NCBI GenBank assembly: GCA_963678705.1
Contig: OY783219.1
Span: forward strand, 2,728,001 to 2,792,000
Origin: Panorpa germanica
Taxonomy: Eukaryota; Arthropoda; Insecta; Mecoptera; Panorpidae
Length of the DNA: 64,000 bases
Direction: 5' to 3'
Part shown: one piece after another, positions 1 through 64,000 of the stretch
Position numbering within the stretch: the first letter of the stretch is position 1
How the letters are laid out: every line of letters starts with the position of its first letter
Notes under the pieces: model-generated
The model's database searches: none
Seen by the model: the letters and a program-made list of their open reading frames with translations, nothing else
Told to the model about the DNA's origin: nothing
Made by a program: the position numbers and the translations under genes

Positions 1-12
1 ATACTATTGTAA

Positions 13-125
13 AGTATTTAAATGCATATATACAATCAAATATAACACAATAGAATCTTCTCTTTTGCTATTGTTAAAAATTCAAAAGAGTCACGATACA
101 CGGGTCGTGCTCGTTTTCCTTGAAA
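13..125 (+). repeat. Diverged direct repeat, copy 1
   Basis: This stretch is similar, base for base with gaps, to 1393-1515. Both hold the core GCTATTGTTAAAAATTC followed by AGAGTCACGA, and both lead into a CGTTTTC-rich stretch. Between the two copies, 234-266 and 1199-1231 carry a related motif (TTCGGGTAGATTCGGG type) in inverted orientation. The arrangement looks like debris of one old element of about 1.5 kb, but no clean termini or target duplication are visible, so I do not assign a class. Confidence 0.5.
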
Positions 126-1392
126 ACTTCGTTTCTCGTTTAGTTTGTAATTAGCCGACTCGTGTGCCTTTCCTCGTGTTTTATCTCACTCGCATACACG
201 TTCGATCTTTTACTAACAATATAGTTGTAACACATTCACTTCGGGCAGATTCGGACTAAGGTTCAGTCAATATGTCTCTACATTATTGACAATTCCATGT
301 AATTTTTATATACTACCATCCTTCAAACGCAATGTGTCACTTGAATTCATCCAACAATTCAAGTTGTCAAGGTGTCAATTCAAGTTCCAACAAATGTTGA
401 ATGTCGCATGTTTATGCCGCACCAATATGTAGAAGGCATATTATTTAGCTTGAGAAAAAAAATGAATTCAATTTTTCGTCATCCTAAGACCTGTTTCTCA
501 GTTCATCCTCTTTTTATTTCTTGTCCAAACAAAGGTAAATAATTATTTTACAATGTTTAACGTTGTAATTAATGTTTTTTAAATTTTTTATTAATTAATT
601 TCTTTGCTGCGTTTCCTGCACGTTAAAACAAGATGCTTTTTAATAAGAACACCTCTCTTTCCGTACAAATGTTTGCCCGACCGTTCGACAAAAGCCAATC
701 CGTTTTATTCAAATAATCAAACTGTAAAAATATCATTTTTATAAGTGCGTTTTATGACTGGTTTCAAAAACTTGTTCTTGCATCGAATGCATCACAAGTG
801 CAGAGATGCTGCAGGCTGCAACAAGCTCTACAGGATGAGAGGGATGAAGGGAAGGATTAAATTAATGAACGTGTTCGGTCGCGTGTATCTTCGGGAATAT
901 TCGTTTATCATTGTTCGGTTCCAGTTATACATGACTACAACTAAATGCATTATCTGTTAGGTTTGTTGCACATTGAAAGCGACTGCAAATTCGGACGTAA
1001 CTTCGCGAATAGAACCTTCAAGGCATGCAGACTCCTGTGTCTTTGTATGTGTTGTGTCACAATACATACATACCACGTACTGATGCGACAGTACGTCAAG
1101 TTAAACTTGTGTACTGTAGGGTGTATTGGAGTTGTTTTGCACTAACATAATTTATCACCAGAGCAAATTTTTACTTTAATTTTTATAAGTCGACTGATTG
1201 CAAACCTTAGCCCCGAATCTACCCGAATGAGGACGAAACTATGTTGTTACTGAGAGAACACACACGGTACGAACGAAACTAAACTGGTTTGAAATTGGTT
1301 TTGAGCGACTGTGTTTCTTGGTCGTAGGGCTATTACGTTGCATGCTTTTGATGATGACATCATGAACAGAGATGTGCACAAATACTTTTTAA
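126..1392. other. No gene seen; AT-rich DNA
   Basis: Only short open frames of 60-70 codons occur, with low-complexity or cysteine-scattered translations and no recognisable domain. The only structure is the inverted motif pair at 234-266 and 1199-1231. Confidence 0.6.
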
Positions 1393-1515
1393 AAATATTT
1401 AAATACATACATACATAATAACCTCATAATACGACACAATAAAATCACTTATTATGCTATTGTTAAAAATTCTATAGAGTCACGAAACACGGCTCGACAT
1501 GGCTTTTCGTTTTCG
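1393..1515 (+). repeat. Diverged direct repeat, copy 2
   Basis: This is the partner of 13-125, in the same orientation. It shares the AAATATTTAAATACAT start, the GCTATTGTTAAAAATTC core and the trailing CGTTTTCGTT stretch. It carries no open frame of note. The element class is unknown. Confidence 0.5.
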
Positions 1516-2640
1516 TTGGAAGTTCGACCCGTGTGTAGACGGCCTTACAAGGTTCGGATAGGTAAAACGTAGTAGCGTGAATACGCTTGCAGTGTGCGAA
1601 AGGCCGTCTGAAATTGCAATGTCAGCTAATTATTTATCTATTGGTTTCGTTAATTTTTTAAATTTTCAAAAAAATCTCAATGGTTGTCATAGTAGACCAC
1701 TTCCTCTCGCTTCCACGTATTACTCAATAAAGCCAAAGCGTTTGATTGTGGACGCTCACCTTAACAGCAATGGAATTAATTTTTTAATTGATTTGTGCAA
1801 ATCATACGCAAGTGAATTGTGTTAGGTTTTTCTCGAACCCGCAACCTAAGCGCGTATTCCAACTTATCTAATTTAGCCTAAAACAAACTAATCTTTTTCA
1901 ACAGGTCTGTATCTAACATATTACATACAAGTAACCTGTTTTATTCACTCGAAAATACCTTCCAAGTTAAATTACAAAACATAAAAAAAGCATCCCTACT
2001 GTTTCAAAATATAATCGTGTATATTCGTTATAAATCGTAAAAGCTCGGACACGCTCGTCGCGTACTGACAAAATCCCCACTAAACAAAACTTGTAGTATA
2101 TTTTATAACAGCTCGGGCACGAGCCTGACAGCTTCGTGTTTATCCGTACAACTTCGTTAAATATTTGTCGAATGGTAGGGATGGAGATTTAAAATTCATT
2201 TTCAGTAGTCCATGATTTTCTGACGGGAGAACATGGCCGATCGGTGTCAAAATATAAAATGATCGATGTCTTTTATTAATTGCATATATTATAAATGAAA
2301 ATATATAAAAATGCGGTGTTCTTGAATGGGATTGTGTTTTAAATTACATAATAATTATATAAATGTGCGATACACTGTTATAATTAATTAATAAGTACTT
2401 AATATATTTCCAAATTGACGTTTGGACAATAGTGTGACGTTTAAATAACAAATAAATGTGAATGTCTTTAATATATGTTTTAACTATATGTATACATACA
2501 TTGATATAATAATATTCGAATATAATTAAAGATTTAATTAGCTAGTGACAAGAGTGCAGTGTAATTAGTGTATTTAATTATCATGTGTAAACAGTTTTTA
2601 TCAAAAGGGGCGTTTGCAACAACATAGACAGCTTTAAACA
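1516..2640. other. No gene seen; possible upstream region of a gene
   Basis: This is AT-rich DNA without a convincing frame. If the exon at 2651 is real, this stretch would hold either the intron before it or the promoter. I see no clear TATA/Inr pair, CpG cluster or other promoter signal. Confidence 0.4.
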
Positions 2641-2650
2641 TTTATTTCAG

Positions 2651-2732
2651 CAGATTTCCAGAATGTCATCAAAGGATTTAGTGCTATCAAGAATGTCTGC
2701 CGTGAATTTTATTCAATTTCTGCTGATAACAG
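2651..2732 (+). CDS. Candidate first coding exon, signal-peptide-like N-terminus
   Basis: An acceptor-like AAACATTTATTTCAG ends at 2650 and a donor-like ACAG^GTTAGT follows 2732. Inside, ATG at 2663 opens a frame of 23 codons plus one base. It starts MSSKDLVLSR, has a second Met at residue 11 and ends in a hydrophobic NFIQFLLIT, so initiation at Met11 would give a short, signal-peptide-like start. This is typical of exon 1 or 2 of a secreted or membrane protein whose next exon lies after a long intron. The ratchet-like site at 32201 and the antisense bias of LINE fragments agree with plus-strand transcription. I cannot name the gene. Chance is a real alternative, since one short exon with two weak splice signals is modest evidence. 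Confidence 0.35.
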
Positions 2733-2738
2733 GTTAGT

Positions 2739-3801
2739 TTTAATTTCAATTACCGATTTATCCACCGGTAAACTTTATTTTAAACTCTGAACTCCTGCAG
2801 CACCAATTGTTTTTAAAGTTTTGTGGTTTTTTTACTGCATTTTTTGAACTACCTGTGCTACAGATCCTTCTCTAATTAGTTCCAAAGTTTTGTGAGATGT
2901 TTTTTTTTTATTTACAATGGATTTTAAAACAAAGTTCGCTTTAAACTATTGTAATCCAGTCGGGTTTTTTTGTCGGTGTAATTTTTTATGTGGTTTTTAC
3001 TTACCGACTATGAAACTTCCTTTTTTAAAATTAAATTGTCTGCAAGACACCAGGTTTTCAGTTTATTTTTATATGTGCAGGTGCATTTATAGGGTGTCAG
3101 TTACATTGATCACAAAATAAAACGGCTTTATCCTGTAAAATACAGGAGCAATTATATAAAACTGCATTTATAATTAATAGGTTTCTAATAAGAAAAAGTT
3201 GCCTTCATTTTGCACTGTTTTTTTTGCAGTTTTCAGTTATCTTTTTAATAGAAAGCAAATGTTAAAGTGCACAAATCAGTCAGGTGTGGCTAAATATTTC
3301 CCCTTTTATATTGCTGAAGTATTTCCAGTATTGTATCCAGTTACAATTTACTCTTTTCTCAAGTACATAGAGTAGGCCGCTTCATATGTACATACCCTTC
3401 TCCTCTCCCCCCTTACCTATGGATGACCTACATGGTTCATAAACACAAGATTGCAAGAATCAACTTGCAAATGAATCAAATGTTTTTTTTAAATTAGAAA
3501 CATTATTGCTTGAAAACTATATCCATCCCTTTTCTTCAATAGTCAGTCATGTAAGCGTCCGAATAAAGTGTCTCAAGTTCGTATTTAATTATTAACAATT
3601 TTATAAAATAACACAAACATTAAATTCAATTCTTTACTTTATAAATACTATCGTTGTCTCTTTCTTTGCATGGATAAAAATTAAATGAAAATGGTACTGC
3701 TCTAACACATTGTTACAGTTTCACTTAAAAAAAATAAACATCGCAAAATTAATTATATAACGCGAGTCAGCGGTCATTGATCTCTGTGAGAGTGCTAAAG
3801 G
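2739..3801. other. No gene seen; AT-rich DNA
   Basis: The DNA is T-rich with only accidental short frames. A pyrimidine-rich patch with a run of C lies near 3394-3418. Nothing else stands out. Confidence 0.6.
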
Positions 3802-3909
3802 TATTTATGTGCTGTTGCCATGTTTACATTATAAATAATTAAAAGGAATGTAATGTATTAATGCGCTGTTGCCATATTTAAATTATAAATAATTAAAATG
3901 AATGTAATT
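3802..3909. repeat. 54-bp tandem duplication
   Basis: Two units of 54 bp follow directly on each other. Each holds GCTGTTGCCAT, then an AAATTATAAATAATTAAAA-type stretch, then GAATGTAAT. They differ at a few positions (for example ATGTGC versus ATGCGC). A shorter echo, AATAAATAATTAAAA, follows near 3945. It is non-coding. Confidence 0.75.
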
Positions 3910-3949
3910 CATGACCAGTAACGTCACTAGATATTAATTGTATAATAAA

Positions 3950-5329
3950 TAATTAAAAAATATGCAGATAAGATTTTGTCTTCTTTCTAAGCAACGTTTA
4001 CTTTTTCTTCTGTTCATACAATTACTCTAATTTATACAATAAATGTATTTTTATGCCACCCACATTTCTACTTTTTGCATATTAGGATTAAATACGTCAC
4101 CCCCTATCTCTTACTCTATCTCTCAACCACCCGAGTTGTGGGTTGGACGGCTGCACCCTTCCGAATCTAGATTCCCTTATAATTAAATCATGATCGCTCG
4201 CCGCGCTCTACTACAAACGTAAGCCCACCCTTAACCCTCCTTCCCCTTACCCCGTACCCCCACTTTGGCGATAAATTGAGCGGGTTTATGGTAAAACAGC
4301 TCATTAAAAAAATTAAATAACGTTTTGTGGTGTAGGGTAGTTGCATATTTTTGTAATTAAGTTAGATGTTGACTAAATTAAACTTACTTTAAGACGTTCA
4401 GGTTATAAATAATCTTTGATAGATGTTGCCCATTATAAGGTTTCTTATAACGATCTGCTGTCGTTCTGTACGAAGTTGTATATATCCAGAACCTTTGATA
4501 TTGATAAACATTAAAGTAGAAACTTAAGTGCATTTATTGCCTAAATCTGGAAACGCTAAATCTTTGTCTTCGGGAAAATTTCAACCAACTACTAGCTGCC
4601 CTACTTAGATATTTGTTTTAGATTTTTATCCTTCCTTAATCCTTGATATTCGACCTTTTACAATGACATATATGGCGTTGTTAATATCCTGGATGAGGAC
4701 TTCCAAAGTCCTTGTGCGAGTCCGAGAGTCCTACCCCGTTTTGTTTCAAGAGCGATTGAAATATAACGAACAAGGATACGTCACGATACAAAGAAGGGTG
4801 ACAGGGGGAGAGGGGTAGCAAGAAAAGGGTTGCAATGCTAATAACATTTCGGTTTCGTTTCTGGTTTTGAATCCTAGTTTACACGAATGTCTTCCTTCCG
4901 GTTTAACATATCTATTATTTATTTAAATTAGTTCCAGTATTTTTTGAAGAATACTCATTGCGTGCCGGTTCTAAAATCAATCAGTCCTGTCAGACGTCCT
5001 GTGGGAGAAAGACAAATACAGCACTTTATGAAAACGCTAAGAATTTTGCCTTAAGATTAACGAAAAATCTAACCTAGATATTTTGTTTGGTTTAACTACA
5101 GTTACGTTTGAGTAAAATAAAAATGAGAGTTGAGAAACAGAAATATCAACCAAGGTTTTTAATAAACTACAGTTAACTGATTAATAGTCTATTATCTTTT
5201 TCTGCTTGTAGTTTATTAATTATATTAATTGTGTGCCGTTCGGCTTTACAATCTACAGTATTATATTTCCTAATATATTTCCTAATTAAACTATTTTACA
5301 CTTTTATTACATCCAAAAATGCTTTTTGC
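3950..5329. other. No gene seen; AT-rich DNA with a C-rich island
   Basis: A C-rich island lies at about 4224-4263 (repeated CCCACCC, CCTTCCCC and TACCCC blocks). It is one of many such islands in this window. I see no coding exon, RNA gene or transposon terminus. Confidence 0.55.
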
Positions 5330-5910
5330 TTCTTCTTGTCTAAACTCTATTCCTTCATGTTCCCTACTCCTCCTTCCTCCACCTGCTTCTCCTTACTTCT
5401 TGCCTGTACCTCCGTCACGTACCTCTTGCCTTTACCTCTATCACTATTACAGACATAAAACCTCTGGTTTTGCATCTTTAAACATATTTAACTAGCTTCA
5501 TCCTTCGTCCTTCTAATTATTTCTGCCATCCATCTGTTCCCTTCCTTCTGCTGCCCATCCTGTCCACACAATCATCCCTTATGTGCTCCAGTGTCTACAC
5601 TTTTGCTTTGCAAACACTGCACCTCTTTTCTTCTCCGTCCACCCAGTATCTTCTTTCCATTTTCTTCGTTCCCCAATCTTTTAACCTTCTTCAGGTCACT
5701 CTCATTTCCCGTCATATACTCTGGCATCCCACTTTCCCATAATTTTCTATATTTGGCATTACATCTGCTGCTATCAATTTTGCTCATGCTTTCCTGCTGT
5801 ATCTTTGATTCTTAGCTCATTCTCTACCATTCTTCCTGCCGCCCTCTTTCTCTCCACCTCCTCAGTCGCCATTCCATTCCATTAAAAGTATTCTTTCCTT
5901 CCTTGCTCTT
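5330..5910 (-). mobile_element. LINE 3'-end fragment (antisense)
   Basis: The minus strand reads, across frameshifts, like the C-terminal part of the LINE at 38.9-40.1 kb. It has a GMATEEVERKR block, then VENELRIKDTAGK (compare VEEELRRRDKKIQQQ), then KYRKLWESGMPEYM, then RLGNEENGKK, then a zinc-finger-like VCKAK...DTGAHK (compare VCGAEDETLEHIK). The first part of the element (endonuclease, most of the RT) is absent, so it is a 5'-truncated, decayed copy. The plus strand of the same stretch is CT-rich, which explains several accidental frames there. Confidence 0.75.
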
Positions 5911-7552
5911 CTTTCATATTAATTTATATGATATATCATAGAGTGAACGAAGTACTATATGAGTGAAGAAAAATCGAAGTGTAACATTTTAAACAAGCTC
6001 AAACTATTTCTTTTAGACTTCAGACGGGTGAAACATTTCACCAAATTGTCTTCTGACTTTAACCATTCATTCCCAAACAAAAATTCCGATTAAGGAAGCT
6101 TTACTGTATTTTCTAGCCTTCTTTTATTCCTGACCGATATACTATATATACGTACATTATATGACCCATCACCCATGAACCTTCATTTGGCTTCAAATAC
6201 TCTCTTATAAACGTTCTCTTTCTCTCCCATCACTTTCTCTATTTTATCTCCTTGTTTTTCAAGGACGCTATACCATATAGTTTATTCAATATATATTAAA
6301 TGCCTTGACTCGCAATTTTCATGGGATACAAATGTGGCCTATCAATATTCAATAGTCATTTCTACTTAGACTGTGGACGACGGTAGGCAGCGCCACGATG
6401 TTGCGAGCGGTGAGCGTCGGTACCATACGAATGACTATAATATATCAAGCTAGTTGTACACTCTAAAAAACAACAAAACGTTCCATCAACTTATATTTAA
6501 TCAATTTATTATACGGTAACTTTTGAAAGGCATTGAAAGTAACATGTTTGATGTGTTACATACAGCTTTAGTGCCCTAGTGTTCCTACAGCGCGCCCGCA
6601 TACTAAAGCCAAATGCTCTGAATATGATAAACTTTGAATATGATCCTTCAGTGATTACTTCAGTCTTTTCTTAACATAAACAACTCTGGAATGCGTAAAG
6701 AGCTCCGCATCGGAGACCACTCCACTCTGACTCGTGGATAACCTTGGAAAGGGTTTTGCATATGGTCCAAGGCACTGCCGAATAAATATTTACTTCGGTT
6801 TATAATTTTAGTAAATCCTAATTATTCCTGACACTGGTGACATAAAGGGCACATAATTTGACTCTGTAAATGCACTTTGGTGTCCGTGTCAGTGTTTGCT
6901 GGAGCTGGAGCTGGAATTGGACGTGAATCTGTGCACAAACAGAAAGTGTTATAACACAATTGTAACTTAAAACGTATTTGTAATTGGATCTATAACAATT
7001 TAGTGAAAGAGATACAATCGCATCCATATATACAATAACACACATATATAGAACACATATTATAAAGAGATCACCAAACTATAAAGCTGACGTCTATGTA
7101 TATGTGTGTGTGTCATACACTCAGAAGTGGGCTTAGTGTGAGTGAGAGACGCCCCTCATATTTCTGTACTGTTGTATCGTGTTGTTGTTCCTGTTATCAG
7201 TATGAAGTGTTTCTACTTAGAAGTTGACACCTAAACAGCGATATGTCACGTCATCCGACCCCCTCTCACCCTCCAGCTACGGTTCTCGTGGCAGCACAGG
7301 GGAAGGGAACTTTTTTGTTGTTGTATAGATACTTTTCTTAAAATATTTATTGGAATTTATTGTTTTTTTGGGTTCTAGATGTATTTATCGTAATGGTAAT
7401 CATCGTAGGTGATTCATCGCATAAAATTGAATTGCGAAAAATTGGATATAAATGAATAGAAATTTACTACTTTATTTGCTCTATTTTTTTCAGTATGCAA
7501 AAATTGTAGATAATTGAGTCCTCTATCTGATTGGTATTAACTTTTTTTTACC
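5911..7552. other. No gene seen; AT-rich DNA
   Basis: This holds only short frames. A mildly GC-richer patch at about 6370-6425 carries no recognisable feature, and a purine/pyrimidine-rich patch lies near 7255-7310. I see no transposon terminus. Confidence 0.55.
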
Positions 7553-7555
7553 TTA

Positions 7556-8046
7556 TGCCGATTTCACACTAGAGAGACAGTTTTGAAAACAGTTTTGTTG
7601 CCAAAAAACAGAACAAAAACATGTTTGTTTTGTTTTAAAACAGTTCTGTCTTTAAGACAGTTCAATAAAACACGAACAAAAACTTGTTTTTCTGAACAAA
7701 ATCACCAATGTTCACTCAGTTCTTAAAACATTTTTGTCTTTTGTTGCTGTTTTAGTAAACAAAACACATTCCCATCTGGAGTCAGTAAGATCAAAAGAAA
7801 ACACGTTTGTTGTTTTTTGGTCTGCTTGGTTTGAACACACAGTTTTGCTTTTTGTGAACATTTGCGCTTGTCAGTTGTTGTTTATCATGTCTATAATTTT
7901 TTTGGGACACACAGAAAAACACTAAAGACAAAACCAGTATGTTTTCGAAAAGCAGAACTGTTTTAAAATAAAGCAAAACATGTTTTTGTTTTGTGTTTTG
8001 ACAACAAAACTGTTTTCCAAACTGTCTCTCTGGTATGAAACCGGCA
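7556..8046 (+). mobile_element. PIF/Harbinger-type MITE, copy 1
   Basis: This is a 491-bp non-coding element. Its left end TGCCGATTTCACACTAGAG and right end (reverse complement TGCCGGTTTCATACCAGAG) are imperfect terminal inverted repeats that continue through GAGACAGTTT. TTA stands directly outside on both sides (7553-7555 and 8047-8049). A 3-bp TWA duplication is the hallmark of the PIF/Harbinger superfamily. The interior is rich in AAAACA/TGTTTT words and has no transposase, so it is non-autonomous. The second copy at 33744-34121 is inverted relative to this one. Small frames inside are accidental. Confidence 0.85.
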
Positions 8047-8049
8047 TTA

Positions 8050-8639
8050 CTTACTTAAGATTAATTATTTCATCAATTCAAAGCATGCGATTTTATGTTT
8101 TATATTTCAGTATCTATGGCATAAGGTTCGTAACCCCTGTCCCATATACTTTTCATTGTGCTCTCTCGACCTTTATGGTGAGACAGTTGTCTATTTAATA
8201 CACAACAATAAAACAAAATAATATTAGACAATTATATTATAATGTATCATAGAAATCTTTCGAGTGGGGTTAGTGGGAGAAGTTTTATATGAAGTAGGGA
8301 TATAGTGGTTAAGAGTGGGGGGGAAGGGGATAAGTTAACTTCATTTCTACGGGAAACACATGGTGGTGGCTATAAGGGATTATACGGTATACGTGTGTTA
8401 TATAGTAGAAGTCAAAATGTGGAACGGTGAAAACCAATTGGAGAGATCGAGTTCATTGTATTTATGTGTATTAGATTTTAAGTCATTGCTACTGATTTTA
8501 TATAAAAGGGTGAAATTATAACGTGATATGATACATACTATTGTTTAACAGGGTTGTTAAGGTAATGCCACAGGGTGTTTTAAAATGTTGACTCTACATT
8601 TTATAATTTAAAGTTTATCTTGTCAAGCAGGTATATACA
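8050..8639. other. No gene seen; G-rich patch
   Basis: A G-rich patch (GTGGGGGGGAAGGGG) lies near 8317-8331. CACAGGGTGT near 8570 resembles the start of several insect interspersed repeats, but no second end was found. Confidence 0.45.
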
Positions 8640-9370
8640 GTCAGAAGTCCCAAAAAAAGCGATTTTTAAAAATTTTTCCTGAAAAGACTTTTAAATATAT
8701 TGACGTAAAAATTTGTACACATATTATGACAACTTTTAACTGTATTTTAACATTTTTGTATTTGTCAAAATGATAATTTTAAAGTTGCTATAGCTGAGCT
8801 CCGGGAGGCTCCTCTCAAAAAAGTTATCTTGCGGTGACCACGATATCTCTGGACTGGATCATCTAAAATGAAAAAACTAAACGGATTTCATTAAAGTAAT
8901 GTATAATCTAGTAATTAGTCGAAGGAATAAGTAAAATAATTTTTTTTGACAAAATGGCGGCTTCTTAAAAAATTAATCGATTTTTTACCAAAATTTTGGC
9001 GTTAAATTGTTAATAAAAACAAATATATAATTATCAGTGAGAAAATTTTTGACTAATTACTAAAGAATATACTTAATAAGCTCGTGTTAAAATTTGAGAC
9101 TGATAGGTTCACCCGTTTCCGCGAAATTTTGGTCACCGACTTTAAAAACATAGTTTTCACACATTATATAGAGTAAATAATTTTTTTTCCAACTTACATA
9201 ACTTCGAAAATAGTCGCCGGATTGACTTGAAATTTTCTGTGTGTGTACTTAAATATATCTACATTACGAAAATGAAATAAGAAATAATAGATCTTTTGAA
9301 AATTCTAACTAAATGACATTAATTATATAATAATCATTTATTAATAATTAATTCCAATGGAATATGAATG
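8640..9370. repeat. Probable interspersed repeat, class unknown
   Basis: The sequence has a style repeated elsewhere in the window. ATTGACTTGAAATTTT near 9220 matches the motif ATCGACTTCAAATT near 57238 and its inverse near 54226. TTGCGGTGACCAC followed by a TATCTC/CTGGAT stretch near 8830-8860 resembles 56840-56875. There is no open frame, terminal repeat or target duplication, so the boundaries are approximate and the class is not assigned. Confidence 0.35.
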
Positions 9371-10264
9371 TTTTCACCTATTTGACACCTATGTAACTCT
9401 GTATGATGTCTTCGTTAGACCTGTGTTGAAGTCACAGCGATGTGTTAATCGATCTAAATAGTGCTATCATTAAAATAAATATCTTACGATATTTAAAAAT
9501 CGATTGCAAACTTTTAAACATAATTTTTCTCGTATTTTAAAAATGACATATAGAACATAATTCCTGCATTAGTCCGTGTTCCCTATTTAACATTATTGAC
9601 TTATGATACGTAATTTATGCCATAGGGTGAGGGAGGGGGGCTGCACACCCATCAGCCCCCATTGATATCATGACATTATACAGCTAAAATATTTTTATAT
9701 AAATGGTAACTATATTTTCCAATATACCTTGCAGCAATAAATAAACATAGTGCATGTTCATGCTGAACTGTATTGGGGTAGGAAGAGGAGTGGGTGTTGA
9801 GGGGGAGGGGGGTAATGCATACATTCATGCACTACTACTACGACACTGGTACAGCAGCATCCAACAAACTTTATTCTAACTACGCGAGAGATAAATAAAA
9901 TCTTTTTGATTTATACTTATAAAAGTTTTTTTTTTTTTTTTTTTATTTCCGTGTATTCTTTTGTTATTTTTTTTTTATTTTTACAGTTATATTATTATTT
10001 ATTGGATGGACATTCTTTGTATAAAACTCATCGGTGGATCCATTACTGTGATTAATAATTTTAATCAGTTGTTAGATAATGGAACAGTTTTTAGACTAAA
10101 AGGTTATGTACATACACACACACAAATAAACTCACACACACATAAACACAAAATCACGTTTGCGTTTAACATAATACTTAAAATATATTTGAATATAAAC
10201 TGATATTTGTATAGGTCCTAGGTCTGTTTCGGTCTTATCTTTTTCCCATTTATTTCTTATTGCA
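9371..10264. other. No gene seen; G-rich islands, poly-T and CA-rich stretch
   Basis: G-rich islands lie at 9626-9645 and 9776-9813, the second with four G-runs spaced too unevenly for a canonical quadruplex. A run of about 17 T stands near 9927, and a CA-rich stretch at 10111-10150. The 80-codon frame at 9961 is T-rich low complexity and is not credible as a gene. Confidence 0.5.
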
Positions 10265-10400
10265 TAGTTTTGAAAATTATAAAACTAGCGTTACTTAAAC
10301 CACTGTAATTCGTAAAGTAATGGTTCGAATGTCATGAAATTTGTACACATATTGTTTGAAGGTTGGTACTGTCTAAAAATCTATACGTCATCCTACGAAC
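10265..10400 (-). repeat. Monomer of the 168-bp repeat family (antisense)
   Basis: The minus strand of this segment matches the tandem units at 25.8-26.2 kb. Here the plus strand reads ACTTAAACCACTGTAATTCG, then TCATGAAATTTGTACACATAT, then a CTGTCTAAAAATCTA stretch. A second antisense monomer lies at 17640-17830. It is non-coding. Confidence 0.65.
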
Positions 10401-10879
10401 TTATTGAGTAGTGTGATATTCCATTCTATTTATTATTGTATCAGTAATAAACAAATGATAGTGCTCTCTTCCTTTCTACTCGTTATCGTATGTATTAGAC
10501 CTCGTATTCTTTCTATAGTGGTAGCTCTGGTAACGTTCACATTTCAAAATAAGTAGCTTATAATATATTTATCTATATATAGTAAGTTTACGATGTTATC
10601 TGTGTTATATATACCCAACCCTTAGTTTGAGAGCCAGGTTAACTTACCAGGTACCGTATTCTATATCAAGTACAGGTGTTTAATCGGCGTCTAACTAACA
10701 ACAGCTAAGCTACTGCCATCTGTTCATCTCCAGGATCATAACACTTAATAGACAATCGTACCTGAACAAACAGATAGCACTATATAAACTATACCAGGGG
10801 TGGGTAACGTTTCCACTGTTGTATTGTATTTTATTGCTTCTGCCTTTACCGCCATTTAAATTTTACATTTCATTTACAA
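10400..10879. other. No gene seen
   Basis: Ordinary AT-rich DNA. No frame, repeat terminus or RNA gene is recognisable. Confidence 0.5.
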
Positions 10880-11345
10880 ATTTTTAACATTTTTCAAATT
10901 CTCTTTTTCCTTTTCAACCTATACACCACCTATCTGCTTTCTTCCTTCTCTTGCAAACGTTCCTTACGACTTCCTTTGCTTACAAAGTTTCTCCTTTCCT
11001 TCATAATCCACACTCTTCCTTGCAATAATTCCTTCAAGCTTAATTCACTTTCCATTTTATCCTGACCCTTATACTTAATGTGTTCTTTCCTCTTCCTTCC
11101 CGCATATGCTGCACAATTTCTCTTCTACTGTTCCCCAATACCTAATACCTCCCTCTTAATTCGCCGGCCTGAATCTAGCAATCATTTTCACATTCTTTTC
11201 CCCTTGGTTTTCCAAATACTGTGGCAATCCCTGAGCCAATAACCTTCTGTATCTTGATTGTATCTTCCTTCTTCCTCATCCTGTCCTGCTGTTGAAATCT
11301 CCATCTCTCTTTGTTACCCTTTTCACTATGGAATCACTTTTAATT
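10880..11345 (-). mobile_element. LINE 3'-end fragment (antisense)
   Basis: Read on the minus strand with frameshifts it gives MIARFRP, then GGRYWGTVEEKLCSICGKEEE, then a his-lacking HIK-like end. This matches the LINE tail at 39.83-39.95 kb (TARFRLGNEEKGNRYWEKS, then VCGAEDETLEHIK). The cysteine pair CSIC is retained. It is a heavily decayed 5'-truncated copy. The plus strand is CT-rich. Confidence 0.65.
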
Positions 11346-12839
11346 TCGAAGGAAGTGAACATGTCACATATTACAGACTTTGCTAGAGTCGTCTTCACCA
11401 CATAATATTAAAACATATATATATATATTATAGAAGTATATATAGGAAAAATGAGAATTTTATACATATTGTAAAATTCGCTTCGCTCTGTCGCTGATTT
11501 CAGGACGTTGTGCTCTAAGACTGTAGGTTTTACATCCCTGTATTATACTGCACATAGTAAACGGGATAGACCGTCATACCAATTATCGTAATTACGTTAT
11601 TATTAGCTATCCGGACGTATTTACAACTATGCCACATGTCGTATCTCTTCCTATACCTGTAAAGGTAGACAGCAGATCAAAAATATGCTACATACTAAAA
11701 TAATTAAGCTATAAAAAAGTCATTAATTTACTGAAACTTTTAATTGAATTATCAACTATTCTAATTTGAAACTACATATAAAATTTTAACTTTCTATCTA
11801 CTTTTATGCTCCCCTTTTTACCCTCTTATTGAATGGATAAAATGCCCAATAAGCACTCTGATTTGTTGGGCTTGACGTAACCCATTATTCGGCAGACTAA
11901 AGAAAGAACACGGTGCTCGGCTCGTGTAAAAGTACTGATAAACGATCGAGTGCCCTTTAAAGATTGAAAATCTTTGTAATTGAATCTCTGTACAGCTTCT
12001 TTTAGTTCATGCACTGTACTCGACCGTATTGTATTCTTCTGAGGTTTCTCTTATTATGTTTTTTCAATAAACTGTATTCTATTCTTCTCCATTTACAATA
12101 TCGGTTTGTTATTTGCTGTTATCGGTATTGTTAGTTAATTACTCTATTTTTTTACCTCATTTTTTTATTCTTTTGCCGCACAATACAATAATAATACCTG
12201 TCTGCTCTTTTATTTACCATTCGACATGCACAAATTTATTAAAGAAGGCAAATTGTAAATGCGGTATTTATTTTTTTAAACGTTCGTGCAGGTTTAACAT
12301 CATGATGTAATAATAAATAAAATAAAATGTAGAGTTAAAAAAAACATGCAATTTTTTAAAAAATATTTTAATTATTTTAATACATATCGGTACCCACTTT
12401 CACTGTCGGTAGTATTACATAGAGTGAGTGCTTCCAGAAATTTTGTTTTCATTAATTGTTATGTATTAATAAACACCGCAATTCTAAACCTTATTCTAAT
12501 AGCTTCCTCTTAACGTACTCACGTACTTCCGGTCCTAAATACGCATGGTAATATAAATTAATGTAGCTAAACAGGTAGCATAATCAACAATCTCTAATTC
12601 AATCACTAGTCCAGTCGCTTAACGGATACACTTGGAAATATGTGTGTGAAAATAGCTTCTTTTATTAGTGAGATTTTTTTTATAAATAAGTCGAGTTAGT
12701 TCGGCGTCGACTAATACTAATATCAAAGAGGTTATAAGAGCGGTATAAATCTATAATACGATAATGAATTTTATCTTATACGTTTCTATATACATTATAG
12801 AAAAATAAGTGAGTCAGTGCTTTTTAGTTATATCTGCAG
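11346..12839. other. No gene seen; AT-rich DNA
   Basis: Short AT microsatellite at 11416-11429. The open frames (62 codons on the minus strand near 11.9 kb, 65 on the plus near 12.2 kb) show no domain and are probably accidental. Confidence 0.55.
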
Positions 12840-13030
12840 TTTATACCCCACAACTTGTTTTAAATATGAGTTGTTGCCGAACTCTCGTTACTTGAACTAT
12901 TTTTTCCAAATATTTGCTGCCTTTCTCTTTCTAAACTTGCAGATTTTCTTATGTTACCTCTCTGTCCAAATCTTCTTGCATCTTTCATTTTATTTGCTAT
13001 TATTTTATGGTATATCAGCTGGACTACAAT
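12840..13030 (-). mobile_element. Probable LINE fragment (antisense), very decayed
   Basis: The plus strand shares a stepwise similarity with the LINE fragment at 27.18-27.29 kb: CTGCCTTTCTCTTTC, then TTCTTGCATCTTTCATT, then TTTGCTATTATTTT, in the same order and spacing. No protein motif survives. The assignment rests on nucleotide similarity only. Confidence 0.4.
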
Positions 13031-13486
13031 AGTTTATATTTCATATCTTCCATCTCAACTGTCATCTTTCACGTTTTGATCGTCGACTAGGAATCACGGC
13101 TTACCACTACAGACGCTACCACGGCGTCACAGACCCCCCTCTTCCACCCCCCGCCCACCGGACGCTATTTATAAACATGACGTGTTAAGTGTAATCAGGA
13201 TCATCAATATTTACCCCAATTTAGTTTTACCCTTAGTAAATAAGTACACCTACAATGTACACGAGAGGGGAGAGGGAAAGGGGCATCGTCCGAGTGGTGA
13301 ACTGAGTACAAAGTTAATCTCTTGTTATGACCTGTAACACAATTTTCTTGTAGGCTTAGAAAAGGACCCACACACAGTAGAATATATTGGGGTTGGGTAC
13401 GAACCGAGCATGCCAGCGGTTACCATCAGTTCACGAGTTAACGTCCGAGCCTATTTTTTATATTTATTAGACAATATCTACAGTTT
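13031..13486. other. No gene seen; C-rich and G-rich islands
   Basis: A C-rich island at 13133-13159 and a G-rich island at 13265-13290 are the main features. TTTCTTGTAG at 13353-13362 is acceptor-like, but no frame or donor supports an exon. Confidence 0.45.
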
Positions 13487-13671
13487 TATTAGGAATTGTA
13501 AGTTTTTAATCAAAGTCATGTGTTGCTTCTGAAATCAAATACTTTTATTTTAGTAATTTACATACATATTATTATAATTACACTGTTTAACTTAAATCAT
13601 ACTATCATACCTGTAATTAAGGAAACGATATTTAAAGTTTATTATTTACCATAAATTGTCAATTCCTTTTT
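13487..13671 (+). repeat. Interspersed repeat, copy interrupted by a MITE
   Basis: This segment matches 23682-23850 closely: TAGGAATTGTAA, then TGTGTTGCTTCTGAAATCAA, then TTTTATTTTAGTAATTTA, then TTACACTGTTTAACTTAAATC, ending AAATTGTCAATTCCTTTTT. Here the match stops where the CCCAGT MITE begins and seems to resume for a few bases after it (TTATGTAATTTT versus TATCTAATTTT). The class is unknown. Confidence 0.7.
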
Positions 13672-13925
13672 CCCAGTAAACATTTTGGAGTCACTTTGAC
13701 ATCATATTGAAGACGCGTCATGATTTTTTTGTCATGAAAGAGTTCATTTATAGTTCAGTTTCTCACATTTTTTCATATAAAATGTCTACTTTATCGGCTA
13801 CAGATGGCGAAATTACTCCACCTGTCGGAATACAAATGAAGATAAAGTTGATGCGAACTATAATTGAAGTGAAATAGTGATAGAAACGTCACTAAATAGG
13901 GCACTTCACCAAATTGTTTACTGGG
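13672..13925 (+). mobile_element. CCCAGT-type TIR MITE, copy 1
   Basis: A 254-bp non-coding element. Its left end CCCAGTAAACATTTTGGAG and right end (reverse complement CCCAGTAAACAATTTGGTG) are inverted repeats matching at 17 of 19 positions. The interior holds the family marker GGAATACAAATGAAGATAAA followed by GTTGATGCGAACTATAATTG. TT flanks both sides, so the apparent target duplication is 2 bp. The paralogous repeat at 23.85 kb shows the unoccupied state. The superfamily is uncertain. There is no transposase. Confidence 0.85.
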
Positions 13926-15699
13926 TTATGTAATTTTATTATAACCTAACAATATGCACAAGTGAGTTCTGTCGACTTCAAATATCAACTGTGTTGCCGT
14001 TATTCCTACAACGTCATCTATGGCGTTCATGAGTATATGATTTCACGTTACGTATATGTATTATCAAATCTAGGATTAATTTCCTGACTCATTCCTCTTA
14101 ATCCGTGCTCTTATGCGTCTAAATGTCAGACCACATAGTCACGAACACGTTAGTTTAAAGGTTAACCCTATAAATTGAAAATAAGCTATGCTCGGATGAC
14201 ATCGGCTAGGTTCGATTCAGCTCGTTTTCGTAGTTACAAGCAAAGCAACAGATCGCATTTACCGAGTCGTGCACGCAATATTACAATTATTTGGTTAACT
14301 GTTAAACTCTTGACTAATTACTATGCTAAATTTATGCTAACACTGTTTCTGAATACATTAGGATTTGTGTCACTCATTTAATATCGCCCTGCTTTACTCC
14401 TCCCCCTCTTTACACTCCCGTTCATTTCGTTATGCCCCCTTCAACTACAGGTTACTGAATATTGTATTTTGAATAATAATTAATACCATATTAACTGATG
14501 AATATCAACTATTAATCTTGTTCCAATTAGTACCGGAAGGCACTTAGTTCTCCTGCTTCCGATAACGCAAAATGTTCAAATCCAGGGCCGCATTCTCCAA
14601 CTTCTATTCAAGTAGTATTCCCACTAATTACAGTTACATACATTTACATTTTATGAATCTGAGGGGAATACGATAATATAGAGTGAATAAAAATATTTTA
14701 GCCAAGGTTAAATATTGGAGGGGGGTGCGGTATGAGAGAGGGAGGGGAAGGGGTTAGTTTGAATTGATCAGAAACAAAAAGGAAAAATAAGCTTATAAAT
14801 TACATTTATTATAGTAAAACTAAGTCTAACCCAGGTTAAAATGTAACGCTTTACTTAGCTTGCACAATACGTTATGTTAGAGGTAAGAAATTAATCTGGG
14901 AATTAGCTTATAGCAAGCGAACATCATTGTAAAGCAGATTTCTTCCTTGGTATCGCTAGTATTTGTATAAAGTACATAATAAGAACAGAGTAATTTTCAA
15001 AAAAATGTGTAAATCTTAAAATCCTCAAGAGTTTTTATTTTTGCTTCTACACTAGATTATATTATGTCAAAGTTTTCTTAAAAACCCTCAGGAAAAAAAA
15101 TATGTATTAAAGAGACATCGCAAATGTAAATTAGAAACCGAAAGTTAACATTCCCTATTGGGAACAAGAAGGAGAAAAAGAAGAAAAAGATTTTCCTTTT
15201 ACTTTCCTGCCTTCTTCCCCATTTCATTTTTTTCTGTATATAAAGTTGGACTTTTACTTTTAAATTTATAAATAATGCATCACATTTGATTTTGTATCGG
15301 TTATGTAAATATGTATTCCAAAAAGCTGTCACCCAAAATATCTATATCTATATTTAATATATTATGTATATGTTTCGAGCGTGGGAGGGGTTTGTGGCGG
15401 TGGTTGGAGGGGCCATATTGTGACGACAACACAAGAACCACCACGTAATGAAATGTGCTGTCATCTGTGAGTGGAAATGGATACAAGGCACGTCAACAGT
15501 CGCCGCGACAAGCCGCGCCGCAGAGAAAGTTTATTGAATATTTTAGAAGGATAAGAATACAAGAACACCATATGCACGGTGGAGATGATTTACAAAACAT
15601 GCAATAAAAATACAAACGCGATACAATAGTTGTGTGTTGTATTAATTTTAAAAAACAATGTGTGCAAGGTAAAGTAGGCGTATACAATTCCGCACAGAA
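13926..15699. other. No gene seen; G-rich island
   Basis: The G-rich island at 14718-14757 is the strongest in this part. Minus-strand frames of 61-84 codons at 15.08-15.71 kb have no domain and carry phenylalanine and serine runs, so I regard them as accidental. Confidence 0.5.
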
Positions 15700-16748
15700 C
15701 CCAGTAAACATTGTGGTGTCATTTACTGTTTCTTTTCTTACAGTACCCAGTAAACAATTTGGTGAAGTGCCCTATTTAGTGACGTTCGAGTAACTCGTAC
15801 AATTCAATTCTAACGGTTTACAAGTTCTCTACCTGTCACAGATTTTGTGTTAGTTGTAAGAATTTTTTCATAATAATATTCTTTCTTTTTCCAACATCAT
15901 TCATTAAGTAGCAGTTGTTTCTTTCACACTAGGATATATATTTGTTTAGTTCATTTTCATTCCAAAGTGAGAGAGAAACGAGATGTGGTTAGACAAGTAA
16001 AATATATTTTTCACCGTTACACTTGTATACTTGTATAGTATTTCGTTCAGTACAGTATGTTTAAAGTATATGCTATCCTTTTTCAACAAATATTTCTTTA
16101 ATGGTAATAGGCACACGCTGTCTCCCTCAATCTCCGAATATAATGTGTTTAAACGAATACGAGTATTTAAACTCTAAGCACCGATGCTAAGACAGAGATT
16201 TTAAACCTAACGCAGACCTGCCGATTGTGGATTTTCGAATCACCAAAACAATGTGAAAAACTAATATAACGAGTATTGTTGAAGATGAATAATATTCATT
16301 AAAAAAATCACGATCCGTACTAAATATTACATCTATTTATTTCTTCATTTAAATATTTATATTTTGCAGACTCCCCCTGTAAAGTTTTATACCCCTGCCA
16401 TCTCTGCTAGTGTCAAGTTTATAACTCCGGTCATAAATCATAAACCGACTCCGCTTTTAATTCAGCAGTGAACCGTCGTTGCGATCTCTGTAGGTCATAA
16501 AAAGGGCCTTTCCTATGAACGACTGAATAGACAACGAACACGTTCCAGACAAAAAACTCATGATATGTAATAGAAATTAAGTAGAATTTACTCCAAAATG
16601 TTTACTGGGTAGTTCATATGAAATATCTATTTTATCGGCTACAAATGACGAAACCGCTCCACCTGTCGGAATACAAATGAAGATAAAGTTGATGCGAACT
16701 ATAATTGAAGTGCAATAGTGATAGTGCAAATAGTGATATAAACGTAAC
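15700..16748 (+). mobile_element. CCCAGT-type MITE, host copy split by a nested relative
   Basis: The left end CCCAGTAAACATTGTGG is at 15700 and the interior half resumes at 16610 with the family marker GGAATACAAATGAAGATAAA. The element in between (15746-16609) interrupts it. The left part is deleted relative to the copies at 13.7 and 21.4 kb, and the right terminal repeat is missing: the match fades into AACGTAACTTATACAGGG. It is a broken copy. Confidence 0.7.
15746..16609 (-). mobile_element. Longer CCCAGT-type element nested in a relative
   Basis: This 864-bp segment is bounded by CCCAGTAAACAATTTGGTG on the left and the inverse of CCCAGTAAACATTTTGGAG on the right, that is, the family termini in reverse orientation. 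TA stands on both sides (15744-15745 and 16610-16611). Next to its left terminus, GAAGTGCCCTATTTAGTGAC matches the right end of copy 1, but the middle is unrelated to the 254-bp copies. It may be a longer non-autonomous family member. No transposase frame is visible. Confidence 0.7.
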
Positions 16749-16751
16749 TTA

Positions 16752-17150
16752 TACAGGGTGTCTCAATATTCAACGATAAGCGGACACCAGAGGGTGATCC
16801 TGCTTATAACTACACGAGAAAAAAATTTGAGATGCAACTAAGAAAACCTCAAAAAGATTCGAAAGAAGTTGCTGCTTTAATCAGAGTCACCTATTGCTAT
16901 AAAAGTAAACCATTTCATTCAATTCATCACGACCGTAACGGCGACAGCAACTCATTGATTCATCAAGATAAGTGTGATAGTGACTGGAACCGTTTTATTG
17001 CACTATATCTCAACTGGACAAGTTCCTCGGGGATCAAACTCCGGAAATAAATAGATCTCCAGCGGTACGGCATACCGAGGCGAGCGCTAACGAAATCAGA
17101 CAGCTTGATGGATAGACGTGAATCCTGGAAAATGCAGCTGAACAATGTTT
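16752..17150 (+). repeat. Possible interspersed repeat starting with AGGGTGTCTC
   Basis: ATACAGGGTGTCTCAATATT at 16751 resembles starts of repeats I know from insect genomes, and a similar ATACAGGGTGTCCCG stands at 25717 in front of the tandem repeat. The segment is GC-richer than its flanks and includes a 72-codon plus-strand frame with no domain. The right boundary is a guess. Confidence 0.3.
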
Positions 17151-17639
17151 TAAAATAATTGGAAAATCTACGCTTCTATTAACATTTTAATTAAAGTTTT
17201 TTCTAGTTTAACAATGTATGTTTTATCATTAATAATTTATCAGTGATAGCTCGTTTATGAAAAATACTTACTAAAGAAGAAAGTTTATGTGTAATGAAAC
17301 GGAAAATATTGTAGATACTGTTTATTGGAAAATTCATAACTTGTTTGGTGCCGCGTCGCTTGGATGACGTAATAGCTTAGACAAGTAATGAAGCGAGTAA
17401 AAGAATTAAGGGAAAATATATTATTTTGTATTCGGATCCAGAGGCGGATTATCACATGCTTGTGAGTGCTGCTTAACGGGCACATTAAAACAAGATTTAT
17501 TTGGGGTGAAACATGCCAATTCTAATAACACATACAAAGTAAAACTTTGGTATATTTAAGATTTTCAAAAGATAAACTGGAAACAACGAAAGAAAGAACG
17601 ACCTTACATTGCTTTCCTTGAACGTAATTTTTCCCATTA

Positions 17640-17830
17640 AAAAGCAATGCTTTATCAACATAAGAAATTCAAATTTTTCCATTGTTTTCAAAATTATAGA
17701 AGTACCTTTACTGAAACCACTGTAATTTGTAAACTAATGGTCGGATTGTTATGAAATTTTGACATATATTGCTGGAAGGTTGGTGCTATCTAAAAATCAT
17801 ATGAATTTGGTAATTGTGGCGCTTTCTATA
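17640..17830 (-). repeat. Monomer of the 168-bp repeat family (antisense)
   Basis: The plus strand reads AAAAAGCAATGC at the start, then AAACCACTGTAATTTGTAAA, then TTATGAAATTTTGACATAT, then GCTATCTAAAAATCATAT. This is the inverse of the units at 25.8-26.3 kb, including the CATTGCTTTTT end. Confidence 0.7.
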
Positions 17831-20747
17831 TGTCATCACACGCGCTTATTGAGTGATATGTTATATATTAAAAGTCAATGCTGTGTTTTGGAATGATCCA
17901 GCCTAGTAATTGGTATTTACTTCGCGAATATTCGTCATTCGTGCGCACAAATATTCTTATACTCAATTTACTCGCTAACGCAATATATAAACTTAGCTAA
18001 ATTGATATTTCATTAAAAAGTTTCAATTCCATTTTCTATTTGTGCTGTCATGTTTATCCAGAAGAAAGTTATAACAAAATTAATTGTGTGAAAACTGAAC
18101 AATTATGTAATTAGAAAGAGACATAAGAACTTCTATCTCTATCTCTGTTACACGTACATAATCGTAGATATTTATAAAGTTTCTATCGATTTTAATAGTT
18201 AGTTTGAAATTCTAGTGAAATAAGAAACTAAAAAGAAAGAAGAAAAAGTTTTTCTTATTAAACATATTTACTCTTGTAGATTGAGATTTTATCTAGGAGT
18301 GTCCTGTTCCTGAAGGATACTCATGATAGACATCTGTTTGTAACTTAGAAGAAAATAACAGAAAAATGATCCTTGTTTATAAGGATTGAGTACGAAAGTT
18401 TGTCTTAATAAAGAGTTTACAAACTTAATGCGATGATCAAGTAAAAACGCGTCATAGGGGGTAATAGAGCCCCTATAACGCGGGAAATATGTCATGATAA
18501 AGTGTACTAATCCCTATGGAAAAAGTCGGATGTATGGAAACTATACTTGCAGTTAGACATAATTTTTTAAATTGTCTTTATTTCTTTTTCTTTTTACAAA
18601 AGTTTGCAGAGATAGCGTTTTTGATTCAGATTTCCACATTTTAAAATTTAAAATATAAATTTAATAAAAACGAATTTTATTTAAATTTTCAAAGAGATTT
18701 CTTCGTTTTCGTATCGTTTTAAAATTCACATAAACTTTCAAAATAACTACTTGTTTCTGTTTAGTGTTCAGTACTTTTATCTCTTTCTCTTTTTTTCTCT
18801 TTGTCTTTGTGATGTTTTCTCTTTTTCTATAACAACTTTTTAGTGATTCTGAGCAAGTTCTGTTTTTATATAACTGTTTTGTATATATCAAACAAATATA
18901 GGTATGTTTAACTTTTTAAAAAACTTTACGGTAACTTTTTAAAATAGGCTTTGTGTAGTAATTTGTAGTGCTGTTCTAAAAGTCGAGTTTTGTCCTCAGG
19001 GAGTTAATCCAGTGGTGTACAAGGATAAGACAAAGAGGGTAGAGATATTAAAATCATGAAATTCTGATATTAATAATGAATCATCTTCGTTACACCTATT
19101 ATTAGCATAAAGATAGAGTGCTATGTATTATTATATGTATGCTATATTGTTGAGAGGCTCCAATAATTAAATATGTGCTGTCCAAGTATATATATATATA
19201 TGTAAAGAAATTATATTTCTTAAATTACTAAAACAAAAGTCTTATGTTAAAAATATATATATTATATTAGTACTTAATCATTTGTAAGTAAGCAAATACC
19301 GCCTCCGCATTCTTAGAGTATCTATCTTCAGCCTCTGCGACTGTTAAAACAACAATTTTCGAAACCTCTCGACTCTCGAAAAGGATTAAACCAATAATTA
19401 TAAATTATTTCTTCAGAAAAGTACTTGTCGTGACGTCAGATTTCTGTGTGTGTGTATATTCGTGGGATTTAATTTGTAAAACGAATTATATGTAATTATT
19501 TATTTATCACTTATGACAAAAGTTTACAAGTTTGTAATATTTATCATAGCTTATATCAATCAAAATATTACGAACACTTGACATTTTGTACTTATGCACA
19601 CTTCAGGTTAAATTCACATGGAAGTGGTATGGTCCAACGGGCAGGGCCTACAGCATCCGTAACAACATGTCAACGTTGGTGTAAATCCTACTGGTTATAC
19701 ATAACTTGCATATGGACGGGAAGTTGTTCTTTCCTAGTTAGTTACAAAACAATAACTATGCGATAAAACGCTTGATTAGCTATTACAATCAGAAAATGAT
19801 CCTTTTCGGATTAGAATCGTAACACTATCTTATTGGATTAGAAGTCATTCATAAATTAAATCACACAAATTGCACGGTATTTTCATAACCCTTCCTCATC
19901 TAGCCCTTTGTCCCACAATCTGTTTGATCTCCTCTAAAAGAAAAATAGAATTTTGTTTTAGTTATTTCACAGTAAACAATTTCGCGAAATAGGTTGGCTT
20001 AAAGTCCAATCGTGTGTAGTTTTGAGTTCTTTTAAAATGTTAGATCTCGTTCAGATTTTGCTCAGATTTTGTTGAGACATCGTTCAATATTCGGTACGAC
20101 AGATAAATTTAGTGAGTTAGTATAACTAGATATATTTTCTCAAAGATTTTCAGACAATTAAAATCACAGTCAGAATTAACAGAAGTGAACCTTAGAGGAA
20201 GGGTGAATTAGATTTCTTGTACATAACTCCTTATTCAAAATGATAATTAATTAAAAATGTAAAAGTAGATATTAATGAGACGTCTTTAATTCAGTACACT
20301 CATAAATATTAATAATAGTAATGCCAAAGTAAACGTTCACGAATAACAAAAAAATAATTTACTTTATAAAACCCCCACCCACCCTCGTACCCTCGCACGC
20401 ACACACCATCACTCCCTAAAACTCCCATTTGAATAATCCCCAGCAGTTAACGACTTAAAAATGAAATAAAGCCTTTCCATAGTATATTAGTCAGTGCTAA
20501 CAACAGGCAAACGGTCCCAGAATCCTCCAGGCAGGAGTTCACTTTCTCTCCCAAATAACTCACTTCTAATGGTTACTTTTTCTTGTACTTATTCTTTTCT
20601 TTTTTCTTTAAAACACCATTGTTTTTTTAAACCGCGTTCCTTCAAGGCAAAAAACAGTCTTAACCAAACTGAAGAATAAAAAAAACATCTCAATATATTT
20701 GAAGTTTAAATAATCTTAAAATAAAGAAGATACGACGCGAATCCATA
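17831..20747. other. No gene seen; AT-rich DNA with a small hairpin
   Basis: Apart from the hairpin at 18448-18482 and a short AT microsatellite at 19185-19202, I see nothing. Frames at 18289 and 18661 (minus) and 19578 (plus) lack domains. CACAGTAAACAATTTCGCGAA at 19969 resembles a CCCAGT terminus, but no partner end was found. Confidence 0.5.
18448..18482. other. Small hairpin
   Basis: CGCG plus ATAGGGG pairs with CCCCTAT plus CGCG across a 9-base loop, with a 2x2 internal mismatch. This gives 11 paired bases, too short for a typical microRNA precursor. No T-run or other context suggests a function. Confidence 0.4.
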
Positions 20748-20766
20748 GGATCGAACCACTGCGCTA
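20748..20766 (-). other. tRNA-like box A/box B remnant
   Basis: On the minus strand TAGCGCAGTGG fits the tRNA box A pattern and GGTTCGATCC fits box B, but they abut and overlap by two bases. A real tRNA has about 30-40 bases between them, and no acceptor or anticodon stem can be formed. It could be a tRNA-derived SINE head or tRNA pseudogene with an internal deletion, or chance. Confidence 0.3.
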
Positions 20767-21438
20767 CCGCATCGCGTAGGGAAGACTAATCTAAACAGTT
20801 GCCATTAAATTGCAGTAAAAACATTGGTAAGTATGTTATTTCAGACGGTTTTTATCTTCCATTTCAGTGTTAAAGTTTTCTTGAACAATACTTGGGTTTG
20901 GGCTGGGTTAAACTCAAGAAGACTTCGTCTTCAACTCATCCTATTTACGATTCTCCTTCGTTCCAACTGTCTTATTCATTCGATCGGCTAATGGGGTTGC
21001 CTAACAGGGCTCCCTGTAGGCGGTCCACCCTCTTCCTCTCATGACAAACTCCCCTGCAACTCACACCACATTTTATTTATTTGTGGAACTAGTTTCTTTT
21101 TTTTTTTTCTTTACGTAACGTTGGCAGAACTCGCGACGAATGGTATTTTGTTTTTGGGAGGACAGTGATTGCCAGAGAACTTTATAAGTTGGTACTGGAA
21201 TACTCTGCTACTGTAAATGAGTTTTAGATAGACCTGGTTGTCTCCAACAGATGGTCAAACACCAATTTGTGATTTACCTCGAAGTAACTGCTGACAAATT
21301 GATAATGAAAGAATTATTAAACTACTGCTTCTTGGAAAAGTTTGATGGTTTGAAGTAACTCAAGATTTCGATTGATTGATTGATTTATTTATTAAATAAA
21401 ATTGATCTATTATTTAAGAAAAGCACCGCTTGTCCTAT
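20767..21438. other. No gene seen
   Basis: AT-rich DNA with a short ATTG repeat near 21371-21385. No frame or RNA gene is recognisable. Confidence 0.5.
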
Positions 21439-21691
21439 CCCAGTTAACATTTTTGAGTCACTTTGACATCATATTAAAGATGCGTATGATTTTTTTGTCA
21501 TGAAAGATTTCATTTACAGTTCAGTTTCTGAAAGTCGTTCATATGAAATGTCTGTTTTATCGACTACAAATGGCGAAACCACGCCATCTGCCGGAATACA
21601 AATGAAGATAAAGTTGATGCGAACTATAATTGAAGTGCTATAGTGATAGAAACGTCACAAAAAGATACACTTCACCGAATTGTTTACTGTG
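21439..21691 (+). mobile_element. CCCAGT-type TIR MITE, copy 3
   Basis: A 253-bp copy of the element at 13672-13925, in the same orientation and aligned over its full length. It has the family marker GGAATACAAATGAAGATAAA and a left end reading CCCAGTTAACATTTTTGAG. The right end reads TTGTTTACTGTG, so its terminus has mutated. AT flanks both sides. It is non-coding and non-autonomous. Confidence 0.85.
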
Positions 21692-23681
21692 ATTATTTGG
21701 TACCTACTTTTAAAGAAGAGAAAGCATTTCTACAGGACCATCGTCTAACGCAACTCTTTTGTATATGTATATACATATATATTTTAATGTTAAAAGTGCC
21801 AGACACATAAAAAACAAATTCAATTTCTTTGAATTATTTATAAAAGGACCAATATATGAAATGTAACCGCCAGCTAACTATAATATTTCTACGCGGCATA
21901 AAGGACGTCTGAGCCTTGACAAAATATCAAATATGTTGTCTGTAATACAAGAAAATAAAAACCATTTTTTATAACCTCAAAAAAAGAAAAAAAAAACAAT
22001 TTTTAAAAGAACGTAATGTAGATTTTTATAAATTAGATAAGAAAAATGATCTTAAAATTTTCTTGCATTAAAAAACATTTTCTTTAAAAGATTTTATGAC
22101 CACTTTATGAGCCGACGTAGTTAATAAAAGTATAATTTAAAAGTAGAAATATGAAATATGATACTATCCTATAGTGTGTACGTAATATTAGTAGATATAA
22201 AGTACTCGTAAGGGTGGTAGGAGTAGTATGAGCATATTATTTATTAGGCGCGTGAAAATAAACTTATAATGAAAATAAAAATTAAGTGTGTATACAAAAT
22301 TTATAACGCTGCTAATTTTATTTACTGTACAAATTGCCCGGTCTTATATTTCAAAAATAAATTTCATTTAATAATGATTATGGGTAACGGAGAATTTTCA
22401 TTTCTTTAAAAGCATCTTTAGAAAATGAACTAGAAATTTAAAACCTAATACATATTATGTTCAGAGTGATAAGGACATGTTTTTAATATGGAAATATATC
22501 ATCAAACATTCTTGTACTGGAAGACCTAAGACTGCATTAACATGACTTTTTTTTTAAATTTAAAGACAGGCGAAAAATTATAGCCAAATTTCCCAAAAAT
22601 TGGAACAGAACCTTACCTTTTATATCTATCATTTTAAAAATTAGATACAGTGGCATGCACAATTCACGTGTCTTAGGACAGGGGAATGTAAATAGCGAAG
22701 ACACACGATATCTATCTAACTTATGAAGAATTCTATTCTATAACGCGAAAAATATGTCGATGATTCTCGTACAACACGGAGAAATTTCATTTATTTTAGT
22801 AAAGCAATTGGAGCACCTGCAACAATCAATATTTGCTATATCTTACTCAAACTCATTGCAGGAATGTGTACTACATGTGTATATTCTATTGGTTAATTAG
22901 TTTAATTGGTACTTAGTTAACATCGTGATAAAACTAGACAAAGAATAGATTGAACCCCTCAAAACTTCTTAAAAAGAAGTTAAGAAAAACTCACTTTTAT
23001 AAATTGTTTATTTAATAGTATTTTCCAAAAAACAAAGACTTCTAAAAACATTCTATTGGGACCAGCACCATCAAATATTAAAAGACGAGGGTATATTCTC
23101 ACCAAACAATATAAGATGAACATTCTTTGTCGCATTATATCCGAGAAAACTGCGTAGGTGTATATTTATTTTGTGTGTGTATGTATGTGCCTACGAATAG
23201 GATACATTAAATATAAATTTATTGTACAAGTTTGAACAAAGCTTCCCCTCGAACCGCCTCCCTCTTTCTCCAGCACCATCCGTAGCTCTACTACGACAGG
23301 AACCACTATATCAGTTGACAATAAATTATACTTGGACAGGTGTTTAATAATAAATGGTAATTCTGATAGAAGAGACATCTACTAAGAAAGGAAGGAACTA
23401 TGTTTGGAGCAAGAAATGGTTGGATCACTAAATTGGTGACAGCTGTGGGATGTTGGAAGAGTGGAGATGAGGAGGGAGGGTGATATTAAAGATTCTCTGA
23501 GATTGAGTAGTAGCAGTAACAGTGAGATGATTTGACTTGGAGCACACTTGGGTGATTGTTGGGTGTAATTAAATTATTGCATTAAACAAAGAAAATGGAG
23601 GAAAACGTGACAACAGATGCTCAAAAGCAACATATTACTGTCTCGAAGACTAAGTAAACATTTTGTATATATATAAGACAT
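21692..23681. other. No gene seen; AT-rich DNA
   Basis: No domain-bearing frame is present. The minus-strand 70-codon frame at 23166-23378 is not convincing. A 20-codon frame starting MEENVTTDAQ near 23595 is too short to judge. AAGTAAACATTTTG at 23653 resembles a CCCAGT-family terminus but stands alone. Confidence 0.5.
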
Positions 23682-23850
23682 TTTAGGAATTGTAACTTAT
23701 GTGTTGCTTCTGAAATCAAAGACTTTTATTTTAGTAATTTATATACACATTATAATAATTACACTGTTTAACTTAAATCATGCTATCTTACCTGAAATCA
23801 AAGAAACGACATTTAAAGTTTATTATTTAAATTGTCAATTCCTTTTTATC
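23682..23850 (+). repeat. Interspersed repeat, uninterrupted copy
   Basis: This is the partner of 13487-13671. Here CAATTCCTTTTT runs straight on into ATCTAATTTT without the MITE, so it represents the empty-site version. The class is unknown. Confidence 0.7.
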
Positions 23851-24362
23851 TAATTTTTTTAAGTCTACAGACGTTCAAGTTCAGACTGCGTTCACTTGAA
23901 TAGAACCACCTTAAATCCATTTAATTAGCCACACTTCTTTAAATATTCAGCTAGTTTACGATATTATAGAACGGCACAAATTACACCTAGGACTAGTATC
24001 ACATTCTCGTCAAGCTGTTTTAAATAGCCGGTACATTTAATTTATCAATCATACGTATAGCTCAGTGGGTGGGTGGGGCCGCAACATTAAAAAATGTTTT
24101 ATGCAAATTAAATTGATTTTATTACTTTAAACAAATATTCGACTATAAATTAAATAATCGTTTGTCTTACAAGCTCGTGTTATATAACATTTATATAAAT
24201 TATGATATAATTACCAACGGCACGGGCGCGGGCTCGGGCTTGGGCAATAACCTTGTTGTTTTTTAAGCGTTATAATTATCGTTCAGCTCGTCCCATTAAG
24301 GAGTGTCTTTAGTCTATGGTGTATCAATGGGATATTTCTACAAGGTGTTGTGTACGTTGATG
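23851..24362. other. No gene seen
   Basis: AT-rich DNA with a GC-rich patch (CGGGCGCGGGCTCGGGC) at 24222-24238. No frame is convincing. Confidence 0.5.
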
Positions 24363-24365
24363 TCT

Positions 24366-24398
24366 ACTTTGATCTTAGCCAAGAGGCCGAGAAGCGAT
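24366..24398 (-). pseudogene. U2 snRNA 5'-end fragment
   Basis: The minus strand starts at 24398 with ATCGCTTCTCGGCC and continues TTGGCTAAGATCAA, which is the highly conserved 5' end of U2 snRNA. One base differs from the usual CCTTTTGGC (CCTCTTGGC here). Similarity fades after AAAGT, before the branch-point-recognition region is complete, and the Sm site and 3' stem-loops are absent. U2 genes are about 190 nt, so this is a non-functional fragment. It keeps the 5' end and lacks the 3' part, the reverse of ordinary LINE-made, 5'-truncated retropseudogenes. Confidence 0.8.
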
Positions 24399-25716
24399 TA
24401 CCTTAAAACATAAAAAAGGAAGCACAAGGAGAAAGGGAACTGGTGTCATTGTTATTATCAGAAGTAGCACAAGTTTTAGTTTTAAAATGCTGAAAATAAC
24501 TTCGACGTATTAAAATCAGCGATGAGTATTTTTGTAACACCTTCATTCACCATATTTATAACTGATATCAATGTAACCAACACCCTGTATATAAATATGT
24601 GCATTATAATATTGAAATAATATTTATTTGTTAATTTTAAATGTCAAACATAACAAAACATTTTATTTTGTGCGGTATTGTGTTTCAGGTTATTAATTAA
24701 AATTGACACTAACATTCGTTGTTTATCCGCACCTTCTCCTCCTCCCCCATCTGTCACACCTCCCTACCTCGCCCCCGTGCCTGAGGTTATGTTCCATCTG
24801 TCAATTTACTGACCAAACTCTACGAGCGTAAAATCCCAAAATGAGTTATTATTTAATATGGTAAAAATATTAATGTATTGATTTTGTTTTGTGTTTAATT
24901 TGCGGTTGTAATAGAATAAGTCTCACGTGACCTGAAGGAAAAGGAAATACGCAGTAGGTTGTAAACCATGTTACAAAACTGTACTATGTGTGTTAATTTA
25001 CTTTTTAATTAGATAATTATTGGTATCAAATTTAGGCAGATTTACAAAACAAGTCTTGTTTCAAATTTCACTATTTAAAAAATTTATATATATATATTTG
25101 TGGAGTCCCACTTCTGATCTGCAAATTTCATATAAGTTTAAAATATTTAAATTACTACGAGCTTTCTGTGACTTAATTTGAATTAATTGCACAGCAGACC
25201 CCATTAAGAGACCACTCAGCTCACGTAGAATTAAAATAAATCTCATCTTTCTTTTAATTTTATCTCGTTATTGCTTGCATGCATCTCGCAAGAGAGAACT
25301 AATAAAATGTATTTAATATAATGAAAACAATATAAATGTTCACTAAAGTTGACCGTCGATTCTCGACTGCTAACTTCCATTCTGAATATTTAACAATGAA
25401 CAAGTATTATTTTAGCAAGATAAGTATAAAAACGTCTTAAACCTTGTTAGTACAGTCTAAGAAATTGTAAGAGAAGCGGATAAAGCAGGCAACCATGCCC
25501 CTTAAATTATAATAAATTTATTATATCAAAGCTAGGCAATAAAAAACCTATAATATTTTTTATTATTTTTCCAATGGTACACATACTGAAGAAACATCAA
25601 TAAAAATACATATAAAAATATATGAGTATATGTATGTACATATAGTCTTGAAGAAAAAGTTACCACAATCTGATACATTTATAGAATACATTATAAATGT
25701 CCCCTACACATTTATA
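24399..25716. other. No gene seen; C-rich island
   Basis: The C-rich island at 24728-24783 is the main feature. TTGTGTTTCAG^GTTATT at 24679-24695 is a weak joined acceptor/donor motif, less convincing than the one at 32201. Confidence 0.45.
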
Positions 25717-26290
25717 CAGGGTGTCCCGTAAGTATCACGAGTGGGTCGTGACAAACTAAGATATAAAAGTTTTGTCCCATATTCTTAGATTGTGATAACC
25801 TTCACACGATATGTGTTAAAATTTCATGACATTGCGACTATGAATTTACAAGTTGCAGTGGTTTTAGTCACCCTACTTTTTTAACTTTCAAACTCTGAAT
25901 TTCTTGTGAAATCATTGCTTTTTTATGTCACTATTGGCAAATCCATATAATTTTTAGATAGCAACAATCTTTACACGATATGTGTGAAAATTTCATGATA
26001 TTACGACTATTCATTTACAAGTTGCAGTGGTTTTAGTCACCCTACTTTTTTAACTTTCAAACTCTGAATTTCGTGTGTGAAATCATTGCTTTTTTATGTT
26101 ACTATTGACAAATCCATATGATTTTTACATAGTAGCAATCTTTACACAATATGTGTGAAAATTTCATGATAATACGACTATTAATTTACAAGTTACAGTG
26201 TTTTTAGTCACGCTACTTTTTTAACTTTTAAAACAATGTAAAATTTAGAATTTCTTGTGGGAAATCATTGCTTTTTAACGGGAAAACATA
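25717..26290 (+). repeat. 168-bp tandem repeat, about three units
   Basis: After ATACAGGGTGTCCCG, three units follow with a period of 167-169 bp. Markers in each are TTTCATGA, ACGACTAT (one GCGACTAT), TTTACAAGTTGCAGTG, TTTTAGTCAC and CTACTTTTTTAACTTT, seen near 25830, 25997 and 26166. The third unit is the most diverged. Antisense single units stand at 10265 and 17640, so the family is also dispersed. It is non-coding. A local satellite-like expansion of an interspersed repeat is the simplest reading. Confidence 0.85.
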
Positions 26291-27079
26291 CCGTTTAAGT
26301 AAAGTAATGAATTGATAAGTGTTATCCGGACTCTGCCCCATCGAGACAAATGATAGCACAATGGTTTATCAATACAAGAAATTCAGATTTTTCATTATTC
26401 CTTTCCATTAATATATTTTTAATATTAGACGAAACTACATCGTTCTTAAATGGTTTCATATTTATTTAATGGGGGAGTGGGAGTTTCTTTAAACGTAAAA
26501 CAACTCGCCTAAGGCAGCACTTTACTCATGAATCTATTAGACCCAATTTCAATAAATAATATAATTTAAACAACACAATGAAACAATATTGTTTATTTTT
26601 CATAATATATATAAATAAACTACGGGCTAGTCGTGGTAGTGTCTCTTCTTCTTTCTTTGTTCAGAGAAAACCAATATTTAGTTTCGATTTATTTGTATTT
26701 GATTTGATGTGAAATGTCAGCATCATCGACGACAGCGCGAGCGCGACGCTACTCACAGCGTAATGTTATATTGATAGCAAACAGTATTAATAGAAATATA
26801 ACGGGGTCCCAGGGGAGTATTAACAGCAAATATAGGCGATGTGTACCTGAGCATCTCTTTGTTTGTGCACTTTGTTTCAATTATGTTGACTTTGTGATTT
26901 TTTAACTATCAGAAAAGTACATAGGAAAGACTGCACCACGATGTTGCCATACCTACAGAGGGACAAGAAATTAGAACTCGAACAGACCGAGTTGTGAACC
27001 ATCCAAACACATTAGTGACCAACCTAATGGAAGACAGGACTATTCAGTGTACGGAAGAACACATCTCTTTAATAACTGA
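26291..27079. other. No gene seen
   Basis: A 63-codon frame at 26714 begins MSASSTTARARRYSQRN and stands in a GC-richer patch. It has no domain and its second half is phenylalanine- and cysteine-rich, so I do not call it a gene. The frame at 26994 runs into the antisense LINE fragment. Confidence 0.45.
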
Positions 27080-27585
27080 ACAATCTTCTTTTCACTTTTT
27101 ACTCCCTTTACACTTTAATGAGCTCCAGGGTTTCTATCACTCCACAGCACACCTTGCACATCCTTTTCTTTTTATTCTCCCAGTATCTGCTGCCTTTCTC
27201 TTCGTTTCCTTGTCTCTGTTTCTCGTATGTATTCCAGTATCTCTCTCACCAAAATCATCTTGTATCTTTCATTATATTTGATATCATCAATTTTTTTCAT
27301 TCTTTGCTGCTGCTGTATCTCTCTGTCTCTGCTCCTTAGCTCCTCTTCTACACTTGTCCCTCTTCTTTTCTTCTCTCTGCCTCTTCTGTCGCCAGTCTGT
27401 TCCTTTCTCCTTTTCTTTCTCCTTCTTCCACTTTCCTTTCTACTCTCCTCCTTTGTTCCTTCCTTCCTTAGGATCTTGCCTTTAGCTCTCCTTCCTGCTT
27501 CGATGTCCAGCTCTAATTTGGCATATCTCTCCTGGATGTTTTCCAATTTCTTTTGTTCTTTTCAATCTATCTCATCATGCTCGAC
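27080..27585 (-). mobile_element. LINE 3'-end fragment (antisense), best preserved antisense copy
   Basis: An uninterrupted minus-strand frame of 124 codons covers 27546-27172. It reads a lysine/arginine/glutamate-rich linker, then TSVEEELRSRDREIQQQQRM, then a KYNERYKMI block. This matches VEEELRRRDKKIQQQERM and YNKRYKML of the plus-strand LINE at 39.65-39.77 kb. Downstream on the minus strand, at 27170-27110, the zinc-finger segment is recognisable but decayed. The highly charged linker makes the plus strand CT-rich. It is a 5'-truncated, inactive copy. Confidence 0.8.
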
Positions 27586-27804
27586 TATTTAAAATTACAT
27601 GTCAATACATAAAACTTAGTTTTCCCTCTACCAATTATTGTAATTAAAACATTGTACTAAAATATTCCTTACTTCCTGTGAACAAATAATTTGCATACAT
27701 TGAACTCCATAGATTAACTTTGGTAATAATAGTTACAAGTTTGGCCAATAGATGGTTCTTCAACAACCACAAACTGTCTAGTCTAATAACATTTATGTCT
27801 ATGG

Positions 27805-27807
<3 letters not shown>

Positions 27808-27870
<63 letters not shown>
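27808..27870. repeat. (TA)n microsatellite, about 63 bp
   Basis: A pure TA dinucleotide run. It accounts for the repeated isoleucine-tyrosine stretch in the 98-codon minus-strand frame over it, which is not a gene. Confidence 0.95.
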
Positions 27871-27875
<5 letters not shown>

Positions 27876-29394
27876 AATAACATAATTAGTGGTATAGTAA
27901 TTTTCTTTGATCCCTGAATATATAAGCACAATACAGCCATGGCTGGCTGCTCGTACCGTTGCTAATGCTGTATCTATTTTGATTATAATATCTAAGTTAA
28001 CTTAATCTTATAATTAGACGAAATGCAAACCAGCGACTTAATCAATTAACAAGATGCTGACTGCTATGAATAGTACAGAATTGCAGAAGTTGTTGAACTA
28101 AGTTTCCTCGATCTCTCTCGCTCTCTCTTGTGCATAAAGGTGTTTCTTATCTAACGTCTAAACTCTTGTAAGATCTTCCACATACGGTTGCAATAACTAC
28201 AAGCAACTGTTGCTAAATTTCTTGTTATATATTCATAAATGTTACTGGCTTCTTATCATTCTATTTTTAAACTTAAATCGACATTAAATTTTTATTTTAA
28301 ATTAAGTCTCTAGTTAATAATTTTAGTTTAAGTATTTTATTTTATTTCTTTAGTAGGTAATATTTCTAGGTAGTACTTTTGAAGATTTACGTAAATATTA
28401 AACCGTAATTAGAAATACCAGGGTTTATGAGAGACAGACCATGTCTTGATATAACTATTAGATTAGTTTGTATAATGATATTTGTTTGGGATAAGAGTTA
28501 ACGAATAATAGCATAACGAAGTTTGAATCGATATGTTCTTATAACTTCTATATTTAGTTGTTTTTTTTTAAGTAATCAATGTAGAAATTAAGTAAAACCG
28601 TGGTTTGTGTTTAAGTACACCAACTTTGTATTATTGACACTGTCTTCTATTCATATTTTCCACTTACAAAGAAATAAAATTAATTAGGCTTTATCACGAC
28701 ATTTTATAGCATTAAAGCTATATTCAAAATCATCAAACAGTAAAGGAAAGGATAAGAATAAAGACAACCCTTCCTTTTAACTCCATTTAATATATTTAAT
28801 ATTATACAATATAAATACAGCAATACTAATAATATTAAATAAATTAAAATGAAATTAATTAAATAACAATATATATTTAATTGTTCTTTTTTCTTTATTA
28901 TAGTATTCTTAGCACTGCACAAATCTCTGGGGGGATTAATAAGTAGAACATTATATAATAACTTAGAAGAAAGCTTTCGTCAAAGTTATGCTTTTAATAA
29001 TTCAATAATTTCCCCCTTTTCCTCACCCAAATGTTCTCATTTCATTTACACAACCCCATTCACCCCCATCCAACGTTGTAGTAGCACAGCAGAGCAGCTC
29101 TTGTTTTTCGTGCTTTGCTTTGTTAATTACTTTACAGAGAAAGGAATGGAATGAAGTGAAAGCGAATGGAGTACTGCTCTGTCATTAAATATGCGAATGT
29201 CTGCTTCAAAAGGAGTTGGAATGGTATGGTAGCATGCGTGCAATAATGAAAAACATCGGGTTGAATGTTGATAAAGTTCTGATATGCTTGCATCGATGTA
29301 TTAGCACAAAATACTTGTCAATTTCTGCAAAAACATGAACAGAACTAATTGAAATATAACATTACATTTGACAAAAGGAAAGTTGACAGTACCA
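27871..29394. other. No gene seen; AT-rich DNA
   Basis: Only accidental frames. CTCGATCTCTCTCGCTCTCTC near 28107 is a short pyrimidine repeat. No transposon terminus is visible. Confidence 0.55.
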
Positions 29395-29539
29395 CCTTTC
29401 AAACGACACCGTTTTTTCGAGATTTTTTCGAGTTAAAAGCTTGAGAAACGAATCTACCAAACACATTTAATACAAATAGGTGCCAAATCAAAACTAACCT
29501 ATGAATCAAGCTGAAATTTTGTATGGTGTCGTTTGAAAG
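29395..29539. repeat. Inverted repeat pair around a short spacer
   Basis: CCTTTCAAACGACACC at 29395-29410 is answered by GGTGTCGTTTGAAAG at 29525-29539, 15 perfectly paired bases around a 114-base spacer. Each arm is followed by a stretch mentioning TTGACAG/ATCAACTT and TTTTTCGAG/CAAAAACGG, so the arms may be the two halves of an old inverted-repeat element. It is non-coding. Confidence 0.6.
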
Positions 29540-30026
29540 ATGATGGTAATATCAACTTCCCTTGGTGAAGCTTTTTATCTTCAAAAACGGTAACTTTTTG
29601 ATCTACCCACGCAATGCCTTTCATCACGTCCTATTTTCTCTCCCACCATTTTAAAAACTAATATAAACCTTCTTATCCAAAAAGAATTTAATCATAAATT
29701 GTTTCCAACGTCATTATCATTAAATACGCCAAAATCTTATTCGCAAGAAAATATAAATCGATTTTGTTATTATTCGCAGGTTATCCTCAACCCTATGGTA
29801 ACTACAAATAACACAGACTAATTTACTCGTAGTAGAGTATTGTGTGAGAGAGAAAGAGACAACACTCATTAAATAATGCGTCGCATGCAGAACTCTGTAT
29901 GTTTTTAGATAAACATCTTTTTATTTCATTTTTGTGTAAATTTGTGTGGTAATACTTGCATTGTTTCTAGTGTAATGTTTATGAAACATGTTTGGAATAT
30001 AAAAATTTGCTAAACGTATATTAACA

Positions 30027-30095
<69 letters not shown>

Positions 30096-31652
30096 CTTTT
30101 ACTCTATGCCAGAGAAACTCACAAGAGACAACGATTCAAGAATTGCTATGCTATAATTTAATCAATAATCCGAATAATACATAACTCTTATCCTAAGCAA
30201 TTATCATTAACCAAATAAATCCAATAAATTATGTGTAGATATTAGTCTGACCCACATTAAACTGCTTAATTATTAATCTTCATTCCACACACATATATGT
30301 AAACACTACAAATAAATATTTTAGTGCATTTTCCTGTAATCCATCTACTTACAACTCGACTAATCATTAGTGTTACGTATAACATAGGTTAAGAGCCCCT
30401 GATCCAACGGCTTAAAGTTCCATCATGTCACTGAGCCCCCATAAAGGGCGAGTTTAACTTATGTGTGCTCACTAAACGATATTTAACAAGTTGGTTTTAA
30501 TTATTCATCATCATCGCAACTCATCGCTGCTTTAAACGTACTCTTAGTTCATTAATTACTAAAATTCAATTAACACACGTTACACAAACTCTAAGTACTG
30601 GTACAGACACACAAACACCTGTGAATGAATTATGCTTAAAACTTCAAAGGAGCTTAAAGCTCACAAAAAGCTTTTGTCACTTTTAAAACTGTTTGAAAAT
30701 ATCGCACTAAAAACTCAATAAAATAAATAAATTATTTTTATACTAAAAGATATGATTTCTTAGCTCTTTTACTCTTGTTTGAAGTTTGAAAGTTGTTTTT
30801 ATGTGAATTACAGAGTCGAACTAGATAGAGAAACGCTGTCTGACGTCATTTTAGCACGTTTTGTTCATCGAGTTCTGTGTTTGAATCTAATGTAATATTA
30901 TTGATTGCAAATTCATCTGAATACGTTTCAAAACGTATATAGACTATTTTTATAGAAATTCGTAATCCAGTTTCATTTTAACAATACTATTTTCCACTTT
31001 TCCACTATAGTTATTCTACACTTTTAACATTTTCATATATTTTTCTCAGTGTACAGTCCATTAAACAAGCATTTGATGTAAATGAGACCCAGTCTTGGTT
31101 CACTTCACTCTGTAAGTTGGTATAGGACTACCAGCAAGGATGGAGGACGACGACAAAAAAGGGGTTGGTTAAGAATATAGGATAATAAGGAGTGGGAGTA
31201 AGATATTAGGGTGGTATGGAAGCGTTACTTTAATGCGTACGATTTATATAACAGAACAAAATCCTGTCTTAAAACTGGAAACTGGTTGTTTGAGGGTGGT
31301 GGTACCAGAGACAGAAAATATAGTGTAGCAGGGACAGAGACTGAGGCAGTGGCAGCTGACGGAGCAGTTTGGATGTTGATTCAGCAAATTGAGTTCAACT
31401 GCACGCACACGTCTGAAATATTAACAACATGTTAAGAAAACAGGATTCTAATATAACAAAAGGAAAATGGAAAATAAGGGCTATGTTATAATTTGTTCAA
31501 ATGTAGATTTATATTAACCAATGAGATGAAGTGTTATAGGGTGTTTAAAAAGACACCAATAGCTGTGTTAATTATTAATGGATCTAATAAATTTACAACG
31601 TAAGGATTACATTTAATTAGGTAATAGATATTAGCTCAAAGTATGATAGGAA
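29540..31652. other. No gene seen; contains an AT microsatellite
   Basis: The microsatellite at 30033-30089 is listed separately. The 74-codon frame at 31211 lies in a purine-rich patch and has no domain. TTATTATTCGCAG at 29768-29780 is acceptor-like but supported by no frame. Confidence 0.5.
30033..30089. repeat. (AT)n microsatellite, about 57 bp
   Basis: A pure AT dinucleotide run, expected to be polymorphic in length. Confidence 0.95.
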
Positions 31653-31873
31653 CACCTGGGGTCTTGCGAACGATGATCGTGATCGAACAGATGTGATTTA
31701 TATGAGTGAAACATTTTACGAATCACTTTTAAAAGAGTATTCCTTAACTATAATATTAACCAATAATGAAATCAGGAAAAGTACAGGAATACTCTGTTAA
31801 AAGTGATTCGTAAAATGTTTCACTCATATAAATCAGATATATTCGATCACTATTATTGTTTGCAAGAGTCAGG
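31653..31873. repeat. Long foldback: arms of about 90 bp around a 42-bp loop
   Basis: The left arm (31653-31743) and right arm (31786-31873) are inverse copies. The inner 65 bases (31679-31743 against 31786-31850) pair with only a handful of mismatches, including ATATGAGTGAAACATTTTAC and GAATCACTTTTAA. The outer ends are looser (TCTTGCGAACGATGATCGTG against the inverse of TATTATTGTTTGCAAGA). The loop is AT-rich. The high arm identity suggests either a recent foldback element or an RNA hairpin kept by selection. No target duplication is obvious. Confidence 0.85.
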
Positions 31874-32009
31874 AATAGGGCCTCTCGTATGTAGTTCCAA
31901 AAATGTGTATAAATGCGTGCCGCTAGGTTTTATCATTCTTTCCACATTAAATCTTTAACTATATTACATTAAATTAACTTAAAATTCCTCTTAGATTCAA
32001 ATTAAACTA

Positions 32010-32170
32010 AAACTATCGACATTCTCTTTCTTTTCCTACTTTTGTCCTCTTCTCCCTCTTTTCTTCTTTCTTATTCCTTCTTCTCTGTACCTCCTCTATT
32101 CACCTCCGTCCTTTCCTATCTCCTCTTAGCATCCCCTCTATCTTGCTTTGTCTGTTGCCTACATTTATGT
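32010..32170 (-). mobile_element. Possible LINE tail fragment (antisense)
   Basis: The minus strand is purine-rich and gives a basic/acidic stretch like the region after the zinc finger in the other copies (RWIEE-type followed by charged residues). There is no diagnostic motif. The plus strand is the CT-rich tract leading up to the ratchet-like splice site at 32201. Confidence 0.3.
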
Positions 32171-32172
32171 TA

Positions 32173-32207
32173 TCTAAGCAATGCATTTCTTTTTGTTTCA
32201 GGTAAGA
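32173..32207 (+). promoter_or_regulatory. Candidate recursive-splicing ratchet point
   Basis: A branch-point-like TATCTAAGC (A at about 32177) is followed by the pyrimidine tract TTTCTTTTTGTTTCAG ending at 32201. Directly fused to it is a donor, GTAAGA, starting at 32202. Fused CAG^GTAAG sites are the signature of zero-nucleotide exons that splice very long introns in steps, best known in Drosophila. Another donor-like GTAAGT stands 59 bases downstream, the usual layout of a ratchet point with its transient exon. It would act on plus-strand transcripts. Confidence 0.5.
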
Positions 32208-32260
32208 TTCCGTATTCCAGACTCTGCTAACTTTGTGCTCTGTGTAAAATTTGGAGATAT
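32202..32260 (+). other. Candidate transient exon of the ratchet point
   Basis: The 59 bases between the acceptor ending at 32201 and the donor GTAAGT at 32261 would be defined as an exon and then spliced out through GTAAGA at 32202. If read on from the candidate exon at 2651-2732 (phase 1), it meets TAA at 32228-32230. Retention would therefore end the protein, which fits an exon that is meant to be removed. It is an inference from splice signals only. Confidence 0.35.
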
Positions 32261-32269
32261 GTAAGTAGA

Positions 32270-33743
32270 ATTAATTAGTACAGTTATTTCTAAAACCTTT
32301 TTCAATGTTTCTTTTCTAACGGCTAAGAATAAAGAATAAATTTGGCTGTCTTTCACCCACTGCAGCGAAATATGGTTTCATTTCCTTTCAAAGTTGATCA
32401 ATTGATAAGTTCTTCAGTTGTTTATTCTGATGCTCGATGCGATCTTCTATGACCCAATTAATTCATTACAAATTTCCGCTATTGTAATGTTATTTAGCTA
32501 TTATTTGGTTTTCGTTACGCCGCTACTGATTTTTCAGTGCAGTTAGAAGAATTTTCTTTATGGCAATACTTAAAAAAACATCAGTAATGATTTCTCAGGG
32601 GAATAATATAACATTTTTTGATTTTTTGGAATACCCTTATTGTTTATTCTGACAAATAGATTGTCGTAGAGACAACCCCTCACCCTTTACTACCCCTTCC
32701 CGTGCAAATAATGATAATGACACTTAATTTCACCGCAGCGCTTCGTGTTATACAGCCGTTGTTAAAATAAAGCAAATTTATTTAAATACTGACATACTCC
32801 TAAATTTTTTCTTGTTAAGGATTTGTTTAGGTATGGATTTCATTTGTATAGTCATTTCAAATTTTTCTCTAGTATATTATTTATGAAGAGTAACATTTTC
32901 GACGACTGTAAGCGACTCTTTAATTAGGGTGAATTTCTTCTTGTTATAAATAAATATTTTAGAAGCATTTAATTATTTCATAATATTCACCGACTCATTT
33001 CAAACGATGATCCATACCTTCCTTATATTTTTAACCTATTTTTCGTCCGATCGGGCGGACGGCTATCGTGTTAACAAAAGAATAACCAACCTAGCACATT
33101 ATGTACTTCTACATATTTATAAAGCAAAGTTTTTATTTCCCCCTCTCCTTATCAAATTAAGTAGATAATTTCCTTCCAATTCATCAGTTCAGTTCACTGA
33201 TTTTAACTTGGACTATACTTTTATCTTTTTTCTTTACAAAGATTCTCCTGAATTATAAAACTCGCGTCCATATACTAAGATTGATCATATGTGGCAGCTT
33301 GCCTACTACCCCTCTTGACTCTCCACCACTCCTCATCATCAGTTTTCTCATTTTAGTGTGCGTTCTTTTATAAATAACTCCTCCAATATTTTGTCAAGGT
33401 CCATCCACCGAATTAATGGCTTCATAGCGTGCTCCATACGTGCTCCCGCTCCTATCAACCCCCCACACCCTCGCACCCTCAGCCCGTAACCCGCTTGTCT
33501 TTCCGAAGCTCATATGACGTCATAAAAAGAAAGTATATTACCAAAAAGGATCTAATCCTGCTTTATCTTTAGGAGGACTATGTGCCTCTTCCTTTTGGAG
33601 GATATGGAAAGGATATAGAATCCTGCATTTTTCTTTGTATCTTTTTTTTTTATTAAAAACTTTTACGCGATGTAAATGAAATTAATTTTTTTTTAATCTC
33701 GTAAATTTATTTGGATTTTGAGATGCAGACGTTGTCATTCTAA
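32270..33743. other. No gene seen; C-rich island
   Basis: AT-rich DNA with a C-rich island at 33445-33492. No frame, repeat terminus or RNA gene is recognisable. Confidence 0.5.
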
Positions 33744-34121
33744 TACCGGTTTCACACGAGAGAGACAGTTTTGTTGTCAATAAGCAAAACAAAAACATGT
33801 TTTGTTTCATTTTGTTCACACTGAACAGACTGGTTTTGTTTTTAGTGTTTTTCTGTGTGTCCCGTAAAAATTATAAAGATGATAAACAACAACTGACAAG
33901 CGCAAATGTTCACAAATAACAAAACTGCGCGTGTTCAAACCAAGCAGACTAAAAACCAACAAACGTGTTTTCCTTTGATCTTACCAACTCCAGATAGGAA
34001 TGTGTTTTGTTTACTAAAACAGTTTTTAAAGACAAAAATGTTTTAAGAACTGTCTTTTTGGTGTAAACATTGGTGTTTTTTTCGTATTTTGTTGAACTGT
34101 CTCTCTGGTGTGAAACCAGCA
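33744..34121 (-). mobile_element. PIF/Harbinger-type MITE, copy 2
   Basis: A 378-bp copy of the element at 7556-8046, inverted relative to it. The ends TACCGGTTTCACACGAGAGA and, inverted, TGCTGGTTTCACACCAGAGA are flanked by TAA on both sides (33741-33743 and 34122-34124), again a TWA target duplication. Interior matches include the inverse of TCAGTTGTTGTTTATCAT and of CCATCTGGAGTCAGTAAGAT. It is about 110 bp shorter than copy 1 through internal deletion. No transposase. Confidence 0.85.
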
Positions 34122-34124
34122 TAA

Positions 34125-35822
34125 AAGAAATCACAACCAATTTGTGAAGAAATCTCTACTTCTTCAATGCACAATATATTCAGAAAAGTATTTTTAAGAT
34201 ATGTAAAAGTTCATTAATAATGTAAAATTTGGTTTGGTAATAACTTACTTAAAAAGTTGATATATGTAACTAAATAATAAAAAATACTTGCAGAATTTTA
34301 GGCACCCCACACTTTTATTATTAAACTAAACGTTAACCCACTAAACACAGTTACAAACGAAAGATAACAAAAGCTAGCTATCAGTATAAATTTATATTTT
34401 AGAATGTTAATAACATTTTTGGTGCAAGTTCATGCAGTTTCAATATGTCACGTATTAAATTAATATATTAGTAAAAGATTTTCTATGTTTTTTGCATTTA
34501 TTTAATTATGCTTAAGGAAACTATTTGTTGTGTTGGTAGTGCATCGATTATTTTAAACAAATCTACGTTTATTATTTCAAAATTATTTTTTTAATTACAT
34601 ATATATGTACCATAAAAATAATACAATTTCTATCATACTGTATTAACCTATAATTGAAATATTTTGTTTTCTAAATCGGGCAATGCCGGGTAATTTTGGT
34701 CTAGTAATATATTATCCCTGAGCCTTTTCATTACCTTTATGATAATGCTAACGTACTTGTGATTTTATGTGACTTTTTTTTTATAAAAATATACGTTTTT
34801 GTATATTTTATGTGAAAGATGTTTTTCCAACGCTCTCTATAGTATGACGACTCGTCGTACCTGAACCGCTACCACCAGCACTACACGAGCCTTGGTAATG
34901 TTATAAAAAATATATTATTTTGTTCGCAACAGCTAATGAGCATAATATATAGTATACAGAGATATAATATTTTGTATGATTCTATTTATAATATAGTACC
35001 TACAAGTATGAGAGAGGTTGGCAACATTTTAGGTGAATACCAATACCAAATTTTTCTAATTTGAAAAAGAAAATAAAATATCGTTTAATGCCCTAATTAT
35101 ATATTGAGTTTATACTTGGGAAGTTGCAAGGAATCAACTTAATCTCTATGCCGAATAATTAAAACTTATTTTCGCTCGAAGAAATATTCCCTGTGCGCTC
35201 TCCACAACGCACGTAGCTGCTCAATTTAACTACTATGGAATATGAGACGTGAGACACAAGATACTCATTGCTAACTATATGAGGAATCTGGTGTTGATTG
35301 TGCGCCGCACGAAAATGAAGATTACCGGGGCTTTGTACTTGGTTTGAAATATGATGCAAAGTCGACAGGTCTATTATCAATATATGCGAACGAAAAACTA
35401 TTACGAATACATATGCTAGTAAAAAAGCATGCTATTATGCTAAAAAGAGCATACTCACTTAAAAGGCATTGTATTCAATAAAAAAAATTCAATAAAATTC
35501 GTAGTTACTCATATAAATGATGCAACAGATCAACGTTCTATTCGATACGGTACGAACTTAAAAGAAGGTGAGCTGGAATAGCACTGTCTCACTCGTTTTA
35601 CTACAATCTGTTGAGGAGCGACAGAGATATAAAATACATAATCACATCCTACATTTATACGATTCAACTTCTAAGCATGTGTCACGGGCGATCTCTCGTA
35701 GATTGAACTATATTATTATTCAGTAGTAGCATTCTAATAAGTAAACACATTCAGACTGCAAAGAGCACACTTGCTCTTAATAATTGATAGGTTTGCTATT
35801 TTACTTACTAGCTTAATAATAA
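34125..35822. other. No gene seen; AT-rich DNA
   Basis: No frame is convincing. The 73-codon minus-strand frame at 35159 has no domain. Confidence 0.55.
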
Positions 35823-35826
35823 TTAA

Positions 35827-36069
35827 CCCTGAGTGTGAACACTCTATTTTTCGAGACATGGTGTGTACACTGACCCTTTTAGGGAACAGATGCGAGTTTA
35901 ACTGACTGCCGGTAACCTGCCAGATCCGGACGCTGCTGGAACTTTAAGTCCCTACCACTACCTAGATTTTTTAGAAGGCATAGGCAAAGCGCACTCTGTA
36001 CTCATGAGAGAGAAATAGGAGTTTGAAATTTCAACTGTTCCTTAAAAGACCCAGTGTACACACGCAGGG
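35827..36069 (+). mobile_element. piggyBac-type MITE
   Basis: A 243-bp element flanked by TTAA on both sides (35823-35826 and 36070-36073). Terminal inverted repeats are CCCTGAGTGTGAACACT and, from the other end, CCCTGCGTGTGTACACT, 15 of 17 identical. A subterminal GTGTACACTGACCCTTTTAG on the left echoes the inverse of the right end (GTGTACACTGGGTCTTTTAA). TTAA targets with CCC-starting ends are the hallmark of piggyBac-like elements. It is non-coding, so it would need a transposase from elsewhere. Confidence 0.85.
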
Positions 36070-36073
36070 TTAA

Positions 36074-36360
36074 TAAAAATTAAATTTAAACAGAAATTGT
36101 TTATTTTACATTACACAGACGCTGTGTTGCCTACCTCTGATCCTAGTTATAATACTGTAATATTAAAGAGGATGCAAATTTAATAATGAAAATACTTAAA
36201 TAGAATACGGGAGAAAAATTTATCATGTCTTGTTACCATTTCGCTTTGAAGCCTAATCAAAGGTAGGACATGTTTATTATATTTAAATATATATAATACA
36301 TATTACATGCTCTTATTACACATACTTCCCCCTCTCCTCCCACACTCATACATATATATA
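36074..36360. other. No gene seen; AT-rich spacer between two transposons
   Basis: A short spacer ending in a TA-rich stretch, ATATATATA, whose last A (36360) is the left half of the Helitron target site. Confidence 0.6.
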
Positions 36361-36430
36361 TCTACCTATTATAATGTTCGTAATGTTCCAATTTAACATG
36401 GAAAACTCATAAGAACTCATAGATATTTAT

Positions 36431-36488
36431 ATAGAGCGTTATTTATATATTTATATATTTATATATTTATATATTTATATATTTATAT
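36431..36488. repeat. (ATTTATAT)n short tandem repeat
   Basis: About seven units of the 8-base word ATTTATAT near the 5' end of Helitron A. Elements B, C and D have different AT/TTC tandem words at the matching place, so this segment seems to turn over quickly. Confidence 0.85.
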
Positions 36489-38460
36489 ATATATCCGGTA
36501 ACAAAATCGTATATGGTATCTTATAAACGGCGCCTACAAAGTTCTTCAAATTTTGGTATGATGTAAAGGACGAATTTCTAAGACTTTCTACGTCTCTGAA
36601 TTTTCCCCTGAATTTCCGTGGAAAAACTTATACTGGAAAAACTGAAAAATTCGAAGAAATAATTTTGCTAATATCTGACGAACTAGAAAAGATAGAAAAC
36701 TGAAATTTGGTGTGTGTATTGAGATCATAATTGTGCACATTTTCCGATAGTTGGAAATTTGAAATTTGAGTTCAGTAGCGGCGCGAATTTCTGGGGGCAA
36801 TGTTAGAATAGAGTTAGGACGTTCAAATTTAATATGTAGGCTCGCTGTAGACAGTAATTAATGAAAAAAAATAAACAGCCCCAAATTTCCAGTGGCGGCG
36901 GGAGTTGAGACAATAAAAGCCAGAAATATTGAAAAAGAAGTATTAAAACTTTGGATATGTATTAAGACACTAATTGTGCATGTTTGCCAATAATTGGATT
37001 ACCAAAATTTTAATTCAGTAGCGGCGTGATTTTTTGGGGCAATGTCGCAACAGAGCTAGAACGTTGATATTTGGAACGTGTGCCTTATATAGAGTGTCAT
37101 TAAAGAAAAACTATAGAAAACTGTAACTTTCCAAAGGCGGCGGGCGCTGGGGGCCAAAAACCAGAAATATGAAATATATAGAGATGATTGGCTATAGTTT
37201 AAAAAATATGTTCTTAGATACAAATAAAATAGATTCCCGTGCTAAAATTTAACAAACTTGTTCAGTAGCGTTGGTATGTGGGGGGTACTAATGCTAAAAT
37301 ATAAATACAAAGCTGAAATTTAGTATGCAGATATAGATTGACATATTAATAACGAAAATATAAAAAAAAATACATTTCCTTAAGTGTAACACTAGAATGG
37401 GGGGTGATAAACCGAGTATAAGAACAATATAGAGGTACAACGATGATATTTTGCATGTAGAATATTAATTAGAAGCTAAATACTTCTCTATAAGTCAAAT
37501 ATTCAAATTACATTCAGTAGTAGAATTGTATTGATTTTTGGTGCGTTTGTTGTGCTGTGAAGTCGAACAGGAGTGAGAGGTATAGGGGGCAAATAGTTAA
37601 CAGCCCCAAATATCAAAAAATAGATAAAGTGAAAAAATAGAAACTATGCATGTGCATATTTGCGAAAATAAATTTAACCTTAGTAGCGGCGTGAAATTGG
37701 GGAAGTGGGGGCGGGAAAAAGCTTTGCCAAAGAACTCAATTTTGTATTTCGATCATTTATAAAAGTAGGAGTAGATAAAGGTAGAGAGAGTTGCTACGAG
37801 CAAAATAGATTGCTATGCCTAAAATTTGACAATTTTATTTTAGGAGCGGGGATTAATGGGGTGACTAATATTATAACGTAAATATAAATACGAAATATAG
37901 AGTGTAAGATTACAGTACAGTTTTATTCATGTAAATGAATTGCTATAATATCGAATTAATAGTGCCTGATTGGAAGAGAGTGCGGCGCTGGGGTTCAGTA
38001 CTAAGTAACGGTGGTGTTAGAAGTAGTGGCGATCGATTATAATGGCCCTGAGAGGTAACCGTGTTGCAGAATATGTGCTTTGGTGCTGAAAATGTGGGTG
38101 GCGGGGTATGGGGAAGTGCAATAACGGGAAGGAAAAGGCCTAGAGATGAGATTATTGGGAGCAAACTGCTAGGCTTTCTTAAACATAAATGAATTGATGT
38201 AATTAGTAGATTTACATTGAAATTAGTGAAAATTTTATCAAAGATTTATCTTATCGAATAATTAATAAAAAATAATGTACTTCTAAGGATGAAATTTAGT
38301 ATGCAGGTTGCCAGTAAAGTATTAATTTGGAAAACTAATTGTTAAGAGATTAGTACGCAGGGGGTGGAAGCGCAGAATTATTTAATGATTGCGCTAAACG
38401 GGGGGTATAGGAAAGTGCCCTAATAAGCGATGATGTTTAGTTAAGCTGTAGTGTTGCAAG

Positions 38461-38830
38461 TGGGCGCATTATGGCAAAGGTGCAGATGATTACAATTAAA
38501 AGTGCGAGAACGATACAGAGCATGGAGCCAAGAGGTGATTGATGTTTAGGGGCGGGGCAGTGGACATTGTTTAATACTGTGCTTCATTATGGTAAATGAT
38601 AATTTTACGCAGCGGGGGCGCTGTAAAAGTTCTCTAAGGACCGACGATGCTCAGGGAAAAAGCGATGCAGAGTGCTAAAAGTAGGAGGCGCTTCATGGCA
38701 GAAGTTTAGAGGAATCAAATTAAAAGTTCGGAAACGTAAGAGAGCATGAAGCCAAGAGGTGATGATTGGGGCTTATGGGCGGGGGCACTGAAGACTGGTC
38801 AATACAGTGCTTAATTACTGTAAATAAAGG
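38461..38830 (+). repeat. Tandem duplication of about 233 bp in Helitron A
   Basis: Two diverged units follow each other. Shared markers are ATTAAAAGT near the start, GAGCATG with AGCCAAGAGGTGAT in the middle, then GGGGCGGG or GGGCGGGGGC, and a TAATACTGTGCTT or CAATACAGTGCTT end. They lie just before the LINE insertion. They are non-coding and absent from element B. Confidence 0.7.
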
Positions 38831-38869
38831 AATTATAACAAAATAATATTTTGTATTTTATTTGCGATA

Positions 38870-40140
38870 TATACAGCAGACTTGGAGGGGGTAATGGTAA
38901 GAGGACAAGATGGGGGAATGCTAATAGGAAGACACTACAAGATATGGACTTTAGCATACGCTGACGATATAGTCCTGTTGGCAAAAAGGAAAGGAGAGCT
39001 GCAGGAGATGGCTCACCGGCTAGGGAGATATATAGACAGGAAAGGACTAGAGTTAAATGTGGAAAAGACAAAAATTATGGTATTTAAAAAAGGGGGTGGA
39101 AAATGAAGACATAAAAGGTGGAAATATAAGACAGAGGACATTGAGGAAGTAGAAGAATTTAAATATCTGGGCTACACTTTTAAAAAGAACAATGAAGAAG
39201 AGTCTCGGATAAAGGAGGTAGCAAAGAAGGCGGAGCTAGCAATGCGACGGGTATAGGGACTAGGGGAAAATGTATTTGGGGGGGACATACAAAAGAGAAT
39301 ATGGATGTTTGATAGACTGATAGCCAGTATGATGTTGTATGGAGCAGAGGTTTGGGGGTGGAAGGAGCAAGAAAAGTTGGAAAGAATACAGGTGAGATAT
39401 AATAAATGGTTACTAAGGCTGGACAGGTGCACGCCAGGATACATGAATACGGAGAAGCTAAAATGGGATAAGATACGAATTAAAACAGGGGAAAGAGCAG
39501 TAAAATACGAGAAGAAATTGAACACAGCGGAAAGCAAAATTTGAAAGAAAATAAGAGAGGATAGCATGAAGAATGGTGGGGAGGAGGTACAAAAAAGACA
39601 AAATAGTACTTTGAAAGGAATGGAATGGCGATCGAGGAGGCAGAGAGGAGAAGAGAAGGGGGCGCAAGTGTAGAAGAGGAGTTAAGGAGAAGGGATAAGA
39701 AGATACAACAGCAGGAGAGAATGGGAAAAATAGAAAAAAGTAACTACAATAAAAGATATAAAATGTTATAAGAAAATACTGTGCCTCAGTACCTTATAGA
39801 AAAAGACATAAAACACATAAAAAGAACAGCAAGGTTTAGATTGGGAAATGAGGAAAAAGGAAACAGATACTGGGAAAAGAGTTAGGAAAGAAAGTATAGA
39901 GTGTGCGGAGCGGAGGACGAAACACTGGAGCACATTAAGTTTGAGTGTAAGGAAAAAGTAGCTAGCGAAACGAATATTGGCCAGCTATTAAAGGGAGGCA
40001 GTAAAGGAAAGAGGTGGAAGGAAAGGAAAAACAGAAGAATAAATAAGTTAGTAGAGAATAATGTAAATTTAATTGTAAGTTGAAGTATATGAAATGTATT
40101 AAGAATGTAGATTGTAAAGCCGAAAGACGAACAATAAACA
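38870..40140 (+). mobile_element. LINE 3' part inserted in Helitron A
   Basis: The plus strand carries the second half of a non-LTR retrotransposon polyprotein, broken by frameshifts and stops. It starts abruptly at ADLEGVMVRG (38.877 kb), upstream of the RT catalytic box, so the endonuclease domain and about the first half of the RT are missing, a typical 5' truncation. It ends with a tail holding AATAAACAATA near 40.13 kb. The flanks are Helitron A sequence, so the LINE arrived later. I could not find an exact target duplication. Antisense relatives occur at 5.3, 10.9, 27.1, 47.8, 50.3 and 62.1 kb. Confidence 0.85.
38877..40083 (+). pseudogene. Reverse transcriptase C-terminal part, broken
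   Basis: In order: the RT palm box LAYADDIVLLA (about 38.95 kb, catalytic DD present); GLELNVEKTKIMVF; after a frameshift EEFKYLGYTF and KAELAMRRV (stop); then a thumb-like region with MLYGAEVWGWKE, VRYNKWLLRLDRCTPGYM and a stop at 39.54 kb; a charged linker with VEEELRRRDKKIQQQ; RTARFRLGNEEKGNRYW; a zinc-finger-like CGAEDETLEHIKFEC (C, H, C kept) at 39.90 kb; and a basic tail to the stop at 40.08 kb. In the intact family this enzyme copies element RNA at a nicked target. The copy is dead. The wording resembles LINEs I associate with hymenopterans and other insects. Confidence 0.85.
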
Positions 40141-40231
40141 ATATTTCAGGATTATTTTCTATTTATCAAATAACTTTTATTTATTCACAAATATTAAATA
40201 CCCGTCGCTTTGCGACGGGGCGAAGCGCTAG

Positions 40232-41470
40232 TCATATATTATAATGTTCCAAGTGTATATTTATATGTTTGTTTGTTGCTGAAATTCGTATGGTAGAATG
40301 AAAACGGCTCCGTCAATGTTTTTGAAAGTTTGCTATTTCGTAGAGAAAAAAATTCTAAGACTTTTGGCGTCCCCGGATTTTTCCCTGAATTTCCTGGAAA
40401 ACCGTAATTTTGGAAAAACTGGAAAATTTGAAAAAATACTTTTGCAAATATCTGACGAACTAGAAAAGATGAAAAACTGAAATATAGTACGTGTATTGAG
40501 ATCATAATTGTGCACATTTGCCGATAGTTGGAAATTTTAAATTTGAGTTCAGTAGCGGCGCAAATTTCCGGGGGCAATGTTAGAATAGAGTTAGGATGTT
40601 TAAATTTAATATGTAGGCTCGCTGTAGACAGTAATTAATGAAAAAAAATAAACAGCCCTAAATTTCCAGTGGCGGCGGGAGTTGAGACAGTAAAAGCTGG
40701 AAATATTGAAAAAGTAGTATTTAAACATAGGGTATGTATTAAAACACTAATTGCGCATGTTTGCCAATAATTGGATTACCAAAATTTTAATTCAGTAGCG
40801 GCGTGATTTTTTGGGGGCAATGTCGCAATAGAGCTAGAACGTTGAAATTTGGAACATGGGCCCTATATAGATAGTAATTAAAGGAAAATTAAGCAAAATT
40901 GCAAATTTCCAGTGGCGGCGGGCGCTGGGGGCCAAAAACCAGAAATATAAAATATATAGAGATGAAAGGCTATAGTTTAGAATATATGTTCTTAGATACA
41001 AACAAAACAGATTCCCGTGCTAAAATTTAACAAACTCGTTCAGTAGCGGAGGTTTGTGGGGGGTACTAATGCTAAAATATAAATAAAAACCTGAAATTTA
41101 GTATGCAGATATCTGCATCTGCGTCAATCTGCAGATTGACATATTTATTACGAAAATATAAAAAAAAATACATTTTCTTAAGTGCAACATTAGAGTGGGG
41201 GGTGATAAACCGAGTATAAGAACAATATAGAGGTACAACGATTGAAAAAAAGTTGGTCCAATAACAAATAAATTGAAAATATTTTATATTTTGAATTAAA
41301 AAATGTATTTTCTTAGTCAGTTTGTATGAAAAATTAATTGTTATTAAATGTTAAATCAATATAGGACGAGTTTATTTATTATTTCAATTTAAAAATGGAA
41401 TTAAATTTTGACTTGAAATTCAAGCCACTCACAAAAAACAAAAGTCGCTTGCGACGGGGGTAAAAGCTAG
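40232..41470 (+). mobile_element. Helitron-like element B
   Basis: A 1239-bp element starting TCATATATTATAATGTTCC at the base after element A's CTAG. It ends with the hairpin GTCGCTTGCGAC (41444-41455) followed by GGGGGTAAAAGCTAG. Its body is colinear with element A: a GACTTTTGGCGTCCCC block, AATTGTGCACATTTGCCGAT, and the TTCAGTAGCGGCG modules at about 120-bp spacing. It then jumps to a 3' segment with an AATTGAAAATATTTTA stretch. A 112-codon minus-strand frame lies over it without any domain; it is accidental. Non-autonomous. Confidence 0.85.
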
Positions 41471-43796
41471 TCTTATATTATAATGTCCGAGGTGTATGTT
41501 TGTTTTCTTATATTCTTATATGTTTATATGTTTACTAGCTTTTACCCCCGTCGCAAGCGACGTCTGTCTTTTGTGTATGGCTTTAGTTTCATGTCAAATT
41601 TAATTTCCATTTTAAAATTCAAATATTTAACTTGTTCTATATAAATTTTATATACAAAAATAAATAATTTTCGATTCGTAAATAAGTTACCAAGGTTAGC
41701 CTATATACAAAATTTCAAGATTTTTGCACAATTTTTACTTTCGGCAAAAACTGCCCCCGTGCCCGCAAATAAAATTTTGAAATTTTGAATTTTCTTTTAT
41801 TAATAATATACATAATTATTCTAGAACCCGGAATATGAACTTTCTCCAAAGTTCCCTACCGTGCCCCCGAATTTCTTCAACCCCCCACTTTTCAATTTTT
41901 GAATTTCTAATTTTTGAGATATGTCAGCATTGAATACCTTAATACACATGCAAAATTTCAACTTTTTATCTTTTACGAATTAAAAGTAATACAGCAAAAA
42001 AGGGCTCACTTTTTTTCCAGTTTTTCCAAAATTACGGGTCTCCAGGAAATTCAGGGAAAAATCCGGGGACGCCAAAAGTCTTAGAATTTTTTTCTCTTTA
42101 AAGTATTTAAAGTCTCTTTTAAAGTTCAGAGTTTATCCCCGTCGCAAGGCGACGTCTTTGTGGCGTGTATGATTTGAATCCAATAAAATAATTTGTAATT
42201 ACAATTCATTCATTTCATTCATATTCATTTAATTCTATTTTTAAATTGAAATAATAAATAAACTCGCGCACATATACATTAACACATATAAATTGACTAA
42301 AAAAATATATTCTTTTATCAAAATAAAAAATATTTTCAATTTATGCGTTATTTGACCAACTTTTTTTCAAAATTTGAGATTTTTTTTTTTCGATTCGTAA
42401 ATAAGTTACCAAGGTTAGCCTATATACAAAATTTCAACTTTCTAGCACAATTTTTACTCTCGGCAAATACTGCCCCCGTGCCCCCCAATAAAATTTTGAA
42501 ATTTTGAATTTTTTTTTATTAATAATATACTTAATTATTCTAGAATCCAGAATATGAACTTTTTCCAACGTTCTTTACCGGGCCCCCGAATTTCTTCAAG
42601 CCCCCCTTTTTCAATTTATGAATTGCTACTTTTTGAGAAATGTCAGCATTAAAAAGCTTAATACACATGCAAAATTTCAACTTTCTATCTTTTACGACTT
42701 AAAAGTAAAACACCAAAAAAGGGTACACTTTTTTTCCAGTTTTTCCAAAATTACGGGTTACCAGGAAATTCAGGGAAAAATCCGGGGACGCCAAAAGTCT
42801 TAGAATTTTTTTCTCTACAAAATAGGAAATTTTTAAAAACTTCCATGGAGCCGTTTTCGAGCTACCATACGAATCGCGTAAACATATAAGAATATAAGAA
42901 TATAAGAATATAAACATATAAGAATATAAGAAAACAAACATACACCTCGGACATTATAATATAAGATATTCTTATATTCTTATATGTTTACGCGATTCGT
43001 ATGGTAGCTCGAAAACGGCTCCATGGAAGTTTTTAAAAATTTCCTATTTCGTAGAGAAAAAAATTCTAATACTTTTGGCGTCCCCGGATTTTTCCCTGAA
43101 TTTCCTGGACACCCGTTATTTTGAAAAAACTGGAAAAAAAGTGAGCCCTTTTTTGCTGTATTACTTTGAGTTGGTAAGAGATAGAAAGTTGAAATTTTGC
43201 ATCTGTATTAAGGTAATCAATGCTGACATTTCTCAAAAATTAGAAATTCAAAAATTGAGAAAGGGGGGGTTGAAGAAATTTGGGGGCCCGGTAGGGAACT
43301 TTGGACAAAGTTCATATTCTGGATTCTAGAATAATTAAGTATATTATTAATAAAAAAAAAATTCAAAATTTCAAAATTTTATTTGGGGGCACGGGGGCAG
43401 TATTTTCCGAGAGTAAAAATTGTGCTAGAAAGTTGAAATTTTGTATATATGCTAACCTTGGTAACTTATTTACGAATCGAAAAAAAAAATCCCAAATTTT
43501 GAAAAAAAGTTTGTCAAATAACGCATAAATTGAAAATATTTTTTATTTTGATAAAAAAATATTTTTTTTTAGTCAATTTATATGTCATGTATATGTGCGC
43601 GAGTTTATTTATTATTTCAATTTGAACATAGAATTAAATATGAAATGTAATTACGAATTTTTTTATTGGTTTCAAATCATACACGCCAAAAAGACTTCGC
43701 TTTGCGACGGGGTAAACGTTACTAAAATTTAAATTTTTACATGAAGTTCAAGCCACACACAAAAGACACGTCGCTTGCGACGGGGGTAAAAGCTAG
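41471..43796 (+). mobile_element. Helitron-like element C, split by nested element D
   Basis: It starts TCTTATATTATAATGTCCG directly after element B's CTAG. The first 64 bases (41471-41534) are cut off from the rest (42967-43796) by element D. Joined in order, the two pieces follow the same layout as D (start, TTC/TAT tandem words, CGCGATTCGTATGG, GGCGTCCCCGGATTTTTC). The 3' end is the hairpin CGTCGCTTGCGACG (43769-43782) followed by GGGGTAAAAGCTAG ending at 43796, with T next. A second, internal hairpin-like CTTTGCGACGGGGT lies at about 43700. Without D it is 894 bp. Non-coding. Confidence 0.8.
41535..42966 (-). mobile_element. Helitron-like element D, nested in C in reverse orientation
   Basis: On the minus strand it starts TCTTATATTATAATGTCCG at 42966 and ends with hairpin CGTCGCTTGCGACG (41562-41549), then GGGGGTAAAAGCTAG at 41535. 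The plus-strand flanks are A (41534) and T (42967), the expected A^T site. Inside, at about 42128-42153, is a second hairpin GTCGCAAGGCGAC, after which part of the body is repeated. The element is therefore a fusion of two partial copies, one truncated to its 3' half. Against element C it forms a long inverted repeat centred at 42966. Non-coding, 1432 bp. Confidence 0.8.
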
Positions 43797-46700
43797 TATA
43801 TATTAAAATTGTCTAATGAACACTCTTACATCTACACCTAAGAAAATATTTTAATATTTCTACAATTTCCAAAGGTTATTTACACTTAACAAGATTGCCT
43901 AGCTTATGTTATGTATGTAGATGTGCGTTTTTTGTTCGTACGTGTGTGCTTTTGTAGATGTCGAGGCATATAGCCCACGCGTACATAAGAGGTAAGCACT
44001 TGTTATATATATAATCGAAATAATATTTCATAAAACAAATTCCTATTTCAGTGTAAATCGCATTTCAGCCTTCTTTCAATTTGTCTTTTCAGTCCATAAG
44101 ATCCCCCTCTACTTAACCAACCCCTCCTCCCCCCTAAACCACCCACAGTCTATTTAACGCACAACGTTTAACGTACACAAATTCCAAGCCAGACTCCGCA
44201 CGATGGCGATGATATCGAAGGCAGGGTATGTGTTGGTTTGAATAAGAGGGTGGTTGATGGTTTAGTGAAGGGTTGGGTGGGGGGTTGTAACGCTTACGAA
44301 CCTATTCGTCATAAGCATTCAACGACTCAAAGCACGGCCTAAATTACTTTTAAGATTTGAATCGTTTTTCCAGTTCAGTATTTTCAATTGATAGAAAAAA
44401 TACTGGTGAATATATATATTTATTTATAAAGAATTTATATTATATAAATAAATCGTTCTTATTTACTTACTTGTGTGCCCTTGATTTTACTTATTTAAGA
44501 TAACATCACATGCAGATTATTCGTGCGATGATGTACGACCAACTTGTTCTTTTCAACAAATTTATTTAAGGGAATTTACTAGACTGCGTTTGATGTTATT
44601 TATAGCTACGAGTTTGTAAAGAAAATTGAACATTTTGTGACGTATGAATTGGTGTTGCTGCGGCGGTGTTTCCCAAGAATTTCAAAAGGTTAAACTAAGA
44701 TGATATGGTAGTTAATTCTTAGATACAATTTGTGACCATAAAGTAAAGAGAATGTAGATGCTAAACAGCTGAAGACAAAAGTTTGCCTTCAACGTGTGAG
44801 TCAAATATTGGAAGATTGACATGGCAAGTTTTCTACTACACGGTGGAACGAATGTTTGATCCGAATGATTTATTTATTTTATTAATTTGTTGATATTATT
44901 GACACTGATGCTGTTTAACAAAAACGTTCAAGTAAATAAAGAAACTTTCAAGTATAAAACCTTCCTTTGTTGGACGATTCGTGCAGCACTGTATGACATG
45001 TGGATCAAGTGTGTGGTGGCGGTAGAAAAATCTTTCTTGACGCGGGTCAAAAGACCGACAACAGCCCGAATTTCTTGCAACGTGAACGTTGAACACACTT
45101 ATTTCCAGCATTGACCACACGATGCGTGCAACCATCAAGTGTCCAACGTTGGAAAGTGTTTGTAGCACTTAAAATATTAAATATAGTCGAAATTGCGAGG
45201 GTTCGGCGGTGATTTACAAATAATTTTGATCGGAATCCAATTACATGCGAATCGTATAACTCTGAATGGTGATTGGAATCCTATTAGACATTAGTGAGAC
45301 CTTACATGAAGCTTTGGACAGCATGTCTGAACCGGCCGGAACGCTCCGTACCCCTTCTGATTGCCTTCCTAATACTTTCCAAACGAGGTTTGCCGAGGTG
45401 CAAGTCGTGGTACTACCCAGTACTACCACATATGTTCTCCCGAACGCTGTTTGACTACTGTCTAACCACTGTCTGATACGAGATTGCTAAGATACGACAA
45501 ATTGTTTGTAGGGCAATGGTGAATTTTTTTTTATTAGTTACAATATGCATTATAAAAAAATGTAAGAGGAAGTGCTTTTTCATTGTATCGCAGATTTATA
45601 TGTCACAACCTGTATTAACCATGAGTCGCCGGCGAACTCTCTTAATTTAAACTATATTAAAATTTGTAATTGATTATGCTACGTCATTTTTAATTGGTAT
45701 CAATAATTCAAAATCAATTTCTACTTCTAAAGTAGATTCTACAATGATAGAACACAGCATCTGTTTTATTCCATTCGTATAGTGGAACAAGATGCGGATG
45801 TAAACTGGTACACCCTCACACACATAAGGCATCCCCCTACCCTCCTACCAGTCCCACCACCCAACACATAATGCTTTAGTTTAAACTAACGTAAATTAAT
45901 CTAACTCACATCTTGCTGGCGTATTACCTCTCAAATCACATGCTCTGCGTACAATCCGTTTAAACTCGTAACGTACTTCCGTGCACCCCTTCCTCCCCTC
46001 CCCCACTCTTTCACTATTACCACCCAAGTTCCCATCCTTATGAAAACGTCTTTGTTTTGTTTTAACCCCCGTGGAATAACTTCGTCTAGTATCTAGAAGC
46101 AGTACCAGCACCAACATCTCCCACTCTCTACCCCACTCCTCCCCCATCCGTTCTTAACAAACTTTATAATACTGAATATATGATTTTGATTTCTTTAAAT
46201 TTTCAAATTCTACTTAAAACTTTTTTTCTTTTTATTTTATTTGTACCACTGTGTTTGATTTTTGAATGTTTACTTTTGAACAAGTGGTGCTTTTTGCGAT
46301 TGAATTAGATGGAGTTGAATTCAACTGAGAAAAATACACTTTTCATGTTAAATGGAAATTATTTGGGAATGTCATTTTCATTTATGTGTACACACGTTTA
46401 GCAATTTTATAGCTTGGGTAGTTTTTATCGCAAAATGTATATTTTTATTCAAATAAAATAATAGATTGAAGCCATATTCCCCTCACTCACTGTTTTTAGT
46501 TTTAATTTAAGGTTTTAACCTGCTGAAACATTCATTTTAGGTAAACCTTAAATTAACACTTAAACTCAGATTTATTGTTTATGAAATAGGGCTATTTATA
46601 TTCTACTATCCATAGCTATTTCTTGTGTCTTATATTTAAAATGAGTAAAATTAAAATATTCCTTAATGTATGGATCGCCTAGTTCATTAGTCAGATAACT

Positions 46701-47774
46701 CTGAAGTTTGAGTTTTGAGATAACGACGGAAACAAATTCGAGGTTTATGCTAACGGTATTCGCTATTATAATTTTGTTTGCTTGCATTTTGATTCAAGTA
46801 GAAGATATAATTTTACATAGAAAAATTTCTAGTTATCTTACTAATGAACTGGGTGATTGAAATATTAGTAAAATCACAATAGATGTCCCTGGTCTAGTTG
46901 TCATTTGCATAATTCGCAACGAAAAAACTATTTAACTTTTAAGACTATTAGTAATATTAATTACTAATCTAGCTTACACATAACTGTAATCCTTAACAAA
47001 TATTGTTAATCAAAAATATCTTAGACTTTAGTCCGACCTATATTAATCTTTTGGGTGACTCTACCTACTATATATATATCTGCTATATACATACAGAAAT
47101 GTAGTTTAAAACTAACATATTCTTGGAAGGGTTTTTCGATTTACCCTTGCGATTGGATTGTGTAGCACAGTACGAATGTATTGGACTTGATGGAATTAAG
47201 GATATCCGATGAGAGTTCATCCAACACCCCCCTTCTTCCCCCCACCCTAACGAGCATCAGGGTGTGATGGTGCTTAGGACGACGACACGACTCGACGGTA
47301 AGCACAGCACAGCACAGCAAACTAGAGCTTACAGCGAGTCAGAACAGAACACTGCAGTACAGTGTACCGGCACACATGACTATTACAAATAATGATCTCC
47401 TTTACTGTAAAAGACTTTATTGCAAATTGGTATAAATTGATATAGAGAAAGACAAGAATAAATTGTGTCTATTGTTTGAAAAGAAAATTGAACGAACAAA
47501 TCGTTGAGTAAAAGTTATTGTCGGTAGTTAGGGGTGTTTTTGTGCATGTAGAGTACACCCCCGTATAACGAGGGGTGCTGTTGTAACGCTTACATTATAT
47601 ATCATATATCTAATAATATGTACAAAGGTTTTAGATATACGAAATCGTTTAAAACATTTTGAAAGTTAATCTTTTTCAATGTATCATTATCGCCAATGAA
47701 TTTAAACGGTTCTGAGACATTGATGAACGAAGACAGTTTTTGATTAGGTTTAATTAGACATTGGGCACAGCATT
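43797..47774. other. No gene seen; several C-rich islands
   Basis: C-rich islands lie near 44100-44140, 45830-45870, 45983-46005 and 47222-47250. A GC-richer stretch at 44985-45480 holds overlapping frames of 60-90 codons on both strands without recognisable domains; I cannot decide whether it is old transposon or gene debris. A perfect 14-bp stem lies at 46502-46515 and 46543-46556. No RNA gene seen. Confidence 0.45.
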
Positions 47775-48190
47775 CTTCTACCTTAACTCATTAAATGACA
47801 TATCACTGTGCTTAATTCATTTTTGATCCTTACTATATCTAAAAATTCTCATTCCTTCCAAAAGGAAAAAACATATCCTTATAAAAATAAAAACAAAACT
47901 GCTACTGCTACTGCTTTGCTCCTCCTGCTGTTTCTACTCTGCCATTCCTTCTCTTTCCTTGCTCCTTTTCTCTATCTCCGTCATCCACCTCTTCCTTTCA
48001 CTGCCTCCCTTTAATAACTGCATAATATACTTTTCCCTTATTACCTTTTTCTCAAGTAAAAACTTAATGTGCTCCAATGTTTCTATCTCCGTTCCGCACA
48101 CCCGGGACATCCTTTCTTAGCTATTTGCCCAATATCTGTTTCCTTTCTCCTCGTTTCCCAATCAGAATCTGGCAATCCTTCTCATGACAT
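47775..48190 (-). mobile_element. LINE 3' end (antisense), subfamily shared with 50.3 kb
   Basis: The minus strand gives a decayed LGNEEK-like block near 48.16 kb, then a zinc-finger start in the style CGTEIETLEHIKF near 48.09 kb, then a charged tail and a 3' untranslated part. The whole stretch matches 50295-50714 in order, including AACTTAATGTGCTCCAATGT and CCTTATAAAAAT on the plus strand. It is 5'-truncated at about 48190. I found no clear target duplication. Confidence 0.75.
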
Positions 48191-50244
48191 CAGACTTTTA
48201 TATATTTTACCAATGCTGTCTAATTACATTCGGGAAAGTTGATTGTACCATATTACCAAAAATTAGTTTATACAATTCCTCGACAGGTATTCTTTCTCGG
48301 GGTGCGGGGCTCTGGCTCTGGGAATACTTTTCTCAAATTTCTTAATCTCTTTGGTGTGATTCCTTTTTTCTTAAAGTGTTTGTATAAGGTTATATAGTAG
48401 CGATGGGTGATGATTTTCCTTAGAAAAACTCTTTGAAACGCTGTGGAAAACATTGTCTCCTATACGAGTCAGTATTGAGTTCTAGAAAACTAACTTCCTA
48501 AACGAATAAATATAATTTATTATCCAAAGAAATTAGCATGATATTGAATCTACTGATTAGCACCAGAAATTTGATTAGGCGATTAAGTGGGTGTCAGTCG
48601 GTGTTTGCTTGGCGACAACAACCACCATCTGTAAAGAATAAGCGACTTTGGCACAGAGTGAACGCAGGATTGCAGTAACATTCAGAACAGTCTAAACATT
48701 TTGCTAGCAGTCCAAACATTTCTTTTGAATTATACCGTATCCGTTCTAAACTTTACTCTTTTAAATGCTGCAAATATATAAATTCATCGGGTTCTAGTTC
48801 GAAGAATAGGAACACAGAAAGAGAGAAGGTAAATTAAGGAAGGCTCAATTGAATTATTTAAAATAAGCTGCTACTTGTTAAAGTAAGATACACATGTATC
48901 TTTTTGATGACAGGCGGCTCTTCTTGCTCACGGTTTCCATATTTCTTGCAATATACTCGTAACAGAAGTTAAGCATTTTAGACTTCAGCTAATGTTCTGA
49001 GCATATGATGATACTTATGCTAAATTCTCCCGCACAACGACGCGACGTTGGGTCGTTGTTTTCCTCATGTTTTCTAAGTATTTTCCAGGGTTAAGCCTGT
49101 TCAATTTCCCGTCGTTATTATAATAGGATTTGCTATGTAATACAAAAAGGATTAACAGGTAAATATTCTATGTTAACAAACAACTTTACTGTCTTACGCT
49201 TTGTTGTAGTTCGTACTCTTCTCTGCTTCTGCTAGGATCTAACTTATATACTTGTTCTTCTAAAGGGCTCTCAAAGTTTTGTTTTCTTATTCAAAAATTT
49301 AAAGACTTTAAGGTCTTAGATATAAGCTGATTTCTTTGGATAAAAAATAATATTTATTCGTTTAGGAAGATTGTTTTTTTAAAAGCAGCACCATCGCTAT
49401 TATATGACGACGTCGTTAGAATCTACAAGCATACGTCATTTTTCCACTGTACATAGCTTAAGCCAGTTACAACGTATTTTATTTTGAGAAATACTGCCAA
49501 CATAAATATAGTTAGGTAAAAGTCACATGGTACATAATAATGTTAGCGTTAACTTTCAACTTAGCACCCTCTCCTCACCCCTTCCACTCCTCGTGAACCC
49601 CTTTTGGTCCAATAGGGCAGGGTAGGTCTTACCCATCCATGTATTCTGCTGCTGTAATATGTTTTCGAAGTAACTTTTATTAAAGTTACTGTAGTTATTT
49701 TAAACAACTCGGCAAACAGTCAGTTTTGGTGTTTGTTTGGTGTTTGCTTTGTTCGTTTGTTCGTTTCGTCCATTGCGTTATATAACGCTGCGTCTAAATA
49801 AATAATTTTAACTCTAATATAGACAAGGTATATTATGAAATTTTCTTTCGTAAAGTTTTGTTTTGGAAAGTGTGTTTTTTGTTTAACCTAAGCTCTAATA
49901 ATTGATGTTACTTTTAAAGTTTAATTCGCTGTTTGCTGAAACAACTTCACGTTGTTGAGAAAATCGTTTCCATTTTTTATTAATTCGAAATATATCGCCG
50001 AAATATATAATATATTTGTAAGGTAGATTTGTTTAACACCTTAACGACCCCCGTGAAATTGCGTGAACCATCGCTTGGGATTGCACATTATTCATCAGCT
50101 GTCTAATAAGCAGCTACTATTAAGATAAGCTACAGATTCGTATCAAACTATAAGATTTATCGTATCAAACCTAGAAGAAAAGTAAAAGAAGAGGAAGGTG
50201 TATTCCAACGGTCAAGTATCATATAAATGTGTTAATGTTAACAC
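48191..50244. other. No gene seen
   Basis: AT-rich DNA with a C-rich patch at 49566-49605. The 61-codon minus-strand frame at 48268 has no domain. No transposon terminus recognised. Confidence 0.5.
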
Positions 50245-50257
50245 TTCGATCTTAGTT

Positions 50258-50714
50258 ATTATTATTTTAATGTTTTTGCCATTTCGCACTACATTTTTGT
50301 ACCTTAACTCATTTATTTACATGTCATAGTGCTTAATTCAATTTTGATCCTTATTAAATCTAGACATTCTCACTCCTTCCAAACGAAAAAAGAAAGAAAA
50401 AAACATATAAGTTTATCCTTATAAAAATGAAAACAATACTGCTTTGCTCCTCCTGCTACTCTCCTCCTGTTTCTATTCTGCAATTCCTTCTCTTTCCTCG
50501 TGCCTTTTTGCTATCTCTTCTATCCACCTCTTTTCTTTAATAACTGCCCTTTATTCTTTTCGCTACCTTACCTTTTTCTCACATGAAAACTTAATGTGCT
50601 CCAATGTTTCTATCTCTGTTCCGCACACCCTCCATATCCTTTCCTCGCTATTTGCCTAGTATCTGTTTCCTTTCTCTCGTTTCCCAATCTGAATCTGGCA
50701 ATCCTTCTTATGTA
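50258..50714 (-). mobile_element. LINE 3' end (antisense) with 13-bp target duplication
   Basis: A 457-bp, 5'-truncated copy. TTCGATCTTAGTT stands on both sides (50245-50257 and 50715-50727), which is what target-primed reverse transcription leaves. The minus strand carries the end of the LGNEEK-like block, a CGTEIETLEHIKF-like zinc-finger segment near 50.6 kb (decayed), a charged tail and a 3' untranslated part ending in an AT-rich tail at 50258. It is a close relative of 47775-48190. Plus-strand frames of 68-83 codons over it are accidental. Confidence 0.85.
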
Positions 50715-50727
50715 TTCGATCTTAGTT

Positions 50728-53700
50728 GTTGGATCAGTAAAAATACTTACGTATCCGAGGAAGAACTCACGAATATTCTTCGGTATTCATTCGTGCTGTT
50801 AGATTCCATGCTTTACCTCGTAGGTCACATCGGGTATTACCATCATCACCAATGATGTCAGACAGATGAAACCTATTTTAGGAATATTTTAATATAAAAT
50901 AAAAATGAATACTTCGAAAATACTTTAACGTTTTTGGTAAGCAGTGCGTAGGTTTGCCGTGAGGGTGCTGATGAAGCGGGGGTGTTTGTGATTTGCATAC
51001 TTCTCCGCACAATTTAATGGAAAACAGTGAAAACGGTGAAAACAGTTCAAATTAAGCCATTAGGACTTTATATGTCTTTTACACTAAACAAATAAAAAAT
51101 TTCTTTTTTTTTTATTATACTTAAAATATTATTTTATAATTTATGAAGGCAGTGTTTTTGACACCAATAGAAAGAGAGGGGCGCAATACCAAGCACCACC
51201 CCACTCTAGGTGGTAGGAGTTTTACCCCAAATAATATATTCCAGGGATATTTATATACTTTTACGTCATACTGTTTTATATCTGGAATAATTGTTCATAA
51301 ATCAATATTTAATCGCTATTTTAAAGGCTGATTATTATTTATTGCAGTTTTTTTCTTGTTTGTCCCAATATAACATTGTAAAATTATAACGCTGCAAAAT
51401 GGATAAAAAAATATACAAGATTTATATAAGAGTGAAAGAGATAGAGATAGTGAGGGGGGAGAGGGTAAGTATATTAAATCTTTATTTTATACCATTTCGA
51501 AAAAATCGTATATAAAGTTGTTTTATATGTGTACAAAGTATCAATTCCGTGTTTAGTTTATTTTATGGCGGATTTCCCGAGGTGGTTCGTGGTTTTCTTT
51601 TAAATTCAGACTTATTCTTGACCATAAACAGTTAGTACCAATCAAAAATGTAATCGAATAGCGTCACTTTCTGTTGGTGCAGTTATATCTCCATAATTCA
51701 AACTAAGCGAGATTTACAACTGGTCCCAGCTCTGATAATACTAACTCATTGTATTAGATCGTTATCACATCTTATCTTTTCTTCTTCTTCTTTTATAATA
51801 AATATTAAAACCGAGTTCGCTTAATGTCCCTACTGAGAGAAATCTACTGGGAACAAATTTATATGAATAATATTCTTAATAATTAAAACTCTCTTTGCAG
51901 TCCGCAGAGTTTGAAGTTAGCAGTCTGAAGTTAGCAGCATTCAGTAAAGAGTACTACAAGTACTGTACGGTATTACTTGATTACGGTTGGTTATTTTCCA
52001 GGGTAATTTTATTAGGTAAATAATCCTATTTGAAACCCTTCTCGTTGTTTAATGCTACCATCTACTGGAACTGGACGAATAATTATTTAATGTGTTTACC
52101 CTGTATAATGGTGTAGTAGTTTTACACTTGAATTGTTAGTTTGAAAGTTTAAGAGCTTGTTTAGAATCAAATGTTGTGTTTAAAGGAAGATTTCTTCGTT
52201 CTGTTTGATGCCGCTGTGGCGCTGGTGTTGCTGTGACAATGACATAAACAAAGACTTAAAAATGAAATTATGACAAGAGACTCAACTAAAATATCTCAAA
52301 TTAGTAGCAGGTCTTTTCTGATAGGACTAGTTTCGAAATTTGGTCGAATTAGCCCCTTGGATCGGTCTGTCTCGCTGACATATATAAAAATGGACTATAA
52401 GTGAGTTTTAGTAATTTTTTTGTCAGCCTTAAAGCGTCTGCAAGGTAATACAAGGTAGTACAAGACAACTGTTTTAAAACGTTTTACAAGAGGACCGATC
52501 CAAGACATCCCCTAGACCCAATTTTAATTCCGCTATGAGTAGGAGCGAGAGGGTATTATTCGTGTGTATGAGAGCGAATGAGACATATACCTTGATTACC
52601 TGATACCTAGAAAATGGCTACTCAATTTTACACATTTTGTTCATCAGAAAATAAGTGATGTCTCGTATCTCAGGGATCTTGGACTATATAGATTGGGTTA
52701 TATTTCTTTTACAGTGATGGTAAAATAACAAAAGAAACAGCTCTGACAATATTACTACCAATTTAACCACATTTACTGTTAGTACAAGCTTCGAAAGTCA
52801 TGGACTCATGGCTTCTGCACAATTCAACAAAAATTAATCTTCACTATGACATGTTTTATTACACCAAACTGATTAAGTTCCAACGCGCGAAGCGCTATCC
52901 TTACATCTTGCGGCAAACCTAAGAACCACAGCAACATTTGGCCATCGCCACACCAGGCGCCACGTAACGGCAAAAGGAACTACGTACAAAATATATTAAA
53001 TTTAACTCCTTTAAGGGTGAAATATTCATCTTATGGTTCTGTAGTACATAGTTGTAGTTGGCACCCTCATCTGATCGTCAGTTTAACACGGTTTCCATCG
53101 CTTTCGTCCTTGAATATCCTTGATACTATTTATTTAGTACAGCAACCATAAATTTTAAGAATTAGACTTCAGTAATTTAACGTAAGACATATTCTATTTT
53201 AAACGGAACACTTTACAAACTTAGACAGCCTCGAGTTAAGTTATTTTTACCCAAAATGCTTTTCCTCTTGTCCTCTTGTTCGTTGTTTTCATTTTAAAGT
53301 TCTCCTTTCTCTCCCCCTCCTTCATGCTCCCTCGGTTTTCGTTGCATATTCAGAAGTACTGACATATTTAAAATTCTTTAGATTGTTTAAATTAATTGTT
53401 TTTATTGTTTCTCTGTCTTTGTTGACGTAGGTTCTTCATTCTCCTTCTGTTTCTACATTGAACTCCTTCAAACTTTCATCCCCTTCCTTTTACTTCCTCC
53501 CTTCCCAACCAACCCCTTTCTCGTTTCATGTTTTTGAGCTCTGATGATACTGTCTGTTTTTGTATACACATTGCTGTTGAAACAATTTCATAATAATTAC
53601 ATTCACTCCCCTTTCCTGCTTTACCCTGCACCACCTTTTCATCCCCTTACCCTTTAAAAACACCCACTGGATCCTATCTGCGGAACATCTACTTTTTAGA

Positions 53701-53826
53701 TATTTTTTTCTTGCTACCTCAAACTTATGAAGAATACTTGTAGTGAAAGTTTGTTTTTCTGGAAAACTTGATTTAATACTTTCACAAGTATTTTCAACTT
53801 TTATTCATATTTAATATGTTTGTTTA
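50728..53826. other. No gene seen
   Basis: A pyrimidine-rich stretch at 53270-53660 looks superficially like the antisense LINEs, but the protein blocks are not found. Acceptor-like CTCTTTGCAG at 51891-51900 has no supporting frame. Confidence 0.5.
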
Positions 53827-53838
53827 CGTATATATATA

Positions 53839-53893
<55 letters not shown>

Positions 53894-53905
53894 ATATATT
53901 TATAT
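53827..53905. repeat. (TA)n microsatellite with TTTA interruptions
   Basis: A TA-rich dinucleotide run with three TATTTATA interruptions. Confidence 0.95.
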
Positions 53906-54219
53906 TTTATTTGTGGTTTTTTGAACATCTTTTGTAAATTACATTTGATAACACATATTTCAGTCGGCAGTGACAGGCGATAGGGGTATTCATGTCAACT
54001 GTGTTAAGTCGTATATATGTGGGCCGTTCAATAAGTCTACATGGACCGCCTGAAAGCGTTCTTAGAATATTTTTTTTAGACAAAATACAGAGTACACATA
54101 ATAGGCTAGACACCAAAAAAATGTTAAGATATTCAATATATCATATAACACACAATTTATATAAATTTAGAATAGGTATTTTTTCTTCGTATTAATCTAA
54201 AACATATTAAGTTTATTGT

Positions 54220-54400
54220 GTGAAAATTTTAAGTCGATTGGAGTAAAACTGTCGGAGATATAGAGTTTTAAGTCTTCACCTCTCTTGGCTGCTCTCTCTA
54301 GCTCAAAATCTACTGCTCCGATCCTCTTGAAATTTTGCACACTCTTTCTTTCTTTACATAAATGTCGAGGTAACGCTGTCGAGTTTTAATTAATATTAAT
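54220..54400 (-). repeat. Repeat arm, inverse of 57029-57255
   Basis: AAGTCGATTGGAGTAAAACT, then GATATAGAGTTTTAAGTCTT, then AAAATCTACTG, then TGAAATTTTGCA, then TTTACATAAATG and GCTGTCGAGTTTT occur here in this order and, inverted, at 57029-57255. Class unknown; the style resembles 8640-9370. Confidence 0.75.
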
Positions 54401-57028
54401 TATTAACATATTATCTGTGTGGTCAAAAAACATTTTCGAAAATACGCTTTTTTGTATCGATTTGTATATAGGTATTGTATATATATATTTAATGATCTAG
54501 ACATATATGTACTATTAGAGTAACGTGAAATAATCTCCTGGACCGTTTTCTGTCCATTTCAATTTTCTCTAAGAACCCAAGGTAAGCACCCTTATAAGAA
54601 AAGGTAAAAAATTGAGAGTTTTTAAGATGGACATTCCACCAGATGTCACATCAGCCCCGACATTCATCCTCAGGAGTCCGTAAGAGCCAACAACTTTTCT
54701 CCAATGACTCCTGCCCCTGGAATACACTTTCCAGGATTTCAACTTAGTCTCGAAACATGACTATGACATCGTAGAGCTTAAAAAGGATTTCAGCATTAAA
54801 AATATTCTTAGAAGACATACACACACACACACATGTGGTGGGGGTTGTAACAACCCCCGTTCAGATGGAGAACATTTTGTAGAACTCGCTGTCTGAGGGT
54901 CTTAGAACATAAGGGATGATTTTATATTTTGTTTAAGAAGTTAAGCTTTAGTGCTGAGTCCGACATTATGTATTTATGTATTCGTTTATCATATGATTTA
55001 AAATTATGGAGTGAGGGTCGAGGGGAGCGGTAGGTATTCGAGGGCTAATGTAAGTATGGCTTTAGCATAGGATTTATGAAAATATTAAATTTGAAAATAA
55101 ATTAAGGATTTACTATGGAAGAGTAAAGACATTTTTGGTAACTTGGCAACCAAACTTCTTCTAAATATTTTTTGGGGTAATGTAAAAAAAACATTGTTAG
55201 AATGCCACTGGGTCATTAAAAAGTCAAGTTAGTTGACATATAAGTAATACAGTATACTGTGGCGACTTAAAATGTGATTGTAGAGATTTTTCAATTGTGG
55301 ATTGAAATTGATGTTAATAAATGTGTAAAAATCGAATGTGTCTATTTTATTAAATATCTAAATGTTGACGGAGATATAGCAATTAAAAATTTGAATTGTA
55401 GTTTTAGCGCTAGAAATGGTCGGCCATATTTATATGACGTGAAATGCATTTTAACGTCAGTTATTTGCTGAGTAGGTCAGTGCTGTGGTAATGTTTTGTA
55501 GCTGTTGGTAGTCAAATAATTAAGTCAAATCAAAGAATAATAAGTTTTTATTTTATTTAACCCTACTAAGGCAGACATAACATTGAAATTTGACTGTTTC
55601 TTGAAATAGCTGTAAATAATATTTGATATTTTGATATATAAATACATATAGCAGAGATTTATGATCTGTAAGGTTGGTAACCTTACACAAGGATTGTGAT
55701 GTCACATGCGCTTGGAATGTGTACAACGTTGAATCCCTTTAATAATTAAAGAGACTAACTGACTTTTTTAATTGTTAATATCTCCTAACATATAAGAAGA
55801 TATTAAACAATAATTGTATATTTGAGGTTCTAGTAACCCACTTTATCAATATATAGTACACTTTTATAGAAATTAAGACATAGGACACAAGCCCATTATT
55901 ACAAAGTTAGAAACTTTTCTTATAAAGATACGCTCTTCGTAAATGCAGTCTTTGTCGTTCCTTATGTTGTTTTTCAAATTGCATTCTTCCCACCGCACTA
56001 ATTGTGTGTTCGAGCTCACAGAATCCTCCACAGATCTTGGGCTAATGAGTCGCATCCTCGTGGTTTGTTAACCAGCAGCGAGGGAGCGAAAGTGGTCGTA
56101 CGGCGTGTGACCTACACACATAATACACGCACCACTACATACACAATCCTTTCCTTCCAACCCCCACCGCCACCTCACCCCAAACAATCTGATCCAGTGC
56201 CCAACATGGAGCTCTGGCTATACTTGTGGGATTGTGGCGAAAGGTGGCTTCCCATATTGGGTCTATACCAAACTGTATTAATAATGTATCAAATGGATAT
56301 AAAACCTGTTCTGTTTATAATATAATTTATATGTATAAAGTAACTTAATCATTTAATAGTTTATAGATACTATGAGAAAGGTGTTAGTTGGATTCTCACA
56401 GATGTTGACATTTTTAATGCCTGAATGAACAACTTCATGATGAATTGCTTATAACGCTTACAAATGTATCAGGTTGAGTTCTTAAAACGTTTGATTTCTG
56501 CAAATAACTGATTTTATTTCAGGAAACCGTTTGCTAAAATCTAACCTTTCATTCAACAGCAAAGAAATATTTGTTTTGGAATTTTTTTTAAAGGCGTTAA
56601 TGCTTCAAAAGTTGTATGACGTTTGCGTAGTAACATTAAAAGGATTTCAAGCAATCTAAGCAAACACTTTTGTCGTTGTTTGTACCAGTAGATATACATT
56701 CAAATCTGTATATAAATATATCAATGTTTAATCTGTTCACTAAAAGAATAGTAGTATGGGCAGGGCGGTAGAGTTGGGGGTAAAGAGGAAAATATCAAGA
56801 AATGACAGCGAATCTCCGCTGATGTCACAAAAAAATGTTTCATTGCGGTGCCCCTCATAACTCATCACTGGATTATTTGAAATCAAAAACCCAAAATGAT
56901 TTCATTAGTTGATAAGTTTCTACAGGTAACGCTGTCGAGTTTTTATTTTTTTATTGATTTTTCAATTTTTTACAGCACTTAGATGTCGAAATATCGATTT
57001 TAAAATACGTTAAAATTTAAAGAAATAA
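54401..57028. other. No gene seen; spacer between two inverted repeat arms
   Basis: Holds the perfect 19-bp palindrome at 54840-54858 next to a CA run. The 107-codon frame at 56002 includes a PPPPPHP stretch that simply translates a C-rich island; no domain, so I do not call it. TTTTATTTCAG at 56511-56521 is acceptor-like without a supporting exon. Confidence 0.5.
54840..54858. other. Perfect 19-bp palindrome
   Basis: GGGGGTTGTAACAACCCCC has nine paired bases on each side of one central base. It follows an AC run (54818-54832). Function unknown. Confidence 0.7.
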
Positions 57029-57255
57029 AAGAAACTCGACAGCTTAACCTCGGCATTTATGTAAAGAAAGAGTATGCAAAATTTCAAAAGATTCGGTTCA
57101 GTAGATTTTAAGCTGGAGACGGCACCGACTCTAAAAAAGCTAAGTGTGAGAAAAACGCGTATAAAAGTTTCAAAGAAAGACGAAACCAGACCAAAGAGGT
57201 GAAGACTTAAAACTCTATATCTCAGACAGTTTTACTCCAATCGACTTCAAATTAA
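57029..57255 (+). repeat. Repeat arm, inverse of 54220-54400
   Basis: The partner of the arm at 54.2 kb, about 45 bp longer because of an extra piece near 57125-57195. A shorter local inverse, AACGCTGTCGAGTTTT at 56929-56944 against AAACTCGACAGC at 57031, lies just before it. Confidence 0.75.
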
Positions 57256-57332
57256 AAAAATTGTAACCTTATTGCAACATTATAATTCTAGCAAGCATTG
57301 AAAAAATGCGTATTTTGAATTTGTATATTTGT

Positions 57333-57333
57333 A

Positions 57334-57365
<32 letters not shown>

Positions 57366-57374
57366 TGTGTTTGT
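57333..57374. repeat. (CT)n(GT)n compound microsatellite
   Basis: About seven CT units followed by eleven GT units. The minus-strand frame over it reads threonine-histidine and glutamate-arginine runs from the same repeat. Confidence 0.95.
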
Positions 57375-57969
57375 GATGATAACATAGTCATAGTCGTATG
57401 TGGTATGTAGAATAGCAAAATGTACACTTATATGTAATATTGACAAAAAGTATGCAAACAGCGTATACTCGTATACGTACAAAATAAACTCTAATCAAAG
57501 AGGTACGTGTAACAATACATCTGTCTTGTACATCTAAAGTAAAGTCAACAATAACGTAGGTCTTAGCTTACAACATAGGGTGGTGGGTGCTATTCAGGTC
57601 ACATACCACATTATATAATTCAGGACGTGCCTAGTCCTGTTTTGGAGTATTTTACATAGTTACAAAAAGAAAAAAATACAGGGACCCAAAAAATATCGAT
57701 GAAATAGCAAAAAAAAAGGGATTGGGTTGGTTGTTATCTTTAGGGGTATGCAACGTGCGTCTACGTCGTAGACTAGAAATATGAATTGAAGTCATTTGCC
57801 CGTGTGAAAAGCTTGTACGTACAAGTTAAATTTGTAAATATACCTGATGTTATTATCTGTATTGAATTCGCTTATACTCAGATGGAAAATTGCCGTACAA
57901 TGTATATTTCACATTTAAGCTTACTACAAGCTAATTTCAAGGTTCATTTTATACGTTGGATATTTTAAA

Positions 57970-58245
57970 TTAAGTGTAAGTATATTTTCTGTAACTGTGA
58001 GCAAGGAGCTATAGCAGAAATGTCCCTCAGTTTACAATTTGGCACTTATTCTGTTCAAGCTATAAAAATCCAATTTTATTTAGTTTATGTTAGTCTGGTT
58101 GTCGGTGCATATAACACATACGACTTTGAATCATACTGGAGCTCCATTACAATTCCTAAATGCGAATGTAGTGAAGAGGAGGCAGATCCTGATCACATTC
58201 TGTGGCAATTTAAAAATACAGCAATAGCAAGAAATGGACTTTAAA
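57970..58245 (+). mobile_element. LINE C-terminal tail fragment, different family
   Basis: A plus-strand frame gives VVGAYNTYDFESYW, then PKCECSEEEADPDHILWQF, then KNTAIARNGL. This is the pattern of the C-terminal zinc-finger-like segment of many non-LTR elements (G-x-F-x-x-Y-L, then C-x-C-x-x-x-E-x-x-x-H-x-L-W-x-C). The final cysteine is replaced by phenylalanine. It belongs to another family than the fragments at 5-62 kb. Truncated, inactive. The N-terminal boundary is approximate. Confidence 0.6.
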
Positions 58246-61200
58246 AGGCGGTGCTACAGACTTCGTAGACACTTCCTGTTAACACCACTTTTTTGATTGA
58301 GAAACCGAAATATATACCAGCACTAGCCATGAATAGATCATTCTTGTTGTCGGGATATAAAGTATAAGAAAAAGCAGAACATTTCTAGGGGCGATAAAAG
58401 GCTACGTGCCTAAGAAGCTCGAGAAATTATATATATAAAAAAAACACATACGAATTCCACCGTGTTTCTTTTTCTGTAGTGCATTCTGTAATAAATATTC
58501 AAAGTAATTTTTCTTCTAAATATTAATGCGAGATTGGGAAATGCACAAAGCTACAAATACGTCGATGTATGTTCATAAGTAAGATATCGCCAGTAAGGTC
58601 ATATATTACAAAGGTTTATATATACATTTTACAATAAAATATTAAATCAAATGTATAAGTAAAATCCTCAGCTTTGTAAGAGATCAAACCAACCCTTATA
58701 AGTCAAATTTCTTTCCATTTTCAACATTTTTTTTTGTATAAATTCTTGAAGTATTTATCGTGGAGGTACTGAAGCATAGTGTACACTATAAACTGACGCC
58801 GCCTCCGTCGTTGTATACCGACGCCCGACGTCGTACAACCATAACTCTTTTCTGATGTTCGAATAAAACGCGACCCCTGACCTTTCTGTCAGTGCCGCTT
58901 GTAACCGTGCTTACATTTGTGGCGCTAGTGTTGTTCCGGATGTTGGATAGGTCTTTTCCGGGTTCCAAGGGACCTTGCATTTGCCTCGGTGAATTCTGGG
59001 TGATTTGGCTGTTGACTTTTTGATAGCCAACAAAATCAGACTTCTTTTTTGTTTGTTTTAAAAAATTATATTTTTTTTGTTTATGTTTAATATTTGACTA
59101 AATCCTAACAGTTTTCCTTGGGTAATATTTAAGTATATTAAGTATATTTTGTTGGTGATTATATAAAGAAGTCCATCGGATTCAAATTTGGTGAGCATGG
59201 AGTCCTCTGTTGCGAAGAAATGAATTTGTAGAACGTCACTCGAGTGCCGAACAGCTGATGATAGCGGAATACAGTGTGTTCATATTTTGACAAGTTTGTG
59301 AAGTTGTTTTAAAGCCTATAGAAGTATACCGTTCTACGTCGTGCTTCACAATAAATATTTCAAATGGAATTAGAACACATTCGTGCATTTTAGCTCAGTT
59401 CCCAGAGCCGTGAAAAGGCAATTACCTAACATGAGGGAAAGATCTTGTAAAGATGGCGGTTATCTCGTTACTAGTGCGTCCTACGATAAACATAGTTATT
59501 ATTAAACTTATAGAGGACTAAATTCCCTACAAGTTTTCTATACAATATTTTTTTGTATGTCTTACAGAGACGGAGCTACGTCACTGCAAAGTAGGGCACC
59601 TCAATGAAAATTTAAAAAAATTTAAATTTTGAGATCAATCACGGGCTATATATCGAAATATTGGATGGTATCATTCGCGTCATAGGTATCGACATCTTTT
59701 CCATAAAATATAATGTGTCTTTAACATTTTCTTAAAATATTAAATAAGTAGATACGTAATTAATGAAATTACAGCGTTCCTAAGTGGTATCATTTCGACT
59801 GACTGCTCCTGTTTTTATATCGTGGGATTAAAACATGTGGGAAATAAAAGCATAATTTCCCAACCGTCTAACTCGCTTCTCCCTCTCACCTTCACCCTCT
59901 CTCGCCTTCATTCTATGAGTAGTAGAGTTCTGCTGTCCTTGATGTTATTCGAAATCGTTTTATAGATAAAAACCCCATTAAACCATTCTATATGTCTGTG
60001 ACGTTTCCGAGATTTCATACAAAAAAGAATGATTTATTTGAATATAAAATGAAAATTGTAAAAATATACACTTCTTGTATTTGGACCACATTTACGTGGT
60101 CTGATGAGGCTGGGGAAATGGAAGGGGATGGAGTAGATCACCCCCGTTAGGGAGAGTGGTGGCCAGTGTAGATAATAACATTATGACAGGAAGAGGATTT
60201 ATGAAAGAAACATTTGTTTCATTCTTGTTTTCTTTGTTTCATTTTAATTTTACTGATGTTATAAATTATATGTAATGATTAGAATAAAGTTGATCTTTTG
60301 TGGTTGATTTCCTACACTCTCTGTACTGATTATTTGTTTATCAGGAACACAAAAAATATGTCGCTTTAGAAATTTACATTAACAAAAGGTCAATTAAAAG
60401 GAGGCAGCGAAAGAAGCGAGGAAAAAGAAGGTAGGGTAGAGTAGAAACAGTTCAGAAAACAGAGGAGATAAGGAAGACAAGATAAGTTCAATGAATTCAC
60501 CTGATTTACTTCAGCTAAGGATGTGAATATTTTGTATATTTTCTTAACTTGAACTGTCTTTACATTTGTTATTACTTCCATGAAGTTAGCAGTCCATTGC
60601 AGCAGTCTTAAAAGTAATCGAAAAACGAAACACAATATTAATTTGTTCGAATAGTAGGTTAGCCAAACTTTATGTTTATGTTTATCATAACGAAAATTTA
60701 CAGAGGTGTTATGTTGACCATAAGAAAGAACCTGTATTTGATTAGTAAAAAATAAGCAAGGTTTAGAGATAGATTGTTTATCAAATCAATAGTTTGGATT
60801 ACAGGATACCTTTCTAATGAAGCACTGTTACTTGGTTCGGATAAGGTAGTGATATTTGATTTTGTTTTGGCGCTGTTTCATTTGAATCCTCATCTATTTT
60901 ACGCCTAAGTTATTTCAAATGTTTTCTGTCCGTAAAGCGTAGATTGCTGTTATGTACACCTTTATTTCTTCAAGTTCTCGGAATTTCTAATAAAATTTAA
61001 TAACTTACAGACGTCTTTGAAAACAAGAACATAAAATAAAAACTTTTCTGTTGGTTTAACTTTTCAAATGGATTCCCAAAATTCTTATACATTCACGTTC
61101 ACCAGGAATTTGTTAAACCTTAGTCATAGCCACGCCAGAACAATTCTTGGGATAATTTCTAAGAATAATTATCTTCTCTATGCTGGTGGAACGAATGACG

Positions 61201-62061
61201 TCAGCTGACAAAAGTATAACACGATGAGTGTTTGTAATTATTTGATATAATTAAATATTTGTGTAATTGTGTTTTGTTATAAATATCTACAGTGCCGTAT
61301 TAGTGTTAGAAATATGTTAGTGCGACTTCCAGCACAATCCTGGACCTGTTTAAACTCAACACATCTCAACTCAAATATCTACATCAAATATCTCAACACA
61401 AACAATCTCTGATTGACCGGCGATGTGGTGTTTTATGTTTCTGAGAACTAAAGTGGGTAAACTCATACTTCCAACCAGTCTCTATATCTACAGACGCCTA
61501 TGCTTCGAATGACTGCAAATCAAAATTAAAATATATTTTACCAACTTAATCTATTTAATTTGGACCTGGCTACAGTTTGTCATCTCTGAACAATGAGTAA
61601 ACTCTAGTGGCCTCTAAATCTGAGCCAATATGTTCTGGTACGGTGCTATGTCTGATGACTGCTGGTGTCTTTGGGAACGTGACACATTCATTTGTTTTAT
61701 ATGCACACTAATACACTTACATCGATGTGTAGGAATTAATTAATACAATTTGAATTCGTTGACTTCTCTGGACCGACTAGTGACTACAGACAACGGACAA
61801 TGGACCACGGAGAGCGTCGTGTAGGAGGTACACCGCCTCCTTCAGGCTCATTATTACTTTTATTATTTATATTCGTGACTTAATATGTATTTCACAAAAT
61901 AAAATAAAATTATTTTAATTTTGGACGGTACTTTCTAAAAGATATTCGAGTAGATTGTTTAAATTTAATATTTGTATTCGTTTTTTTTATTATGACCAAG
62001 TTTTTAATTGTTGTTTATTTGACTTAAAGTATGCTTGTAGGTTAGTCGTCACATTTATTTA
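58246..62061. other. No gene seen; one GC-richer patch
   Basis: The patch at 58786-58980 has raised CpG content and a 64-codon minus-strand frame without a domain; it could be a promoter-proximal or exon remnant. CAAGATGGCGGTTATC at 59448-59463 resembles an arthropod translation or promoter motif but opens only a 20-codon frame. A G-rich island lies at 60108-60135. Confidence 0.4.
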
Positions 62062-62580
62062 ATGTTACTTCCCGTTACATTCTTCGATAACATTTCATTT
62101 ATTCCTTATTTTACTAATATCATCATAAACATCCTTTTTTCTCTTTATTCCTCCTCCTCTATTCGCCTCTTTCTTATTTCTACCATTGCCTTCCGTTCAA
62201 AAGTTCCTTTCACGCTTCTTCCACTTTCCACCTTCCTCTTGCAACTATTTATTATATGCTACAAGTTTACCTCTTCCTCTTTACGTATCCTGCATACTTT
62301 CTTCCACTCTTCACTCCCAATATTTACCTCCTCTATCTTTATTCCACAGCTTGAACCTTGCGATCATCCTGACTTGCCCTTTTTCTTGTTTTCACAATCG
62401 TTTAAACCTTTCCTCTATCTTCTCCTTTTACTTGTTACTCCCTGAACCTTCCACTCTTTCTCTCGCTTCCTTTTTATCTCATCCAACACCACTCTTTTTC
62501 TTTCATAGTAATCCTTTCTCTTTTATTAATTTCAGTAACCATCCTTTCTTCCAACTTTACTATGTTCCTTTTTAGTCAGT
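62062..62580 (-). mobile_element. LINE 3'-end fragment (antisense)
   Basis: On the minus strand, near 62.35 kb, IARFKLWNKDRGGKYWE matches TARFRLGNEEKGNRYWE of the plus-strand LINE at 39.84 kb. It is preceded and followed by purine-rich coding debris, including KLEERM-like and IRKRRIEEE-like blocks. Frames of 127 and 129 codons on the opposite, CT-rich strand are shadows of this. Confidence 0.7.
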
Positions 62581-64000
62581 TCTTTCGCTGATATTATTAC
62601 CGCGGACTAGATAACATTATCAAATGAAGTCACTTCAACTAAAATTACCAGATCAAGTCACATTAACACTCAGCAACAAAGACCAGCTGCATTTACATAC
62701 ATTTTTAAACAAATACATTCAATTTTACATTGTGTGAATCTGCCTTTTGTTCACTATCTCTATAGGCAGATATATTAATTTCCAGATGTGTATTTATATA
62801 TGCATGCAGGTCCATAATTATCCGCCCACAATTATCATAATAACTTTTATGATTATGGTTCCAGTTTCAGTTCCAGTTCCAGCTCCAGTGAATTAGTATA
62901 CGGGGACTGATTCATGTGAGTTGAATGGACGTTTCTATTTCTGTTTTTCGACAAAATATTGCGTCACTACATTAAACTATCATTAATGATTCACAATTAG
63001 TTGCATTTAGTGCCGCTATCGCCACAGAGCGATGCGCTGTTAATTGACCTAGAGAATTTACATATAGGACATACCTATTTTTCTTTCACACACTCATACA
63101 TTTATTTTAACTAATTAGTTGTTAATTTTTTAGAATTAATGGCAGTGCGACAATTGTCATAATGCGATCGAACTAATTCAGGGAAGCACGAGTTTACCTC
63201 TTGTTCCGGGCTCTTGTGCTATGGCCCTCTTAACAGAGTCCCCAAGCCTTGAGAAAAAGCACTGTCACACGCTATTGGGCGGTGGTTTTATGGATGTTTC
63301 AACAAGAGAAGTCATTTTAAGTCAATTGATAAATATAGAACGCAATATTTTCGTGAAAAGTGATGATAAATACAAAGTCTGAGATTAGTAATAAAACACA
63401 ATATCTGCCAAATGTCACCGAAACATTGCATTGATTTAAAATGACCGGCCTTGTTGAACATAAATATCATATCATATCATATTACCATAACATCCATAAA
63501 ATTACCGCTCCTATTGAAAGACCCTATATATCAGGTTTCTTGATCAATCTGTTCCAATAACGAAGCTCTAAGTGTTCTGTCCAATGCTGAAATCCTGTCG
63601 AACTGTTTTTTTTATATATATTTTTTGGATGGCTTTCTAGAACTCCAGTCCTTCTTTCACTTACTCTACCATATACATCAAGATATATCCTATCGCTTTT
63701 CATTACATATAAATGAGTCATATAATATACTAACTGTATATACTTGTTAATTACATTATGCCGTTAATATAATATACATTACGATAGAATTACACAAAAT
63801 TGTTCATAACTAAGCGATGACACAGTATACTAATGAAAACAATGAAATAAATTCGCTTTAATCGGTACATTAGAGCAAAAGCTTTCTCTTCTGTGTAATG
63901 TTTTATTGGAAGCTGTGTACGTTACACCACGAATCCGCGATACAGTGTACTCCCCCCCTGCCCCTCGCACCTCCCCGCACTCAATACTGCGCAGCAAAGT
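62581..64000. other. No gene seen; C-rich island at the end
   Basis: AT-rich DNA with a C-rich island at 63950-63980. The minus-strand 65-codon frame at 63524 has no domain. The window ends here without a recognised feature at the edge. Confidence 0.5.

Follow-up and report, generated by a model that had tools for sequence, protein, structure and literature searches.

How three Helitron-like elements with unlike bodies came to lie head to tail, without a single spacer base, at one A^T target is the question raised by a locus of Panorpa germanica. The locus lies in the 64,000-nucleotide stretch of DNA analyzed here as a whole, referred to as the window.

Array architecture and element termini

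The sequence was inspected over positions 36001-44400. Three elements, all on the plus strand and all running from TC to CTAG, follow one another: A (36361-40231, 3871 bp), B (40232-41470, 1239 bp) and C (41471-43796). The last measures 894 bp (41471-41534 plus 42967-43796) when a nested copy, indicated as C', is left out. The elements adjoin directly, with zero spacer, and both inner borders read CTAG/TC. The border dinucleotides are A/T at 36360/36361, G/T at 40231/40232, G/T at 41470/41471 and G/T at 43796/43797: the outer 5' border provides the A, and the outer 3' border the T, of a single target, while B and C are individually preceded by a G, as expected within an array. A-B-C is confirmed as a group of related Helitrons, stacked head to tail within one outer A/T pair.

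An earlier note on this DNA had described three Helitron-like elements, joined without spacer at one outer A^T target (flanks A 36360 and T 43797). This description is borne out, with element coordinates exact to the base. The lengths given there for B and C also agree with ours, and the latter implies that C', on which the note is silent, had in fact been noticed. The size of about 2.6 kb, proposed for A without its LINE, is reproduced (2583 bp) only if the LINE is taken to extend over approximately 38852-40139, borders inferred from a weak 7-bp repeat with copies at 38845 and 40140.

This LINE, a broken, reverse transcriptase-bearing element found on the plus strand in the 3' part of A, presumably resembles hymenopteran elements. 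A Pfam match to RVT_1 (E 2.3e-08) is located within A at 38828-39103. Elsewhere in the window, the LINE-bearing part of A has six BLAST matches, all in reverse orientation, within 5568-5896, 27064-27407, 47984-48186 and 50535-50716. A Pfam scan of ten ORFs, six of them in the array, covering part of the possible frames, detected neither a Helitron Rep nor a helicase domain; in the six array ORFs scanned, RVT_1 was the sole domain found and no captured gene was recognized. The Helitrons of the array are apparently non-autonomous.

A, B, C and C' all start with TC, followed by 3-4 bases and TATTATAATGTYC. When the window is searched on both strands, this 5'-end motif has four matches, starting at 36361, 40232 and 41471 (plus strand) and at 42966 (minus strand). 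The 3'-end motif, composed of GCGACGGGG, 3-9 bases and CTAG, also has four, ending at 40231, 41470 and 43796 (plus strand) and at 41535 (minus strand). Both motifs are absent from 40 first-order Markov sequences of 64 kb, searched on both strands; since the motifs were derived from the four copies themselves, this control addresses chance alone. The 3' termini read GCGACGGGGGTAAAAGCTAG in B, C and C', and GCGACGGGGCGAAGCGCTAG in A, where 40201-40231 (plus strand) comprises a predicted hairpin and the CTAG after it; this 3' end is of another type.

Features of canonical Helitrons (Helitron1 type) found here are a 5' TC and a 3' CTRR, here CTAG, in 4/4 copies each, a predicted hairpin a few bases upstream of the latter, and insertion at A^T without target duplication, as seen from the empty site of C' in C and from the outer flanks, A and T, of the array. 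The stems predicted for the 3' hairpins measure 8 (A), 4 (B), 5 (C) and 5 (C') bp, that of B being weak (-3.9 kcal/mol). Recognition of true 3' ends by hairpin strength was considered and rejected: in B, C and C' the structure predicted at the true end is less stable than that of a pseudo 3' end in C', described below (-9.0). The CTAGTC hexamer by itself was also rejected as evidence, as it occurs 14 times in the window (6 on the plus and 8 on the minus strand). On sequence grounds, the evidence for the array is the homology of the ends, not the hexamer.

Mosaic bodies and the nested copy

The three units are related in part. The first 1084 bp of A are related to the 5' part of B, and the two elements have about 1 kb in common: 863 of 964 aligned positions are identical when gaps are not counted, while BLAST reports 87.4% over 955 columns. 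From position 38821 on, A has no BLAST match in B, and only its last 40-odd bases align, 34 out of 42 being alike. B is also related to C, in both end parts, with identities, gaps not counted, of 149/174 in the 5' part and 190/222 in the 3' part; for the latter, the BLAST figures, which include gaps, are 73.9% (inner stretch, 165 columns) and 88.6% (final 70). For positions 196-1010 of B, no BLAST match is found in C at E 1e-4. A tandem repeat of one Helitron unit should feature like units throughout; here the bodies differ.

In a 77-column alignment segment, private differences number 16 in A and 2 in C, while B and both bodies of C' have none: within this shared segment A is, as aligned, the most diverged sequence. 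The use of private changes to date the order of insertion was rejected, as a clock puts all paralogues equally far from their common ancestor.

C' (41535-42966, minus strand, 1432 bp), detected via inverted repeats I8 and I10, interrupts C in the opposite orientation, between A 41534 and T 42967, an A^T site. Once it is removed from C, a gap-free alignment with C' covers the first 149 bp of C and spans the insertion point (position 64); the three mismatches fall at positions 60, 61 and 148. This is a paralogous empty site: it supports the assignment of TC and CTAG to the ends of C', and an A^T target that was left unduplicated. The gap-free length slightly overstates how precisely the base of insertion is known, because the site falls within a TA-rich simple repeat, where mismatches 60 and 61 lie within 5 bp of it. 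According to the earlier note, separate copies with 5' ends upstream of TC would speak against the proposed borders; in C', the one copy available for this comparison, the 5' end is found at TC, not upstream. Together, C and C' give rise to an inverted repeat of 423 nt (42481-43388, 90% complementary, arms 62 nt apart), likely to be a trouble spot for assembly.

Inner, pseudo 3' ends are present in both C and C'. In C', GCGACGGGG is found at 42126-42145 (minus strand), with a predicted hairpin and no CTAG, and is followed by a second, headless body of 591 bp. C' consists of two family bodies in a row, the second of which shows 91% identity to the first over 300 nt; the true 3' end of C' belongs to the second body. 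In C, the same sequence is found at 43704-43723 (plus strand), with a weak predicted hairpin, again with no CTAG, 73 bp before the true-end motif. C' is probably a composite, arisen by nesting or read-through.

Composites are probably part of the history of this Helitron family, because the inner 3' ends of C and C', devoid of CTAG, resemble those of maize elements explained by nesting. In the available passages of PMC3288121, maize HelA elements with several termini are reported to contain inner pseudo 3' ends, nesting being proposed as their source, and CTAG is lacking in 99 of 100 sampled pseudo 3' ends. The likeness to C and C' lies in these CTAG-less inner ends; HelA differs in that, as presented in those passages, it is not itself a zero-spacer array. 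Stacks may also be the raw material from which composites with several 3' ends arise; C and C' seem to exemplify such elements.

Origin of the array

The array was probably built by successive, independent insertions of canonical-type Helitrons of one family, each at the 5' A^T border of a resident element. A Helitron starts with T, after the A of its target, and its 5' border would therefore reconstitute a full A^T target. A second element entering this site in the same orientation would have its CTAG directly against the resident TC, and would take over the left-hand A; after two such insertions, A-B-C would stand between a single outer A and a single outer T. The predicted order is C first, B second and A last, and we infer both the separate arrival of A and B and this order. 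C' would later have landed inside C, reversed, at another A^T. The enzyme would be a RepHel protein, presumably supplied in trans.

Stacking at the 5' border is favored because the observed borders (A/T, G/T, G/T and G/T) are what such a process would yield. It is also favored because the bodies are unlike, A and B sharing about 1 kb, B and C only their end parts, while the 3' end of A is of another type, and because C' shows a single A^T insertion, with no target duplication, into a relative. At both inner junctions (2/2), CTAG/TC joins unlike elements, as in consecutive insertion of the maize type. For the maize pair two insertion routes are named, one of them using the AT composed of a host A and the 5' T of the resident (PMC2267711, parts available), and maize HelA elements are stated, with reference to other work, to favor insertion near or inside other Helitrons (PMC3288121, parts available).

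Unbiased insertion would generate at most 0.0008 triples, and 0.004 to 4.9 pairs, per genome, figures which are illustrative only, being obtained from nine settings of assumed genome sizes and copy numbers. Given this ceiling on triples, a bias toward the 5' ends of relatives or toward TA-rich sites, or some other route, would be needed. It is conceivable, although rather unlikely, that the resident 5' terminus is an active landing site, where RepHel, bound to the shared 5' sequence, nicks A^TC and joins the incoming 3' end. If so, relatives should accumulate in one direction at one another's 5' ends, above the general A^T rate.

An identical final sequence would be produced by stepwise insertion at the 3' end of the resident, using the G^T after CTAG. 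This is one of the two routes suggested in the earlier note, and it has been considered for maize on the basis of some lines where the left element is found alone, a situation which G^T insertion at the 3' end would explain no less directly than stacking at the 5' border, and which would otherwise require a later excision (PMC2267711, parts available). The 5' border is preferred as the likelier side, because there the canonical A^T gives the same result, while the 3' side requires a non-canonical target twice. Both C' and the outer border of the array use A^T, and a marked preference for AT is reported for de novo insertions of wheat Helitrons (excerpts of PMC13286980). Repeated insertion at the 3' end is accordingly held to be distinctly unlikely. 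The other suggested route, rolling-circle replication past a terminus, may be understood in two ways. A ready-made array could have moved as a unit, starting at the 5' end of A, reading through two 3' ends, those of A and B, and stopping at the CTAG of C: a single insertion would suffice at the site, and read-through of a 3' end is reported from experiments on Helraiser (PMC4778049, parts available). Moreover, the CTAG-less inner 3' ends of C and C', comparable to those of maize (PMC3288121, parts available), precede further family sequence, which suggests earlier read-through or nesting in this family. Unlike those pseudo ends, however, the 3' ends of A and B have kept their CTAG intact, and the movement of a unit merely shifts the question of how the array was formed; this form of the suggestion stands as a rival with a small chance of being correct.

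Understood as the copying of one element, by repeated passage past the terminus or by insertion of a multimeric circle followed by divergence, the same route is disfavored by the mosaic units, and the statement of the earlier note that no simple duplication of one unit is involved is supported by their unlike bodies. Exact CTAG/TC joints are found in Helraiser circles (excerpts of PMC4778049), and tandem arrays of bat and silkworm have been ascribed to bypassed termination (excerpts of PMC4067079). Yet the units of a concatemer would begin identical, while here 196-1010 of B is unmatched in C, and A from 38821 on is unmatched in B: the unlike bodies would have to be explained by nothing but deletions and insertions, and we consider such an origin very unlikely. 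Fusion of separate copies by an assembly artefact appears more improbable than any of these. The locus was judged from the assembled sequence alone, and repeats, the 423-nt inverted repeat included, are error-prone for assemblies; but both joints are exact at biological ends, a misjoin falling twice at CTAG/TC would be unexpected, and the divergence between the units suffices to distinguish them.

Comparable arrangements and other features of the window

Because the CTAG/TC junction and insertion on both sides were discussed for maize already in 2008 (PMC2267711), the arrangement is to be regarded as a new example of an already described kind. In the parts of that paper available, head-to-tail maize Helitrons resemble the present ones in the succession of CTAG and TC, in the G/T junction, in the unlike bodies and in the discussion of a 5' or 3' side of insertion. 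They differ in being two elements, which contain gene fragments, whereas here three are found, plus a reversed nested one, with no captured gene recognized. Three Helitron copies in tandem are also described for Metarhizium acridum, with either double insertion into the 5' end or rolling-circle replication offered as explanation (PMC5148889, in part). The likeness is in the three tandem copies, spacer length aside, while the elements are fungal and have non-canonical, Helitron2-like termini. The same source lists tandem cases for bat, Drosophila, rice and maize.

Tandem Helitron arrays from Myotis lucifugus and Bombyx mori are cited in PMC4067079; the bat case, by Pritham and Feschotte, is reported in PMC2267711, and features perfect head-to-tail junctions. 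The similarity is limited by the description of the bat elements as tandem repeats, and by the fact that both bat and silkworm arrays are ascribed to bypassed termination (PMC4067079). Distantly related Helitrons, directly adjoining one another, are mentioned for bat and maize (PMC4067079), and tandem arrays are cited for plants and bats (PMC5876387), in the passages available from each. The portions available of two insect Helitron papers (PMC6544945, PMC4344730) contain nothing on zero-spacer arrays.

The array described here is a clean three-unit example, in which C' serves as internal control. With stacks of this sort, models of formation can be told apart: the rightmost unit should be the oldest if insertion was at the 5' border, and the youngest if it was at the 3' border, while the movement of a unit predicts the existence of sister arrays.

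Searches for relatives in viral contigs gave no match to the 3' end of the family. The 5'-end motif has a sole match there, in contig L001, rejected as due to chance: BLAST aligns this contig to the window only over 19 and 28 bp (E 0.25 and 0.89). For B, no match was found in plasmids. Within the window, a tandem array of a different kind is located at 25800-26232, where a 171-bp unit, satellite-like in length, is present in 2.6 copies with 92% matches.
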